Assembly (NCBI RefSeq): GCF_009498235.1
Contig: NZ_CP044205.1
Span: 3,101,389-3,165,388 of the forward strand
Direction: 5' to 3'
DNA length: 64,000 nucleotides
Source of the DNA: Candidatus Methylospira mobilis
Lineage (GTDB): Bacteria; Pseudomonadota; Gammaproteobacteria; Methylococcales; Methylococcaceae
Shown: one piece after another, positions 1 to 64,000 of the stretch
Position numbering within the stretch: the stretch's first letter is position 1
Layout: each line of letters starts with the position of its first letter
Notes under the pieces: generated by a model
Database searches by the model: none
What the model was told of the DNA's origin: nothing
What the model saw: the letters and a program-made list of their open reading frames with translations, nothing else
Position numbers and translations under genes: made by a program

Positions 1-42
1 AGAGGGACTGAAATACCTAATCCATCCAGAGGCTGGAAACCA

Positions 43-1521
43 TTGGATCGAGGCCATAGCAAGTCCGGCCGGCACATTCAGGAGAAAAACGCGAAGGAAA
101 ACAGGAATACAGCCTCTCCGCCTCGTTCACCGCACATGCCTAGCCCGCTGGAAAAAGCATTGGAGCAGGAGCATAACGATATTGCCGAATTACTGCACCG
201 CATGGCAAAAATACATGGCGCACAGAAGCAACACGGCATTGCCGCCCCGTTATATGAGCATGCTTTGACAATCAAGGAAAATATGCTTGGACCGGAACAC
301 CCGGAGGTAGCTGAACTGCTGGAGCAACTGGCGCGCGCACATGACGCTCAAGGGCGGCATGAGCAGGCTGCGCCGCTTTACCTCCGCGCATTAGCCATCA
401 AGGAAAAAACACTGGGGGCGGACCATCCCGATATTGTGCCGATACTGGAAAACCTTGCCACGCTGCAGCATGAACAAGGCAACGACGCTGAAGCAATGCA
501 GCTGCATCGCCGTGCGCTAGCCATCAAGGAGCATACACTGGGACCGGAACACCCCGACGTAGCGCAAAGCCTGATCAATATCGCCACGCTTCACGACATC
601 CAGGATCAGTATAAGGAAGCCGAGCTCATCTACCGGCGAGCACTTGACATAGAACAAAAAACGCTGGGAATGGAGCACCCTGATGTAGCCGGATGCATGA
701 ATAATCTGGCGCGCCTGCACTATGCTCAAGGCGAATACGACGAAGCTGCCGCACTATACCGGCGCGCCCTGGAAATTGAGGAAAAAGCCTTAGGACCGCA
801 GCATCCCGATGTCGCTCAAAGCCTGAACAATCTGGCCATGCTGCATCACGACAAAAAACAGCTGGACGAAGCGGAGCCGCTTTACCGCCGCGCGCTTGAA
901 ATGCTTGAAAGCACATTGGGCGAGGAACACCCTGGGACCGCCACCAGCCTGAATAATCTGGCAAGGCTCTATCACGACCAAGGCCGGTATGAAGACGCCA
1001 AACCGCTCTATCGGCGCGCTTTGACTATCTGGGAAAAATCCCTGGGACCACAGCACCCGAATGTCGCGAAAAGTCTGAACAACCTGGCTTCGCTGTATTA
1101 CACTCAAGGGGAATACGATGAGGCCGAACCGCTATACAGCCGTGCGCTGGCGATCAAGGAAAAAGCGCTGGGACCGCAGCACCCGAATGTCGCAATCAGC
1201 CTGAATAACCTGGCAAGGCTTTTTCACGATAAGGATCAATTCTCCAAGGCGGAACCCCTCTATCTCCGCGGACTGGATATATGGGAAAAGACTTTGGGAC
1301 CCAATCACCCCAATATCGCCAAAAGCCTGAACAGCCTGGCAAGGCTTTATCACGATATAGGCCATTTCGACCGAGCCAAACCGCTCTATTACCGCTCACT
1401 GGCGATACGGGAAAGGACACTGGGGCCTGCGCACCCGGATGTTAAATCGATCAAGCATTTGATATCAATGTGCAACGACCGGCTCAAACCCAGGGAACGC
1501 GCGCGCATTGCCGTGAACTAG
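43..1521 (+). CDS. Tetratricopeptide-repeat protein, kinesin light chain-like (possibly 5' partial)
   Basis: Ten consecutive 42-residue TPR units cover almost the whole protein. Each carries the kinesin-light-chain signature LGxxHPxVAxSLNNLA followed by a helix ending in PLYRRAL. Such repeats form a right-handed superhelical protein-binding scaffold; no catalytic domain, signal peptide or membrane segment is visible. The frame stays open to the left edge of the window, so the TTG used here may not be the true start. The first in-frame ATG is at 136, just before the repeats, but neither start has a convincing ribosome binding site. The binding partner cannot be inferred. An IS4-type transposase relic follows downstream. 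Confidence 0.85.
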   Translation: MDRGHSKSGRHIQEKNAKENRNTASPPRSPHMPSPLEKALEQEHNDIAELLHRMAKIHGAQKQHGIAAPLYEHALTIKENMLGPEHPEVAELLEQLARAHDAQGRHEQAAPLYLRALAIKEKTLGADHPDIVPILENLATLQHEQGNDAEAMQLHRRALAIKEHTLGPEHPDVAQSLINIATLHDIQDQYKEAELIYRRALDIEQKTLGMEHPDVAGCMNNLARLHYAQGEYDEAAALYRRALEIEEKALGPQHPDVAQSLNNLAMLHHDKKQLDEAEPLYRRALEMLESTLGEEHPGTATSLNNLARLYHDQGRYEDAKPLYRRALTIWEKSLGPQHPNVAKSLNNLASLYYTQGEYDEAEPLYSRALAIKEKALGPQHPNVAISLNNLARLFHDKDQFSKAEPLYLRGLDIWEKTLGPNHPNIAKSLNSLARLYHDIGHFDRAKPLYYRSLAIRERTLGPAHPDVKSIKHLISMCNDRLKPRERARIAVN

Positions 1522-1605
1522 AGCGTTACCGTACAAATCGTGAAGCGAAACACTTACTCCCTCTCCCGCTGGGCATAGGTATCTACACAAGTCGGATAAA
1601 TTGCG

Positions 1606-2908
1606 ATGATATGTAGTATGCAATCAGATTTTTTAAAGCTTGAACCTCGGCTGAAGAGGCGGTACGAAAACCTGGTCAGCGCGCATGGCAATTGCACGCA
1701 TGAGCCGGCAGCGGGCATGAAAGCGCTGTTTGCTGGTACGCGCCGTGCTTCGCATGCGCAGGCATTGTGGCGGTTTCCGTCAAATAAACAAGAAACACCC
1801 TTGAGTTTGGCGAGGCCGTTGCCGGCGTTGTCTCAGCAAAACGTGGAGACAGAATGCGACGCCCATGCGTTGTGTGTTCACGATGGGTCGCGGATCAACT
1901 ACAACACGCACACGATAAGGAAGGATCGCAAACAACCGACACACGGCACAGATGTCGGTTATGAATTGCAAAGTACGCTACTGGCGAGTGATCAGAGCGG
2001 CGCGCCGCTGGCGGCCCCGGTTCAGAATGGGGTCACCGATGAAGGGGTGTGGCAAACGCGAGTGCCGGATTGACAGGGCGACGGTCAGACGCATCCGGAT
2101 GAACTGACGGAACGGATCACATGGTTGGAAAACCAGGGATTCAGTCGGCCATTGGTGCATATAATTGACCGGGAAGCGGATCCGGCTGGCCATTGGCGGC
2201 AATGGAACCCAGCCGGGCAAAGATGGCGGGTACGGATCAGGGGCGGATCAAAAGTTCACTTTGAAAATCGGGCCCATAGCGTTGCGGAGGCAGCCCGGCA
2301 GCTGGTGTTCGAGCAGGTGCGTGAAGTGGATTGCAAAGGTCGGACGGGAGAACAATGGCTGGCCAGTGCCGAAGGGGTTGTCACCCGTCCCGCCCGCCCC
2401 AAAGGAAAAGACGCCCAAGGCCAACGGGTAACAGCCATTCCGGGCCACCCTTAGCCGCCCGCTGGGTGGCTGGCCGGATACGGGACCAGGAAGGCAAGCT
2501 CCTCGCGGAATGGTATCTGCCGACCAACGCGGAGTTATCTGTTCCGGCAGAGCGGATTGCCTTGTGGTACAACTATCGCCGGCAGATAGAATCGTTCTTC
2601 AAACTGCTCAAGGCAGCGGGGCATCAGTTGGAATGCTGGAACAGGAAACCGGACCGGCGTTATTCAAGCGCGTCCTCATTGCCACGCAGGCGTGCGTACT
2701 GGCTTGGCGGCCGATGCGGGAAACCGGTGAACAGACGGTGCGCACGCGGGAGTTTTTGGTGCGTTTATCGGGACGGCAAACGAAGCGAATGCGCCCGATC
2801 ATCGCGCCCGCTTTGCTGGATGCTCTGTTCAAGCGCTTCAGCCTATGGGGCGTCTTGAATGAATATTCCATTGAGGAATCGCAAGCCTTCGCCGACTTTG
2901 CCTTTCCT
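1606..2908 (+). pseudogene. IS4-family transposase, inactivated by a stop and two frameshifts
   Basis: Pieces in all three plus frames join into one IS4-type DDE transposase. The first piece (1606-2073) has the first catalytic Asp in VHDGSRINY. After an in-frame TGA at 2071 the same frame continues with the second Asp in IDREAD (to about 2450). The next piece, one frame over (about 2440-2640), carries YNYRRQIESFFKLLK, an exact Y-(2)-R-(3)-E-(6)-K signature with the catalytic Glu. The third (about 2640-2908) holds the C-terminal helices (RPIIAPALLDALFKRF). At least three lesions make it inactive. I could not identify terminal inverted repeats or a target duplication, so the element's limits are unknown. 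Confidence 0.85.
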
Positions 2909-3075
2909 CGAAGGTTTGAAATTCCAGGAAAGGCGATGGGAGATTTGTCGATACCCATGCCCGGAGGGAGAGGGAAACCGGGCGTGGCGCACGCGTTTGC
3001 ATGATAGAGGGCGAGGCTTGCGCCATGACCGGTTTGGTTGCGGCGCCAAACTGCTCGCAAGCCGGCTTACGCCTC

Positions 3076-4317
3076 TCATTTTTTATGCTCGCTGATATCG
3101 ATACCAAACGAGATCATGCCGACGATTTGACCTTGCTCGAAAACATTATTACTTTGCCAGACGATGTAGCGCTCCCCTCCCGATTTTGTCAGGATAGGGC
3201 ATTCGAAATGCGTGGGCAGCCCGCCGGCAAGCAATTGGTCGAATTCCGGCCAACTGTCCGCATCGGCATCAAATCCGTTACTATAGATATCAGTCAACCT
3301 TCCATCCAGTTTCGTCCAAACCTCCGGGTAAAGTTCTTTCGGAACGATTACTTCGAACCAGTTACGCCCCTCCAGATCCTCTGCCTTGTAACCGGTAATT
3401 CTTTCGGCGGCCCGGTTGAAAGTAATAACCCGGCCGCCAATATCAACGCCGATTACAATCGCATTCGCCGTTTGAACCAGGTTTTCCGCGTAATCTTTTG
3501 CATCGCGCAAGGCAATCTCCAACAATTTGCTCTTGGTTACATCCGTGCAAAGATAGAGATAGCTCGAAATTTGTCCGCTATCGTCGTACATCGGAGACAC
3601 GTTCGACTGCTGCCAGAAAAACTGTCCGTTTTTATGACGGTTACCCAGCACCCCGCTCCAGGACCTGCCTGCGTTTAAGCTTCCTTTAATCGCGTTAAAC
3701 TCTTCATCCGACATTTCCGTAGAAATCAGCTCTCGTTGCGTCTTGCCGTAAGCTTCAGCAAACTGGTAGCCGGTAATACGGCTATAGGACTGATTGGCAA
3801 ACAACAAAACCCCATGCAAATCGGCAATTAAAATTCCTGTAGGATTCTGCTCCACGGCTTGAGCGAGCCGACTGATCTCGGTCTCGAACAAACGCCGGTT
3901 CGTGATATCCGTTACAATGCCGTCCACGATAAACCGGCCGTTTTCCAGGCTGCGCGGACAAGAGCGAACCAGATGAACCCAGCGCCACTCTCCTCCGGCG
4001 CTATTCATACGTAAATCCATTTCAAAAGAGGTCAAATCGCGTAGACTTGCCGCCGCAGCCTCGAGATAAACTGACCGTTGAGCACTGTCTATCTGGTCGA
4101 GCAGCACCGAGGCGTCATTGATTACATCCTCAGCCTTGACGCCATTAATACGTTCTACACCGGATGAAACGAACAGAAACTTTAAACCTCCATGTTCACA
4201 AATGGCTTCATAGAGATAACTATCAAGCAGACTGTCACCCAGGTTTTGCAATCGCTTATCGCTCTCCTGCAAGCCGCATTTCTCCATACCAGGCAATATA
4301 GCTTTTAAATCAGTCAC
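3076..4317 (-). CDS. Triple-PAS domain protein without an output domain
   Basis: The 413-residue protein consists of three PAS/PAC units (about residues 25-140, 150-265 and 280-410). Each ends in the PAC-type DITxxK motif (GIVTDITNRR, LCTDVTKSK, FGIDISEHKK). PAS domains sense small ligands, redox state or light and normally feed a kinase or cyclic-di-GMP domain, but this protein stops right after the last PAC. It has no membrane segment, so it should be cytoplasmic. Its start overlaps the end of the upstream DUF3142 gene by 4 bp (ATGA), implying translational coupling. It may be a stand-alone sensor acting in trans, or a receptor that lost its 3' end; a transposase relic lies just beyond the stop. 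Confidence 0.85.
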   Translation of the reverse strand: MTDLKAILPGMEKCGLQESDKRLQNLGDSLLDSYLYEAICEHGGLKFLFVSSGVERINGVKAEDVINDASVLLDQIDSAQRSVYLEAAAASLRDLTSFEMDLRMNSAGGEWRWVHLVRSCPRSLENGRFIVDGIVTDITNRRLFETEISRLAQAVEQNPTGILIADLHGVLLFANQSYSRITGYQFAEAYGKTQRELISTEMSDEEFNAIKGSLNAGRSWSGVLGNRHKNGQFFWQQSNVSPMYDDSGQISSYLYLCTDVTKSKLLEIALRDAKDYAENLVQTANAIVIGVDIGGRVITFNRAAERITGYKAEDLEGRNWFEVIVPKELYPEVWTKLDGRLTDIYSNGFDADADSWPEFDQLLAGGLPTHFECPILTKSGGERYIVWQSNNVFEQGQIVGMISFGIDISEHKK

Positions 4318-5060
4318 TGCACTCTCCTTTCCGGCAACAAAAACACCACCGTCCCGCGATAGTACGGATGCCGACTTACCGCTGCCAAGGCATCCGCGTC
4401 GTAATCGCCATGCTCGATCAAACCGATTTTGAACGGCACGGTCAGCTTTCGTTGCGACAGGCGCTGCAGATAGCGCCGGTGACCCTGAATCGGACTCGCG
4501 CCTTGATAGGTTTGGAACACCACTTCGCTCACCACTCCCTCCAAGGCGTTCAAATCTTCCAGCCGGCCCTGGCTGGCCCAGTCCATCAGCCCGGTCACGC
4601 TCAGCCGGTATTGCGGCGGCAGAGCCGCCCTGACCTGCCGCAGTAGTGCGCCATAGGAACCGAGCCGTGCAGTAGCGGCGTCAAAATCCAGTTGAATGCC
4701 CCAAACGCGATTGCCCCTGGCTGCGAACGCCTCGATATCCTGCCGGATTTGCCGTTGCAAACTATCCGGCCATTGCATCACTTCGAGCCGGTAGACCATC
4801 ACGATCGGATGCGCGGACGCGACAGACGGCGGAAAACCGCGCCGTTGAAAACGTATCGAATCGCCGCGTTGCAACAATTCCCCTTCCAGCAGGTAAAGCG
4901 TCCCGGCATCGGGCAATACCCGCGCCAAATGCACGTTCGGGCGCCAGGCCCAGTAGTCAACCGCAGCAACCGGGGCGCTGTCGCGCCAATCCCATATACC
5001 CAGGCATGACAACGATATAATCAGCCCGCTTACCAGTAATACTTTTGTTCTTTTGCCCAA
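4314..5060 (-). CDS. DUF3142-type membrane-anchored or exported protein
   Basis: An N-terminal hydrophobic segment (about residues 8-24) directs export or anchors the protein. The rest matches the DUF3142 pattern as I know it: YWAWRPN near the start, GIQLDFDAATARLGSYGALL in the middle, a LSVTGLMDWAS strand, and VVFQTYQG followed by VPFKIGLIEHG. This layout suggests a TIM-barrel, glycoside-hydrolase-like fold with the acidic DFD as a possible active site, but the activity is not known. The gene overlaps the end of the large upstream gene by 31 bp and the PAS gene by 4 bp, so the three are probably one transcript. Confidence 0.75.
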   Translation of the reverse strand: MGKRTKVLLVSGLIISLSCLGIWDWRDSAPVAAVDYWAWRPNVHLARVLPDAGTLYLLEGELLQRGDSIRFQRRGFPPSVASAHPIVMVYRLEVMQWPDSLQRQIRQDIEAFAARGNRVWGIQLDFDAATARLGSYGALLRQVRAALPPQYRLSVTGLMDWASQGRLEDLNALEGVVSEVVFQTYQGASPIQGHRRYLQRLSQRKLTVPFKIGLIEHGDYDADALAAVSRHPYYRGTVVFLLPERRVQ

Positions 5061-7177
5061 CGGCTATCCTTGAATTCGGACTTGAGCCGTTTAAACCAGG
5101 CCCCGCGCTGTTCCTTGGGTATATTCTGATCGCCGCAATGATTGTTGCCGGACGACGCGAAACAGCTCATGGCGCGATGCAGGGCATAGGCCATATCCTC
5201 AGACGCTACCTTGCCGCTCTGATTAATGACATCCATGTAGTAATCGAGGCTGCTGTATATTTTGCGCCCGGATTTATCGCCAAAGGCATCGACCGGCTTA
5301 TTCTTGAACGGCAAACCGTAGTCGGCAAGATCATGCCAGCGATGACGCGGCTCATCCGAGACATTCTCATCGGCAATCACATCGAGAGAGTAATCCCAAT
5401 TCTGCGTTCGTGAAAAATCGCCCATGCAGTTGAGCCGTTGCGCCGCCGCCGGAGTTTGCTGTATGGCCGCCAGCAGCTCGCTGAATGACGGACACGCATA
5501 TTCACCTTTCTGCCCCGCCCACGCCAGCGGCGCCAGCATGTCGCGCGCCAACGCATACCCGCTGGCCGGATGCGCCGACAAAATAGCGGAAGCCGCCTTG
5601 AAATCGCGGTGACGGACGAATTGATTCATCAACGTAAAATAGGCCAGCGATCGGCTATGCGACGGCAAATCCTCGCGTTTCAGCAGTGACTCCAGCAGTT
5701 CCGGTTTGCCCGCATGGATGAAATAATCCCGGATATCGCTATTGCCGGCAGTGCTATCCCTGGCGTAGATATCATCAAGGCGGCCCTGCTGGCTCCAGGT
5801 CAAAGCCAATAGCCATTGCGTCTGAATTTTCTGTCCCGGATGCTCGACCGTTTTCAACAGGGATTGCCAGTGCGCTTCCGCTTCCGGCCAGCGTTGCAAC
5901 GCCGTCAGCGCCAGCCCGCGCAATGTTCTGCGGCTGTATGCGATATTGGAAAGTTTGCCGGTGGCGGCATCCGCGGCCGTCTGCTGTATCACGCCGTCGT
6001 AATCCCCGGCAACCCAATAGCGATGCGCCAGCGCCAGATAAGACCACAAAGCTTCGAGTCCGGCATCGGCGAACTGGCTGCGATGCGCATTGACCGCATC
6101 AACGCCGACCAGAGTCTTTTGTTGCAGCGCCCCGTCATCGCCCGGCCGCCAGGAAGCGGTAATGTGCTGCATCGCCAGTAACGGCGCTGACCATAACGCA
6201 TCGACAGGAGCGTTGACCGGATTGGACTTTGATTCGGTTTCGTTGATAAAGTCAAGCAAGGCCTGACCGGCAACCCCTGGCCTGATCTTCGTCGCCCAGG
6301 CCTGATAATCGGCGGTCAAGGCCGCGCCGTCCGCCGACAGCCAGTGTATCTTTCTAAACAAGCCTTTGGCCGAATCGGCATAACGTCCCTGAGGAAACGC
6401 CTTAAGATAAGCATTGAAAGCCGAAGCGGCTTTCCCCAAAGCTGTCCGGTCGATAGTCTCGGCATTCAGCTCGCTCCAACCGTCATAGCGCACCTGCGCA
6501 TGGTTCAGCGCCACGCGTCCAAGCATGTACAGCGAAGTTTCCTGTACCCATCCCGGTTTCGCATCCGCAGACAGCGACTGAAATAACGCCGCAGCCCTGT
6601 CGTATTGGCCGGCATAAAAGGCCGCAGCCGCTTCCAGATAGCGCGCGTAAGGTTTAGCCGCATCGGAAACCTGAAGCGGTTTATAAACTTCCAGCGATTT
6701 TTCGCACAAGCCGGCAAAACGCAGGCGCTCGCCGGCCAGCAGCGTTTTATCCTGGATCGGCAGGTTACTACTCTGCAGTGATTTCAGCAGGCTGTCTACC
6801 GCTTGCGCGTTGTCGGTCAGACAACGGCCAAAATGCTCGCCAGCCAGACGAGCACCGGCCTCCTGAACGCTATTGGCGGCGACGCCCAAACCGGCCGCCA
6901 ATGAAGCGAAGTCGTTTGGGTTCTGCGTCGCCGGCTCGCCGGCGCCTGGCGCACCGGCAAATTCGTCGTAGTGAAACGGAACGGCCTTGGGCGCGTAATG
7001 CACGATACCCTGATCCTCCAGCACCAGCCCCAAATTTCCGCGGCTGTCATTGGCCGGCGTTATAAAGTAGGCGTTGGGATATTCGCCGCACCACAGATCG
7101 CAGCCATCGCCGGACGCGTGCGTCTGCTGGGCGGCAAGCGCAAGAAAAAACATCAGAATTTTGCCGGAACGATTCAT
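5030..7177 (-). CDS. Large exported helical-repeat (TPR-like) protein
   Basis: A 715-residue protein starting with a clear signal peptide (MNRSGKILMFFLALAAQQTHA, cleaved after THA). The mature N-terminus has two close cysteines (CDLWC). The rest is rich in paired helices resembling degenerate TPRs (for example YARYLEAAAAFYAGQYDRAAALF and SAFNAYLKAFPQGRYADSAKGLF), ending in an aromatic W-A-K-E-Q-K-Y-Y-W tail. It should sit in the periplasm or on the inner face of the outer membrane as a scaffold. I do not recognise a named family. It is the first gene of a three-gene set with the overlapping DUF3142 and PAS genes and is divergent from ffs. Confidence 0.8.
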   Translation of the reverse strand: MNRSGKILMFFLALAAQQTHASGDGCDLWCGEYPNAYFITPANDSRGNLGLVLEDQGIVHYAPKAVPFHYDEFAGAPGAGEPATQNPNDFASLAAGLGVAANSVQEAGARLAGEHFGRCLTDNAQAVDSLLKSLQSSNLPIQDKTLLAGERLRFAGLCEKSLEVYKPLQVSDAAKPYARYLEAAAAFYAGQYDRAAALFQSLSADAKPGWVQETSLYMLGRVALNHAQVRYDGWSELNAETIDRTALGKAASAFNAYLKAFPQGRYADSAKGLFRKIHWLSADGAALTADYQAWATKIRPGVAGQALLDFINETESKSNPVNAPVDALWSAPLLAMQHITASWRPGDDGALQQKTLVGVDAVNAHRSQFADAGLEALWSYLALAHRYWVAGDYDGVIQQTAADAATGKLSNIAYSRRTLRGLALTALQRWPEAEAHWQSLLKTVEHPGQKIQTQWLLALTWSQQGRLDDIYARDSTAGNSDIRDYFIHAGKPELLESLLKREDLPSHSRSLAYFTLMNQFVRHRDFKAASAILSAHPASGYALARDMLAPLAWAGQKGEYACPSFSELLAAIQQTPAAAQRLNCMGDFSRTQNWDYSLDVIADENVSDEPRHRWHDLADYGLPFKNKPVDAFGDKSGRKIYSSLDYYMDVINQSGKVASEDMAYALHRAMSCFASSGNNHCGDQNIPKEQRGAWFKRLKSEFKDSRWAKEQKYYW

Positions 7178-7310
7178 ACGCTTGTCCTTAGATCTCGTAA
7201 TAAATGAACACAGGGGCTAACAATAGCCGAATCGATCCCGCACAGACAAGTAATACCGGTAATCACGCCGCGGATATCGCCCTGTATTGCAATGGCTCGT
7301 TTAATTTGCC

Positions 7311-7339
7311 TTGAAACCTTGGCGCCGCGACGCTATACT
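7311..7339 (+). promoter_or_regulatory. Sigma-70 promoter of ffs
   Basis: TTGAAA (7311-7316) and TATACT (7334-7339) are separated by 17 bp, a near-consensus sigma-70 promoter. Transcription would begin near 7346, about 40 nt before the mature 4.5S RNA, fitting a precursor with a processed 5' end. Confidence 0.7.
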
Positions 7340-7386
7340 AGCTGTCTGAGTTGATTGGAAGTAAGTCAATCAACAGCCAGTTACTA

Positions 7387-7500
7387 TGGCGAGTCGAGTG
7401 GGTTCCCTCGCAATGATACGCTATGAACCCCGCCAGGCCCGGAAGGGAGCAACGGTAGTAGTGGACTCGTGTGCCGGGGTGTGGCTTTCCCGACTTGCCA
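7387..7500 (+). ncRNA. ffs: 4.5S RNA of the signal recognition particle
   Basis: This is the bacterial small SRP RNA, which binds Ffh and targets nascent membrane proteins to FtsY and SecYEG. The conserved apical hairpin is present: AGGCCCGGAAGGGAGCAAC with a GGAA tetraloop, followed by the second strand GTGTGCCGGGGTGTGGCT. The ends close as a 10-bp stem, TGGCGAGTCG (7387-7396) with CGACTTGCCA (7491-7500), fixing the mature length at about 114 nt. Position immediately upstream of dnaX is usual in gammaproteobacteria. An open reading frame runs through it, but its apparent ATG lies at the very 5' end of the RNA and should be ignored. Confidence 0.93.
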
Positions 7501-7544
7501 CCCTAAATATACGCCCAGAACGATTCTCCAGCATAGTGGAGCCC

Positions 7545-9191
7545 ATGGTTTATCAGGCACTTGCCCGCAAGTGGCGTCCCCGCAATTTTGACCAGATCGT
7601 AGGCCAGGAGCACGTTGTCAAAGCGCTGACCCATGCCTTGCTGACTGGACGCATGCATCACGCCTATCTTTTCACCGGCACACGCGGCGTCGGAAAAACC
7701 ACGCTTGCGCGCATTCTGGCCAAAGCAATCAACTGCGATAATCTCCACGGCTTCAATCCCTGCGGCGAATGCCTGATCTGCCGGGAAGTCGATGAAGGCC
7801 GTTTCGTCGATCTGCTGGAAGTCGACGCCGCCTCGCGGACGCGAGTTGAGGACACGCGGGACTTGCTGGATAACGTTCAGTACGCGCCCAATCAGGGGCG
7901 ATACAAAGTCTACCTGATCGATGAAGTGCATATGCTGTCCGGCCACAGCTTCAACGCGCTATTGAAAACCCTGGAAGAGCCTCCGCCCCACGTCAAGTTT
8001 TTGCTGGCTACGACCGACCCGCAAAAAATTCCGGTTACGGTGCTTTCACGCTGCCTGCAATTCAACCTCAAGCACCTGACTGCGGACCAAATCCGCCATC
8101 AAATGAGCATGATCCTGACTGCGGAGCGCATCCCTTTCGAGCAGAACGCGCTGCACGCTCTGGCGCGCACTGCCGACGGCAGCATGCGCGACGGCCTCAG
8201 CCTGCTGGATCAGGCCATTGCGCATGGCGGCGGCTGTCTCGACGAAACATCGGTCAACCTGATGCTCGGCACTGTCGCGCGCACCCATGTGTTCGACCTG
8301 CTCAACGCCCTGGCAGACGGCGATGCCGCCGGCCTGCTGGCGCGCATCGCCGGCCTAGCGATCATGACCCCCAATTATCTGGATGTCCTGCAAAACCTGC
8401 TGACCGTGCTGCACCATGCGGCGCTTGCGCAATGGGCGCCGGAATCGGTACATCACGACGACGATGCCGAACATATTCAGTTGCTGGCTAAGCGGGTCAG
8501 CGCCGAAGACCTGCAGCTCTATTACCAGATTGCATTACACGGACAGCGCGATTTGCCTCTCGCCCATAATCCTCGCGGCGGTTTCGAAATGACCATGCTG
8601 CGCATGCTGGCGTTCCGTCCGGCGCATGCGCAAAATACGGAAAACGCGCCTGGGCGGCCGGCGCCTTCAAAACCGGCAGCCTCAGCCGCTTTGGGTAAGT
8701 CCGCGGCGCTTGTGACGAATACGGTTCATGCCGTACGCGAAACGGCAGCGCCCTCATCGGAAATGGGCAAAACGGACGCGGACGCGCCTGCCCCCGCGTC
8801 TCGCCCAGTCGCGTACGACGATTGGGCGCATGCCATACAAGCAATGGAATTGAGCGGTCTGACCCAACAACTGGCGCGGAACTGCACACTTAAAAGCCTG
8901 AGCGAAAACCAGATGATACTGGCGCTCGATCCCGGCTTTGCGCATTGCCGGACCCCGTCATTGGAGGCGCAACTTGAGCGCAGGCTCGGCAGTTATTATC
9001 AACGCGCGATCAAACTGCAGATCCTTGTCGAACCGCCGCAGCACGACACGCCGGCGACGCAAATAGCCAACCATCAACAAGCACGGCAGCAGGACGCCGA
9101 ACTGGCCATTGCGGAAGACGGCAATGTCCGGCAGCTTATAGATCGCTTGAACGCCCGCATTATTCCAGGTTCAACCAAACCCATCGCATAG
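7545..9191 (+). CDS. dnaX: DNA polymerase III subunits tau/gamma
   Basis: DnaX is the AAA+ motor of the clamp loader. The start chosen is the ATG at 7545 (MVYQALARKWRPRNF), the family's normal N-terminus; the longer open frame upstream is 4.5S RNA. Visible motifs: Walker A GTRGVGKTT, a four-cysteine zinc module (CDN...CGECLICRE), Walker B YLIDEVHML, and the SRC sensor at TVLSRCLQF. Domain III follows, then a Pro/Ala-rich linker (about residues 370-425) and a tau-specific C-terminal domain. At 548 residues it is somewhat shorter than E. coli DnaX. I did not find a clear slippery A-rich site for gamma production. ybaB follows after 10 bp. Confidence 0.97.
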   Translation: MVYQALARKWRPRNFDQIVGQEHVVKALTHALLTGRMHHAYLFTGTRGVGKTTLARILAKAINCDNLHGFNPCGECLICREVDEGRFVDLLEVDAASRTRVEDTRDLLDNVQYAPNQGRYKVYLIDEVHMLSGHSFNALLKTLEEPPPHVKFLLATTDPQKIPVTVLSRCLQFNLKHLTADQIRHQMSMILTAERIPFEQNALHALARTADGSMRDGLSLLDQAIAHGGGCLDETSVNLMLGTVARTHVFDLLNALADGDAAGLLARIAGLAIMTPNYLDVLQNLLTVLHHAALAQWAPESVHHDDDAEHIQLLAKRVSAEDLQLYYQIALHGQRDLPLAHNPRGGFEMTMLRMLAFRPAHAQNTENAPGRPAPSKPAASAALGKSAALVTNTVHAVRETAAPSSEMGKTDADAPAPASRPVAYDDWAHAIQAMELSGLTQQLARNCTLKSLSENQMILALDPGFAHCRTPSLEAQLERRLGSYYQRAIKLQILVEPPQHDTPATQIANHQQARQQDAELAIAEDGNVRQLIDRLNARIIPGSTKPIA

Positions 9192-9201
9192 AGAAAACCA
9201 T

Positions 9202-9525
9202 ATGAAAAATCCACTTGCCAATTTGATGCAGCAAGCTCAAAACATGCAGGAAAACCTGAAGAAAGCCCAGGAAGAACTGGCGGCAACCCAAATTGCGGCA
9301 GAATCCGGCGGCGGCCTGATTAAACTGACCCTGAACGGCAAACGTGAAATACTCAACCTGCGCATCGACGACAGCCTGCTCACCGATGACAAGGAAGTGT
9401 TGGAAGACCTGATAATCGCCGCGCTAAACGACGGCATGCGTAAAGTCAGTAAATTGAAGGAAGAAAAACTCTCCGGACTTGCGGGCGGCTTCGAACTGCC
9501 CGCAGGACTTAAACTGCCGTTCTGA
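9202..9525 (+). CDS. ybaB: Nucleoid-associated protein, YbaB/EbfC family
   Basis: A 107-residue protein with the family layout: an N-terminal helix starting NPLANLMQQAQNMQENLKKAQEEL, the central strands GLIKLTLNGKREILNLRID, and a C-terminal helix. YbaB dimers bind DNA with little sequence specificity. It lies between dnaX and recR, as in most proteobacteria, with 10 and 15 bp spacing, so all three are likely cotranscribed. Length is normal. Confidence 0.95.
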   Translation: MKNPLANLMQQAQNMQENLKKAQEELAATQIAAESGGGLIKLTLNGKREILNLRIDDSLLTDDKEVLEDLIIAALNDGMRKVSKLKEEKLSGLAGGFELPAGLKLPF

Positions 9526-9540
9526 GCGCAGCGGCCCGCC

Positions 9541-10140
9541 ATGCGCAACAGCGGACGGCTGACTCAACTGATACAGGCCCTGCGCTGCCTGCCAGGCGTC
9601 GGACCCAAATCAGCGCAACGCATGAGCCTGCATCTGCTGCAGCATAACCGCGAAGGCGCGCGCCTGCTGGCGGAAGCCCTGCTGGGTGCCGTCGAGCATA
9701 TCGGGCTATGCAGGCTATGCAGGACGCTGACCGAGCATGAAATTTGCCGTTCCTGTTCGGACGGCACACGCGACGACAGCCTGCTCTGCATTGTGGAATC
9801 TCCCGCCGAAGTTTTTGCACTGGAACAGTCCACCGGTTTCAAGGGCCGTTTTTTTGTGCTTAACGGGCGCCTCTCTCCGCTGGACGGCATAGGGCCAGAA
9901 GAATTGCGGCTGGATTTGCTGGAACAGCGTCTGGCCCAGGGCGTGGTTGAGGAATTGATACTTGCCACCAATACCACGGTTGAAGGCGAAGCGACCGCCC
10001 ATTTCATTGCGGAAATGGCGAAGCAGCACGGCATCAAGACTTCTCGTATCGCTTATGGCGTGCCTTACGGCGGCGAGCTGGAATATGTCGACGGCACCAC
10101 GCTCGCACATGCGTTCAACGGGCGCAGACAACTCACGTAA
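9541..10140 (+). CDS. recR: Recombination mediator protein RecR
   Basis: RecR acts with RecO (and RecF) to load RecA onto gapped DNA. The 199-residue protein shows the N-terminal helix-hairpin-helix ([17 protein letters not shown]), the C4 zinc finger ([16 protein letters not shown]), and a Toprim domain starting [15 protein letters not shown] with the acidic motif [16 protein letters not shown]. The C-terminal Walker-like segment ends with [25 protein letters not shown], as in the family. It ends the dnaX-ybaB-recR operon; about 200 bp without a recognisable gene follow. Confidence 0.96.
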
Positions 10141-10346
10141 TTTTCGACAATGGGAATGGGCAGTTGGTACGGGGAAGACTTGAGTACTGAACGGCCAGAG
10201 AGCGGAAGGAATGCATCAAGATCTGTGCAGACAGCAACGACAGCTGTCCAAAAATAACAGTTAAGATAATAATATTGTGTAGTATTTTCGTGCTTTTCGT
10301 GTATTCCGTGGACAATAGCAATACCAAATTTAAGGAGCAAAACATC

Positions 10347-10691
10347 ATGTCGGATTGTATTTTTTGCAAAATAGTCGCCGCTGAAATCAAGGCTGATATT
10401 GTTTTTGAAAACGAACGGCTGCTGGCGTTCCACGATGTACGACCGCGCGCGCCGGTACATGTGCTGATAATACCGAAACGGCACATTGCGACACTGGACG
10501 ATTTGAGTGGAGATGATTGCCTGCTGGCGGGCGAACTCGTGCTTGCCGCGCAAAAGGTCGCCCGCCATACCGATATCGCCGAAAAGGGCTTTCGCACGGT
10601 GATTAATTGCCGCGCCGATGCAGGACAGGAGGTTTTTCACCTGCATCTGCATGTCATGGGCGGACGTCACCTGCATTGGCCGCCAGGCTAG
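10347..10691 (+). CDS. hinT: HIT-family (HinT-like) purine nucleoside phosphoramidase
   Basis: The start at 10347 has a strong ribosome binding site (AAGGAG at 10332-10337). The 114-residue product has the family opening MSDCIFCKIVAAEIKADIVFE and the catalytic HIT motif HLHLHVMGGR near the C-terminus, with the trailing histidine region HLHWPPG. HinT enzymes hydrolyse aminoacyl- and AMP-phosphoramidates. Length fits the family. It is a short single gene between recR and a degenerate P-type ATPase, with own spacing on both sides. Confidence 0.93.
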   Translation: MSDCIFCKIVAAEIKADIVFENERLLAFHDVRPRAPVHVLIIPKRHIATLDDLSGDDCLLAGELVLAAQKVARHTDIAEKGFRTVINCRADAGQEVFHLHLHVMGGRHLHWPPG

Positions 10692-10906
10692 TCAGGTTGA
10701 TCACGCCCGAACAATTACAGAAAATCGCTTTCGCATTAAATTTGCCGAAAAAACGGCGATGGAGCATACCCCGGACCGGGCCAAACCTAGGAGCATAGCA
10801 AACACAATTCTTGAAGCTGTAACAATCTGATTCTAGAATGTCTGACGATATGCTTGGCGTTTTGAGTGCCGGCACTATTCCATAATTCACCGAGGTTTTT
10901 ATCAAG

Positions 10907-13282
10907 ATGGCCGAAAAACAGGCTGATGTTCGTATCTGGCGCGACCGTGTCGCTGTAAGTCTGCCAAATGGCCCCGGGACGGACCCGGAGGATATGTTGC
11001 GCCGTTACGCGCAACGGGTCATGGCTCTACCGGAAGTTACCCAAATCCGGCTGGCGTCGGATCGGCTGGGAGCCGGTTTCGGCACACTGGAAATACGTTT
11101 CAAAACCGGACTGGACAGCCATGGCGAATTTCTGCAACGGCTCAGCCGGGCAAGCACCGGTCAGGGAGATATGCTGCCGGAAACGCAGTTGCCGTTGCGA
11201 ACCGGAAAAAATCCATTGGCGATATACCGCCACGGCTCGACGCTTTCCAGCTGGAAACTGATACGTCATTACAATGGCCGTGCCAAGTTTTTTCATCCGC
11301 AACTGGCCGGCAATTCCACGCTGGCAGTACAGATCGAAACCAGCCTGCGCTCATCGCAACCCGGCGTGGTTCATGAAGTCCACGCCAATCCGTCCACCGG
11401 CCATTTACGCATCGCCTACGATGTAAAACGCGCCGGCATCGACAGCCTGATACGGATTCTGGAATCGCCGCTATCCGACGCAAGCGTCGACTTCCCGGTG
11501 GTGATTGCCGATCCGATCCGATTCACCACGGTCAATACATCACTGGGATTGGCCACCCTCGGCGTTTTCGCATTCCCACCGGCGACCCCGCTCTGCGCGG
11601 GGCTGATCATAGCCGGTAACCTGGGGACCATGCGTAATGCCGTCGCTCAGCTCAGTCGCGGCAAACTGGGAACACCGCTCTGGATGACGGCATTACTGGC
11701 CTGTTCGGTTGCCAGCGGGCAGGTTCTGGCGTTTGCAGTCACCGACTGGTGCTGGCACTACTGGGAGCGCCGCTGGCGCAAGGATTTAAGCAGCCAGAGC
11801 CGACGCATGCTGGAAAGCGTATTGCCTATACCGCGTGAAATCAGCTTTACCACGTCTGAAGGCATAGAAGTCAGTCGCCCGGTAGCGCTGATAAACCCGG
11901 GACAAACGCTTTCCATGGAAAGCGGTGAAATATTGCCGGTGGACGGTCAGATTAAAAGCGGCGTTGCGCTGGTCAACGAGCGCGCCATTACCGGCATATC
12001 CGGACTGGTGCGCAAGGAACGCGGCGACCCTGTTTACGCCGGCAGCCATATCTACCATGGCAAGCTGGATATTTCCGTCCAGGCGCAAGGAAGCCGGACG
12101 CATGCTGCGCATGTGGCCGGCACGGTTATTGAAACTACCCGTAAGCTGCAAAGCGCTCCCGGCGTGCATCATAAAGCGGTCGAACTTTCGGACCGGGCCG
12201 TACCGCCCATCCTGGCGGCCGCGGGCCTGGGACTGGCGACGGGAAGCTTATTTGTAGTCGGCGCAATTCTGCACCAGGACTGGTACAGCGATGCGCATAC
12301 CGCAGTCCCGCTGGCCACGCTCGAAGACATCGGGCAAGCCCTGAAACAGGGATTGGTGGTGCGCGATCCTGACCTGCTCGGCTACATGGAAAAAATCGAT
12401 TTTGTCGTGTTACAGGATCAACCGGCATTGCGTGCCTGCGGTCTTAAATTATCCAGTCTGGAAACCTCGCAAACCGAACATGCCTCGCTGCTGCGCAATG
12501 TCGCCGGCGCCGCGCTGTACCTGGGCGATGCCCGCACTGCGGCCCTGCTGGCGACCTGCTTCGCGCAGCAACTAACAGTCAAACAACCGAGACTGCTGGA
12601 TCTGGATAAAGACAGCGTCACCGTAGCAGCAGATACCCAGAATATCACCTTGCGCAATCTACGGCACGCCGGCTCGAAACCGCCTTCGCTCGCCGTCGAC
12701 ATCGACGGCCAAAACATTGCCACGCTGCACTTCGACACCGAACCTCGTCCACTGGCGGCCAGCGTCGTGCAGGAACTGAGGACCTTGGGTCTGTATGTTT
12801 TTCTGGTTTCAGAAGACTCGGAAGCCCGGACAGCGCAACTCGCGCAACAATTAGGCGTTGACGGTCATAGCGGAGAGCTGAACCATCAACAAACCCTGCT
12901 TTTTTTAAGCGGTTTGCAACGTCGCGGCAAAAAACCGCTGTACATCGGACATGGCCCGCAGACAGCCGATATTCTCGAAGTCACGCACGCCAGCGTAAGC
13001 CTGGTTGAAGCGGCTCAACTGAAAGACGATGCTTCTTCCGGCAGTCTGTTGGGCAACGAGCTGGTTCCGCTAATCGAGTTGTTCAATCTGGATCGCAACA
13101 GTGGACAGCGCCTGAAAAAAACCTTCCGTTCGGGAATGCTGTTCAATCTGTTATGCGTCGCAGGAGGCTTTGGCGGCGTTTTGAACGGTCTGACCTCCGG
13201 CATCCTGGGAAATCTTTCGGTAGTGCAGGTCCGTCAGCAGGCGTTGCGAAATCTGCAGCAAAAATTTCCAAACTCACTGTAA
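10907..13282 (+). CDS. P1B-type ATPase homologue lacking the catalytic motifs (pseudoenzyme)
   Basis: The 791-residue protein has the order of a heavy-metal P-type ATPase. Two ferredoxin-like HMA-type folds without CxxC occupy about residues 5-75 and 125-200. Membrane segments follow at about 207-240 and 250-280, an actuator-like domain at about 300-390 (SGEILPVDGQIKSG, then GDPVYAGSHIYHGKL), one hydrophobic segment at about 430-450, P/N-like domains, and a C-terminal hydrophobic pair. The catalytic residues are gone: TGES is TGIS (362-365), the phosphorylated Asp of DKTG aligns with Gln503 in VLQDQP, GDGxND is GHGPQT (681-686), and no CPC metal site is seen. The reading frame is intact, so the protein is probably made but cannot pump by the P-type mechanism. 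A sensory, chaperone or scaffold role is possible. Confidence 0.8.
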   Translation: MAEKQADVRIWRDRVAVSLPNGPGTDPEDMLRRYAQRVMALPEVTQIRLASDRLGAGFGTLEIRFKTGLDSHGEFLQRLSRASTGQGDMLPETQLPLRTGKNPLAIYRHGSTLSSWKLIRHYNGRAKFFHPQLAGNSTLAVQIETSLRSSQPGVVHEVHANPSTGHLRIAYDVKRAGIDSLIRILESPLSDASVDFPVVIADPIRFTTVNTSLGLATLGVFAFPPATPLCAGLIIAGNLGTMRNAVAQLSRGKLGTPLWMTALLACSVASGQVLAFAVTDWCWHYWERRWRKDLSSQSRRMLESVLPIPREISFTTSEGIEVSRPVALINPGQTLSMESGEILPVDGQIKSGVALVNERAITGISGLVRKERGDPVYAGSHIYHGKLDISVQAQGSRTHAAHVAGTVIETTRKLQSAPGVHHKAVELSDRAVPPILAAAGLGLATGSLFVVGAILHQDWYSDAHTAVPLATLEDIGQALKQGLVVRDPDLLGYMEKIDFVVLQDQPALRACGLKLSSLETSQTEHASLLRNVAGAALYLGDARTAALLATCFAQQLTVKQPRLLDLDKDSVTVAADTQNITLRNLRHAGSKPPSLAVDIDGQNIATLHFDTEPRPLAASVVQELRTLGLYVFLVSEDSEARTAQLAQQLGVDGHSGELNHQQTLLFLSGLQRRGKKPLYIGHGPQTADILEVTHASVSLVEAAQLKDDASSGSLLGNELVPLIELFNLDRNSGQRLKKTFRSGMLFNLLCVAGGFGGVLNGLTSGILGNLSVVQVRQQALRNLQQKFPNSL

Positions 13283-13299
13283 ATATCGGTGGATTAGGG

Positions 13300-13305
13300 T
13301 AGAAT
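13300..13305 (+). promoter_or_regulatory. -10 element of the 6S RNA promoter
   Basis: TAGAAT lies 8-9 nt before the predicted 5' end of 6S RNA (13314). A -35 box at the expected distance is weak. Confidence 0.45.
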
Positions 13306-13313
13306 GCATCGGC

Positions 13314-13493
13314 ATTTCCTGCAGCGTTCGATATGCTCTGGGTTTTTTCTTGAGCCTAATTAATTACCCCGGGAGATACCGTCCGGCGATGTGTGCAGGT
13401 CCGCCCCTGAGCGGAAAGTCTGATTCGCCTTTCGTGTCTCCCACCTGAACCATCGGTTCAAGGGCGAAGGAGCATAACGGCGCATGCGGGAAT
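13314..13493 (+). ncRNA. ssrS: 6S RNA, regulator of RNA polymerase
   Basis: 6S RNA mimics an open promoter and binds sigma-70 RNA polymerase in stationary phase. The 3' half has the recognisable block CACCTGAACCATCGGTTCAAGGG, close to the E. coli 3' half. The 5' half has the GAGCC block. The ends pair imperfectly (ATTTCCTGCAGCG against CGCATGCGGGAAT) with bulges, closing a ~180-nt rod with a large central bubble, the length expected for 6S. A gene for a different protein (EVE domain) follows, rather than the 5-formyltetrahydrofolate cyclo-ligase gene that often does. Confidence 0.85.
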
Positions 13494-13605
13494 GCCTCCC
13501 ACTCATCAAACCGGCAAACAGGTTACGATTTCAAGCCTGCTACCCCGAAAATACCGGTAGAACAAGGAATCCGGTTCCATGCCGTACTCCGATCACAAGG
13601 CCGCA

Positions 13606-14085
13606 ATGAATTTCTGGCTTATGAAAACCGAACCCGGCGCCTTCAGCCTGGACGACTTGATCAGCCGCCCCGGACAAATCGAGCCGTGGGATGGCGTAAG
13701 AAACTATCAGGCGCGCAACATGATGCGCGATCAAATGAAGGTTGGAGACCCGGTGTTTTTCTACCATTCCAACTGCGAGATACCCGGCATCGCCGGAATC
13801 GTGCGCATCGCACGAGAGGCCTACCCGGACCACACCGCCTTCGACCCTGTGCATAAACACTACGACCCCGGCAGTTCTCCGGAAAATCCGCGCTGGCTGA
13901 TGGTGGACGTACAATTTGTGCGCCGGTTGCAACGCATAATTTCACTGGCGGAACTCAAAACGCACGCAAGCGCGCTGGACGGCTTTGCATTGCTGCGGAA
14001 AGGCAACCGCTTATCGGTAATGGCGGTCGACGCCCGACATTGGGCGTTTATCGAAGCTTTAGAAACCATAACGCAGCGCGGTTGA
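13606..14085 (+). CDS. EVE-domain protein
   Basis: The protein starts MNFWLMKTEPGAFSLDDL, the standard N-terminus of bacterial EVE proteins, with GVRNYQARNMMRDQMKVGDPVFFYHSNC, the KPRWLMVDVQF-like core strand and the final RLSVMAVDARHW. EVE is a PUA-like fold that reads modified bases in DNA or RNA. The whole 159-residue protein is one such domain. An upstream ATG at 13579 is also in frame, but the family start and a nearby AAGG favour 13606. Its cellular role in most bacteria is unknown. Confidence 0.9.
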   Translation: MNFWLMKTEPGAFSLDDLISRPGQIEPWDGVRNYQARNMMRDQMKVGDPVFFYHSNCEIPGIAGIVRIAREAYPDHTAFDPVHKHYDPGSSPENPRWLMVDVQFVRRLQRIISLAELKTHASALDGFALLRKGNRLSVMAVDARHWAFIEALETITQRG

Positions 14086-14166
14086 TTATCGAACGGCGCA
14101 ATTACTTGCAGTCAAGACGGATGGAGCGCCGCTTTGATCCTAATGCTTTTTATCGGATACGATCGG

Positions 14167-15795
14167 TTAACTGTCAAAGTGTACGAATTCAGCGTCGTCA
14201 ATGGCATGTGATGCGGTGCCGCACCCCTTCTGGGCATTATTGACCAGACTTTTCGGCTCCATATGGCGTTTGCTGCCAATCCCGGTTTGCCGCCCTTTAT
14301 TGAGGTCCACGGTGAAGAAACCTATCAGTTCATTTAACTGTTCGGCCTGCGCGCTCATTTCTTCCGCTGTCGCCGCGAGTTCTTCGGCAGCGCTTGCGCT
14401 TAACTGCGTGTTCTGATTCAAGTGAGACACCGCATCGTTGATTTGATTTGCTCCAGCCGTTTGCTCGTCACATGCGGATGCGATTTCCTGTACCAGATCG
14501 GAAGTTTTGGCAATGCTCGGCACGATTTCGTTCAGCAAGCATCCGGCCTTTTCCGCCATCTCCACGCTACTGATAGCCAGTGCGCCGATTTCCTGCGAAG
14601 CTACCTGGCTGCGCTCCGCCAGTTTGCGTACTTCCGCGGCAACCACGGCAAAGCCTTTGCCGTGTTCACCGGCGCGCGCCGCTTCGATGGCTGCGTTAAG
14701 CGCAAGCAGGTTGGTTTGATAAGCAATTTCATCAATGATGTTAATCTTGCCGGCGATGGTTTTCATCGCTGCAACAGTTGCCGTAACGGCTCCGCCGCCT
14801 TCTTCCGCCTCCTTGGCGGCCTTGTTGGCAATGCCGTCGGTAACTTTGGCGTTTTCTGCATTCTGCATCACCGATGAGCTCATTTGCTCCATTGAACTGC
14901 TGGTTTGCTCGACGCTCGCGGCCTGCTCGCTCGCGCCTCTCGCCAGGCTTTGCGCCGTCTCGCTAACCTGTTCGGATGCCTGCGACAGCGCATCCGTCGC
15001 CTCGCCTACCTGGGAAATGGTCTGCCTCAAGTTATCCACCATGCGTTTCATCGCCGCCATGGCGCTGACCGTATCGCCTGCACGCACGTTAATATCCTGA
15101 GTCAAATCGCCGGCAGCCACTTTAGTGGCCAATTCCTGCATCAACGCCGGTTCGCCGCCCAATGCGCGCGTCAGATTGCGTACAATCAGCCAGCCCATGA
15201 CGCTAATCATTAACAGAGCCAGTGCCGCGATTATAACAAATAATTTGACGGCATAGCTTTTAGCGGCAACGGCGTCAGCGGCGCCTTTATTGCCCAATTC
15301 TACGTTGTAGTTCATGTGATCGTTTACAACCGCCCCCAACTTATCGGCAAGAGGGATGTTCTTCGCGATCAGATCGCGCGCCTTGTCGTTATGGTTCTGA
15401 CGCGACTCGGACAGGATAGGCTCTATATCCGATTCGTACTGCGTAAACAACGTCTTTTCCAGATCCAGCAATTTTTTGTCCTTGTCGTCGCTAATCAGCG
15501 GCTCGTAATTTTTCAACGCATTTTTAACGCCCTGGATATTATCTTTGAGCGCAGTTTCGATTTCCGCCATCTTGGATTCGTCGGTGTTCAGAACATGGCG
15601 GTTCAGGCCGATGCGCGTACGCAGGATATGCCTGCGCAAGTCGTCTATCACCACCAGCGAGGGCACCGTGTTGATGTTGGCGTAATTGGCGGAGGTAAAA
15701 ACCGTCTCAATCTGGTTATAGCCCACCCAAACCAATCCGGCTAGACCCAGGACGGAGGAAAAAATCAGCAGATACAAGCGTTGCGCAACAGTCAT
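14167..15795 (-). CDS. Methyl-accepting chemotaxis protein (chemoreceptor 1 of 3)
   Basis: A 542-residue receptor: TM1 at about 5-24, a periplasmic four-helix-bundle sensor (about 25-185), TM2 at about 187-207, HAMP (about 210-265), and a cytoplasmic signalling coiled coil whose hairpin tip is [20 protein letters not shown] with [21 protein letters not shown]. It signals to CheA/CheW; no che genes are in the window. The C-terminus carries [10 protein letters not shown], similar to the EFVRF/GFVRF ends of the next two receptors. The sensor domain differs from those two, so its ligand is probably different. Confidence 0.95.
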
Positions 15796-16033
15796 GGCTT
15801 AACTCCCGTAAGGATTAAATCAACAAATTTCGAGGATTAAAAGAATTCCACCTGTCAGAAAATGCGCACTGCCGGGTGGAATAATGAAAACAACCGCAAC
15901 ATGCCGCGCTATTATTTGTTCGCAACAATAACCGTCAAGGCATTTTAAGCGGGGACCATTCGCTTGCATATACCCAAACGGGTTATGCAATCTGCCCGAT
16001 TCCCTCCCGACAGAAAAACCGAAGAAACATATA

Positions 16034-16140
16034 CCCGTCGTTCCGGCAGAGCCTGTCCCGGACTTGATCCGGGGGGACGCCGGACCCCGGGGCTTCGGAT
16101 AATGTCCTTGTCGGCTGGATACCGGCAATCCATGCCGGCA
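16034..16140. repeat. Possible dispersed palindromic intergenic repeat
   Basis: Between chemoreceptors 1 and 2 (15796-16331, no gene) lies a GC-rich block with nested palindromes, including CCCGGACTTGATCCGGG and ATGCCGG copies around it. It resembles the short dispersed repeats common in proteobacterial intergenic DNA. No second copy was noticed in this window, so the call is tentative. Confidence 0.35.
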
Positions 16141-16331
16141 TCAGTTACCATTAAAATCAATGCATTAAAGGTAACTCTGAAGAAGACGATAACGAACAGA
16201 TTGCCCGCAGCCATCGCGCCGGTACCGCCAAGGGTCAAACAGCCGCCTGCAAAACTGGTTTGATCGAACTCGGTGGTAGTTTGCCGTATGTTTAGCTTTC
16301 ATAATATTTTGGAAACCGTAACACAAACCAT

Positions 16332-17984
16332 TCAAAAGCGAACAAACTCACCTTCGTCGAAAACTGCGGCAGTCCGGCATGCCTTTTTGACGGCGGGACG
16401 CGGGCCATGCGCCTTGCGCGTGCTTTTACCAGGCTGAACTGCGCTATTTCTTTGCACCATTTCCCCCCTCAACTTGAAAAAACGCATCAAATCCTGCAGC
16501 TGCTCGGCTTGACCGTTCATTTCTTCCGCAGTCGCCGCCAATTGTTCGGATGCGCTGGCGCTTTGCTGAGTAATCTGGTTAAGGTGGGTGACGGCATTGT
16601 TGATCTGGTTGATGCCGGTGGTTTGCTCCTCCGAGGCCGAAGCGATCTCCTGTACCAGCTCGGAGGTCTTGGCGATGCTCGGCACAATGTGATTGAGCAG
16701 CGTTCCGGCCTTTTCCGCCAGATCGACGCTGCTTCCCGCCAGCGTGCCGATTTCCTGCGCGGCGATCTGGCTGCGTTCGGCCAGTTTGCGCACTTCCGCC
16801 GCAACCACGGCAAACCCCTTGCCGTGCTCGCCGGCGCGCGCAGCTTCAATGGCGGCGTTAAGCGCCAGCAAATTGGTTTGATAGGCGATTTCGTCGATGA
16901 TGCCGATTTTGTGAGCAATACTTTTCATCGCATCCATCGTTTGCGTGACGGCGCAGCCGCCTTCGCTCGCTTCCTGGGCGGCTTTGGTGGCCATCGCATC
17001 GGTAACCCGCGCATTTTCCGCGTTTTGTAAAACGGACGCGCTGGTTTGCTCCACCGCCTCGCTGGTCTGCTCGACGCTGGCCGCCTGCTCGCTCGCGCTC
17101 TGCGACAAGGCCAGAGCAGTGCCGCTGATCTCTCCGGCGGCTTGCGACAATGCCAAGATTGTCTCTCCGACCTGGGCGATAGTGTGGTGCAAATTATCCA
17201 CCATGCGCTTGATCGCCGCCAGCGAACTTACGGTATCGCCGGCGCGCAGTTCGATATTAAGCGTCAGATCGCCTGCAGCCACCGCGTCCGCAACCTGTTG
17301 CACCCGTGCCGGGTCGCCGCCCAGTTGACGGAAAATCTCGCGCGCCAGCGCCCATACAACCAAAATGCTGGCCAGCACGGCGAACACGCCGAGCGCGTCC
17401 ATCCAGTTTCGCGCCGTGATGTAATTGCGTTGCGCACCGGCGGTCAGAGCGCTCATCTGCGCCGCCTGATACTGGGCCATGTCGTTCAACGCCGCAACGA
17501 AAACGTTATTGGCCGGCGCAAACGTTTTCAGCAGAAACTCCATGCCCTGTTCCCGCGCATCTTTGTCGCGCGCGATCTCAAAGGTTTTTTCGTAAAGCGG
17601 CGCTACCCCGACACTGTCATCGATCAATACCTTGTACAGCCGGCGCGCTTCTTCCGTATTCAGCAAATGCTCGAGCTCCTCCATGTCTTTTCCGTTCAGA
17701 TCACGGTTTACCTGTATTTTTCTCAACGCCGCTTCGAAATCAGCCGGATCACTGACCATGAACAGCCCTCGCAATTGCCGGCCGTTATCGAACGTGCGCA
17801 GCGCTATATTGTTCACAATCGCTATTTGCGGATAGGCTTCCAGCGTGATCGCGCGAGTGATGCTATTCATGCCGGACAAGCTATAAAGCCCTTGGCCTAT
17901 AATCAACGCTGTAAACAGCAGCACCGTTCCGAACGACAGCAACAGTTTGCTTAGTAAACTCATATGCTTCAACATCGCACTCAC
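16332..17984 (-). CDS. Methyl-accepting chemotaxis protein (chemoreceptor 2 of 3)
   Basis: A 550-residue receptor: TM1 at about 10-30, a four-helix-bundle periplasmic domain, TM2 at about 195-213, HAMP (about 215-268) and the signalling hairpin with [20 protein letters not shown]. The N-terminal half is clearly paralogous to chemoreceptor 3: both share [35 protein letters not shown] and ARNWM. The protein ends exactly in EFVRF, which fits the x-[FWYH]-x-x-[FWY] pattern of CheR/CheB tether pentapeptides. Tandem duplication of an ancestral receptor gene is the simplest origin. Confidence 0.95.
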
Positions 17985-18592
17985 TCCTTTTTAAAAGGCT
18001 AACGGCATAGAAGTTTTCTGTACCGCGCCTCATTGGATCTTTCGATCAATAGGCGTATGTTGAACGCATTCGGAGTGGCGCGCTATAGGGCGCGGCTGAA
18101 TTAACATGCGCTGAGAACCTGGCCGATTGGAAGGATTTCCCTACGAATGGTATGGACTAGCGCCGGGACGGCGAAGAGGCCGCATTGTGGAGTGGCGGGA
18201 GAGGGGGGAATAGCAGGCAATTAACAGGCGCGGGTGCGAGGGCCACTCACTGTCTGACCCAATCTATAGCCTGAGTTTTGCAGCACGGGAAACCCGTCAC
18301 CAAGCAAAAAAGCCTGTTTTTTTACTTTTTGAAGTCAGTACAGGCGCATACTTTCCAAAATACCAGATAATTCCTGTACCAAATGCCGATCAAACAGGGA
18401 ATAAAATTTTAGATCACGATAGGGCCAGGAATTACCCCCGCTCCCGCACAGTTCCAGGCGAGCGCCATCACCACACCAGGTTCTGTTGAGGTTGCAAGGA
18501 AAAACAGAACCGTTATATCAATGAGTTATGATGGATAACAAAAGAGAACCTCGTCAGTGCCATCGTGGAAACCGGAGTCAAGAGCCATGCAA
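17985..18592. other. Intergenic stretch between chemoreceptors 2 and 3
   Basis: About 600 bp with no supportable gene. It contains an 8-bp inverted repeat, GGTTCTGT/ACAGAACC (18479-18486 and 18504-18511), and an A/T-rich run near 18300. I see no riboswitch or recognisable RNA. It must hold the promoter of chemoreceptor 2 if the genes are transcribed separately. Confidence 0.4.
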
Positions 18593-21055
18593 CTAGAAAC
18601 GCACGAATCCGCTTTCATCTAAATCCCGTGGGTCAGCAACGCGCGCCGTATGCTTGTTTTTGCCAGCTCGGCTTTGTGCTTGCAGCGCATGACCGCTCCG
18701 CGTCGCTTCAGACGTCGCGCCATGATGATGCACGGTGAAAAAACTCATCAGCCCCTGCAGCTGTTCGGCCTGTCCGCTCATTTCTTCAGCGGTCGCCGCC
18801 AGTTGTTCGGAAGCGCTGGCGCTCTGCTGGGTAATCTGATTAAGCTGCTCCATCGCGTTGTTGATCTGATTGACGCCGGAAGTTTGTTCATCCGAAGCAG
18901 CGGCGATTTCCTGCACCAGATCCGAAGTTTTAGCGATACTCGGCACGATTTCGCTCAGCAAATGTCCGGCCTTTTCCGCCATTTCCACGCTGCTGCCGGC
19001 CAGCTCGCCGATCTCCTGCGCCGCCACCTGGCTGCGTTCCGCCAGTTTCCGCACTTCCGCCGCAACCACGGCGAAACCTTTGCCGTGCTCTCCGGCCCGC
19101 GCGGCTTCTATAGCGGCATTCAGCGCCAGCAGGTTGGTCTGATAGGCGATGTCGTCGATAATGTGGATTTTACCGGCTATGCTTTTCATCGCCGCAACGG
19201 TCAATGTCACCGCTGCGCCGCCTTCTTCCGCTTCCTTGGCGGTCTTGGCGGCCATGCCGTCGGTCACTTTGGCGTTTTCAGCGTTTTGCACCACCGAAGC
19301 GCTCATTTGTTCGACCGCAGCGCTGGTTTCTTCCACACTCGCCGCCTGTTCGCTGGCGCCTTGCGACAGACTCTGCGCGGTAGCGCTGACTTCGCCGGTC
19401 GCTTCCGATAACGCTTCGGTCGCTTCCATCACCTGGGAAATGGTATGCGCCAGCTTGTCCACGGTATTGTTGACGCTATCCTTGAACGTCTTGAGCTGCC
19501 CCTTGTATTCACCTTTGACCGATTGAGTGAGATCGCCTTGTTCCAGTTCGGCAAGCACAGCCACCGCCTCGTTGACCGGCAGGATGATGCCGTCCAGAGT
19601 CTGGTTGATGCCACTGACCAGCTGGTTCCAGCCGCCCTGAAACAGTTCGGCGTTGGCGCGTTTATCCAGTTCGCCATTCGCCGCGCCCTGGATCAGAATG
19701 CCGGTCTGCGTCAGCAGGCCGTTCGCGGTTTTTATCAGGCCGTTGAGGTTGTCGCGGATGACGCGATATTCGCCCTTGTAATCGGTGGTAATGGCCGGAG
19801 GGATATCGCCTTTGGCGATCTGATCAATGTAGCCGGAAGTGACTTTCAATGGTTCGGCGATATTGATCACGGTATCATTTACGCCGGTCACCAGTTTTTT
19901 CCACCCCCCCGAAAACAGTTCGGCGTTGGCGCGTTTATTCAACTCGCCATCGGCCGCGCCCTGAATCAGGATAGCGGTCTGCGTCAGCAAGCCGTTCGCG
20001 GTTTTTATCAGGCCGTTGAGGTTGTCGCGAATGACCAGGTATTCGCCCTTGTAGTCGGTGGTAATGGCCGGCGGGATATCGCCTTTGGCTATCCGGTCGA
20101 TATAGCCGGATGTGACCTTGAGCGGTTCGGAAATGTTGGTCACCGTGCCGTTTACGCCCTGCACCAGCTTGCGGAAATCGCCCTGGTATTTGTTTGCATC
20201 GGCCCGTTTATCAAGATTACCGGCCGCAGCCGCGTTGATAAGTTCATCGGTGTCGGCCAGCACCCGCTTCAAGGTATCCGCCATGTTTTTCATTGCGGCC
20301 ATCAGGCTGCCGGTGTCGCCCGCCTTGATCGCTATTGCGACGTTCAGATCGCCTGCCGCAATTCTGTTCGCTATTTCCGTCGCTTGCGCAGGCTCGCCAC
20401 CCAACTGACCGAAAATAGAGCGCGTCAGCACCCATGTGATCCCTATACTGACCAGCAACGCGACGACACCGAATAGACCCATCCAGTTACGCGCCGACAG
20501 ATATTTTTGCTCTGCGCCGGCCGTCAACGCGCGCATCTGCTCTGCTTCATACTGGCTCATGTCCTTCAAGGCAGCGACGAAAGCGTTATTGGCCGGTGCA
20601 AAGGTTTTCAGCAAAAACTCGATACCCTGATCGCGCTGGGTCTTATCGCGCGCCAATGCAAAAACACGCTCGTAAAGCGCCACCATTTCAGCACGGCGAT
20701 CACTGACGGCCTTGAACAGGCGGCGCGCCTCATCCGAGCTCAGCAAGCTGCCCAGTTTTTCCATATCCTTGGCGTTAAGATCTCTATTTTCCTCCGCTTT
20801 TTTTATCGATTTGTCTAACTCGGCAGGATCTGTGGTCAGGAACAGATTGCGTAACTGTCGTCCATTATCGAATGTGCGTATCGAAACGATATCCAGAGCC
20901 GCCACCTGCGGAAAGGCTTCCTGCGTAATAACGCGAGTGGTGTTGTTCATGGCCGACAGATTATAGAATGCTATACCCAAAATCAGTGCGGTAAACAGTA
21001 AAACCGTTCCGAACGACAGCAATAACTTGGTTATCAGACTCGTGTTCTTCAGCAT
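18593..21055 (-). CDS. Chemoreceptor with duplicated HAMP-like modules (chemoreceptor 3 of 3)
   Basis: An 820-residue receptor, about 270 longer than its neighbour. TM1 (about 10-30), four-helix-bundle sensor and TM2 (about 195-212) resemble chemoreceptor 2. A HAMP follows, then two nearly identical 91-residue modules (310-400 and 401-490) beginning [11 protein letters not shown] and containing [27 protein letters not shown], preceded by a more diverged third copy (about 265-309). The signalling hairpin has [20 protein letters not shown]. The modules look like poly-HAMP/linker repeats relaying signals to the kinase-control tip. It ends in GFVRF, a CheR-tether-like pentapeptide. Confidence 0.93.
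19583..20128 (-). repeat. Tandem 273-bp repeat inside chemoreceptor 3
   Basis: Two adjacent copies (19856-20128 and 19583-19855) have an exact 273-bp offset (91 codons) and differ at only a few positions per hundred bases over most of their length. This indicates a recent in-frame duplication that could expand or contract by recombination. Confidence 0.85.
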
Positions 21056-21438
21056 AAAGATTCCTCGACAGGGGGATAACGTAGACTAAAAAACCAGAGC
21101 CGTATGCAACTCGATACCGGCGGTGGTGAATGAGTTGAAACAGACTAATATCGCCAAAGCATCAGCGCCGTACGCTTGATGCCGGGCAAAGCCTGAGTCG
21201 GACGGAAGATAGCCCGGCACAGGAAACAAGCGTGAGCGGCAATTAAAAATCATTTTCATGGCAACGCCGCCTGTGGGCAACACTAAATACCGTACCTTCC
21301 AATATGTGTCGCTGCAGAACTTGCTCTACAACAGCATTATTCCGCATTGTAAGCGAGGTTTATACTACCAGATATAACCCATATAGGAGTATCTCCGCTG
21401 TAGACGACCATGTTTGTTCCGCTAACGTTGTATATCAA

Positions 21439-21498
21439 TGCAGGAGCGGGGTTTAGCCCGCGAAAGAGGGCGACCGCGGGCTAAACCCCGCTCCTGCA
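21439..21498. repeat. REP-like palindrome, 24-bp perfect arms
   Basis: Arms 21439-21462 and 21475-21498 are perfect reverse complements (core AGCGGGGTTTAGCCCGCG) around a 12-bp loop. The GGAGCGGG...CCCGCG pattern resembles REP elements of gammaproteobacteria. It lies in the 530-bp gap between chemoreceptor 3 and tatD, downstream of tatD, and could act as a bidirectional hairpin. No adjacent RAYT transposase gene is present. Confidence 0.75.
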
Positions 21499-21587
21499 AA
21501 GTTGTTTCATTCGAGGATTACATCGCACAGTCGCTTTCCATGATGCGTTTTCCGTAGAGTGCTTTCGAGCTGAACAGTTAGCTGTAA

Positions 21588-22376
21588 TTAAAGCAGAACT
21601 CCGCCGGCCCCGCCGAACAAGCGCTGATAATTGGATGTCGTCTCTTCCGCCACCTGCTGAGGTGAAACATCACGCACCTGGGCGAGACATTCCGCCACCT
21701 GCCGCACGTAGTAGGGATAGTTCGGCTTGCCTCTATGCGGCAGCGGCGCCAGGTAAGGCGAATCGGTTTCCACCAGATAACGGTCCGATGGCACCCAGCG
21801 CGCCACTTCCCGTATCTGCTCCGCATTCCTGAAGGTAATAATACCGGAAAAGGATATATAAAAATTCAGATCCAGCGCCGCGCGCGCGGTTTCGCTATCT
21901 TCGGTGAAACAATGCAGCACACCGCCGACTGCTTCGGCACCCTCCTCCCTGAGTATGCGCAAGGTGTCTTGCCTCGCTTCGCGCGTATGTATAATCAACG
22001 GCTTTCCGCATGCCAAAGCCGCACGAATATGTGTTCTAAAGCGTTCTTGCTGCCATGCGGGATCGCCCTCGCTACGAAAATAATCCAGCCCGGTTTCGCC
22101 TATGGCGACGACTTTTGGGTGCTGCGCCAACGTTAACAGCGTATCTGCATCGGGTTCGCGGCATTCGGTTTCATTGGGATGCACCCCGACCGACACCGAA
22201 ATATCCGTATAGTTCTCTACCAATTCCAGCATCGGCCGGTACGCTTCGAGGCTTATCGATACGCATAGCATGTGCCGTATGCCATGAGCGCGGGTTGCGG
22301 TAACAAATCGCTCGAAACTGCGTTCGTAAGGAGTCAGATCAAGGCGATCCAGGTGGCAGTGCGAATCTATGAGCAT
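21588..22376 (-). CDS. tatD: TatD-family metal-dependent hydrolase
   Basis: A 262-residue TIM-barrel hydrolase of the TatD DNase family. The metal-binding motifs are complete: DSHCHLD at the N-terminus, the Glu of AIGETGLDY, the His of LIIHTREA, GVLHCFTED, and the Asp of LVETDSPYLAP. These proteins act as 3'-5' exonucleases or on related substrates. It is the last gene of the yceD-to-tatD order, placed after holB and pilZ as in Pseudomonas, and is separated from pilZ by about 230 bp. Confidence 0.93.
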   Translation of the reverse strand: MLIDSHCHLDRLDLTPYERSFERFVTATRAHGIRHMLCVSISLEAYRPMLELVENYTDISVSVGVHPNETECREPDADTLLTLAQHPKVVAIGETGLDYFRSEGDPAWQQERFRTHIRAALACGKPLIIHTREARQDTLRILREEGAEAVGGVLHCFTEDSETARAALDLNFYISFSGIITFRNAEQIREVARWVPSDRYLVETDSPYLAPLPHRGKPNYPYYVRQVAECLAQVRDVSPQQVAEETTSNYQRLFGGAGGVLL

Positions 22377-22610
22377 ATTGAGTCGATTATTTAATATCCG
22401 GAATAATTATTCAGTCAACCAGGTTGGTGCCGGGGTAAGGCTGTCGAGACACGCCGAGAAGGGAGTCGGTTTGTAACCACGCTGCAAGTCCGTCCCTTCG
22501 GCTACGCTCAGAACAAGCCATGGCAGCTCGGCTGTGGCTTTGCAGACCCGCTACCGGTCGCGCCTGACTTGCCTCGCATCCTCTCCAACCGCTACGCTGA
22601 GTCGTTACGA

Positions 22611-22973
22611 CTACATTGTAAAAGTCGTTGTCACGTCAGAAATTGAGGGGGCCAGACGCTGTAAACTTTCTTCGATACGGCGCCGGGTTTGTCCGTTATC
22701 CCGCTCGCTGAACTGTATTCCCCAACCTGCGGGCATACCGTTATCGGCGCCGGAACGGCTCAGCCAGACTATATGCCCCAATACCCTGATCGGCTGTGCC
22801 GCATCCGGCAGCGTAACGGCCAGCACCAGCCATTCGCCCAGCCGCGCTTCATTCTGCGTAGGCACGAATAAGCCGCCGTTTTTTACGAAAGGCATCCACG
22901 CCTGTGCCAGCATTTTGCCATCAGGAATGGTGATATCAATTTTTCTTTCAGGAACAACGTGATTATAAGTCAT
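22611..22973 (-). CDS. pilZ: PilZ-domain protein, type IV pilus assembly type
   Basis: A 120-residue single PilZ domain: the beta-barrel strands GGLFVPTQNEARLGEWLVLAVTLP and RVLGHIVWLSR...GWGIQFSE. The N-terminal cyclic-di-GMP motif RxxxR is not evident (ERKIDI occupies that region), as in the original PilZ of Pseudomonas, which does not bind the nucleotide but works in type IV pilus assembly. Location between holB and tatD is the conserved place of that pilZ. The pilus role is inferred from context. Confidence 0.88.
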   Translation of the reverse strand: MTYNHVVPERKIDITIPDGKMLAQAWMPFVKNGGLFVPTQNEARLGEWLVLAVTLPDAAQPIRVLGHIVWLSRSGADNGMPAGWGIQFSERDNGQTRRRIEESLQRLAPSISDVTTTFTM

Positions 22974-23028
22974 GAAAAATTTACATCATTTCTGAACAGT
23001 TTATCCCGGGCAAGGGAAGCCACTTTAT

Positions 23029-24036
23029 TCAAGGACGCTCAGGGAGCCTTGCGCCGAGTATAAGCGCTTCTTCCAAAACCAATTGGCGGTTGGCCTGTCC
23101 GGTCAAGGATAGCAATGCGCCTCCCAGATATTCATAGAACCGGAACAAAGCTTTCAAATTCAAGCCCGACGACAAAGCACTCAGCTCATGAATTAAATCG
23201 GAGTTGTCGATAACAGCGGAATCGGCAGCCATGGACAAGCGCACCAGATCGGCAACCCAGCTTCTCAGCCATTCCAACAAGGTTTCACACGGCGTTTTTT
23301 GCCACTGTTCCGCGCATTGCAGCGGATCGGCTTTTTTTAGCAGCACGGCCTGCCATGCCTTGAAAAAACGCAAACGCAACCCGGGCAATTCGCTCCCCGC
23401 CAATTCCAGCGCGCGTAACGGAGCACCTCCTGCCATGGCGATCAGCATATCGGATTCGCCTGGATTCGCAAGCCTCGGCTTCAACCAATCCGCCGTTTGC
23501 TTATGACCGGGGTTGTCAACAGTCAGCGATTGGCATCGGCTGCGTATAGTCGCCTGCAGCGAGGCGGGGATATGCGTCAACAGCAGCAACATCGTGCGCG
23601 CATCAGGCTCTTCCAGCGTTTTCAACAGGCCGTTCGCTGCAGCGCGATTCAGTTTATCTGCGGGAGCGATAGTCACGACCCGATGAGCTCCATACTGCGG
23701 TTTCAACGACAGCGTGGCAATCAAGGCGCGCACCTGGTCTATCAGTATGGATTTACCCGGCTCCTCGGGAACAAGCATTATTGCGTCCGGGTGATTGCCC
23801 GCGTCGAATAACTTGCAGGATGAACAAATTCCGCAGGCCTGATCGCCGACAGGCTGATGGCATAGCAAGCGGCGCGTAAAAAAATGCGCCAGAATACCGG
23901 TGCCTGCGTCTAAAGGACCGGTCAACAACAAGGCTTGCGGCAGGACTCCGCTTTGCAGATAACGTCCCAGCTGCCGCCAGGGCGGAAGCAGCCACGGTAG
24001 TTCATCAAGTTTAAAATCAAGGCTGCTGCTTGTCAT
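23029..24036 (-). CDS. holB: DNA polymerase III subunit delta'
   Basis: The clamp-loader subunit that pairs with DnaX and delta. Start chosen at the ATG 24036 (MTSSSLDFKLDELPWLLPPW); an upstream in-frame start adds 37 residues unlike the family. Visible features: ALLLTGPLDAGTGILA in the position of a Walker A but degenerate, the C4 zinc module (CHQP...CGICSSCKLF), the helix LNRAAANGLLKTLEEP, and the sensor ATIRSRCQSL. Loss of ATP-binding residues is normal for delta'. It lies between tmk and pilZ. Confidence 0.93.
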   Translation of the reverse strand: MTSSSLDFKLDELPWLLPPWRQLGRYLQSGVLPQALLLTGPLDAGTGILAHFFTRRLLCHQPVGDQACGICSSCKLFDAGNHPDAIMLVPEEPGKSILIDQVRALIATLSLKPQYGAHRVVTIAPADKLNRAAANGLLKTLEEPDARTMLLLLTHIPASLQATIRSRCQSLTVDNPGHKQTADWLKPRLANPGESDMLIAMAGGAPLRALELAGSELPGLRLRFFKAWQAVLLKKADPLQCAEQWQKTPCETLLEWLRSWVADLVRLSMAADSAVIDNSDLIHELSALSSGLNLKALFRFYEYLGGALLSLTGQANRQLVLEEALILGARLPERP

Positions 24037-24068
24037 GATGCGTTCAGGACATGGCCTGGAATAACTTT

Positions 24069-24172
24069 CCCGTTCGTGGGCGTGTAGCGCCGCGAATGCG
24101 GCTGGAAGGGCCCTTCGACACCACTCAGGAGAGCCTTGTCGAACCATGAACGGCCTTTCGATTGATTCAGGG
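24069..24172. repeat. Possible dispersed repeat between tmk and holB
   Basis: The 200-bp gap between tmk and holB contains CCCGTTCGTGG at one side and TTGTCGAACCATGAACGG at the other, with CCTTCGACACC between. This layout is like the short dispersed repeats seen in many proteobacterial intergenic regions. Only one copy was noticed here. Confidence 0.35.
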
Positions 24173-24241
24173 CAAACGGGGTGGGTGGTTGATTCGGGAA
24201 GTTATTTTTTACCATATCCTTAACGTCCCACCGGGTCGCGG

Positions 24242-24874
24242 TTAAATTATCGTCTTAAGTGCGGCTGCGATCTGCTGCTGCACGCCCTCCAGAGGCAGAG
24301 TCGCATCAATGATCCTTATACGCCCCAGGCTCTGCGCCGCGCGCTGCAAATAAGCCGTGCGCACGTTCTCAAAAAAAGCATGATTTTCCGACTCCATACG
24401 ATCTATCTTCTGACGCCGACGAGCACGCGCCATGCCAACCTCAACCGGTGCGTCCAGCAGCAAGGTCAAATCCGGTTGCAACCCCTGCAACACGCGCTGC
24501 TCCAAAGCGGCGATAAATTCCGTCTCAATGCCGCGCCCTCCTCCCTGATAGGCATAGCTGGCGTCGCAAAAGCGGTCGCTCACCACCCAGACGCCTTTAT
24601 TCAGCGCGGGCAGAATCACTCGCGAAATATGCTCCGCGCGCGCGGCAAACATCAACAATAACTCGGTCAGCGGAGTCAGCGCTTCATCCCCCAGAAAAAG
24701 CGCGCGCACTTTTTCTCCGGCCTCGGTTCCGCCGGGTTCGCGTGTAGTCACCGCGCGTATGCCCTGCTGGTTCAACCAGTTCTGAACAAAGGCCAGATTG
24801 CTCGATTTTCCAACACCCTCACCGCCTTCCAGGGTAATAAACCTGGCTCTGTTCCGATTGTTTGTGTTAGTCAT
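24242..24874 (-). CDS. tmk: Thymidylate kinase
   Basis: Converts dTMP to dTDP. The 210-residue protein has the P-loop LEGGEGVGKSS, the DRx motif VVSDRFCDASYAYQGGGRG, TREPGGTEAGEKVR, and the lid region ARARRRQKIDRMES typical of the E. coli-type enzyme with arginines in the lid. Its start overlaps the end of mltG by 8 bp, and it lies upstream of holB, as in E. coli and Pseudomonas. Confidence 0.96.
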   Translation of the reverse strand: MTNTNNRNRARFITLEGGEGVGKSSNLAFVQNWLNQQGIRAVTTREPGGTEAGEKVRALFLGDEALTPLTELLLMFAARAEHISRVILPALNKGVWVVSDRFCDASYAYQGGGRGIETEFIAALEQRVLQGLQPDLTLLLDAPVEVGMARARRRQKIDRMESENHAFFENVRTAYLQRAAQSLGRIRIIDATLPLEGVQQQIAAALKTII

Positions 24875-25865
24875 GTTGGTTCAATTGATACTGTTCTACC
24901 GCCTGTTGATGCGCTTCCAGCGTATCCGAAAATAGATGAGTGCCGTTGCCGCGCGACACGAAATACAGACTAATCCCGGCAGCGGGATGAACCGCTGCAT
25001 GCAGGGATTCTCGTCCCGGCATGGCAATAGGCGTGGGCGGCAAACCGTCATGCACGTAAGTATTGTAGGGCGTATCCTGTATTAAATCCTGTTTACGGAT
25101 ATTACCCTGATAAGCGGCGCCCATGCCGTATATCACCGTTGGATCGGTTTGCAGCCTCATGCCCAGCAACAGTCTGCGCGTAAACACGCCGGCGATCTGT
25201 TCGCGTTCATAGGCGGCAGCGGTTTCCTTTTCAATCAGAGAGGCCATAATCAGTGCTTTGTAGGGACTGAACAGTGGAATATCGATGTCGCGTTGCTGCC
25301 ATTCGCGATCCAGCATCATATTCATTCTGCGCCAGGCCCGTTTAAGCACATCCAGGTCGCTCATTCCCGGCGCACAGTAGTAAGTATCGGGATAAAAGCG
25401 CCCTTCCGGAGCTTCCTGCGCCGCCCCTACCAGGGTCATGATTTCATCGTCGCCTTTTCCGGCAAGTCCATGCGTTAATTGATGCGTGTTCTGCACCGCA
25501 TCGAGAAACTGGCGGAAAGTCCAGCCTTCAATCAGGGTAACCTTGCAGGATGTCGCTTTCCCTTGAACCAATAACGAGGATAACTCCCGGTAAGTCATGG
25601 TATCGGCCAGCGTATAACTGCCGTACTTGAGGGACCTGTATTGACCGCTCAAAAACAGTTGCGCTGTAAATCCGACAGGATTCGCGACCACGCCTTGCCG
25701 GAAAAGATGAGCTGCAACAGTAACGACATCTTCGCCCTGACGGATTTGAAAAACGGATGGATGCTGTTCTTGCAGCGGCTCATCCAGTTTTTGATAATAA
25801 TCCGCTACCAATATGACAATAGATAACGTCAAAACCGTCAATGCGACAAAAACCAACCATCTCAT
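24867..25865 (-). CDS. mltG: Endolytic murein transglycosylase
   Basis: MltG cuts nascent glycan strands and sets peptidoglycan chain length at the inner membrane. The 332-residue protein has one N-terminal membrane anchor (about residues 3-21) followed by the YceG domain. The catalytic Glu lies in MASLIEKETAAAYEREQIAGVF, and the typical LQTDPTVIYG and NTYVHDGLPPTPIAMPG motifs are present. It sits between pabC and tmk in the standard order and overlaps tmk by 8 bp. Confidence 0.95.
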   Translation of the reverse strand: MRWLVFVALTVLTLSIVILVADYYQKLDEPLQEQHPSVFQIRQGEDVVTVAAHLFRQGVVANPVGFTAQLFLSGQYRSLKYGSYTLADTMTYRELSSLLVQGKATSCKVTLIEGWTFRQFLDAVQNTHQLTHGLAGKGDDEIMTLVGAAQEAPEGRFYPDTYYCAPGMSDLDVLKRAWRRMNMMLDREWQQRDIDIPLFSPYKALIMASLIEKETAAAYEREQIAGVFTRRLLLGMRLQTDPTVIYGMGAAYQGNIRKQDLIQDTPYNTYVHDGLPPTPIAMPGRESLHAAVHPAAGISLYFVSRGNGTHLFSDTLEAHQQAVEQYQLNQHD

Positions 25866-25884
25866 GCACGAATCCGCTCAGTCA

Positions 25885-26712
25885 TCAGAATCGCCATTCC
25901 GGCATGCTATCCAGCAGCAGCCGCGTTACCGGCCAGGAATCATAGCGGCGCGATTCGAAGCAGCGCACCGGCCATATAGGAAACAGGCTGTTGGTTAAAA
26001 AAACTTCTTCGGCCTGCTGTATGGATTCCACACGCATTCTTGTTTCTTCTACACGCAATCCCATAGCCTGGGCAATATCGATTACATGGGCGCGCATCAC
26101 GCCCGAAACGCCGCAACGGTCCAACAGCGGCGTCTGCAATAGTTTATCGCGCACCGCAAATATATTACTCATACCCGCCTCTACCACATAATCCTCCACA
26201 TCCAGCATCAGGATTTCCTGGATATCCGGATCGCTGCAGGCCGAACGCGCAAGAATCTGCTCCAGGCGGTTCATATGCTTGATACCGGCAAGAACGGGGT
26301 TGATCGCCAAGTTGATTTCCGATCTGGCAAGCCGGATGCCTGTTTGTCTGTATGCTTCCGGATAATTTGGCAGCGGATGCGTGGTCAGCACCCGCGTTGT
26401 AGCGCCGGGCAATGGCGGGCGGTATCCGCGCCCCCCGCTGCCCCGGGTCAACATGATTTTGAGCACGCTATCGGACGACTGCCGGCAGATAGTTTCTATT
26501 TCCCTCCTTAAAACATGCTCGTCGGGAAAAGAAATCGATAATCGCGCGCAATCGCGCTGCAAGCGCGCAATGTGCCGCCCCAGCAGAACAGGCTGTTCCC
26601 GAATAACCGGCAAGGTGGTAAATATGCCGTCGCCATATTGAAACCCTCGGTCAGTCAGCGCTATTTTGCTTTCGGGGACTCCATTGACAAAGGCAAGATA
26701 TTGATCGGCCAC
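25885..26712 (-). CDS. pabC: Aminodeoxychorismate lyase
   Basis: A PLP-dependent class IV enzyme that makes p-aminobenzoate for folate synthesis. The 275-residue protein shows the fold-type IV pattern: GFQYGDGIFTTLPV, the lysine region AGIKHMNRLEQILAR, EAGMSNIFAV and the cofactor loop CGVSGVMRAHVI. A branched-chain aminotransferase role is less likely because of its length and its position between fabF and mltG, the usual site of pabC. Confidence 0.92.
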   Translation of the reverse strand: MADQYLAFVNGVPESKIALTDRGFQYGDGIFTTLPVIREQPVLLGRHIARLQRDCARLSISFPDEHVLRREIETICRQSSDSVLKIMLTRGSGGRGYRPPLPGATTRVLTTHPLPNYPEAYRQTGIRLARSEINLAINPVLAGIKHMNRLEQILARSACSDPDIQEILMLDVEDYVVEAGMSNIFAVRDKLLQTPLLDRCGVSGVMRAHVIDIAQAMGLRVEETRMRVESIQQAEEVFLTNSLFPIWPVRCFESRRYDSWPVTRLLLDSMPEWRF

Positions 26713-26791
26713 TCGGATATTCCCACTACGATCTCGTAGATTGGGTTAGCGTACCGTAACCCAACATCCTGTCATCCTCCGCGATCTGCGA

Positions 26792-28033
26792 TCAGACAAA
26801 ACGCCTGAAAATCAGGGTGCCATTGGTTCCGCCAAAACCGAAGGAATTGGACATGACAACATCCAGACATGCTTGCCGCGCCGTATGCGGCACATAGTCC
26901 AGATCGCATTCAGGATCGGGACTATCGAGGTTGATAGTAGGTGGAATGACCTGGTCGCGCAACGCAAGGGCGGAAAAAACCGCTTCGATACCGCCGGCAG
27001 CCCCCAGCATGTGCCCCGTCATCGACTTGGTTGAACTGATTGCCGTATTATAAGCGGCATCGCCCAACACGGCCTTGATGGCGCGCGTTTCCGCCAGATC
27101 GCCGGCGGCCGTCGAAGTGCCGTGCGCATTGATGTAGTCCAGCTCGTCGGCGTTGATCCTCGCGTCTCTCAAGGCATTGCGCATGCAGCGCGCTGCGCCT
27201 TCCCCACTCGCGGGAGGCTGGGTCATATGATAAGCGTCGCCCGCCATCCCGTAACCGATCACTTCCGCATAGATACGCGCCCTGCGTCTGACCGCGTGAT
27301 CCAGTTCTTCCAGCACCAGCACACCGGCACCGTCGCTTAGTACGAAACCGTCCCGGTCGCGATCCCAGGGGCGGCTGGCGCGAACCGGATCGTCATTGCG
27401 GCGGGAAAGTGCGCGCGCCGAAGCAAACCCGCCCAAGGCCGTCGGCGAAGTAGCCATTTCGGCACCGCCCGCAATCATGACATCGGCATCGCCGTACTGA
27501 ATCAAACGATATGCATCGCCTATGCTGTGGGTTGCGGTTGCGCACGCGGTAACTATCGCGAAATTCGGCCCCTTGAGACCGTGCATGACCGAAAGATTGC
27601 CCGATATCATGTTGATGATATTACTGGGTACGAAAAACGGCGATATTTTGCGCGGACCGCCTCTCAGAAAATCGTTGTGTCCGTCTTCTATTCCGGTAAT
27701 ACCGCCAATACCGGAACCAATTACCACGCCGATACGTTCGGCATTTTCTTCGGTGACTTCGATACCCGAATCTTCAAAGGCCTGACAACCCGCAGCTATG
27801 CCGTAATGGATAAAGGTATCCATTTTTTTTGCTTCTTTCGTGGTTATATAGGCCGTCGGATCGAAGCCTCTGACTGAACCCCCGAATTGCGTGGCAAACT
27901 CGGACACATCGAAATGCGAGATCGGAGCGATACCGCTTTTTCCATTAAGAACGCTATCCCAAGCATCAGGCACATTCAGCCCTACCGGGCAAACAGCCCC
28001 CATCCCTGTTATTACAACACGTCGCTTGGTCAC
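26792..28033 (-). CDS. fabF: 3-oxoacyl-ACP synthase II (KAS II)
   Basis: Elongates acyl-ACP chains with malonyl-ACP. The start chosen is a GTG at 28033 ([12 protein letters not shown]), matching the family N-terminus with an AGGA about 9 nt before it; a TTG six codons upstream has no such site. Catalytic residues are in place: the nucleophile in [12 protein letters not shown], and the two histidines in [11 protein letters not shown] and [12 protein letters not shown]. It follows acpP by 85 bp and is the last elongation gene of the fab cluster. Confidence 0.96.
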
Positions 28034-28118
28034 AAAGGGAATTCCTGGCAACTTACAGATTCAAACGATGAATACCCCGGTGTGCTGCACACACGACCGG
28101 GGCACAGAACAAAACGGC

Positions 28119-28352
28119 TTACGGTTGGTGCGCCTCGATATAGTCGATAGCCTGCTGCACTGTGGTAATCTTCTCGGCTTCTTCATCGGGAATCTCGCAC
28201 TCGAATTCTTCCTCCAGAGCCATCACGAGTTCAACCGTATCCAGAGAGTCTGCGCCCAGATCGTCTACAAAGGAAGCCTCAAGGGCAACCTCTTCCTTAA
28301 CGCCCAACTGCTCGATTACGATTTTTTTTACACGCTCTGCAATGTCACTCAT
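28119..28352 (-). CDS. acpP: Acyl carrier protein
   Basis: A 77-residue acidic protein. The phosphopantetheine attachment serine is in [18 protein letters not shown], and the rest follows the usual four-helix ACP ([18 protein letters not shown]). It carries acyl intermediates between the Fab enzymes and PlsX. Located between fabG and fabF, the standard gammaproteobacterial position, with about 190 bp before it that may hold an internal promoter. Confidence 0.98.
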
Positions 28353-28545
28353 TGTTTTAAATCCTCAGTTACTTAGTTTGGATGAGTCGGATAGTTTAAA
28401 CGATGTTTACATGAAATGAAGCAATATGCTCTCCCCACGCTGCACCGACACGACCAATCCCGCCGTACTCCGACCCGGAGCAGGCGTACGATAGCACGAC
28501 GCTGCCGATAGTGAAAGACACTCTGCCATATTTTATTCCTGCATT

Positions 28546-29283
28546 TTAGGGCGTATACATGCCTCCATTGATATGCAGGGTTTCCCCGGTAATATAAGCC
28601 GCGTCATCCGAACACAGAAACGCCACGCCCGCAGCAATCTCGTCCGCCTGCCCCAAACGTCCCAGCGGGATATTTCCCAGCAAGGCGGTCTTGTGTTCCT
28701 CGGGAAGCGAACGCGTCATATCGGTATCGATAAAGCCGGGAGCTACGGTGTTGACCGTTACATTGCGCGACCCCAGCTCGCGCGCCAGGGAACGGGTGAA
28801 TCCGATAACGCCGGACTTGGCGGCGGCATAGTTGGCCTGTCCGGCATTGCCGGTGGAACCGACCACGGAAGTAATGCTGACGATGCGCCCCCAGCGCGCT
28901 TTCAGCATGCCTTTAAGACAGGCTTTGCTCATACGGAATACCGACGAAAGATTGGTCTGGATAATAGCTTCCCATTCCTCATCCTTCATGCGCATGACCA
29001 GATTATCGCGCGTTATTCCGGCATTATTTACCAGAATACCCGGCGCGCCAAAATCTTCCGTCACCGATTTGATGAAGCCTTCTATCGCTACGGCATCGCT
29101 CACATCCAAAACCCGCCCTTGCCCGGTAAAACCGGCCTCAGACCAAGCCTCGGATATGGCTACGGCGCCCGCATCGCTGGTGGCGGTGCCGATGACGGTA
29201 TGGCCCTGAGCCGCAAGCCGCACGGCTATCGCTCTGCCGATTCCGCGGCTGGCGCCGGTTACAATTGCGACATGACTAGCCAT
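28546..29283 (-). CDS. fabG: 3-oxoacyl-ACP reductase
   Basis: An NADPH-dependent short-chain reductase in fatty acid elongation. The 245-residue protein has TGASRGIG for cofactor binding, NNAGITRDNLVMRM, the catalytic Ser of SITSVVGSTGNAGQ with YAAAKSG, and the C-terminal INGGMY. The start overlaps the end of fabD by 8 bp, indicating coupled translation. Confidence 0.97.
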   Translation of the reverse strand: MASHVAIVTGASRGIGRAIAVRLAAQGHTVIGTATSDAGAVAISEAWSEAGFTGQGRVLDVSDAVAIEGFIKSVTEDFGAPGILVNNAGITRDNLVMRMKDEEWEAIIQTNLSSVFRMSKACLKGMLKARWGRIVSITSVVGSTGNAGQANYAAAKSGVIGFTRSLARELGSRNVTVNTVAPGFIDTDMTRSLPEEHKTALLGNIPLGRLGQADEIAAGVAFLCSDDAAYITGETLHINGGMYTP

Positions 29284-30229
29284 TTATCATCTCCAATACT
29301 TTCCTTAACGAATCAGGGCTATACAACGGCTCCGTCGGAACATCCGCCGCTATGCGTTTTCCAAGTCCCGTCAGCACCTTGCCGGGACCGCACTCGACAA
29401 AGCGGGTGACGCCACGGCTTGCCAGAACAGCAACTGTCTCGCTCCAGCGCACGGAACCGTGCAACTGCCCGGCCAGACGATCACGTATGGCATCAGCCTC
29501 CGTTTGCACGCTCACATCGACGTTATGCACAACGGAACACTGGGCGGTTGCCGCCATGATCGTAATTTTCTGCAGCCGTTGCAAAAATTGCTCGGCCGCT
29601 TTTGCCATCAACGGACAATGGGAAGGCACGCTGACCGGCAGCAAAACAGCCCGCTTGGCGCCGGCGCTCCTGGCCTTTTCTATGCACGTTTCCACAGCGG
29701 ATTTATGCCCGGCCACCACCACCTGTCCCGGCGAATTAAAATTCGCCGCCGTCACCACAGCGTCCGAGGTGGAAATTTGCCCGCATATCTCGACAACCTC
29801 GGCATCCTCCATGCCCAGTATGGCCGCCATTGCCCCCACACCACTGGGAACCGCATGCTGCATCAACTGCGCGCGTTCCCGCACCAGGCCGACCCCATCG
29901 GTAAAAGACAACGCGCCGCTACAAACCAGCGCTGCATATTCTCCCAGACTATGTCCCGCCATCCAGGCGGGCCTGAGCGGACTCGATTCGCACCAGACGC
30001 GCCACGCTGCAACATCGGCGACCAGCATTGCCGGTTGCGTATATTCCGTTTGATTTAATTGTTCGGACGGACCATCCGCCACCATCCGCCACAGATCGTA
30101 CCCCAGTACATCGGAAGCTTCCTGAAAAGTACCCGGTACTATCGGATGTTCGAGCGCCAGCTCCTGCAGCATGCCCACAGACTGCGAACCTTGGCCGGGA
30201 AAAATGAAGGCAAGACTTTTATCGTTCAT
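29276..30229 (-). CDS. fabD: Malonyl-CoA:ACP transacylase
   Basis: Transfers malonate from CoA to ACP. The 317-residue protein starts SLAFIFPGQGSQSVGML and has the nucleophile serine in MAGHSLGEYAALV, the arginine in VRERAQLMQ, and the histidine in PVSVPSHCPLM. It lies 35 bp after fabH and overlaps fabG by 8 bp. Confidence 0.97.
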   Translation of the reverse strand: MNDKSLAFIFPGQGSQSVGMLQELALEHPIVPGTFQEASDVLGYDLWRMVADGPSEQLNQTEYTQPAMLVADVAAWRVWCESSPLRPAWMAGHSLGEYAALVCSGALSFTDGVGLVRERAQLMQHAVPSGVGAMAAILGMEDAEVVEICGQISTSDAVVTAANFNSPGQVVVAGHKSAVETCIEKARSAGAKRAVLLPVSVPSHCPLMAKAAEQFLQRLQKITIMAATAQCSVVHNVDVSVQTEADAIRDRLAGQLHGSVRWSETVAVLASRGVTRFVECGPGKVLTGLGKRIAADVPTEPLYSPDSLRKVLEMING

Positions 30230-30264
30230 TTCGTAGCTTCATTGTACAACGTGACAATCGGAAT

Positions 30265-31230
30265 CTAGTAGCGGATCAGGGCCGAGCCCCATGCAAACCC
30301 GCCGCCAAAGGCCTCCATCAACACCACCTGATCGCGCTGTATGCGGCCGTCGCGTACCGCCTCGTTCAGCGCCAGCGGCACCGAAGCAGAAGAAGTGTTT
30401 CCCTGTTCCTCTATGGTGACGACAACGCGATCCATCGGCAGTTTCAGTTTTTTGGCGGTAGCGCTGATGATGCGGATGTTGGCCTGATGCGGAACCAGCC
30501 AATCGATATCATCCTGATTCATCTGGTTGGCGGCCAATGTTTCATCGACGATTTTTCCCAGCGTGTTGACGGCAATCTTGAATACTTCATTGCCGGACAT
30601 CCGGATCGCATCAGACGCGCCTGAGCAGCCAGCCGCCCCTCTGGAGTTGGGCAGGTAAAGCAAATCCTGATATTGCCCATCTGAATGAATATGTGTGCTC
30701 AGTATCCCCGGAGCTTCCGAAGCCTCCAGAACCACCGCTCCGGCGCCGTCTCCGAACAGGATACAGGTCGAGCGGTCGGACCAGTCGAGCAGTCGCGAAT
30801 TAATCTCGCTGCCTACAACCAGGGCGCGTCCGGCAAACCCGGTGCGTAAGTACTGGTCGGCGACGCTCAACGCAAAAATAAAGCCCGAACAGGCGGCTTG
30901 AACATCGAACGCCGCGCATTGCGCAATTCCCAAGCGATGTTGCAACAAGCAGGCCGTACTGGGAAAAATTCGGTCGGGAGAACTGGTCGCAACGATAATC
31001 AGATCGATATCACCGGCCTGTATACCCGCCATGTCTATCGCCTGACGCGCCGCATGTTCGGCCATACTGGAAGCCGTTTCATGGTCCGCGGCAATACGGC
31101 GGGAACGTATGCCGGTGCGCTCCATGATCCACTCGTCCGATGTATCCACGGTAGCGGCAATATGATCATTTGTACGAACGTGTGCAGGCAGGTAGCCCCC
31201 TGTTCCTGCAATACGCGCATACAAACTCAC
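30265..31230 (-). CDS. fabH: 3-oxoacyl-ACP synthase III (KAS III)
   Basis: Starts fatty acid synthesis by condensing acetyl-CoA with malonyl-ACP. The 321-residue protein has the catalytic Cys in [12 protein letters not shown], the His in [10 protein letters not shown], the Asn in [13 protein letters not shown], and [13 protein letters not shown] near the start. Its first codon overlaps the plsX stop by 4 bp. It is the first fab gene in the cluster. Confidence 0.97.
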
Positions 31231-32261
31231 GCGAACTCTCCGCCGTTGGCTGCGATAATCTCGGCTACACGTTCTCCGATACGGTCGGGTACGGCTTTTT
31301 TGATCTCCTTCATCGCCACTTCGATGGCGCGCGCAAAAGCGATCCTGTCCGCATTGCCGTGACTTTTAACCACGATACCGCGCAAACCCAGCAAACTGGC
31401 GCCGTTGTATTGCCGCGGATCGAAGCGCTTGCCAAAAACCCGCAACGCAGGCAGTGCAATCAAGCCGGCAACCTTGGAAAACAGACTCTTCTTGAAGGTC
31501 TCCTTGAGACCCTGACTGATCATCTTGGCTACGCCTTCGCAGGTTTTGAGCGCTACATTCCCGACAAATCCGTCAGTTACCACGATATCCACATTACCGG
31601 TAAAAATGTCGTTGCCTTCGACAAAACCGACGAAATTGATATGGGATTCGGCTATCAAACGGGCGGCCTGCTTGACTTGCTCATTACCCTTGATTTCCTC
31701 CTCGCCGATATTCAGCAATCCGACGGTAGGATCGGGTATGTCTTCCACGGCTTTTACCAGTTCGTAGCCCATGATCGCGAACTGGCGCAAATGCTCCGCC
31801 GTACAATCCACATTGGCGCCCAGATCAAGCACATGCGTAAAGCCGTTCATCGAAGGAACCGATGCGATAATGGCGGGACGATCGATACCCGGTATCGTTT
31901 TAAGAACAAACTTGGCGATAGCCATCAAGGCGCCGGTGTTACCTGCGCTGACGCAAGCACCTGCGATGCCGTCCCGTACCAGATTGATAGCCACGCGCAT
32001 GGACGAATCCTTTTTCCCACGCAGAGCCTTGGAAGGAGATTCATGCATTTCCACCTGTTCGGAGGCGTGCATAATGGAACAGCGCGTTTCGTCGCTAAAA
32101 CCGGCTGATGCCAACTCACGCCTTAACGTGGCCTCATCTCCCACCAGAACCAGCCTTAATTCGCTGTGTCTGCGCAGCACATCCAGCGCCGCAGGGACGA
32201 CAACCTCAGGCCCATGATCACCGCCCATTGCATCCAGCGCAATAACCGGTACATTACTCAT
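31227..32261 (-). CDS. plsX: Phosphate acyltransferase PlsX
   Basis: Makes acyl-phosphate from acyl-ACP for membrane phospholipid synthesis. Start chosen at the ATG 32261 ([20 protein letters not shown]), which gives the family N-terminus; a longer frame adds 20 unlikely residues. Other marks: [41 protein letters not shown] and [18 protein letters not shown]. It lies between rpmF and fabH, as in E. coli. Confidence 0.96.
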
Positions 32262-32364
32262 GCAACGTTCCCATGCATCAAAAACATTATTACTCGCAAT
32301 CCAAAATGTGCAGATTCTCAATCAATACCGCAGATACGCACCGGCGCGCACCGCCAGACGCAGC

Positions 32365-32562
32365 TTATTCGTCGCTTTCGTCGGCAACGGAAGCGACATC
32401 GACAATCTTACGCCCGCGATAGTAGCCGTCCGGACTGACGTGATGACGCAGATGCGTTTCGCCGGTAGTTGGTTCAATGGACAGAGCCTTTGCAGTCAAG
32501 GCATCATGAGCGCGACGCATACCGCGTCTGGAACGTGTTTTACGATTTTGTTGTACAGCCAT
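32365..32562 (-). CDS. rpmF: 50S ribosomal protein L32
   Basis: A 65-residue basic protein with the L32 opening [22 protein letters not shown] and the later [18 protein letters not shown]. It has no zinc cysteines, as is usual in many proteobacteria. Sits between yceD and plsX, the standard arrangement linking ribosome and lipid genes. Confidence 0.97.
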
Positions 32563-32683
32563 GGAGAAACTCCTAAATAATATCTATTGTTTCAAGGAAG
32601 CACTGATATACGCAAAATCAGCAGACTTCCCACATGCAAAAAAAACCAATCCCGACCAGCGATCTTCCGACAAACCCGTTTAG

Positions 32684-33208
32684 TCAGCGCTTGGTTAACT
32701 TCGATAAAATGGCGAACGGATTTTCCCGCTCGGGTGACACCGGTTCAGACGTATTATTGCCTTTCTCAGACGTATTGCTGCCTTTCCACGACAGACTGCA
32801 GTCCTCATGCCTCGGTATCGCGGGGATCGAAAGCAGCAGTTCGTCTTGCGCAATGTCCCCCGGCCACATAACCTCGTGCTCTACCAGCAGGGGTTCGAAC
32901 TCATCCGGCAATCGTGCCGCTTCATCCAGGGAACTTACCAGCGCCAGTCTCACGCTGACGTCTACCGGCAGACGCAATATATCGAGACAGCACTGGCAGG
33001 TCAGCAGCAATTCGCTGGCGATATGCGCATCGACTATCCGGAAACGGCCATCCTTGAAAAAGGAAAGATCCAGATGAACCTCCCCCTGATTTGAGGCCAG
33101 CAAACCATCAAGGCGTGAAAACCTTGACAACGGAAGCACCCCAGCCATGCTACGGCCTTTATCCGCCAGCGCAACAGGGTCAATCAACTCAGGAAGAATC
33201 TCAACCAT
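32684..33208 (-). CDS. yceD: DUF177/YceD-family protein
   Basis: A 174-residue protein with the family core around the CQCCLDILRLPVDVSVRLALV motif and the EVMWPGDIAQDELLLSIPAIPRHE strand, ending NPFAILSKL. YceD-family proteins are linked to 23S rRNA accumulation, and the gene precedes rpmF in most proteobacteria. Near the C-terminus two KGxNTSE units come from a short tandem repeat (about 32745-32787) not seen in the E. coli protein as I recall it. It is the first gene of the long lipid operon. Confidence 0.9.
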   Translation of the reverse strand: MVEILPELIDPVALADKGRSMAGVLPLSRFSRLDGLLASNQGEVHLDLSFFKDGRFRIVDAHIASELLLTCQCCLDILRLPVDVSVRLALVSSLDEAARLPDEFEPLLVEHEVMWPGDIAQDELLLSIPAIPRHEDCSLSWKGSNTSEKGNNTSEPVSPERENPFAILSKLTKR

Positions 33209-33548
33209 AATCCGACAATTATAGCGATAAACTCATTAGGTTGTCAAAAATGTAGGTACTCGTCACCACAAAATCCAGCTGACAGCCGAATACAGACCCG
33301 TATCGAGCTGTTACAGCGAAACGCACAATCTTTCGAAACCGAAGCCCTAACCCACAAGCCCTGCGTCCCATTCCAGGAGCCGGCGTTTCCCCGGACTTTC
33401 CGCCGTCCCAGGAATTTTAACGCCTTACGAAGGGTAGCGCGTAATTTCTACCGGCCCGGCGAGTTTCGTCCGAAAATGCGGCCCGGCTCTTCCAAGCCGG
33501 ATGCTCACAAAGAATAACACTTTGATTTTTAAATAAATAAATCACAAA
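33209..33548. other. Intergenic region between yceD and the GGDEF-EAL gene
   Basis: About 340 bp without a supportable gene. It should contain the promoter of the yceD-rpmF-plsX-fab operon near its left side. I see no clear RNA or repeat. Confidence 0.4.
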
Positions 33549-36221
33549 CTAATGCAATATACGGTCCGTATTTCCCAAACCAACAACAAAATCATCAATT
33601 GGCGCCGGCTTACCGATATAATAGCCTTGGAATGCCATACAACCGCTTTCTTTAAGGAAAGCCAGTTGCGCTTCAGTCTCCACTCCTTCCGCGATCACGT
33701 TCAGACGAAAGTTGGTTGCCATATCGATTATAGTCTTTACCATCACGGCGTCATCAGGGTTCGACACCACGTCGCGCACAAAACTCCGGTCTATTTTAAT
33801 CTGATCGATAGGAAGCCGCTTCAAACAGGATAACGAAGAGTAGCCGGTTCCGAAGTCGTCCAGGGATAACCCGATCCCAAGCGCCTTGAGCGCTTGCATT
33901 TTTGCCACGACATCGGAAATATCATCCAGTATCACACCCTCAGTCAACTCGAGTTTCAGACGCGAAGGATCTATGCGGTGCTCCTGGATTGCAGACTGAA
34001 TGGACCCGACAAAATCAGGCATTCTGAATTGATGGGTGCTGACATTGACCGCCAGCAGTAAATTTTGCATCTTGATGTTCCTGCCCCACTCCGCCAATTG
34101 CCGGCATGCGCTATTAATTACCCAGCGGCCAATATCAAGAATCAGTAAACTTTCTTCCGCGACCGGAATGAATTGCGCAGGAGACATCATCCCGCGAACA
34201 GGATGCATCCAGCGGATCAAGGCCTCAGCGCCGAGAGGCATAAGGTTCTTATCGAGTTGAAGCTGGTAATATAGATGCAACTGCCCATCGGCTATGGAAC
34301 AGCGCAAGTCCCTTTCCAGCATGGCACGCTCCTCCACCGCCCGCTGCAAAACAGGATCATAGAACCGCACCGTATTCCGGCCGGCATTCTTGGCCTGATA
34401 CATGGCGAAGTCGGCATGCTTAAGCAAATCATCGACCGCCACCCTTTTACCGCAAAACAGGCATACACCTATGCTCGGCGAGCTGTGATGGACATGCTGC
34501 CCGATGCGATAAGGCACCGCCAGAGTCGAGCGAATTTTCTCTGCAATCCAGGCGACCTTTTGCGAGGCGTACACGGGGCTTAAACTGATTTTTTCGACCA
34601 GCACCACAAACTCATCCCCCCCAATCCTCGCCACGGTATCCACATCCCGCACACAGGGCTTGATGCGCTCAGCAACCTCGACCAGCATCAAATCACCGTA
34701 GTTATGGCCCAGAGTATCGTTCAGCAGCTTGAACTTATCCATATCGAGAAACAACACGGCGCCATATTGCTTGCTGCGCTCGGATACTGAAAGCGCGCGA
34801 TGAAAACGATCCAGCAGGAGACGGCGGTTTGGAAGCATGGTCAACGCGTCATAGAACGCCAGATTGCGAATTTCCTCCTCGTTTTGCTTGCGCTCGGTAA
34901 TATCGCTGAAAATGGCGACATATTCGGTCGTTTTCCCTTGCGCGTCTTTCACGGCGGTTATCGTCATCCATTTAGGATAGATTTCCCCGCTTTTACGCCT
35001 GTCCCAAACCTCGCCAGCCCAAGCGCCCTTATTCAGCAAGCTGCGCCACATCTCGGCATAAAACGCTTCATCGTGCCGCTCGGAGCTTAAAATACGGGGG
35101 TTTTTGCCTAACACTTCATGCGAAGCATATCCGGTGATTTTCTGGAAAGCCCGATTAACACGGAGAATATTGCCCTCGCTGTCGGTAACCAGGATGGCTT
35201 CATGGGTCTCGAATGTCGCGGCCGCGATGCGCAGCGCCTCTTCCGCGTTCTTTCGCTCGGTAATATCGTGAAGCGTGCAATGTGTGCGGACAAAATCTCC
35301 TCCCGCATCTCGCTGCACCGCTCCTGACAGCAGCACCGTTATCAAAGAACCATTTTTACACTTCAATTCCAGTTCTTTTGAGATGGCTCCATCGCACAGA
35401 AGGCCGGACAAAAACCCTGCACGAGCAAGACCGGCAGGATCAGGAAGCAAATCGCAAAAGGAGAGTTTGAGCAGTTCCTCACGACCATAGCCCAACATCA
35501 GGCACGAGCGGTCATTCACGTCAAGACATCGCCCCTTTTCATCCAGAGCCTGGTAGGCAACCGGGGAGTTCTCAAACAGCTCGCGGAAGCGCGTCTCGCT
35601 TTTTTGCAAAAGCGCCAAAGCGGATCGGGCCTGACGCTCGCTTTCCCGTAGCTTGTTCTCCACTTGTTTGCGTTCGGAAATATCCACCCCCGTTGGCAAC
35701 AGACCGATAATTTGGCCGCTATCATCGCATACCGGTGAAATCTTGAAATCGATAGGAACAAGATCGCCTCCCATCTTAACCACCGCGTCGTAACGCAGCG
35801 TCTGCCCCCGCCTGGCAGCGTCAATCGCATCGATTAATTGCAATTGAACCTTGCTGTCGTAAGACCACCATGGCGCGTCATAAAAAAACAGTCCAACCAC
35901 ATCCTCCCGTCGATACCCCGCACGCTCGAGCGGCGCCTTGTTGACCTCCAGAACTATGCCGCTGGTATCCAGCAAAGCGACATAGGCAAATAGATTATCG
36001 AGGATTTTTTTCAAACGCATCTCGTCACCCGCCAATGCGTTATGCGCTTCAGTGGTTTTTTTCAACTCCAGAGCATATCGCCGGCGATAGCGATGCATGG
36101 TCTCGATCAACAAGGACACGAAAGCGCCATCAAAAAGAAATACCAAATTCGGCCAAAAGCTGACCCGCAAACTTTCCAATGACAAGGAATAATAAGGGGG
36201 GGGTGAATATACAGGTGGCAA
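33549..36221 (-). CDS. PAS-GGDEF-EAL protein (main part of a frameshifted gene)
   Basis: The 890-residue frame holds three PAS/PAC domains (about 75-185, 205-325, 330-455), a GGDEF domain with an intact ARIGGDEFVVL active site, and an EAL domain with GAEALIRWMHP, LSLDDFGTGYSSL and IKIDRSF. Both cyclic-di-GMP synthesis and breakdown motifs look complete; which activity dominates is unknown. The frame begins at a weak TTG inside a membrane domain, and its true N-terminus is in another frame upstream (see the adjacent piece). A single-base change in a run of eight G (36196-36203) would join them. Confidence 0.88.
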   Translation of the reverse strand: MPPVYSPPPYYSLSLESLRVSFWPNLVFLFDGAFVSLLIETMHRYRRRYALELKKTTEAHNALAGDEMRLKKILDNLFAYVALLDTSGIVLEVNKAPLERAGYRREDVVGLFFYDAPWWSYDSKVQLQLIDAIDAARRGQTLRYDAVVKMGGDLVPIDFKISPVCDDSGQIIGLLPTGVDISERKQVENKLRESERQARSALALLQKSETRFRELFENSPVAYQALDEKGRCLDVNDRSCLMLGYGREELLKLSFCDLLPDPAGLARAGFLSGLLCDGAISKELELKCKNGSLITVLLSGAVQRDAGGDFVRTHCTLHDITERKNAEEALRIAAATFETHEAILVTDSEGNILRVNRAFQKITGYASHEVLGKNPRILSSERHDEAFYAEMWRSLLNKGAWAGEVWDRRKSGEIYPKWMTITAVKDAQGKTTEYVAIFSDITERKQNEEEIRNLAFYDALTMLPNRRLLLDRFHRALSVSERSKQYGAVLFLDMDKFKLLNDTLGHNYGDLMLVEVAERIKPCVRDVDTVARIGGDEFVVLVEKISLSPVYASQKVAWIAEKIRSTLAVPYRIGQHVHHSSPSIGVCLFCGKRVAVDDLLKHADFAMYQAKNAGRNTVRFYDPVLQRAVEERAMLERDLRCSIADGQLHLYYQLQLDKNLMPLGAEALIRWMHPVRGMMSPAQFIPVAEESLLILDIGRWVINSACRQLAEWGRNIKMQNLLLAVNVSTHQFRMPDFVGSIQSAIQEHRIDPSRLKLELTEGVILDDISDVVAKMQALKALGIGLSLDDFGTGYSSLSCLKRLPIDQIKIDRSFVRDVVSNPDDAVMVKTIIDMATNFRLNVIAEGVETEAQLAFLKESGCMAFQGYYIGKPAPIDDFVVGLGNTDRILH

Positions 36222-36477
36222 AACTCAAGCTGATCATCGTCGCCAACAGGCCCGTCTTGTATCCGCCGACAACAGCAGACAGCGTGACCGCCGGAAAAAA
36301 AGTCACGTATTGCAACCCTGCGTCGATCGGCGCAATAACCAGACGCAATACCAGGGCCAATCCCATCAGCAGCATGGAAAACAAATAGTGACAAACGCTG
36401 CCGCGCCTTTCGCAGGAAAAAAAAACAGTGAGGCGCCCTACCAGGTAACGAACAAAAGCTGTCAGTTTTTTCAGCAT
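36130..36477 (-). CDS. N-terminal DUF4118-like membrane part of the same gene
   Basis: This frame, starting MLKKLTAFVRYL at 36477, encodes three or four hydrophobic helices with LRLVIAPIDAGLQYVTFFPAVTLSAVVGGYKTG, the DUF4118-type sensor membrane domain. After ATCIFTPP it leaves the family pattern. If the G run at 36196-36203 were seven instead of eight, it would continue TPPYYSLSLES into the 890-residue PAS-GGDEF-EAL frame with perfect domain order. So the two frames are one gene, broken or switched here. A sequencing error is an equally simple explanation. Confidence 0.75.
   Translation of the reverse strand: MLKKLTAFVRYLVGRLTVFFSCERRGSVCHYLFSMLLMGLALVLRLVIAPIDAGLQYVTFFPAVTLSAVVGGYKTGLLATMISLSFATCIFTPPLLFLVIGKFAGQLLAEFGISF
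36196..36203 (-). other. G8 homopolymer at the frameshift
   Basis: Eight consecutive G on the plus strand (C8 in the gene). G7 gives an in-frame protein, G8 a truncated one. Such tracts are prone to slippage and also to sequencing error. Confidence 0.8.
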
Positions 36478-36780
36478 GGTTGCCCCCGCTTTGAGTCCAT
36501 AAACCGGTTTTTGAACCGGACTCATTAATTGAACAGCAATGAAGCACAAGTTTAGATTAATTGACACAATCCTGGGCGGCTGGCCCTGCCGTCAATACCC
36601 CCTCACCAACAGGACCAAACAACTCCTCGCCCGGATATCGGAGTTCATACCTGCATGCAGGACGAATCAACAACCAATGACGTGCAATATGCTTCTTAAG
36701 CCTTATAAAACTTCTTTTGGCGGCCAGCACATAGGTTTGAATGACCGGGGATGAGGATTATTATTAGTAGATTCTATAGC

Positions 36781-37038
36781 AGACCCTACCCAGGGCAATC
36801 GCGCTATGTCGATCAAAAAAAATCAATAACTTACGATAATGAAATTTTTAATTTGCTTGCTACGGAATGACTTTGCATTCTAATTGAGCTTAAAACGTCG
36901 TAATTTTTGAGATTAAATCTAAAAATTCGGCTTACTCATCATAAATAGCGAAACATTACAAGCGCAATGATTGCTACCAGTTTCTAAAAATCAATACGTT
37001 AGCGCTGCAACATAGCGCGATTGCCCTGAGACCCTACC
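36781..37038. mobile_element. 238-bp MITE with 19-bp inverted ends and a 10-bp target duplication
   Basis: Perfect terminal inverted repeats, CAGGGCAATCGCGCTATGT (36791-36809) and its reverse complement (37010-37028), enclose an AT-rich, non-coding core of about 200 bp. Directly outside both ends is the same 10-bp sequence AGACCCTACC (36781-36790 and 37029-37038), the expected target-site duplication. There is no transposase, so it must be moved in trans. A 10-bp duplication fits several IS families including IS4. It lies in the 550-bp gap upstream of rpmE. Confidence 0.85.
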
Positions 37039-37114
37039 AGAGTTGCTTGCGCAAACAACAAAACTCGGGTAGCATCACCGGTTTATCTTACTTTGTCGTC
37101 TTGAGAGGCCCGTA

Positions 37115-37318
37115 ATGAAGCCGGAAATTCACCCGCAATACAAGACTATTTCCGTTAACTGTAGTTGCGGAAATATTTTTGAGACCAAATCAACTACCTG
37201 CAAGAATCTGAACATCGAAGTCTGTGCCGCCTGCCATCCGTTTTATACCGGCAAGCAACGACTGGTCGATACCGCAGGACGCGTAGACAAATTCCGCCGC
37301 AAGTACAGTCGCGGCTGA
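37115..37318 (+). CDS. rpmE: 50S ribosomal protein L31, zinc-binding form
   Basis: A 67-residue protein with [46 protein letters not shown]. Four cysteines (C16, C18, C37, C40) mark the zinc-containing C+ form, which in many bacteria is exchanged for a zinc-free paralogue during zinc starvation. It stands alone. The MITE ends about 75 bp before its start and may have altered its promoter region. Confidence 0.96.
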
Positions 37319-37920
37319 TCGCTGAAAAACCCATACGCCTATCGGATGCCCGAATTCAGTAACGGGCATCTGTACAACCGCGCGCCGTATCCATAACAGC
37401 GTAACAATCTTGGTTAAGCCGTTTATTTTAAACAAAAGCAGCCCTATCCTCGACGGCACTGCCGTTAAGCAGGATAAAAGCGTTCGCGATGAACTTATCG
37501 AACTACTCGCAGCCGACTAGTGCTTAATTGCATAAATAAGCGATATTGTATCCAGCTTTAAAGCTGATATATATCAAATGTATACATGATAATATTCTGC
37601 ACGCTTTCTAATGAAACCAGACACTAGTTCATGACTGGTTCGGAGCGAATCCATATAAAATAAATAAAGGGCGAACGGGTAAACGCTTAACTTGATGGCA
37701 TAATAACCCAACTGCGAGCCCTTGGCATCTTCTCGTCGCGGCTTCCAAGCCGGACCACACCCTAATTGGTCTAACCGGTTACGGCGCAAGCGTTGGCCCC
37801 CTATCATACACAAACACGCTTGAGCCACTCCAGCCCTGCTTTGGCGGGAGAAGGGGCCAGGTATTATTTACTTCGCGATTTGCAGGTAGTAACAGCGCCC
37901 TGTATTCCAACGCCATATCA
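37319..37920. other. Intergenic region between rpmE and the PBP gene
   Basis: About 600 bp. A perfect 8-bp stem, GATGCCCG/CGGGCATC (37345-37352 and 37363-37370), lies 27 bp after rpmE and could slow transcription, though no T run follows. A 60-codon open stretch ending at about 37520 (DKSVRDELIELLAAD) has no ATG and no family I recognise. Nothing else can be supported. Confidence 0.4.
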
Positions 37921-40422
37921 TCAAAACAGAGATTCGATCGCGGTTGAGGAACCTTTCGGTGCCGACTTAGGCTCAGCAGGCTGCTCTATCACCGGAGCAG
38001 GCGCTTCATCATCTCCCCGCTCAAGCGGCGCGTTCTCGCCGGAAGACGGATCGGCCTGCAGACTGGAGGCTCCACCCGGCGCCTGACCTTCAGGGAATAT
38101 CTCGAATGCCCCCTCTTCATCGCTTTCTTCCTCGGACGCTCCCCCCCTGTCTTCGTTGATGCGTCCGGAGGTCAAGCCTTCGGGTACGGCAAAGCTGGTT
38201 TCAGGCACGCCTTTAAGCGCTTCCTTCATGTAAGCTATCCACATCGGCAAGGCGGCATGGCCGCCCGTTTCACCATCACCCAGCGGTTTATAGGAGTCGA
38301 AGCCCATCCAGGCGACGGCGACCAGGGCCGGGCTGTACCCGTTAAACCAGGCATCGCGCACCTCGTTGGTCGTGCCGGTTTTACCGGCAATATCGGAACG
38401 CCCGAGTTGCAGCGCTCGTGTCGCCGTACCCATGCGCACGACATCCTGCAACATGGAATTGATCATGTAGTGCACCTGGGGAGTCAGCACCCGCGGCGCA
38501 ACGCGGCTTTCTCCAGTCCCTCCGGCAGCGGATTGATCGCACTCATTGCAGGCAACCAGCGGCGTAGCGCGAAACAGGGTCGCTCCGTCCTGGGTCAGAA
38601 TATGATCTATCAGATAAGGCTCCACGCGCGAGCCGCCGTTGGCGAATACGGCGAAGGCGCCGGCCATGCGCAACGGCGAAGCCGTTCCGCTGCCCAGCGC
38701 CAGCGTCAACGAATGAGGCAGTTCGGATTCCAGAAATCCGAAGCGCCTGGCCATTTCCAGCGCGCGCGGCAAGCCGATTTCGCGCAACAGCCTGATGGAA
38801 ACCATGTTGCGGGAATGCGCCAGCGCCATCCGGAGCCGCGTAGGCCCGTAAAACCGTCCGGAATAGTTCTGCGGACGCCAGACGCCGCCGGGAATGGACG
38901 GATCGTAATAAACGAAGGGCGCGTCATTAATGACGCTGGCCGGCGTATAACCTGCCTCGAGCGCAGCAGAATAGAGTATCGGCTTAAATCCGGACCCCGG
39001 CTGACGCTGGGACTGCGTGGCGCGATTGAAGTTGCTTTGCTGAAAGTCGAACCCGCCCATCGCGCTGACGATAGCTCCATTGGACGGATCCAGCGATATC
39101 AGCGCGCCCTCCACCTCCGGCACTTGCGTCAAAACCCAGCGCCCTTGATCGTTTTTGCGCAGACGGATCACATCGCCCGGCTTTAGCACCGCCTTGACCG
39201 ATCTCGCCCCCGCCCATCGCACCGCATCCCAATCCAGGCGCGCCCGGCTTTTATCCGCCAGATAAAGATCGGCCTCGCGATCCCTGGTCTCGAGCACCAG
39301 AGCGCCCACGGTATCGCCCATCGGTATGACATCGCCGAGCGCTTCCTGCCAGGCCTTTTCGGTCGATTGTTTTTTCAGCTCTACATGACGCTTCACGCCG
39401 CGGAAACCGTGACGTTCGTCGTATTCGTGCAAAGTCTCGCGCAATGCGTTTTCGGCCGCCAGCTGCAAACGCGAATCGACCGTCGTGTAGACCTTGTAGC
39501 CGTTCAGGTAGGCGTCTTCGCCATATTGTTCATAGACTTCATTACGCACCATTTCCGCAATATAAGGCGCCTGCAATTCGGTCTGGGCGGTAAACAGTCC
39601 CGCTTTCATCGGCTCCGCCAAAGCCTTGTCGCATTGCTCGTCGCTGATCATGCCCAGCTTGAGCATGCGCTTGAGCACATAGTCGCGCCGCACTTGCGCG
39701 CGATCCGGGTTGGTTACCGGATTGAAGGTAGAAGGCGCCTTGGGTACTCCGGCGACGGTGGCCAGCTCGGCCAGCGTCAGTTCGCCCACGGATTTCCCAT
39801 AGTACACCTGAGCCGCGGCCGCAACGCCGTAGGCATGATGACCGAAGTAAATCTTGTTGAGATACAACTCCAGTATCTGCTGTTTCGGCAACAAGGATTC
39901 GATCTTGATCGCCAGCAGGATTTCGTTGATCTTGCGGAAAAATGTTTTCTCGGTGCTCAAAAAAAAGTTTCTGGCCACCTGCATGGTGATGGTGCTGCCG
40001 CCCTGCCGCTTCTCCCCGGTTGCCGCGTAGACGACGGCAGCTCGCAGCAAACCCTGGTAATCGACACCCGGATGATCGAAAAAGCGGTCGTCCTCCGCCG
40101 CCAGGAAAGCATTAATCACCTGTTTGGGCACCTCGTCGAAACTCAGCGGGCTGCGTTTTTTCTCGCCGAACTGGGCAATCAGTTTGCCGTCCTTGCTGTA
40201 GACGCTCATCGGAATCTGATAACGCATGTCGCGCAACACTTCCACATCAGGAAGCCTGGGTTCCAGGTAAGCATAAACGCTGTAAGCGACAATGCCGGCT
40301 ATGCATAATCCGGCAAAAGCCAGCTTAAACAGGAAGCCGAAAAATGCGCCTAACAGACTGGGCTTGCGTTTTGATTTCTGAGGCCGCCGCGATGGCTGCT
40401 GAGGAGGGTTGTTTGTAGCCAA
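37921..40422 (-). CDS. mrcA: Penicillin-binding protein 1A (bifunctional)
   Basis: Polymerises and cross-links peptidoglycan. The 833-residue protein has a cytoplasmic basic tail, one TM (about 28-48), a family 51 glycosyltransferase domain with the catalytic Glu in AAEDDRFFDHPG and GGSTITMQVARNFFLS, and the OB-like insertion typical of PBP1A. The transpeptidase has SxxK in PGSGFKP, SxN in AHSRNMVS, and KTG in AGKTGTTNEVRDAWF. The C-terminal tail is acidic and proline-rich. It ends just upstream of a GC-poor gap. Confidence 0.95.
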   Translation of the reverse strand: MATNNPPQQPSRRPQKSKRKPSLLGAFFGFLFKLAFAGLCIAGIVAYSVYAYLEPRLPDVEVLRDMRYQIPMSVYSKDGKLIAQFGEKKRSPLSFDEVPKQVINAFLAAEDDRFFDHPGVDYQGLLRAAVVYAATGEKRQGGSTITMQVARNFFLSTEKTFFRKINEILLAIKIESLLPKQQILELYLNKIYFGHHAYGVAAAAQVYYGKSVGELTLAELATVAGVPKAPSTFNPVTNPDRAQVRRDYVLKRMLKLGMISDEQCDKALAEPMKAGLFTAQTELQAPYIAEMVRNEVYEQYGEDAYLNGYKVYTTVDSRLQLAAENALRETLHEYDERHGFRGVKRHVELKKQSTEKAWQEALGDVIPMGDTVGALVLETRDREADLYLADKSRARLDWDAVRWAGARSVKAVLKPGDVIRLRKNDQGRWVLTQVPEVEGALISLDPSNGAIVSAMGGFDFQQSNFNRATQSQRQPGSGFKPILYSAALEAGYTPASVINDAPFVYYDPSIPGGVWRPQNYSGRFYGPTRLRMALAHSRNMVSIRLLREIGLPRALEMARRFGFLESELPHSLTLALGSGTASPLRMAGAFAVFANGGSRVEPYLIDHILTQDGATLFRATPLVACNECDQSAAGGTGESRVAPRVLTPQVHYMINSMLQDVVRMGTATRALQLGRSDIAGKTGTTNEVRDAWFNGYSPALVAVAWMGFDSYKPLGDGETGGHAALPMWIAYMKEALKGVPETSFAVPEGLTSGRINEDRGGASEEESDEEGAFEIFPEGQAPGGASSLQADPSSGENAPLERGDDEAPAPVIEQPAEPKSAPKGSSTAIESLF

Positions 40423-40986
40423 GTTTACCGTTAATAATTGTTTTTACAACAAAACCTTATACTTTGAAAAGCACCTTGATCCATCAAACCGGCGCCATGC
40501 AGAAAGGACAGGCTCGTTATCGTGTTCGAATAAAAACTGCAGGATAAAACCCATACGCAGCAATAAATCCACATAATAATACAGAACCGCAAAGTTTACT
40601 GATAAATTTAAGCATGCTTTTATTATTGCCTTAAGATGGGGAGGCCATGCTAAGTGATCATGTATAAACGAATAGCGTTTATCCGTCGCCAAGATTAGCC
40701 AGATACGAAGCTTGGCGTTCACCGGCGACGGATAAACCTTGTTGAACTGAACCGCCTGGCACGACGGTTGATATGGGGATTTGATATCCTTGGCAGTACC
40801 CGGCTTGTCAAGCTACTTGCATTTTCGCCGGGGTACGAAACGTGGACATCGAGAAAGATAACGGCATTCAACCGGTTTTTTGAGCGCGTTGACGCATCTG
40901 ATTCCGGGTTTTTCCTGCCGGTCAAACCTATAACACAGCCGTTTCCCCGATGATCGAACACCTTTTTTTGAAACTTCGTCTGCGCA
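40423..40986. other. Intergenic region with a strong inverted repeat
   Basis: Upstream of mrcA, about 560 bp with no supportable gene. It holds a perfect 14-bp inverted repeat, GTTTATCCGTCGCC (40677-40690) with GGCGACGGATAAAC (40724-40737), around a 33-bp loop that itself contains CCAAG/CTTGG. It may be a small transposon end or a transcription terminator-like hairpin. Debris of insertion sequences begins to its right. Confidence 0.5.
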
Positions 40987-41462
40987 TTATTCAACGCGGC
41001 GGCCCCCGCAGCTCTCAGCCGGTAACAGGCGCTTCAGCAGCGGCAGGTTTACGACGGATTCCGGCAACAGATCGGCCCACTGACGCAAGCGTCCTTCGCC
41101 GCAGCACGGACAGCGTTCGATCTGCTGTTGCGCCACCCGTCGCTTGAACTGTTCGGCGGATTCGAGCGCGACCGGAACCGGTGGCGGCACCTCCAACGCT
41201 GCTCGGGCCAGAGCCAGACGCTGTGATTTCACTGCCGACGACAGCAGGCCGTAGTGGCGAATGCGCTTGAAACCCGGAGGCAGTACATGCTGCAGAACGC
41301 GGCCGATAAAGTCCACGCCATTGATGTGGGTGATGCGTTTGCCGCCGTGGTCGTCGGCCCGTACCCGCAGCAGCACCTGGTCTCGTTCGAGAGCGACGAT
41401 GCGTTCGTTGGAAAGGGCGGTACGGTGGGTATAGCGTGACAAATACGCCAACACGGGGCAGT
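40987..41462 (-). pseudogene. IS91-family transposase, C-terminal remnant
   Basis: The frame encodes the C-terminal part of an IS91-type (Y2, rolling-circle) transposase: CPVLAYLSRYTHRTALSNER, the HGGKRITHINGVDFIGRVLQHVLPPGFKRIRHYGLLS segment, and a zinc motif CPCCGEG near the end. The N-terminal half, including the HUH motif, is missing: at about 41465 the homology is replaced by an IS3-type fragment on the opposite strand. The gene is therefore dead. Confidence 0.85.
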
Positions 41463-41475
41463 CCATATTGTTCAA

Positions 41476-41766
41476 ATGCCTATCAGGCTTTTGCTGGCCA
41501 AGCACCAACTGATTTGCAGCATGAGCAAGAAAGGTGACTGCTACGATCATGCCGCCATGGAAAGCTGGAATCACAGCTTTAAAGTCGAGGCTATCCACGG
41601 CGAGCGATTCCAGACCAGGGATGATGCCAAACACCACGTCTTCGATTACATCGAAGTGTATTACAATAGGAAACGGCTTCATTCGAAACTGGGCTATTTG
41701 TCCCCAGAGGCCTTTGAACTTAAAAATGTCGCTTAGCAAAGTGTCTGCTGAATCTGGGCAGGATCA
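41476..41766 (+). pseudogene. IS3-family transposase OrfB, C-terminal fragment and right end
   Basis: The 86-residue frame has CSMSKKGDCYDHAAMESWNHSFKVEAIHG, with the last catalytic Glu of the DDE triad, and VFDYIEVYYNRKRLHSKLGYLSPEAFE, the typical OrfB end. The upstream two-thirds of the transposase are missing. About 5 bp after the stop, TGTCTGCTGAATCTGGGCAG (from 41742) looks like the right terminal repeat. The fragment abuts the IS91 remnant, so one event joined or truncated both. Confidence 0.85.
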
Positions 41767-41852
41767 GACGTGACCTTCTGCGTCCGGACGGACTTGCAGC
41801 GTGTCTCGACAGCCCCCACCCGCTACCCCAGCAGGCGGCAGAAAAGACAAGC

Positions 41853-42176
41853 TTAATTGCCGAATAAAAAATAGCACGCTTCACGGATCTGGATTGCGGC
41901 GAAACTGCTGGGAGTCGATGCGGCATAGTGCAGCACGCATTCCGAACGCGTGGTCGGGCCGAACCAGGTTGCCGGGTTTTCCGGCGGCGCGGTATAGCCG
42001 GGAAATTCCTTGCGGCATTGCATTACCCGCTCGACGGCGACGGTGTCGTTCAGCGCGCCGGGCAGCGTGTCGAGCACGCAGCTCTGATAGCTGTCGGGCG
42101 ACGAAAACAGCCCGGCACCGGCATTGCCCGCCCGCAACAGCAACGCGGCGATCAGGAATACTGCATGCTGACGCAT
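41853..42176 (-). CDS. Small exported protein of unknown function
   Basis: A 107-residue protein with a clean signal peptide (MRQHAVFLIAALLLRAGNAGA, cleavage after AGA). The mature part has four cysteines (in SCVLD, QCRKEF, ECVLHY and ACYFLF), probably forming two disulfides in the periplasm. I do not recognise the family. The start lies within the 3' end of dnaE (25-bp overlap), so it is probably translated from dnaE mRNA. Its other side is the IS graveyard. Confidence 0.7.
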   Translation of the reverse strand: MRQHAVFLIAALLLRAGNAGAGLFSSPDSYQSCVLDTLPGALNDTVAVERVMQCRKEFPGYTAPPENPATWFGPTTRSECVLHYAASTPSSFAAIQIREACYFLFGN

Positions 42177-45100
42177 TCGACACCCAGGCGCGCGCGCAGG
42201 CGACGCAATAATTCATCGCCCGGAGTCACCCGCCAGGTGTCGCCCAGCAGCAGTTCCGTTTCCGCGCTAATCCCGCGATAGAGGATGCTGACCGGACACG
42301 GCCCGCCGGCATAAGGCTTCAGGATCGTCATCAGCACATCGGCATAGTCCAGCGGCTCGCTTTCCGCCGCATTCAATTTCAGCGACAAAGCGCGCGCATA
42401 CTGCCCACGCGCCTGCTCGATGCTGCACAAGCGCTCGGCGGTCAGGCGCATTTGCCCGGAAAAGTCGTCGACGCCCAACCCGCCCTCGACTACCAGCAGC
42501 GTATCCTTGAGCAGCAAGTCGCGATTTTGCTCGTAAACATCCGAGAACACCGCCACTTCCAGCCGCCCGCTGCGATCGTCCAGCGTCGCGAAGCCCATGC
42601 GTTTGCCGTTCTTGTTTTGCTTGGTGCGCAAATCGACCACCAGACCGGCGACTACCGCGCGCGTTTCGCTGTTGCGGCCAAAACCGCGATTTTCTTCCAC
42701 GTACAGCTTGCCGAGTTTGGCGGTGGTCATATGCGCCAGTTCGGCCTCGTATTGCGTAATCGGATGCCCGGTCAGATAAAGGCCCAGTATCGCCTTTTCA
42801 TTGGACAGACGCTGCTCTTCGCTCCACGGTTCGATCTGGATTTGCGGCAAGTTAACCGGACATTCCGGCTCGTCCAGCATCAGGCCGAACAAATCGTGCT
42901 GCCCGGTTTCGGCCATTTTGCCATGCTGCTCGGCCGCCTTCAGCGCATCCGGCAATTCGGCGATATGACGGGCGCGGTTGCCATCGAAGCTGTCCATCGC
43001 TCCGGCATGAATCAGCGCCTCCAGCACGCGCCGGTTGACCTTGCGCAAGTCGATACGGCGGCAGAAATCGAACAGGTTGGCGTAAGGCCCCTGCGCGTCG
43101 CGCTGACGGATGATGTCTTCGATGGCATTTTCGCCGACGCCCTTCAGTGCGCCCAGGCCGTAGACGATGCTGTTGCTGTCGCGCGCGACAAAACGATAGT
43201 TCGAGCTGTTGATATCGGGCGGCACGATCTCCAGCTTCATCTCGCGGCATTCCTCAATCAGCACCACCACTTTATCGGTGTTGTCCATATCGGCGGACAA
43301 TACCGCCGCCATGAATTCGGACGGATAATGCGCCTTCAGCCAGGCGGTCTGATAGGCCACCAGCGCATAGGCCGCCGAATGCGATTTGTTGAAACCGTAC
43401 TCGGCGAACTTTTCCATCAGGTCGAAGATATAGCTGGCCGTCGTTTCCTCGACCTGTCGCCCTATCGAACCGCTGACGAAAATTGCGCGCTGCTGGGCCA
43501 TTTCCTCGGCCTTTTTCTTGCCCATCGCGCGGCGCAGCAGATCGGCGCCGCCCAGCGTGTAACCGGCCAGTTCCTGGGCGATCTGCATCACCTGTTCCTG
43601 GTAGACGATCACGCCGTAGGTCGGTTTGAGGATGTTTTCCAGGCTGGCATGCGGGTATTCGACCTTGGCGCGCCCCTGTTTACGGTTGATGAAGTCGTCG
43701 ACCATGCCCGACTGCAACGGCCCCGGACGGAACAAGGCCACCAGCGCGATGATGTCTTCGAAGCAGTCCGGCTGCAAACGCCGGATCAAGTCCTTCATGC
43801 CGCGCGATTCGAGCTGGAATACGGCAGTGGTGGCGCAACGCTTGAGCAGGGAGTAGGACTCGGGGTCGTCGCGCGGGATCAGGTTGATATCGACCGGCGT
43901 TTCACCTGCATTGGCGCGGCGGCGGTTAATGGCTTCGACCGCCCAGTCGATGATGGTCAGCGTGCGCAAGCCGAGGAAGTCGAACTTGACCAGCCCCACC
44001 GCTTCGACATCGTCCTTGTCGAACTGCGTAACCAGATTGTCGCCGCCCTGTTCGCAATACAGCGGCGAAAAGTCGATCAGCTGCGACGGCGCAATCACCA
44101 CGCCGCCCGCGTGCTTGCCGGCATTACGGGTGATGCCTTCCAGGCTTTTCGCCAGATCGATCAATGCGCGAACTTCATCATCCTGCTCATAGACCCTGGC
44201 CAGGTCTTCGCTGTCGTTCAGTGCCTTGTCCAGCGTCATGTTCAGTTCGAACGGGATCAGCTTGGCGATGCGGTCGACAAAACCGTAAGGGTGTCCGAGC
44301 ACGCGCCCGACGTCGCGCACCACCGCCTTGGCGGCCATGCTGCCGTAGGTGATGATCTGCGAAACGCGATCGCGTCCGTAATGGCGCGAGACGTAATCGA
44401 TCACTTCGTCGCGGCGCTCCATGCAGAAGTCGATATCGAAGTCGGGCATGGAAACGCGTTCGGGGTTCAAAAAGCGTTCGAACAGCAGATCGAATTCGAG
44501 CGGATCGAGATCGGTGATTTTCAGCGCGTAGGCCACCAGCGACCCGGCCCCCGAACCACGTCCCGGTCCGACCGGGATGCCGTTGTTTTTCGCCCACTGG
44601 ATAAAGTCGGCCACGATCAGAAAATAGCCGGGAAAGCCCATCTGCTTGATAACGCCCAGCTCGATTTCCAGCCGGTCGTAATAGCGCTGATATTTTTCCG
44701 GGTGGGCGGCGCTGTCCGGAAACAGGATGCGCATGCGCTGCTCCAGACCCTTGCGCGACTCATCACTGAAGAAATCCTCCAGCGTCATTTCGGGTGGAAC
44801 CGGGAAATCGGGCAGATAGCTTTTGCCCAGCGTCAGGCTCAGATTACAGCGCTTGGCGATTTCGACGGTGTTCTGCAAGGCTTCCGGAATATCGGCAAAC
44901 AGCTCGCACATTTCGTCGGCGCTGCGCAGATATTGCTGCTCGCTGTAATCGCGCGGACGCCGCGCGTCGTCCAGCACCCGGCCCTGATGAATGCAGACGC
45001 GCGCTTCATGGGCGTCGAATTCTTCGGCTTTCAGGAAGCGCACGTCGTTGGTCGCAACCGGCGGCACATCGAACTCGACGGCCAGATCGAGCGCGGCATC

Positions 45101-45643
45101 CAGGTAGATTTCTTCGCCGGGACGCCCGGTGCGCTGCAATTCCAGGTAAAAGCGGTTTTCGAACAGCGGCAGCCAGTGTTCGAGTTCGCGGCGCGCTTCA
45201 TCGGCGTTATCCGCGAGCAAGGCCTGGCCGATACGCCCCTCGCGCGCGCCGGAAAGCGCGATCAAGCCCTGATTGCAGTCGTTCAGCCACTCGGTCATCA
45301 GCATCGGAACGCCCTGATGCTGATTTTCCTGATAACTGCGCGACACCAGCGCGGTGAGATTGCGATATCCCTGTTCGTTTTGCACCAGCAGCGTCAGCCG
45401 ATGCGGGCGCGCCGGTTCCTGCGGGTTGAAGAACCAGACATCGGAGCCTGCTATCGGTTTGATGCCCGCGCCCATCGCTGCTTTATAAAATTTGACCAGC
45501 GAGAACATATTGGACTGGTCTGTCACCGCCACTGCGGGCATGCCTAACGCGGCCACCTGTTTTATCAGAGGCTTGATGCGGACGATGCCGTCTACCAGAG
45601 AGTATTCGGTGTGGAGACGGAGGTGGATGAACTTATGAGGCAT
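42152..45643 (-). CDS. dnaE: DNA polymerase III subunit alpha
   Basis: The replicative polymerase, 1163 residues, near the E. coli length. The N-terminal PHP domain starts FIHLRLHTEYSLVDG. Catalytic aspartates lie in MPDFDIDFCMERRDEVI, with GRGSGAGSLVAYALKITDLDP and YGFNKSHSAAYALVAYQTAWLKAHYP. The helix-hairpin-helix, OB-fold (VAGLVVDLRTKQNKNGKRMGF) and C-terminal parts follow. The region directly upstream of the start (from 45651) is a hairpin-rich repeat, so the dnaE leader mRNA would be made of it. Confidence 0.97.
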   Translation of the reverse strand: MPHKFIHLRLHTEYSLVDGIVRIKPLIKQVAALGMPAVAVTDQSNMFSLVKFYKAAMGAGIKPIAGSDVWFFNPQEPARPHRLTLLVQNEQGYRNLTALVSRSYQENQHQGVPMLMTEWLNDCNQGLIALSGAREGRIGQALLADNADEARRELEHWLPLFENRFYLELQRTGRPGEEIYLDAALDLAVEFDVPPVATNDVRFLKAEEFDAHEARVCIHQGRVLDDARRPRDYSEQQYLRSADEMCELFADIPEALQNTVEIAKRCNLSLTLGKSYLPDFPVPPEMTLEDFFSDESRKGLEQRMRILFPDSAAHPEKYQRYYDRLEIELGVIKQMGFPGYFLIVADFIQWAKNNGIPVGPGRGSGAGSLVAYALKITDLDPLEFDLLFERFLNPERVSMPDFDIDFCMERRDEVIDYVSRHYGRDRVSQIITYGSMAAKAVVRDVGRVLGHPYGFVDRIAKLIPFELNMTLDKALNDSEDLARVYEQDDEVRALIDLAKSLEGITRNAGKHAGGVVIAPSQLIDFSPLYCEQGGDNLVTQFDKDDVEAVGLVKFDFLGLRTLTIIDWAVEAINRRRANAGETPVDINLIPRDDPESYSLLKRCATTAVFQLESRGMKDLIRRLQPDCFEDIIALVALFRPGPLQSGMVDDFINRKQGRAKVEYPHASLENILKPTYGVIVYQEQVMQIAQELAGYTLGGADLLRRAMGKKKAEEMAQQRAIFVSGSIGRQVEETTASYIFDLMEKFAEYGFNKSHSAAYALVAYQTAWLKAHYPSEFMAAVLSADMDNTDKVVVLIEECREMKLEIVPPDINSSNYRFVARDSNSIVYGLGALKGVGENAIEDIIRQRDAQGPYANLFDFCRRIDLRKVNRRVLEALIHAGAMDSFDGNRARHIAELPDALKAAEQHGKMAETGQHDLFGLMLDEPECPVNLPQIQIEPWSEEQRLSNEKAILGLYLTGHPITQYEAELAHMTTAKLGKLYVEENRGFGRNSETRAVVAGLVVDLRTKQNKNGKRMGFATLDDRSGRLEVAVFSDVYEQNRDLLLKDTLLVVEGGLGVDDFSGQMRLTAERLCSIEQARGQYARALSLKLNAAESEPLDYADVLMTILKPYAGGPCPVSILYRGISAETELLLGDTWRVTPGDELLRRLRARLGVECVSMQYS

Positions 45644-45650
45644 GGGAATG

Positions 45651-45924
45651 TTTCGCTACGCGAAGATTTATTTTTAATGTGGGTATCCGCACCCACGGGC
45701 GTGATACTTTTCTTTGCGCGGCCAAAGAAAAGTATCCAAAAGAAAGGCCGCCCAGTGGCCGCTTGCTCCCTGCGCTTCTCGCTTTTGGCGGGGGTCTGCA
45801 GAAGGGCTATCCTAGCCCTCTGCAGACGCGATTCATCCCTGAATCGCCCCTTCGGGCTATTCCCGCCAAAAGCTGCGATGCTCGGCGCGGCCAATGGGAG
45901 GGAAGATCAAAAGCATTGTTGTTT
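45651..45924 (+). repeat. Hairpin-rich dispersed element, left copy
   Basis: A 274-bp element almost identical to the inverted copy at 47044-47314. It contains several stems: GTGGGT/ACCCAC (near 45680), ACTTTTCTTT/AAAGAAAAGT (45706-45733), CTGCAG...AGGGCTA/TAGCCCT...CTGCAG, GATTCA/TGAATC, and a long outer pair CTTTTGGCGGG/CCCGCCAAAAG. Open frames in it are by-products of the base composition. It begins 8 bp from the dnaE start codon. The copy carries no transposase. Confidence 0.85.
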
Positions 45925-46011
45925 CTCATTCTGATTACAACCTGACTATGAGAAACAATGACCTGCTTTCTAACGCTATTTTTCTCGATAGTATAAAAGC
46001 CATACTTATAT

Positions 46012-46131
46012 CCTGAATCCGTGGTAGTTAGAGTCAACAGTATGATTTTATAAGAAATTCACGTTCATTTTGAGTGAAGCAAAAAGCGGCGAATTCATAT
46101 GAATATTCCGAAAACCGACCACGGATTCAGG
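46012..46131. mobile_element. 120-bp miniature element with 14-bp inverted ends and TTATAT duplication
   Basis: CCTGAATCCGTGGT (46012-46025) and its perfect reverse complement (46118-46131) bound a short AT-rich core. TTATAT flanks both ends directly (46006-46011 and 46132-46137), as a 6-bp target duplication. No coding capacity. It sits downstream of the two-gene cassette, inside the inverted repeat pair. Confidence 0.75.
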
Positions 46132-46162
46132 TTATATGGTAGCTCTGAATTATCTATTAGAA

Positions 46163-46516
46163 CTACTCAGTCTTGAAGCTTTCCCACTCTGGCGCATGCA
46201 TTAATACTGCAGCGCAATCATCTCTATCCCAAATAGTTTTTGTTTTGCCCCAATAGAAAAAATGTGACTTTACATCCTTAAATGGCTTTTCACTGTTTTT
46301 ACCTACCTTCGTATAGAGCACTACAAAATCACCTACATTGACACTTTTATCAGGAAACCAATAAGTGTGATAAACGTCATTCGTTACAGCATTATTTAAA
46401 TGGGCTGACTGAATAAGCAAAAACTCACCTACATTTCCAGCAGACTCTACTTTCATAACGATACGTTCCTTATCAAGATCACCTTGATCCCTAATATTTG
46501 TGATCTTAAGTCTCAT
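46163..46516 (-). CDS. Small beta-rich protein, second gene of an AT-rich cassette
   Basis: A 117-residue soluble protein, no signal or TM. It is predicted to be mostly beta strands, with motifs HTYWFPDKSVNVGDFVVLYTKVG and SHFFYWGKTKTIWDRDDCAAVLMHAPEW. From memory, similar short proteins with a YWG...IW..xGD.AVLL pattern recur in bacteria and resemble the lamin-tail-like beta-sandwich; I could not test this. It overlaps the upstream membrane-protein gene by 4 bp (ATGA), so the two are one unit. GC content is well below that of dnaE and rfbD, suggesting transfer. Confidence 0.75.
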   Translation of the reverse strand: MRLKITNIRDQGDLDKERIVMKVESAGNVGEFLLIQSAHLNNAVTNDVYHTYWFPDKSVNVGDFVVLYTKVGKNSEKPFKDVKSHFFYWGKTKTIWDRDDCAAVLMHAPEWESFKTE

Positions 46517-46953
46517 GGCTTAACCGCCTTTGCAGCTAATCCCGCAACGATAAGTACAACTCCGAATATAGTAGCCATCCAGGCTGTTGGTTGAGTCTGC
46601 CAAATCGAAGGTGCGTAACCTAATGCACCAGCACCGACTGTTATACAAGCCACATGAATTATCTCTATTGAAACCTTGCTCTTAAATCTTTCTTCGAGTA
46701 TTGCCGCGCGCTTGTCCGAGTCATGAAACTTGGTCCTGAACGAGGCAAGTTCTATTCTTTCACTATCAAGGCGCTCAATTTCATCAATCAGCATACGTTG
46801 AACTGCTGGCGAGGAAAGTTCCTCATCACTCAATTCGCGGCGCAATTTTGCAAATGACTTTCGACTAGAAGAGCCTTTTACTACTGGCTGAGGAACACCA
46901 TTTAGGATTTCCTGCGGCTCGGTATCAGGCAAATCAGTGTTTAAGTCTACCAT
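46513..46953 (-). CDS. Coiled-coil protein with two C-terminal membrane helices
   Basis: A 146-residue protein with a flexible N-terminus, a charged coiled-coil segment (about 30-95, rich in E, R and K, with IERLDSERIELASF), and two hydrophobic helices near the end (about 97-118 and 122-142). It ends 4 bp into the next gene and is upstream of it. The layout, a cytoplasmic coiled coil plus a two-helix membrane anchor, is seen in some small membrane effectors, but no domain can be named. Lower GC than its neighbours. Confidence 0.75.
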   Translation of the reverse strand: MVDLNTDLPDTEPQEILNGVPQPVVKGSSSRKSFAKLRRELSDEELSSPAVQRMLIDEIERLDSERIELASFRTKFHDSDKRAAILEERFKSKVSIEIIHVACITVGAGALGYAPSIWQTQPTAWMATIFGVVLIVAGLAAKAVKP

Positions 46954-47043
46954 TGAGCAATTCCTGTAGAATCAGAAAATCATCTGAAGTCGGTATAAAA
47001 ATTCAGTGTCAGCATTGAAAAATCATACAGCCACATTTCAGGA

Positions 47044-47314
47044 AAACAACAATGCTTTTGATCTTCCCTCCCATTGGCCGCGCCGAGCATCGCAGCTTTT
47101 GGCGGGAATAGCCCGAAGGGGCGATTCAAGGATGAGTCGCGTCTGCAGAGGGCTAGGATAGCCCTTCTGCAGACCCCCGCCAAAAGCGAGAAGCGCAGGG
47201 AGCAAGCGGCCACTGGGCGGCCTTTTCTTTGGATACTTTCTTTTGGCCGCGCAAAAGAAAGTATCACGCCCGTGGGTGCGGATACCCACATTAAATAAAC
47301 TTCGCGTAGCGAAA
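47044..47314 (-). repeat. Hairpin-rich dispersed element, right copy (inverted)
   Basis: A reverse-oriented near-copy of the element at 45651-45924. Most of it is identical; differences include ACTTTCTTTT/AAAAGAAAGT in place of ACTTTTCTTT/AAAGAAAAGT, so the stem is kept. Two changes fall in the GATTCA stem-loop (GACTCA and CCTT). It ends 5 bp from the rfbD stop codon. Confidence 0.85.
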
Positions 47315-47318
47315 CGAA

Positions 47319-48230
47319 TTAACGAACCAACGACGCCATACACAATTCCAGCGCATCCTTCCAATCCGGCAACCGCATCCCAAACTCCCGCGCCAGCTTC
47401 TCATTCGACAACACCGAATAAGCCGGACGGCGCGCCGGCGTCGGGTAGTCGCCGGTCGCTATCGCCTCGATCGAAGCGCATTCCGGGGGAAGAATATTAT
47501 TATTGACGGCTACATCGCGAATGGCGGTTGCAAAATCGAACCAGGAAGTCTGACCGGCGCAGGACAAATGATAAACGCCGCTTTTTACATCCGCCTTGAA
47601 GGAGCCGCCGTTCATGGAGCGCGCCACCACCAGCGCGGTCGCCTCTGCAATCAGGCGGCTCCAGGTCGGCGCGCCGATCTGGTCGCTGACGATGCCCAGA
47701 CGCTCGCGCTCGCGCATCAAGCGCAACATGGTCAGCAGGAAGTTCTGTCCGCGCGCGCCGTAAACCCAGGCGGTACGAAAAATGTAATACCGCCCTCCGA
47801 CTTCCCTGATGGCCTGCTCGCCTGCCAGCTTGGTACTTCCGTAGACACCCTGCGGACCGGTGGCATGCTCCTCGTCGTAAGGTGCTGTCCCATCTCCGTA
47901 AAAAACATAATCGGTCGAATAATGTATCTGCGCAGCGCCTGTTTTCAATGCCAGTTCGGCCAGAATGCCCGGCGCTTCCGCATTGATTTTCCGGGCCTGC
48001 TCCTGCTCCGCTTCCTGCTCGGCGCGGTCTACCGCGGTATAAGCCGTAGCATTGACGATGAGACCGGGATTAACGGCTTTGACGGCCTTTACCAGCGTAT
48101 CGGGATCGGCCATATCCACCATCAGCGTCTCGGAACGGCGGTCCAGCGCGACCACTTCGCCGAGACAGGCCAGCGTCCTGCGCAGCTCCCAGGCCAGTTG
48201 CCCCTCTCGCCCCAGCAGCAGAATTTTCAT
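47319..48230 (-). CDS. rfbD: dTDP-4-dehydrorhamnose reductase
   Basis: Last step of dTDP-L-rhamnose synthesis. The 303-residue protein has the NAD(P)-binding start KILLLGREGQLAWELRRTL, AYTAVDRAEQE, STDYVFYGDG, and the YxxxK-type active site YGSTKLAGEQ. It follows rfbB by 3 bp. The matching rfbA and rfbC are not in the window. It is the last gene before the inverted repeat element. Confidence 0.95.
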   Translation of the reverse strand: MKILLLGREGQLAWELRRTLACLGEVVALDRRSETLMVDMADPDTLVKAVKAVNPGLIVNATAYTAVDRAEQEAEQEQARKINAEAPGILAELALKTGAAQIHYSTDYVFYGDGTAPYDEEHATGPQGVYGSTKLAGEQAIREVGGRYYIFRTAWVYGARGQNFLLTMLRLMRERERLGIVSDQIGAPTWSRLIAEATALVVARSMNGGSFKADVKSGVYHLSCAGQTSWFDFATAIRDVAVNNNILPPECASIEAIATGDYPTPARRPAYSVLSNEKLAREFGMRLPDWKDALELCMASLVR

Positions 48231-48233
48231 ACG

Positions 48234-49304
48234 CTAACGCTCATCGTATTGGGTTTTTATCCATTGGTGATGGCAGTCGTTGATAACACTCTGAACCCAT
48301 TCGCCATTGTCCAGATACCACTGCACGGTTTTACGCAAACCGGTCTCGAAGGTTTCCTCCGGCACCCATCCCAGCTCGCGCTGTATCTTGCCGGCGTCGA
48401 TGGCGTAGCGCTGATCATGCCCCGGCCTGTCGGTTACGAATTGAATCAATTGCCGATGCGGACCCTGCGCCGAATCGGGGGCCAGTTCATCCAGCAGCGC
48501 GCACAGGGTGTGAACCACTTCCAGATTGGTTTTTTCATTATGCCCGCCGATGTTGTACACCTCGCCAGGCTGGCCGTTTTCCAGTACGCATTCTATCGCC
48601 CGGCAATGATCCTCCACATATAGCCAGTCTCGGATATTGGCGCCCTGACCGTACACCGGCAAGGCTTTGCCCTCCAAGGCATTCTGGATCATCAGCGGGA
48701 TTAATTTTTCAGGGTACTGGTAAGGGCCGTAATTGTTGGAACAATTGGTGGTCAGCACCGGCAGGCCATAGGTATGATGCCAGGCGCGCACTAGATGATC
48801 GGAACCCGCCTTGGTTGCCGAATACGGTGAATTGGGCTGATAGGGAGTCGTTTCGGTAAACAGGCCGGTTTCGCCCAGACTCCCGTACACTTCATCGGTG
48901 GATACGTGTAAAAACCGGAATGCGGCGCGCTTTTCTACAGACAGGCCATTCCAGTAATGCCGCGCAGCTTCAAGCAGATGAAAAGTGCCGACCAGATTGG
49001 TTTGCACAAAATCCTCGGCGCTGTCTATGGAACGATCCACATGGCTCTCCGCCGCGAAGTTGACGATGGCGTCCGGCTGCCATGTTTCCAGCAGATAACC
49101 GAGCAAAGGCTGGTCATTGAGGGAACCCAGGACGAAATAATGGTCAGGGTGATCCTCTATGCCCGATAGTGTCGCCAGATTTCCTGCATAAGTCAGCGCG
49201 TCGAGATTTATCACCATAACCTCTCCGCGCGCCATTTGGCGCAGTACGAAGTTGCCTCCGATAAATCCGGCGCCGCCTGTTACCAGCCAGGTTTTTTTAT
49301 TCAT
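48234..49304 (-). CDS. rfbB: dTDP-glucose 4,6-dehydratase
   Basis: Makes dTDP-4-keto-6-deoxyglucose, the rhamnose precursor. The 356-residue protein has [12 protein letters not shown], the [10 protein letters not shown] segment, [15 protein letters not shown] with the active Tyr and Lys, and [16 protein letters not shown]. Its start overlaps the upstream ABC permease stop by 4 bp, so it is translationally coupled to that transporter. Confidence 0.96.
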
Positions 49305-50116
49305 ATGTTGGCGTTTCCTTTTCGTTGCATGAAGCCTTTTGACGGATTGTATCCGTAAATGGCGCTCGCCATCAGCGCCATCAGCGTTGCCAGCACTACC
49401 GCCCCCGCCGGGACATTGAGCCGGCCATACAGAGCAAAGCGTATCAACTCTACTGCCGCGCTGAACGGATTATAGCGCGCCAGCAGGTAAAGCAATTCGC
49501 TGGATTCCTGCAGTTTCCACAGCGGATACAGTGCCGTGGATAAAAAGAACAACGGGAAGATGACAAAATTCATCACCCCGGCAAAATTTTCCAGCTGTTT
49601 GATCACGGAAGAAAGCAGCAGGCCAAGCGCGCCCAGCATCAACCCCGACAACAATAACGCAGGAAAAACGCTGATATAGCCTGAAGGCTCGGCTTGTATA
49701 CCATAGCCCCAGGCGACGGCCAGAAAAGCATAGGCCTGCAAAATGGACACCAGCGTACCCGCCAGCAATTTCGCGGTCAGCAAAAACCAGCGTGGCAGCG
49801 GGCTGACCAGCAAAGTGCGCATGCTGCCCATCTCTCGGTCGTAGACCATGGACAGGGAACTCTGCATGCCGTTAAAAAGCTGGATCATGCCGAGCAAACC
49901 CGGCGTGATGTAAACTTCGTAAAGTATGTAGGTCTCGTAAGGAGGGATGATCGCGATACCCAGCGTCGAGCGAAAACCGGCGGCGAACACAAACAACCAT
50001 AGCAAAGGGCGCACCAATGCCGAAATAAAACGCTCACGCTGATGCACGAAGCGAAACAGTTCGCGCCCGACGATGCCGTACAAAGCGCGTAGATAATGAA
50101 ACAAGGACAGAGTCAT
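49301..50116 (-). CDS. ABC-2 type permease, PQQ-linked alcohol catabolism type
   Basis: A 271-residue membrane protein with about six hydrophobic segments and the ABC-2 layout ([15 protein letters not shown] start, [36 protein letters not shown], and an internal [32 protein letters not shown]). With its ATPase, beta-propeller and binding protein neighbours it matches the set TIGR03861/03864/03866/03863, as I recall, that occurs with PQQ-dependent alcohol dehydrogenases. It overlaps the ATPase gene by 4 bp and rfbB by 4 bp. The cargo is unknown. Confidence 0.85.
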
Positions 50117-50835
50117 GCCGCCGCCTCCGTTAAAGCCCTGAAGCTGGCATCGAGGCTGGCGCTGCCCGTCGCCTGCAGGACACCCGCTACCGATCCGTGC
50201 GCTCGAATTTTTCCCTGATGCAGCACGATCAGGCTGTCCCGGTCGGAGACTTCATCTATCAAGTGCGTCGCCCATAATACGCCCATATGACTATCGCCGG
50301 CCAAAGCGTGTATATGATCCACCATCGCCCGGCGGCTGGGCACGTCCAGACCGACGCTGGGTTCGTCCAGCAACAGCAAGGCGGGACGATGCAACAAGGC
50401 GCGGGCAATCTCGACGCGCCGCCGATGCCCGCCATTGAGGGTGCGCACTTTATCCAGGCGGCGATCAGACACATTCAGGCGTTCCAGCATTTCCTGGATT
50501 CGCTTGTCCGCCTCCGCGCGCGGCAGTCCATGCAATGCGGCATGATAGCGCAGATTTTGCAGCACGCTTAAATCCAGATCCAGCGTCGGCTGCTGAAACA
50601 CCACGCCCAGCTTTGCCAGCGCTTGACAGGGTTGTTGCAGCAGATTGTAACCGGCTATTTCGATCTGCCCTTGAGGACTGTCATACAAATGCGTAATCAG
50701 TGAGAACAGCGTGCTTTTGCCGGCGCCGTTCGGCCCGAGCAGCATGGTGCAACGCCCCGGCTGCACTTCGAAACTGATATCGTCCAGCGCGAGCTTGCGC
50801 CCGTAAGAATAGGAAAGGCGGCTGACTTTCAACAT
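50113..50835 (-). CDS. ABC transporter ATPase, PQQ-linked alcohol catabolism type
   Basis: A 240-residue ATPase: Walker A LGPNGAGKSTLFS, a glutamine loop VVFQQPTLDLDLS, the signature region LNGGHRRRVEIARALLHRPALLLLDEPSVGLD (GGHRRR in place of LSGGQ), and H-loop WATHLIDEV. The signature variant NGGH is close to those of the family. It overlaps the propeller stop by 1 bp and the permease start by 4 bp. Confidence 0.92.
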   Translation of the reverse strand: MLKVSRLSYSYGRKLALDDISFEVQPGRCTMLLGPNGAGKSTLFSLITHLYDSPQGQIEIAGYNLLQQPCQALAKLGVVFQQPTLDLDLSVLQNLRYHAALHGLPRAEADKRIQEMLERLNVSDRRLDKVRTLNGGHRRRVEIARALLHRPALLLLDEPSVGLDVPSRRAMVDHIHALAGDSHMGVLWATHLIDEVSDRDSLIVLHQGKIRAHGSVAGVLQATGSASLDASFRALTEAAA

Positions 50836-51806
50836 CAGGGTTTTACCGCCACGCCCCAGGGATACTGCCCGACAGCCACCGACCTGGTGACTTTACGCGC
50901 TTCCAGATCGGCTATGGAAATATCATTGCTGACGCCGTTGGTGGTGTACAAGCGCTGCTGATCGGGAGAAAACGCCAGATTCCATACCCGCTGTCCCACC
51001 AGCCAGTAATCGATTACTTCCAGCTTTTGCGCGTCGACCACCGCCACCCGGTTTGCAGGCCCCAGCGCAACATAGGCATAATGCCGCTGGCGGTCGATAA
51101 CCATACCTACCGGCTGAATTTTTTCCTGGGTCACTCCCGGAATCCGGAAGCTGATTTTTTTAAGCGGCTGTCGCGTATTCGCATCGAATACCGATACGGT
51201 TCCGGCAATCTCCGAACTCAGCCACAGCTGTTGACTGTCCGCGGTAAACGCGACCGCGCGCGGGCGCGGATCGACCAGGGTATTTTCGACAATTTCGAGT
51301 TTCCCTCGGTCGATCCAGTGCGCCATATTGGTGGTTTCGCTGGTGCAGACTACCCAACGCCCATCCGGGCTTGCGGCGATTCCCTCCGGCTCCAGGCCTA
51401 CCGCTATTTTTTTGATCGCCTTGCGTTTGGAGATATCCAGCACCGTCACCTGGTTGTCGTCTTCATTGGAGACGTAGATATACTCGCCTTTGGGGTCCAG
51501 TGCGAAAGTTTCGGGGTCTGCGCCGGAAGGCAGGCGCGCCAGCGTTTTCAGGGAATGGCTGTCTATCGCAATAATCGTGTTGTCGTCGCTGATTGCAACG
51601 TAGAGCGTCTTGCCGTCGGCGCTGAGCGCAACGCCGCGCGGGCGTTTACCGATTTTAACGGTCTTCCGCAGCTTACCGCTTGCGCCATCGACTATAGCCA
51701 GCGCATCGTCCTTTTCCAGGGTCACATAAACCGTTTCGGCGCTGACGGGCGCGCTGATCAGCGCCGCAGCAGCCAGCCACGAAAAACACAGTATTTTCAT
51801 TCTCAT
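50835..51806 (-). CDS. YVTN-type beta-propeller, PQQ-linked alcohol catabolism type
   Basis: A 323-residue exported protein with a signal peptide (MRMKILCFSWLAAAALISAPVSA) and about seven repeats of the YVTN pattern (VAISDDNTIIAID, YIYVSNEDDNQVTVLDIS, WLSSEIAGTVSVFDANT, LYTTNGVSNDISIADLE). This is the periplasmic propeller often encoded beside the PQQ-linked ABC genes. It lies 3 bp after the binding-protein gene. Its function is not known. Confidence 0.9.
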   Translation of the reverse strand: MRMKILCFSWLAAAALISAPVSAETVYVTLEKDDALAIVDGASGKLRKTVKIGKRPRGVALSADGKTLYVAISDDNTIIAIDSHSLKTLARLPSGADPETFALDPKGEYIYVSNEDDNQVTVLDISKRKAIKKIAVGLEPEGIAASPDGRWVVCTSETTNMAHWIDRGKLEIVENTLVDPRPRAVAFTADSQQLWLSSEIAGTVSVFDANTRQPLKKISFRIPGVTQEKIQPVGMVIDRQRHYAYVALGPANRVAVVDAQKLEVIDYWLVGQRVWNLAFSPDQQRLYTTNGVSNDISIADLEARKVTRSVAVGQYPWGVAVKP

Positions 51807-51809
51807 GGA

Positions 51810-53072
51810 TTATCTCCCATGGCATTGAGTTTCGGCCTGATCCATGCCCAGCGTATCCAGCTCGTTCTTAGGGTGAAGAAATCCCTCCAGAGGGGCGATG
51901 CCGACAGGGTAATCGTTATCGACCAGCAGCATAGGCTGGCGCAACTGCCCGTCCCATGCGCGGAACGACAACGGCATGCCTTTAAAGCCGGCCAGCGAGA
52001 ATTCCGCGCTTTTCATAAACCCGCTGATTTTGGCATAGTCGATCGACTGCGTACGCGTAGCCGCCTCGCCCACCGCGCGCACCGCCAGCCACGCGGCATA
52101 ATCTATTTCCGTCATCCAGCGCCCGCTCTGCCGGCGGAAGCGATTCTGCAATTGCAGCGCGCCCCACTGTTCGTGGGTGTAATACCAGGCGCGCGGCACC
52201 AGACCCTGCGTACCGGCTATCGGGCGCGGCAGCCAGGTGCGGTAGGGAAAGTAATGCCCGAACAGGTCGCCGGTATCCGCCAACAGCGCGACATCATACT
52301 CTACACCCTGGGTAAAAACAGGAACTTCTGACTCTGGAGTTCGGCGATCGTCAAAACTATGCAGCCATTGCTTTTCTTCCACTATTTTCAGGCCGAATTT
52401 TTTGACCGCGCGTTTCAGCGCCTGGGCATAAGACTTGTCGGTTTCCAGCGGCCCCACCACCAGCAACAATTTCTGCCAGCGCTTTTTCAATAAAAACTGG
52501 GCCAGCGCATCGGCGCGCATCGCCTGGCTGGGCAGCAAATGCACGGTATTGACAGCGCAATGCGCGCCGCGCAATGCGTCGTCGTCGCTGCCGACATTAT
52601 AGATCTGCACATCAGCGGATTCAGGCATGCCCGACAGTTCTAACAGCTTTTCCGCCGGCACATCGACAATAATATGTTGGACGCCTTCGGCCAGCAATTT
52701 CCTGTACGCCTGCGTTACGTCTTCTTCCGGGCCGACGACGACCTGTTTCAGCTCGAAATGCTGACGCGTGAAAACACCGGTCGTGTTGTTGTCTTTTATA
52801 CCCAGCAGCGCGCCCTGTACGCCCTGAGCGGTGGCGGCATCCTGAAAGAAAGGAGGCGCGACCGCTTGCGGCCTGGTCTGCCCAAGATAGCCCAAAGTCA
52901 ACTGCGCATCGCGTGTTTTTTCGGGTGTCTCCGCGGCAACAGACGGTTTCGGATGCGGTGCTACGGGCTTTTGTGCGGCATTCGCATCCGCGAGCAGGAT
53001 GCCCAGGCAGAAAACTATCAGCGGCAGGCACGCCGGATGATGGATCAAGTCGCGACTATTCAATCTGCACAC
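51810..53072 (-). CDS. Periplasmic binding-like protein of the PQQ-linked ABC set
   Basis: A 420-residue protein with an N-terminal hydrophobic export signal (about residues 13-33). It has a type I periplasmic-binding fold (AYRKLLAEGVQHIIVDVPAEKLLEL, WQKLLLVVGPLETDKSYAQALKRAVKKFG). The start is GTG. In this gene set the binding protein is often annotated as a branched-chain amino-acid-type receptor, though the ligand is unknown and the paired permease is of a different class. It is the first ABC-set gene after the NTF2-like gene. Confidence 0.88.
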   Translation of the reverse strand: MCRLNSRDLIHHPACLPLIVFCLGILLADANAAQKPVAPHPKPSVAAETPEKTRDAQLTLGYLGQTRPQAVAPPFFQDAATAQGVQGALLGIKDNNTTGVFTRQHFELKQVVVGPEEDVTQAYRKLLAEGVQHIIVDVPAEKLLELSGMPESADVQIYNVGSDDDALRGAHCAVNTVHLLPSQAMRADALAQFLLKKRWQKLLLVVGPLETDKSYAQALKRAVKKFGLKIVEEKQWLHSFDDRRTPESEVPVFTQGVEYDVALLADTGDLFGHYFPYRTWLPRPIAGTQGLVPRAWYYTHEQWGALQLQNRFRRQSGRWMTEIDYAAWLAVRAVGEAATRTQSIDYAKISGFMKSAEFSLAGFKGMPLSFRAWDGQLRQPMLLVDNDYPVGIAPLEGFLHPKNELDTLGMDQAETQCHGR

Positions 53073-53099
53073 AGCAAAATCTGACGGGAAGCCAAACGA

Positions 53100-53453
53100 T
53101 TAGGAATAATGCGCATAAGCCCTGACAACCTTGCCGTCCTGGTTGAAATGAAACACCTCGGCGGCCGGACCACGGACACTTTTGTAATACAGGGTAATGC
53201 TGTTTACGCCGAGCAGCGTGGCAACGGGCTCGAACTGAAGATCGGGAATCAATTGCAGTGCTTTCGCCCAATATGCGCCCACGGCGTCCTTGCCCTTCAG
53301 TGTCCCTGACGCTTCGCCCGCAACCTGGATAATGACAGGCGACGACATTTCGAAGTTGTCGCTGTAATGCGACAGAACCCGTTCAAGGTCATGCCTGTTC
53401 CAGGCATGAATCCAGTCCGCCGCAAACCGGTCTGCGAAAGCCTTGTCGATCAT
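53100..53453 (-). CDS. NTF2/SnoaL-like small protein
   Basis: A 117-residue protein with the cone-shaped NTF2-like fold: an N-terminal helix (FAADWIHAWNRHDLERVLSHYSDNFEMSSP), then strands with LKGKDAVGAYWAKAL and TLYYKSVRGPAAEVFHFNQDGKVVRAYAHYS. Members bind or convert small molecules, or dimerise as scaffolds. It has no signal peptide, and it sits between ilvE and the PQQ-linked set, 8 bp from ilvE, probably in the same transcript. Confidence 0.85.
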   Translation of the reverse strand: MIDKAFADRFAADWIHAWNRHDLERVLSHYSDNFEMSSPVIIQVAGEASGTLKGKDAVGAYWAKALQLIPDLQFEPVATLLGVNSITLYYKSVRGPAAEVFHFNQDGKVVRAYAHYS

Positions 53454-53461
53454 GACTGCAA

Positions 53462-54388
53462 CTAGCCGCCGGTATAACTCAGCCAGTCGGCATGCCCGGC
53501 GATGCGCCCGTGCACATAATCGAAATACAGGGCCTGCAGACGCGTGGTAATCGGACCGCGCCGGCCTTCGCCGATCGTGCGTCCGTCCAGCTCGCGTATC
53601 GGCGTGACTTCCGCAGCGGTGCCGGTAAAGAACGCCTCGTCCGCTACATACACCTCATCTCGCGTGATGCGTTTCTCAATCACGCGCAGCCCTTGCTCTT
53701 CCGCTATGGTTATCAGCGTTTCGCGGGTGATGCCCTCCAGCGCCGAGGTCAGGTCAGGGGTGTAAAGCACGCCTTTACGTATGATGAAAATGTTTTCCCC
53801 GCTGCCTTCGGCAACATAGCCTTCATGATCCAGCAGCAAGGCCTCATCGTAACCCGCTGCGACCGCTTCTCGCACGGCGAGTATAGAGTTGATGTAATTG
53901 CCGTTGGCCTTGGCCTTGCACATCTGGCTGTTGACATGATTGCGCGTGTAGGACGAGGTATGGATGCGGATGCCTTTTTCCATGTTCTCCGCGCCCAGAT
54001 AGCTGCCCCATTCCCAGGCCGCCACCATGACATGCACCTGAAGATTCGCCGCATGCAAGCCCATGCCTTCAGATCCGAAGAAAACCATCGGACGCAGATA
54101 GGCGCTGGACAGTACGTTTCTGGATATCGCCTCAAGCTGAACGCCGTCGAGCTCGTCCTTGCCGTAGGGCATCTTCATCTGCATGATATGGGCGGAACGG
54201 AAAAGACGGTCGGTATGGTCACGCAGACGAAATATGGCCGTGCCTTTTTCCGCCTTATAAGCGCGAACCCCTTCGAACACGCCGCAGCCGTAATGCAGCG
54301 TATGGGTCAGCACATGAACCTTGGCCTCGCGCCAAGGCAGCCACTCGCCGTCCAGCCAGATTACGCCGTCTTTATCATCCATCGCCAT
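53462..54388 (-). CDS. ilvE: Branched-chain amino acid aminotransferase
   Basis: Transfers the amino group between glutamate and Val/Leu/Ile. The 308-residue PLP enzyme (fold type IV) starts MAMDDKDGVIWLDGEWLPW, with HYGCGVFEGVRAYK, the lysine segment KANGNYINSILAVREAV, and the cofactor motif EGSGENIFIIRKG, followed by LEGITRETLI and GTAAEVTPI. It is upstream of, and close to, the NTF2-like gene. Confidence 0.95.
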   Translation of the reverse strand: MAMDDKDGVIWLDGEWLPWREAKVHVLTHTLHYGCGVFEGVRAYKAEKGTAIFRLRDHTDRLFRSAHIMQMKMPYGKDELDGVQLEAISRNVLSSAYLRPMVFFGSEGMGLHAANLQVHVMVAAWEWGSYLGAENMEKGIRIHTSSYTRNHVNSQMCKAKANGNYINSILAVREAVAAGYDEALLLDHEGYVAEGSGENIFIIRKGVLYTPDLTSALEGITRETLITIAEEQGLRVIEKRITRDEVYVADEAFFTGTAAEVTPIRELDGRTIGEGRRGPITTRLQALYFDYVHGRIAGHADWLSYTGG

Positions 54389-54802
54389 TTAATTTCTCTC
54401 CAGATTGGATTGACAGAACCCTGCACCGCCGATACGGAAACAGGCCACAGCCACTTAATTTACATAATGTTATTATTTTTCTGCTAAAAATGCGGCTCGG
54501 AGTTCGTAGCGGGTCGGGGAAAGGAGCCTGTCATAGTGCAGTTCTATTATTTCGGCGCGACTTGCGGCCCGGAACAATTGCTACGATCCAAAGTGCATGT
54601 ATTATGGGCTGCACGCCATGTATTCCATGATTGTACTATAAACGTGACTATTCAGCACCACAGAGCGTGACGTTGAAAAGGAGCTACAGATAAGGTTGGC
54701 GAAACCGTCTGCGGCAAGGGCCTCAGTCATGGGTGTCAGGCGAATACGAACTTACGCTCCTTTCCCGCGCTGATAACTGAGATATGGCGCACAAGGCAAG
54801 TC
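54389..54802. other. Intergenic region between glnE and ilvE
   Basis: About 415 bp with no gene visible. It should contain the promoter of the ilvE-rfbD run. No repeat or RNA was recognised. Confidence 0.35.
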
Positions 54803-57667
54803 TCAATCGCTTTCCATGATTTGCCGCCAGATAGCAAGGACGCCGTTGCGGGTTTCGATATCTTCGGTGACCGGTATGCCGGCGTTCACGTGCAGCAACG
54901 CCGCGCTATGTATGCGCTCCCGGAAAAGGCGGTAACTCTGTTTGAGGAGTTCACGACTTTCCTCGTCCAGGTAGCCTGTTTCACCCAAAGCATCAAGCAG
55001 GCGCATCACATCCGTATACTGCAACAGCGCCGGATATTGCGCAGCATGCTTTAATACGCCGAATTGTACTATAAACTCGATATCGACCACGCCGCCGCGC
55101 CCCTGCTTGAGGTCGAAGCGCGTCGCAACATCGGTCAGCAAGCGGCCGCGCATTTTCTCCCGCATCTCCACGACGGATAATCGCAGCCCATCCAGGGATG
55201 ACGCGCGCGCAAGTGCGCCGGCCCGTATCGCATTAAAACCGGCTTCCAGACGCCGGTCGCCCGCCACCCAGCGCGCGCGCACCAGCGCCTGCAGCTCCCA
55301 GACCCAGGCATTGTTCATCTGGTAATGCTCATAAGCGCTCATGCTGCTGACCAGCAGCCCGGAATTGCCGCTGGGACGCAGTCTTAGATCGACTTCGTAG
55401 AGCCTGCCGGACAGCATCTGCGCGGAAAGCATGCCGAGCATGCGTTGCGCGAGTTTCGCGTAAAACATGGAAGGTGTTTCGGTTACCGGCGGCAGCGTGT
55501 CTTCATAGAGGTAAACCAGATCCAGGTCGGAGCTGTAACTCATTTCCAATCCGCCCATTTTGCCGTATGCAATTACGGCAAAGCCCTGTACACCCGGCTC
55601 ACGAGCTTCTTCGCCGATATCATGCTTCAGCGCAGTGACACGCCATGCCTGCGCGAGCACCGCGTCAACCAGAACCTCGGCCAACCAGGTCAGATAATCG
55701 CTCACCACCATAAGCGGTATTATGCCGGCAATATCGGAAGCGGCAATTTTGAGCACATTGGATTGCTTGAACTGGCGCAGCGCAGTCAATAAAGCTTCGG
55801 TGTCATCAGTATCGACCCGAGCCAGATGCATGACAAGATCGTCGCTCAACTGCCGGCGGCTAAGCGGCTTATAAAGCTGACGGTTATCCAGCAACTCATC
55901 CAGTAATAAGGGCTGTTCGGCTATATAGCTTATAATCCAGGCGCTGGAAGCGGCTAATTCGACCAGACGCTCAAGCGCGCCTGGATTTTCGATCAGCAGC
56001 GTATAATAAACGTTGCGCGTCGCAATCACCTCCAACAGGTGGAGCAAACGCTCGATTACCTGGTTTCGGCAATCCGGAATTTGCTTGCCGGCCATGGACA
56101 AAAGCAATGGCAACAAGCGATTCAACGCGTCACGTCCGCGTCTTGTAAGTTTTTTCACCGCTGCGCCATGAAAAAACGCCGACAGCAGTGCCTGTATCGT
56201 GGAATACTCGGCATATCCAAGTCTGATCAATGCCTGCTGCAACGCGTCATTGTCCATTTCCAGCCAGGGCGACTGCGCTTCCATCTGCGTATGATCCGTA
56301 CCTGTCACCGGAAGCGTGAAAGTCTGTTCGAAATGATGACGTACTTCCTTTCGCACTTCATCGATATGCGCCTTGCACTTCGCCCAACCGGAAAACCCCA
56401 GCGCATAGGCCATAGCCAGTTGCTGTATTTCACTGACTGGCAAGGTATGCATATGCTGGTCGGCATACTCCTGTATCCGGTTTTCTACCGTACGCAGAAA
56501 ACGATAATGCGTTATCAGATCCGCAGAAACCGATTGCGGCAGATATCCCAGTTCAGCCAGATTCTTCAAAACAAGGATAATGGAGCGCTCCCGTAAACCC
56601 GGCTCCTGTCCGCCGCGTATCAATTGAAACGCCTGCGCTATAAACTCGCACTCGCGTATGCCGCCATTACCCAGCTTGATGTTTTCGGGCGTATCCTTAC
56701 GTTGCAACTGCGAGCCGATTTTCTGTTTGAGGCTGCGCAGTTCCTCCAGCGCGCGGTAATCCAGATAACGCCGGTAGGTAAAAGCATGCAACATCGACTG
56801 CAGGTGTTGCGCTGAAGGCCAATCACCGGTGATAACGCGCGCCTTGATCATCGCGTAACGCTCCCACTCGCCAGCCTGCGTCGCATAATAGGTTTCCATG
56901 GCAGCAAAATTCATCACCAATGGCCCGCTTTGGCCGAAGGGACGTAAACGCACATCCACTCTAAACACAAAACCATCCGCCGTGGTTTCATCCAAAACCC
57001 TGATAAGCCGGCGTATCAGTCTGGTATAAAACTCACCGTAACTGGTTTGATAACGATCGAACAGCTCCCCATCGTACTCATATGCGAATATCAGGTCGAC
57101 GTCGGACGAGAAATTCAGTTCATATGCGCCCAGTTTCCCCATGGCCAGCGTCACCAAACGTTGCGGTAAACCCTCGGGCGTCAACGGTACGGACGAGGCA
57201 TCACAAGCCTGCTGGAACAGATGCTCAAGGGTTTCGGCTATTATCGTTTGCGCCAAGATGCTCAGTTCGCGCAGTGTATTATCTATATCGTCCCAACCGG
57301 CAATATCGCGCCAGGCTATGCGCAACATCTCGCGGTTTCTGACGCGGCGCAAACCCGACATCAGCGCGTCATCATCGCCTGCTTGCGAAAAAAAGCACTT
57401 TAGCGACAAGGCGAGCTTCCCGACGTCCAACGTATCGAACAGGCAGCCGCTGACGGCCAACTCGACGAACACGTCAGGGTATAATTTGCACTGATTGCGG
57501 GCAAAAAGACTGGAAGCAAACACCGAAGGCATGACGCGCAACAGGGCGTCAACCTGCTCGGCGGCAAGACCGGACTGATGTGCGGAGAAGTAGCTCAGCA
57601 GTTGTTCGCAGGATTCGCTGACCTGCCGTTGCAGCACTTCCGGGAGTTCCTGTCTATTTCGGCTCAT
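54803..57667 (-). CDS. glnE: Bifunctional glutamine synthetase adenylyltransferase/removase
   Basis: Controls glutamine synthetase by adding and removing AMP, in response to nitrogen status and PII. The 954-residue protein has two nucleotidyltransferase domains: N-terminal deadenylase with GAYELNFSSDVDLIFAYEYDG and C-terminal adenylylase with GGLEMSYSSDLDLVYLYED. Each carries the acidic DxD pair. A central regulatory helical region lies between. The stop is before the alpha operon terminator in reverse order, so glnE follows rplQ in transcription direction. Confidence 0.96.
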   Translation of the reverse strand: MSRNRQELPEVLQRQVSESCEQLLSYFSAHQSGLAAEQVDALLRVMPSVFASSLFARNQCKLYPDVFVELAVSGCLFDTLDVGKLALSLKCFFSQAGDDDALMSGLRRVRNREMLRIAWRDIAGWDDIDNTLRELSILAQTIIAETLEHLFQQACDASSVPLTPEGLPQRLVTLAMGKLGAYELNFSSDVDLIFAYEYDGELFDRYQTSYGEFYTRLIRRLIRVLDETTADGFVFRVDVRLRPFGQSGPLVMNFAAMETYYATQAGEWERYAMIKARVITGDWPSAQHLQSMLHAFTYRRYLDYRALEELRSLKQKIGSQLQRKDTPENIKLGNGGIRECEFIAQAFQLIRGGQEPGLRERSIILVLKNLAELGYLPQSVSADLITHYRFLRTVENRIQEYADQHMHTLPVSEIQQLAMAYALGFSGWAKCKAHIDEVRKEVRHHFEQTFTLPVTGTDHTQMEAQSPWLEMDNDALQQALIRLGYAEYSTIQALLSAFFHGAAVKKLTRRGRDALNRLLPLLLSMAGKQIPDCRNQVIERLLHLLEVIATRNVYYTLLIENPGALERLVELAASSAWIISYIAEQPLLLDELLDNRQLYKPLSRRQLSDDLVMHLARVDTDDTEALLTALRQFKQSNVLKIAASDIAGIIPLMVVSDYLTWLAEVLVDAVLAQAWRVTALKHDIGEEAREPGVQGFAVIAYGKMGGLEMSYSSDLDLVYLYEDTLPPVTETPSMFYAKLAQRMLGMLSAQMLSGRLYEVDLRLRPSGNSGLLVSSMSAYEHYQMNNAWVWELQALVRARWVAGDRRLEAGFNAIRAGALARASSLDGLRLSVVEMREKMRGRLLTDVATRFDLKQGRGGVVDIEFIVQFGVLKHAAQYPALLQYTDVMRLLDALGETGYLDEESRELLKQSYRLFRERIHSAALLHVNAGIPVTEDIETRNGVLAIWRQIMESD

Positions 57668-57686
57668 ATGCTACTGTCTCGCCAAA

Positions 57687-57727
57687 TTAAAAAAGCGGAC
57701 CGATGTCGCCACCAGGTCCGCTTTTAA
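57687..57727 (-). terminator. Rho-independent terminator after rplQ
   Basis: On the minus strand, AAAAGCGGACC (57715-57725) pairs with GGTCCGCTTTT (57691-57701) over 11 bp, followed by a T-rich run. It is placed between the rplQ stop (57758) and the glnE start (57667), ending the alpha operon. Confidence 0.85.
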
Positions 57728-57757
57728 ATCCCCTCTCGTGCAGGAGGGCTATACCGT

Positions 57758-58129
57758 CTACTCGGGCGCAGACGGACGATCTACCAATTCAACATAAGCC
57801 AAAGGAGCCGAGTCGCCCGGCCGAAAACCGCACTTCAGAACGCGCAGATAACCACCCGGACGATTAGCGTAACGCGGACCGATTTCCGCAAACAGTTTTA
57901 CTACCGCGTCGCGATTGCGTAAACGGCTGAATGCAAGACGCTTAGCCGCCAGCGTGTCGTTCTTGGATAATGTAATCAAAGGCTCGGCAAAACGGCGGAG
58001 CTCTTTGGCTTTCGGCAACGTGGTTTTGATAATTTCGTTGTTCAGCAAAGCGATGGTCAAGTTTCTAAAGAGTGCCCTTTTGTGGCTGCCCGTAATATTT
58101 AATTTCCTTCCGGAATTACCGTGGCGCAT
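57758..58129 (-). CDS. rplQ: 50S ribosomal protein L17
   Basis: A 123-residue basic protein with [38 protein letters not shown] and [24 protein letters not shown]. It is the last gene of the alpha operon, after rpoA by 35 bp. Confidence 0.97.
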
Positions 58130-58164
58130 TGTGTTTCCCTGAGTTTCTTATGATGTTATCAAAA

Positions 58165-59148
58165 CTACTCTTTCGAGAGTCCTTCCGGCGGCCAGTTCTC
58201 CAGATGCATTCCCAGAGACAAACCTTTCGTCGCGAGAACATCCTTGATTTCCGTGAGCGACTTTTTGCCAAGATTAGGCGTTTTAAGCAAATCGCCTTCC
58301 GAACGCAGAATCAGGTCGCCGATATAAAATATGTTTTCTGCTTTCAGACAGTTGGCTGAACGAACGGTCAGTTCCAGATCGTCGACCGGGCGCAGCAGCA
58401 ACGGATCGAAGCGCGGCTTGTCGTCGGCGACGCTTTTGGCTACCGGACCACGCAAGTCGACAAAAATAGCGAGCTGTTCATTCAGGATTGACGCGGCATT
58501 GCGTACCGCCTGTTCCGGGTTAACGGTGCCATTGGTTTCCAGCTCGATAATCAGACGATCCAGATCCGTGCGCTGTTCAACACGCGCGCTTTCAACGGTG
58601 TAGGATACTTTGCTGACCGGGCTGAAAGAAGCATCTATCAACAAGGTATTTGCATTGATATCCGACTTGCTCACATCACGCTGGGAAACCGGTTGATAAC
58701 CACGGCCCTTTTCCACTTTAAGCGTCATGTTGAGCTTACCGGCTGACGTCAGGTTGGCAATAACAAGTTCAGGATTAGCGATCTCAACATTACCTGTTAA
58801 AGCGATATCTCCGGCTGTAACAGATCCGGGACCTTTTTTTACCAATTCCAGTACAGCGCTTTCTCCAATATCCAGGCGAATAGCGATATTCTTCAGGTTT
58901 AAAAGGATGTCAATGACGTCTTCCTGTACACCTTCCAGAGTGGAATATTCATGCGGCACGCCTTCGATCTGAACTTCGGTAACCGCATAACCCGGAATAC
59001 TGGACAACAGTACTCGTCGAAGCGCGTTACCCAGAGTATGGCCGTAACCTCGTTCGAGGGGTTCAATAACGATACGTGCACTGTTACTCTCTTCCGAACT
59101 TACGTCAACTAAGCGTGGTTTAATCAGCTCTGCCAGATAACTTTGCAT
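58165..59148 (-). CDS. rpoA: RNA polymerase subunit alpha
   Basis: A 327-residue subunit. The N-terminal dimerisation domain has [29 protein letters not shown] and the C-terminal domain the promoter- and activator-binding helices ([45 protein letters not shown]). It follows rpsD by 16 bp. Confidence 0.98.
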
Positions 59149-59164
59149 TATGACAATCCATTCA

Positions 59165-59785
59165 TTATTTCGAGTACAATTCTACAACAAGCTGTTCATT
59201 CAGGTCGGAACCCAGATCGACGCGCTCGGGGGCAGATCTGAATACGCCGCTCATTTTCTGCGTATCGACTTCGACCCACGACGGGAAACCGTACTGCTCG
59301 GTAACCTGAAGCGCATCCTTGATACGCTGCTGGGTCCGCGATTTTTCACGAACACTGATCTGATCGCCGCTGCTGACCTGGTAGGAAGGTATATTAAGCA
59401 CCTTGTTGTTTACCAGAATCGCCTTATGACTGACCAGCTGCCGCGCTTCGGAACGTGTTGAAGCAAATCCCATGCGGTAAACAACGTTATCCAGCCGCGA
59501 CTCAAGTATGTTCAGCAAATTTTCGCCGGTAGATCCTTTACGTCCTGCTGCTGCCGCGTAGTAGTTACGGAATTGCCGCTCCAGCACGCCGTAAATACGG
59601 CGCATCTTCTGTTTTTCACGCAGCTGGGCGGCATAATCGGAAACTCGGCCGCGCTTGGCGCCATGCTGCCCCGGCACCTGGTCCAGTTTACATTTCTCGG
59701 TTATGGATTTACCGCGCGACTTGAGAAAAAGATCCGTCCCTTCGCGACGGCTCAGTTTACATTTGGGTCCTAAATATCTTGCCAT
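59165..59785 (-). CDS. rpsD: 30S ribosomal protein S4
   Basis: A 206-residue protein starting [23 protein letters not shown], with [19 protein letters not shown] and the S4 RNA-binding domain [22 protein letters not shown]. In E. coli S4 represses this operon; I did not look for the RNA target here. Confidence 0.98.
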
Positions 59786-59802
59786 TTATCAATACTCCTG
59801 CA

Positions 59803-60189
59803 TCAAACGCGGCGCTTCTTGGGCGGGCGGCAGCCGTTATGCGGTATCGGCGTGCCATCAATAATGTTGGTAATTTTAAACCCAAGATTATTGAGAGAGC
59901 GTACTGCAGACTCTCTTCCAGGCCCTGGCCCCTTGATGCGTACATCCAAATTCTTCATGCCGTATTCCTTGGCAATTAATCCCGCTTTTTCGGCGGCTAC
60001 CTGAGCGGCGAACGGCGTGCTCTTTCTGGAGCCCCGAAACCCTGAAGCGCCGGCGGTAGCCCAGGAAAGCGTGTTTCCTTTGCGGTCGGTAATTGTAATT
60101 ATCGTGTTGTTGAACGATGCGCTGATAAAAGCGATTCCATCGGACACGTCTTTTTTGATTTTTTTGGTCGAGCGACTAGCAACAGCCAT
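59803..60189 (-). CDS. rpsK: 30S ribosomal protein S11
   Basis: A 128-residue protein with HVGIASF-type core [40 protein letters not shown] and the C-terminal [16 protein letters not shown]. It lies 20 bp after rpsM and forms part of the mRNA exit platform. Confidence 0.98.
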
Positions 60190-60209
60190 GGATTAAACCT
60201 CTAACTCAG

Positions 60210-60566
60210 TTATTTGCGAATTGGGCGGCGAGGACCCTTGCGAGTGCGTGCATTGGTGCGCGTCCTTTGGCCACGCACCGGCAACCCACGACGATGGCGC
60301 AGCCCCCGATAGCAACCGAGATCCATTAAGCGCTTTATGTTCATGGCAACTTCTCTTCTGAGATCACCTTCCACCACAAACCTGGCAACCTCTTCACGGA
60401 TGCGTTCGACCTGCTCTTCGCTCAGTGCTTTTACTTTTGTAGAAGGTACTACACCAACATTCTTGCAAATGTGAGCAGCGCGCGTACGGCCTATGCCGTA
60501 AATCGCCGTGAGTGAAATCACAAGGTGCTTGTGATCGGGAATATTAATCCCAGAAATACGTGCCAT
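60210..60566 (-). CDS. rpsM: 30S ribosomal protein S13
   Basis: A 118-residue protein: [30 protein letters not shown], the central [35 protein letters not shown]. First gene of the alpha operon, following rpmJ by about 80 bp that include an A-rich run. Confidence 0.98.
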
Positions 60567-60643
60567 CTAAACTATCTCCAGATCTTATAGCCGAACCTAA
60601 AAGGTAATCGAGTATTATACAATCTTTATTAAAAAAAAAAAGC

Positions 60644-60757
60644 CTAACCCTGACGTTGCTTGTGCCGCGCATCCTTACACATGATGCGTACGACGCCATG
60701 ACGCTTGAGTACCTTACAGTTCCTGCATATCTTTTTTACAGATGCACGTACTTTCAT
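60644..60757 (-). CDS. rpmJ: 50S ribosomal protein L36
   Basis: A 37-residue protein ([20 protein letters not shown]...) with the zinc motif CRNC, a third cysteine in MCKD and a histidine in ARHKQRQG. It is the zinc-binding form. Located between secY and rpsM, the standard end of the spc operon. Confidence 0.96.
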
Positions 60758-60797
60758 ATTATTTCCCTACACACAAAATCTTTATGAACAAAACAAC

Positions 60798-62129
60798 CTA
60801 CCCTCTATTGACCCTGATGCTTGACTTCTTCATCAGCCCTTCATATTGATGAGAAATAACATAGGTCTGGATTTGCGAGGTGAGATCCATTACAACCACA
60901 ACAATAATCAGTAAGGATGTGCCCCCGAAATAAAACGGGACATTCCAGTACACGATCAGGAACTCGGGGAGCAAACACACCAGGGTGATATAAATTGCTC
61001 CAGCCAATGTCAACCGCGTCATGACGCCGTCTATATATTGCGCAGTGTGCTGCCCTGGGCGCACACCCGGTATGAATGCGCCGGATTTCTTCAGGTTCTC
61101 TGCAGTTTCATTGGTGTTGAACACCAGCGCTGCATAAAAGAAGCAGAAAAAAACAATGGCGGTAGCATAGCACAGCACATACAAGGGCTGACCGGGAGAC
61201 AAAGCGGTAGCGATGTCCTGCAACCAGCCCATATTTTCACCACTGCCGAACCACCCGGCAATTGTCGCTGGAAACAGTATGATACTGGACGCAAAGATCG
61301 GGGGAATAACACCTGACATGTTCAGCTTGAGCGGCAGGAAACTTTTCTGAGCCGCATACATGCGCTTGCCTTCCTGACGCTTGGCATAATTGATAATTAT
61401 GCGACGCTGTCCACGCTCCACGAATACAACTACCGCAGTTACCGCGACGGCAACCGCAAACAGCAAAATTATGCTAAGCGCACCCATTTCACCGGTACGC
61501 ACCAATTCCAGCGTGCCACCGATTGCAGAGGGCAACCCGGCAACAATACCCGCAAATATGATTATCGAAATACCGTTGCCGATTCCGCGCTCCGTCACCT
61601 GCTCACCCAGCCACATCAGAAACATGGTTCCGGAAACCAGGGAAACCGCCGTTATAAAAACGAATTGCCAACCGGGTACGATAACCACCGGCACGCCGGA
61701 CGCGGACTGTCCCTGAAGAGCCATCCCGACACCAACAGCCTGAAAACTGGCCAATACGACAGTCGCATACCGGGTATATTGATTAATGCGTTTACGCCCG
61801 GATTCGCCTTCCTTTTTAATCTGTTCAAGCGTCGGTATGACAACAGTCATCAGTTGCAGTATGATTGAGGCGGAAATATAAGGCATAATCCCCAGCGCAA
61901 AAATACTCAATCGCTTCAGCGCGCCGCCGGAGAACATGTTAACCATGTCGAGTATGGAGCCTCCCTGCTGTTGAAACATGCTCGCCAAAGCGCGCGGGTC
62001 CACACCCGGCACCGGTATGTGAGCGCCGACGCGATATACGACCAATGCGCCCAGCACGAACAACAAGCGCTGGCGCAGTTCGGTCAATTTACCGAATTTA
62101 TCCGAGAGCGGGGAGGTAGCAGTATTCAC
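60798..62129 (-). CDS. secY: Sec translocase subunit SecY
   Basis: The channel subunit of the Sec machinery, 443 residues with ten hydrophobic segments. Marks include [10 protein letters not shown] in the plug region, [30 protein letters not shown], the second-half motif [19 protein letters not shown], and [16 protein letters not shown] near the end. It starts immediately after the rplO stop (no gap), so the genes are coupled. Confidence 0.98.
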
Positions 62130-62567
62130 TTAGACCTCGACTATTTTTCCGCCTGCCGCTTCAATCGCCTTGCGAGCGCCCTTGGTTACCGAAATACCTT
62201 TCAGTGTAACGGCCTTTTCCAGAGCGCCTGAATCTATAATTTTTACTTTTTTGGTTATAGCAGGAACGATGTTGAGGGCGATCAACACGGCCAGATCAAC
62301 CTCTTCAGCCTGAACGGCATTCAATTCGTGCAGCCGAACTTCGGCCGACAATGCTTTCTGTCTGGATTTGAAACCGACCTTGGGCAAGCGGCGCTGCAAC
62401 GGCATCTGACCGCCCTCGAAGCCGACCTTATGAAATCCGCCGGTACGCGCATGCTGTCCTTTATGTCCGCGACCGCAGGTTTTACCCAGGGTGGAACCTA
62501 TGCCGCGACCAACCCGCTTGGATTTTTTCTTACTTCCTTCCGCAGGAGCTATCGTATTAAGAAACAT
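62130..62567 (-). CDS. rplO: 50S ribosomal protein L15
   Basis: Start chosen at the ATG 62567 ([22 protein letters not shown]), which has GAGG about 9 nt upstream; an ATG three codons earlier would overlap the SD. The protein has [33 protein letters not shown] and the C-terminal [14 protein letters not shown]. Confidence 0.97.
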
Positions 62568-62568
62568 G

Positions 62569-62748
62569 TTATACATCCTCTATCTTCAGCATGTACCAAA
62601 CCTTGGTTATCATGCCGCGGTTTTCGGGCGTATCGCGCACCAGCACCGTATGATGCATCCGGCGAATACCCAGCCCACGCAGACATGCTTTATGACTTTC
62701 CAGCCTGCCGTTGCTACTTTTAATTTGTGTCAGACGAACCTGTTTCAT
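62569..62748 (-). CDS. rpmD: 50S ribosomal protein L30
   Basis: A 59-residue protein, [21 protein letters not shown]..., with [28 protein letters not shown]. Short, ends 1 bp before the rplO start. The standard spc order rpsE-rpmD-rplO is kept. Confidence 0.96.
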
Positions 62749-62765
62749 TTCAATACCCTTCAGGC

Positions 62766-63278
62766 CTAACCGGTAATATCCTTAAGCGGCAGCCCTCTTT
62801 TGGCGGCCACGAATTTGGGATCACGTATTTCGGTCAAGCCCTTGATTGTTGCTCTAACTACATTAATCGGATTATTGGTTCCTATGCACTTCGCCAGGAC
62901 GTTATGCACTCCGACAACTTCGAACACCGCTCGCATGGCCCCGCCCGCGATAATTCCGGTACCTTCGGATGCAGGCTGCATATATACCTTGGCTGCTCCG
63001 GTGCTCGCCATGATCGAATAGTGCAGCGTATCTCCATTCAGATGGACCTGCTTCATATTCTTGCGCGCCTGCTCCATGGACTTCTGTATTGCGACCGGTA
63101 CTTCTCTGGCCTTACATAAGCCGTAGCCGATACGGCCGTTGCCGTCGCCTACCACTGTCAACGCGGTGAAACCGAACTGGCGACCGCCTTTCACGGTTTT
63201 TGCAACACGCCTTACGGCAACAAGCTTTTCCTGAAATCCGTCAGTATTATTATTCTGGGTTGGGTTATTAGCTGCCAT
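62766..63278 (-). CDS. rpsE: 30S ribosomal protein S5
   Basis: A 170-residue protein with [42 protein letters not shown] and the C-terminal [18 protein letters not shown]. The double-stranded RNA-binding region is complete. The N-terminal extension is rich in Asn ([11 protein letters not shown]). Confidence 0.98.
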
Positions 63279-63287
63279 GTCTATCCT

Positions 63288-63641
63288 CTAGAATTTCAGT
63301 CCGGCTTCACGTGCAGCATCTGCGAGCGCTTTGACGCGACCATGATATTTGAAACCCGCGCGGTCGAATGCTACAGAAGTAACACCGGCGGCTATCGCTC
63401 TTTTTGCTACGGCGTCGCCTACAGCTTTGGCAGCAGCGACATTGCCTGTTGCGGTCAGTCCGGATTTAATGTCGACCTGCAGCGTCGAAGCGCTTGCGAC
63501 GACAGTTGTACCATCCGCAGAGAAGACCTGCGCATAAATATGCCTCGGCGTACGATGTACGCTCAAGCGATTAACTCCGTGCTCGCGTATGGTGTGCCGT
63601 GTTTTGGCGGCGCGCTGCAATCTGGATGTTTTTTTGTCCAT
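63288..63641 (-). CDS. rplR: 50S ribosomal protein L18
   Basis: Start chosen at the second of two adjacent ATGs (63641, [16 protein letters not shown]), the family start, with better spacing to AGGTG. The rest ([49 protein letters not shown]) fits L18 binding to 5S rRNA. Confidence 0.96.
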
Positions 63642-63652
63642 CATTTCACCTA

Positions 63653-64000
63653 TTATTTCTTCTTCGCTTCTTTTCTGATGATTACTTCATCGGAATAACG
63701 AATTCCTTTACCCTTATATGGCTCAGGCGGACGATAAGACCTTATGTTGGCGGCTACCTGACCTACAACCTGTCGGTCGCATCCTTTAACTATGATCTCG
63801 GTCTGGCTGGGGGTCTCCAGCGTAATCCCTGCCGGCGCCTGAAACTCGACCGGATGAGAAAATCCAAGAGCAAGGCTCAATGTGTCACCTTTGGCTGCAG
63901 CACGGTATCCGACACCAACCAGAGTCAGCTTTTTTTCATATCCCGTGCTGACTCCGACAACCATATTGTTAATATTGGCCCTCGTGGTACCCGCCAGGGC
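63653..64000 (-). CDS. rplF: 50S ribosomal protein L6, 5' part beyond the window
   Basis: The frame runs off the right edge. The visible part has [48 protein letters not shown] and the C-terminal [29 protein letters not shown], as in the second half of L6. Overlap with rplR is absent (8 bp gap). Confidence 0.97.

Follow-up and report, generated by a model that had tools for sequence, protein, structure and literature searches.

The 64-kb stretch of DNA analysed here (the window) encodes a 791-residue protein that is a P1B-type ATPase by descent and not one by the chemistry that defines the class. The gene belongs to a family whose members, at most loci and in most genomes, are encoded in the same operon as an intact P-type ATPase from a sister family, a linkage that is new here. 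A phosphorylated aspartate defines P-type ATPases. With DKTGT, TGE, HP and GDGxND all missing, the window protein should be unable to go through a normal P-type cycle and is probably catalytically dead, with neither productive ATP binding nor a phospho-Asp intermediate. On sequence comparisons, the favoured reading, given a probability of about 0.6, is that it would be an ancient, catalytically dead P1B paralogue serving as an accessory or regulatory subunit of a cognate pump, probably one for a non-copper cation.

The gene, its predicted fold and its lost motifs

The gene is a single uninterrupted frame with an ATG start (Table 1), flanked by a HIT-domain gene (10275-10691) and the 6S RNA (13313-13496), and its GC3 of 0.63 lies among those of its neighbours (0.57-0.68), in keeping with the normal codon use recorded in the first-pass annotation. 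The product matches Pfam E1-E2_ATPase (E=5e-17) and NCBIfam TIGR01525 for heavy-metal P-type ATPases (1.3e-37, 130 bits vs a cut-off of 346), and profile-profile alignment sets 756 columns against intact P-type ATPases at a probability of 100. An AlphaFold2 model built with 25 homologues as input (mean pLDDT 86.8, pTM 0.74) has the complete P1B-type fold, with A, P and N domains and M1-M6, which puts the protein in the P1B branch of the P-type superfamily by descent. The best solved match of the model is CopA (7r0g, Z 26.8 over 563 residues), followed by ATP7B, HMA4 and then Cd, Cu and Zn pumps. The open frame, the aligned columns and the predicted fold thus uphold the earlier view of an intact, full-length P1B homologue, and structure prediction, whose failure had been named as a sign of a wrong assignment, returned the full fold.

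Table 1. Positions in the window of the degenerate ATPase gene and of its domains and former motifs
Feature	Position	Strand	Basis and remarks
Pseudo-P1B-type ATPase gene, 791 aa	10907..13282	+	ORF, Pfam/NCBIfam, profile alignment, model, fold search
N-terminal region, aa 7-190, two ferredoxin-like (HMA-like) units	10925..11476	+	Model secondary structure, weak HMA_2 match, Cys list
Helices MA, MB, M1, M2, aa 205-305	11519..11821	+	Alignment, model; Cys266 of 'LLACS' kept in Methylococcaceae
Actuator (A) domain, aa 306-415	11822..12151	+	Pfam PF00122; solved A-domain 2hc8, Z 17
Former TGES motif, now TGIS, aa 362-365	11990..12001	+	Alignment; Glu missing in 25/25 homologues
M3-M4, aa 418-482, best conserved stretch of the family	12158..12352	+	Alignment, conservation by domain
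L-H-Q-D-W family motif in M4, aa 455-459, Asp458 invariant	12269..12283	+	Alignments of both families
Former DKTGT region, now VLQDQP, aa 501-506	12407..12424	+	Alignment
Former N-domain HP site, now LGDAR, aa 539-543	12521..12535	+	Alignment; LGDxR near-invariant in Methylococcaceae members
Former GDGxND motif, now GHGPQT, aa 681-686	12947..12964	+	Alignment
M5-M6, aa 720-786, N747-L-L-C750, N747/C750 invariant	13064..13264	+	Alignments; same as N790/C793 of the intact partner

Profile-profile alignment gives T362-G-I-S365 in the TGES column, V501-L-Q503-D-Q-P506 in the DKTGT column, with Gln503 in place of the phospho-Asp, and G681-H-G-P-Q-T686 in the GDGIND column, the same residues that the first-pass annotation had named. 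A further loss, missing from that list, is the N-domain Glu/HP site, which reads LGDAR (539-543). The protein therefore has none of the DKTGT, TGE(S/A) and GDGxND motifs of functional P-type ATPases, nor the HP of the P1B group. The first 200 residues contain no Cys, and so no CxxC, as expected from the earlier description of HMA-like folds without it; two ferredoxin-like units are modelled there. A CPC/SPC-type metal site is likewise absent from M4, which reads ILHQDWYSDAHTAVP. The earlier claim on this point stands as to the absence and fails as to a loss specific to the gene, because CPC is missing from the intact sister family too, making this a trait of the wider group.

Elsewhere in the window, the longest dnaX frame (7386-9191) has the SRP RNA (7397-7493) across its 5' end, so that the true dnaX start must be further downstream. 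Two very long frames lie on opposite strands (42152-45643, minus, and 42452-45547, plus; 1163 and 1031 aa), and two adjacent, similar minus-strand frames (14167-15795 and 16332-17984) look, from their translations, like methyl-accepting chemotaxis proteins.

A conserved family of degenerate ATPases

Homologues were sought in genome contigs, where a single-sequence query returned none and an alignment query succeeded; the resulting alignment comprises 25 homologues from Methylococcaceae and three Planctomycetota. Within the Methylococcaceae, the family of the window organism, the protein occurs in 21 of 38 genomes, the searched set including Methylococcus capsulatus Texas, Methylotetracoccus and Methylolobus. 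Evenly drawn samples of the class (369 genomes) and the phylum (398) contained none outside that family. The relatives on three Planctomycetota contigs are 25-28% identical, and a search of 294 Planctomycetota genomes yielded the starting one only.

Intact TGES, DKTGT and GDGxND motifs occur in none of the 25 homologues. The TGES Glu is gone from every one, as are the Lys and Thr of DKTGT, while most still have Asp at the phospho column (V-[LI]-D), so that loss of the phospho-Asp residue itself is not family-wide; Gln or Glu at that column is confined to the window protein and two sisters. Intact DKTG or GDGxND in relatives had been put forward as the mark of a gene in decay, and none has them. 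The family has invariants of its own, namely Asp458 in M4 (within L-H-Q-D-W in most Methylococcaceae) and the Asn and Cys of N747-L-x-C750 (M5/M6); the Methylococcaceae members also conserve LGDxR where the nucleotide pocket used to be.

A quick maximum-likelihood tree separates all 25 degenerate proteins, with their common motif losses, from all 15 intact partners; each set is a clade of its own (SH-aLRT 100 and 99, respectively) that holds both planctomycete and Methylococcaceae members. A single ancient origin of the degenerate family is the simplest reading of these sequences. As to individual members, one contig (G007 contig 480, L042:1658-5246) carries tandem degenerate ATPase genes, the second truncated by the contig end. 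A second, more divergent subgroup lies off the operon (L049:8261-10654, L025:946-3285) in genomes that also carry an operon copy, and the window genome's other copy (L037) groups with it.

Linkage to an intact pump

The usual order of the operon is a small membrane (TM) protein of ~120-140 aa, the intact pump (~860-900 aa), a protein of ~180-210 aa and the degenerate ATPase, with genes for DUF454-like and EcsC proteins and often for Na/Ca exchangers (PF01699) coming after it. At one planctomycete locus (L065) the order is exchanger, small protein, pump, ~180-aa protein and degenerate pump, and at another (L064) the ORFs of the pump and its degenerate relative overlap. Among the 38 Methylococcaceae genomes, 17 have both genes, four the degenerate one only (all four being fragmented assemblies of 340 or more contigs), one the intact one only and 16 neither (Fisher p 3e-6, with genomes treated as independent of kinship). 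The search for conserved neighbours that the first-pass annotation had proposed thus led to an intact P-type ATPase in most genomes, and both the operon and the co-occurrence favour its suggestion that the protein partners a real pump. The linkage to a cognate live pump holds at most loci and not in the window genome.

The intact family (A3, a 'heavy metal translocating P-type ATPase') passes the TIGR01525 cut-off, is ~25% identical to the degenerate one and has invariant TGES, DKTGT, HP and GDGIND. Its M4 motif, in place of CPC, is N-S-D-x-G-T-G-I-R-M-A-A-P, and its invariant Asp479 aligns with Asp458 of the degenerate protein, whose N747 and C750 it also has, as N790 and C793. A Methylobacterium plasmid carries the intact pump type with no adjacent degenerate gene, and a search of plasmids found intact pumps only and no member of the degenerate family. 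The live pump therefore does not always need the degenerate gene, and the degenerate subunit is probably an addition, not a universal need of the pump. Separately, P-type ATPases from another class of the phylum (L074-L080) have LNxxxxxxxR in M4 in place of CPC.

The protein encoded between the live and degenerate ATPases (for example, L041:10979-11503, minus; L038:7572-8201, minus; L065:9070-9603, plus) has the motif F-x-I-D-[ST]-G-W in most members. It has no Pfam or NCBIfam match, and the Foldseek rows for a ~180-aa model (pLDDT 73.5) are thioredoxin-like and non-significant.

Selection and the site of constraint

By the Nei-Gojobori method, dN/dS is 0.09-0.44 for the degenerate gene in seven close pairs among the other members of the family, a sign of purifying selection there; for the intact partner, in six genome pairs that match these, it is 0.03-0.16. 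With the family-wide motif losses and the single clade, these values bear out the earlier suggestion of a conserved pseudoenzyme. Across seven loci that carry both genes, the degenerate family is 56-64% conserved in its membrane helices and 40-45% in its A/P-b domains, whereas the intact partner is 88-93% conserved in its A/P domains and 79% in its membrane parts; the focus of constraint in the degenerate family has moved away from ATP chemistry and onto the membrane domain. A correlation of pairwise identities between the two families (r 0.93) was set aside as evidence, because common species history alone could produce it.

Copies and probable relocation in the window genome

Besides the window copy, its genome holds another full-length degenerate protein (31% identity) and a single intact relative. 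Its pump operon (L038) is complete but for the degenerate gene, both degenerate copies being elsewhere, and the window copy lies ~0.3 Mb from it on the chromosome; off-operon copies are also found in three other genomes (G009, G024 and G044). The nearest relatives of the window copy are operon copies (G006 and G016), and it has for that reason likely moved out of the pump operon. Recent duplication within the genome was rejected as the origin of the degenerate copy, because the two copies sit at different places in an old clade. In eight relatives there is no HIT gene within 1.5 kb of the 6S gene, and EVE adjoins 6S in two, so that the location in the window is lineage-specific and says little on function. 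The branch of the window copy is long in a quick tree (1.28 vs 0.5 for its sisters), which may mean that the copy has drifted or acquired another function.

Proposed function and its alternatives

In two phyla the degenerate protein is linked to a single family of live pumps, and its membrane half is constrained; both facts suggest that it is part of that pump or regulates it. It would then be a membrane accessory or regulatory subunit in a heteromer with the cognate intact pump, one subunit being responsible for ATP chemistry and the other providing a second membrane ion site or gate. The window copy, as its gene has left the pump operon, would act in trans. For the live pump copper is unlikely, given the missing CPC and the M4 motif that replaces it; the substrate is perhaps a divalent cation, as the Na/Ca-exchanger neighbours weakly suggest. 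A stricter version, in which a live and a dead P1B-type subunit join in an obligate or regulatory heteromer and so form a P-type pump of two ATPases, is offered more tentatively, at somewhat short of even odds. The distance of the window gene from the operon, the lone Methylobacterium pump, the Asp that most homologues retain at the phospho column and the long branch of the window copy count against the subunit reading.

The strongest competitor, though itself unlikely, makes the protein a stand-alone membrane ion sensor or receptor, in which a cation-binding membrane domain would signal through the degenerate A, N and P domains to EcsC and the ~180-aa protein. The membrane helices are indeed the best conserved part of the family, a new conserved LGDxR sits at the former nucleotide pocket and four genomes have off-operon copies, but near-constant pairing with one intact pump family in two phyla is explained more simply by pump partnership. 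It is improbable that the window copy is heading for loss, under constraint relaxed since it left the operon, in a family otherwise functional. The long terminal branch, the second divergent copy and the Gln where most homologues have Asp all fit such a course; yet the frame is fully open, and of the 27 columns that every other homologue has unchanged the copy keeps 25, and of the 67 near-invariant ones 59, better than the other copy in the same genome. Slightly less probable again is that the P-type membrane domain has become a passive channel or carrier, which would work without coupling to ATP and complement the operon pump or the exchangers. The conserved M4 Asp and M6 Asn/Cys common to the intact pump and the adjoining Na_Ca_ex genes are consistent with it, but the conducting pathway is hypothetical, and the cytosolic domains gate P-type membrane domains. 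An ordinary pseudogene or an alignment artefact can be dismissed, decay being ruled out by the motif loss common to 25 homologues, the purifying selection, the kept invariant columns and the clade, and a chance or misaligned frame by the profile alignment and the confident fold match.

Comparison with known systems

The window protein has the N-terminal ferredoxin-like domains, helices MA-M6 and A, P and N domains of the P1B heavy-metal ATPases (CopA, ZntA, HMA4), and its model matches the zinc pump (4umv/4umw) at Z 17.6-18.3; unlike them, it is without all catalytic, CPC and CxxC motifs. With the intact operon pump it has in common the domain order, the M4 Asp and the N-x-x-C of M6. Together, the two P-type proteins, EcsC, the DUF454-like protein and the Na/Ca exchanger indicate an undescribed cation-handling operon of methanotrophs, and the two-ATPase pump, if true, would be a transporter architecture conserved in methanotrophs and planctomycetes.

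A UniProt survey counted 22 of 9,634 P-type sequences without an intact DKTGT, 99.77% keeping it (PMC3896382); the 22 carry single point changes and are suspected errors or odd cases, and neither a conserved dead family, as here, nor an operon features in that survey. The open-licence literature yielded neither a conserved bacterial pseudo-P-type-ATPase family nor a report of a live and dead heteromer among P-type ATPases. KdpFABC resembles the proposed arrangement in that a P-type ATPase works with a membrane partner subunit, although KdpA is channel-like and not a dead P-type ATPase (PMC9651954). The nearest functional analogy is with heterodimeric ABC exporters, which pair one live with one degenerate nucleotide site (reviewed in PMC7756269); their fold is unrelated, and the heteromer here is a proposed one. 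An old, selected, operon-linked dead family would give the P-type ATPases an equivalent of pseudokinases and of these degenerate-site exporters, and it would make testable whether P-type pumps, too, can act as asymmetric heteromers.
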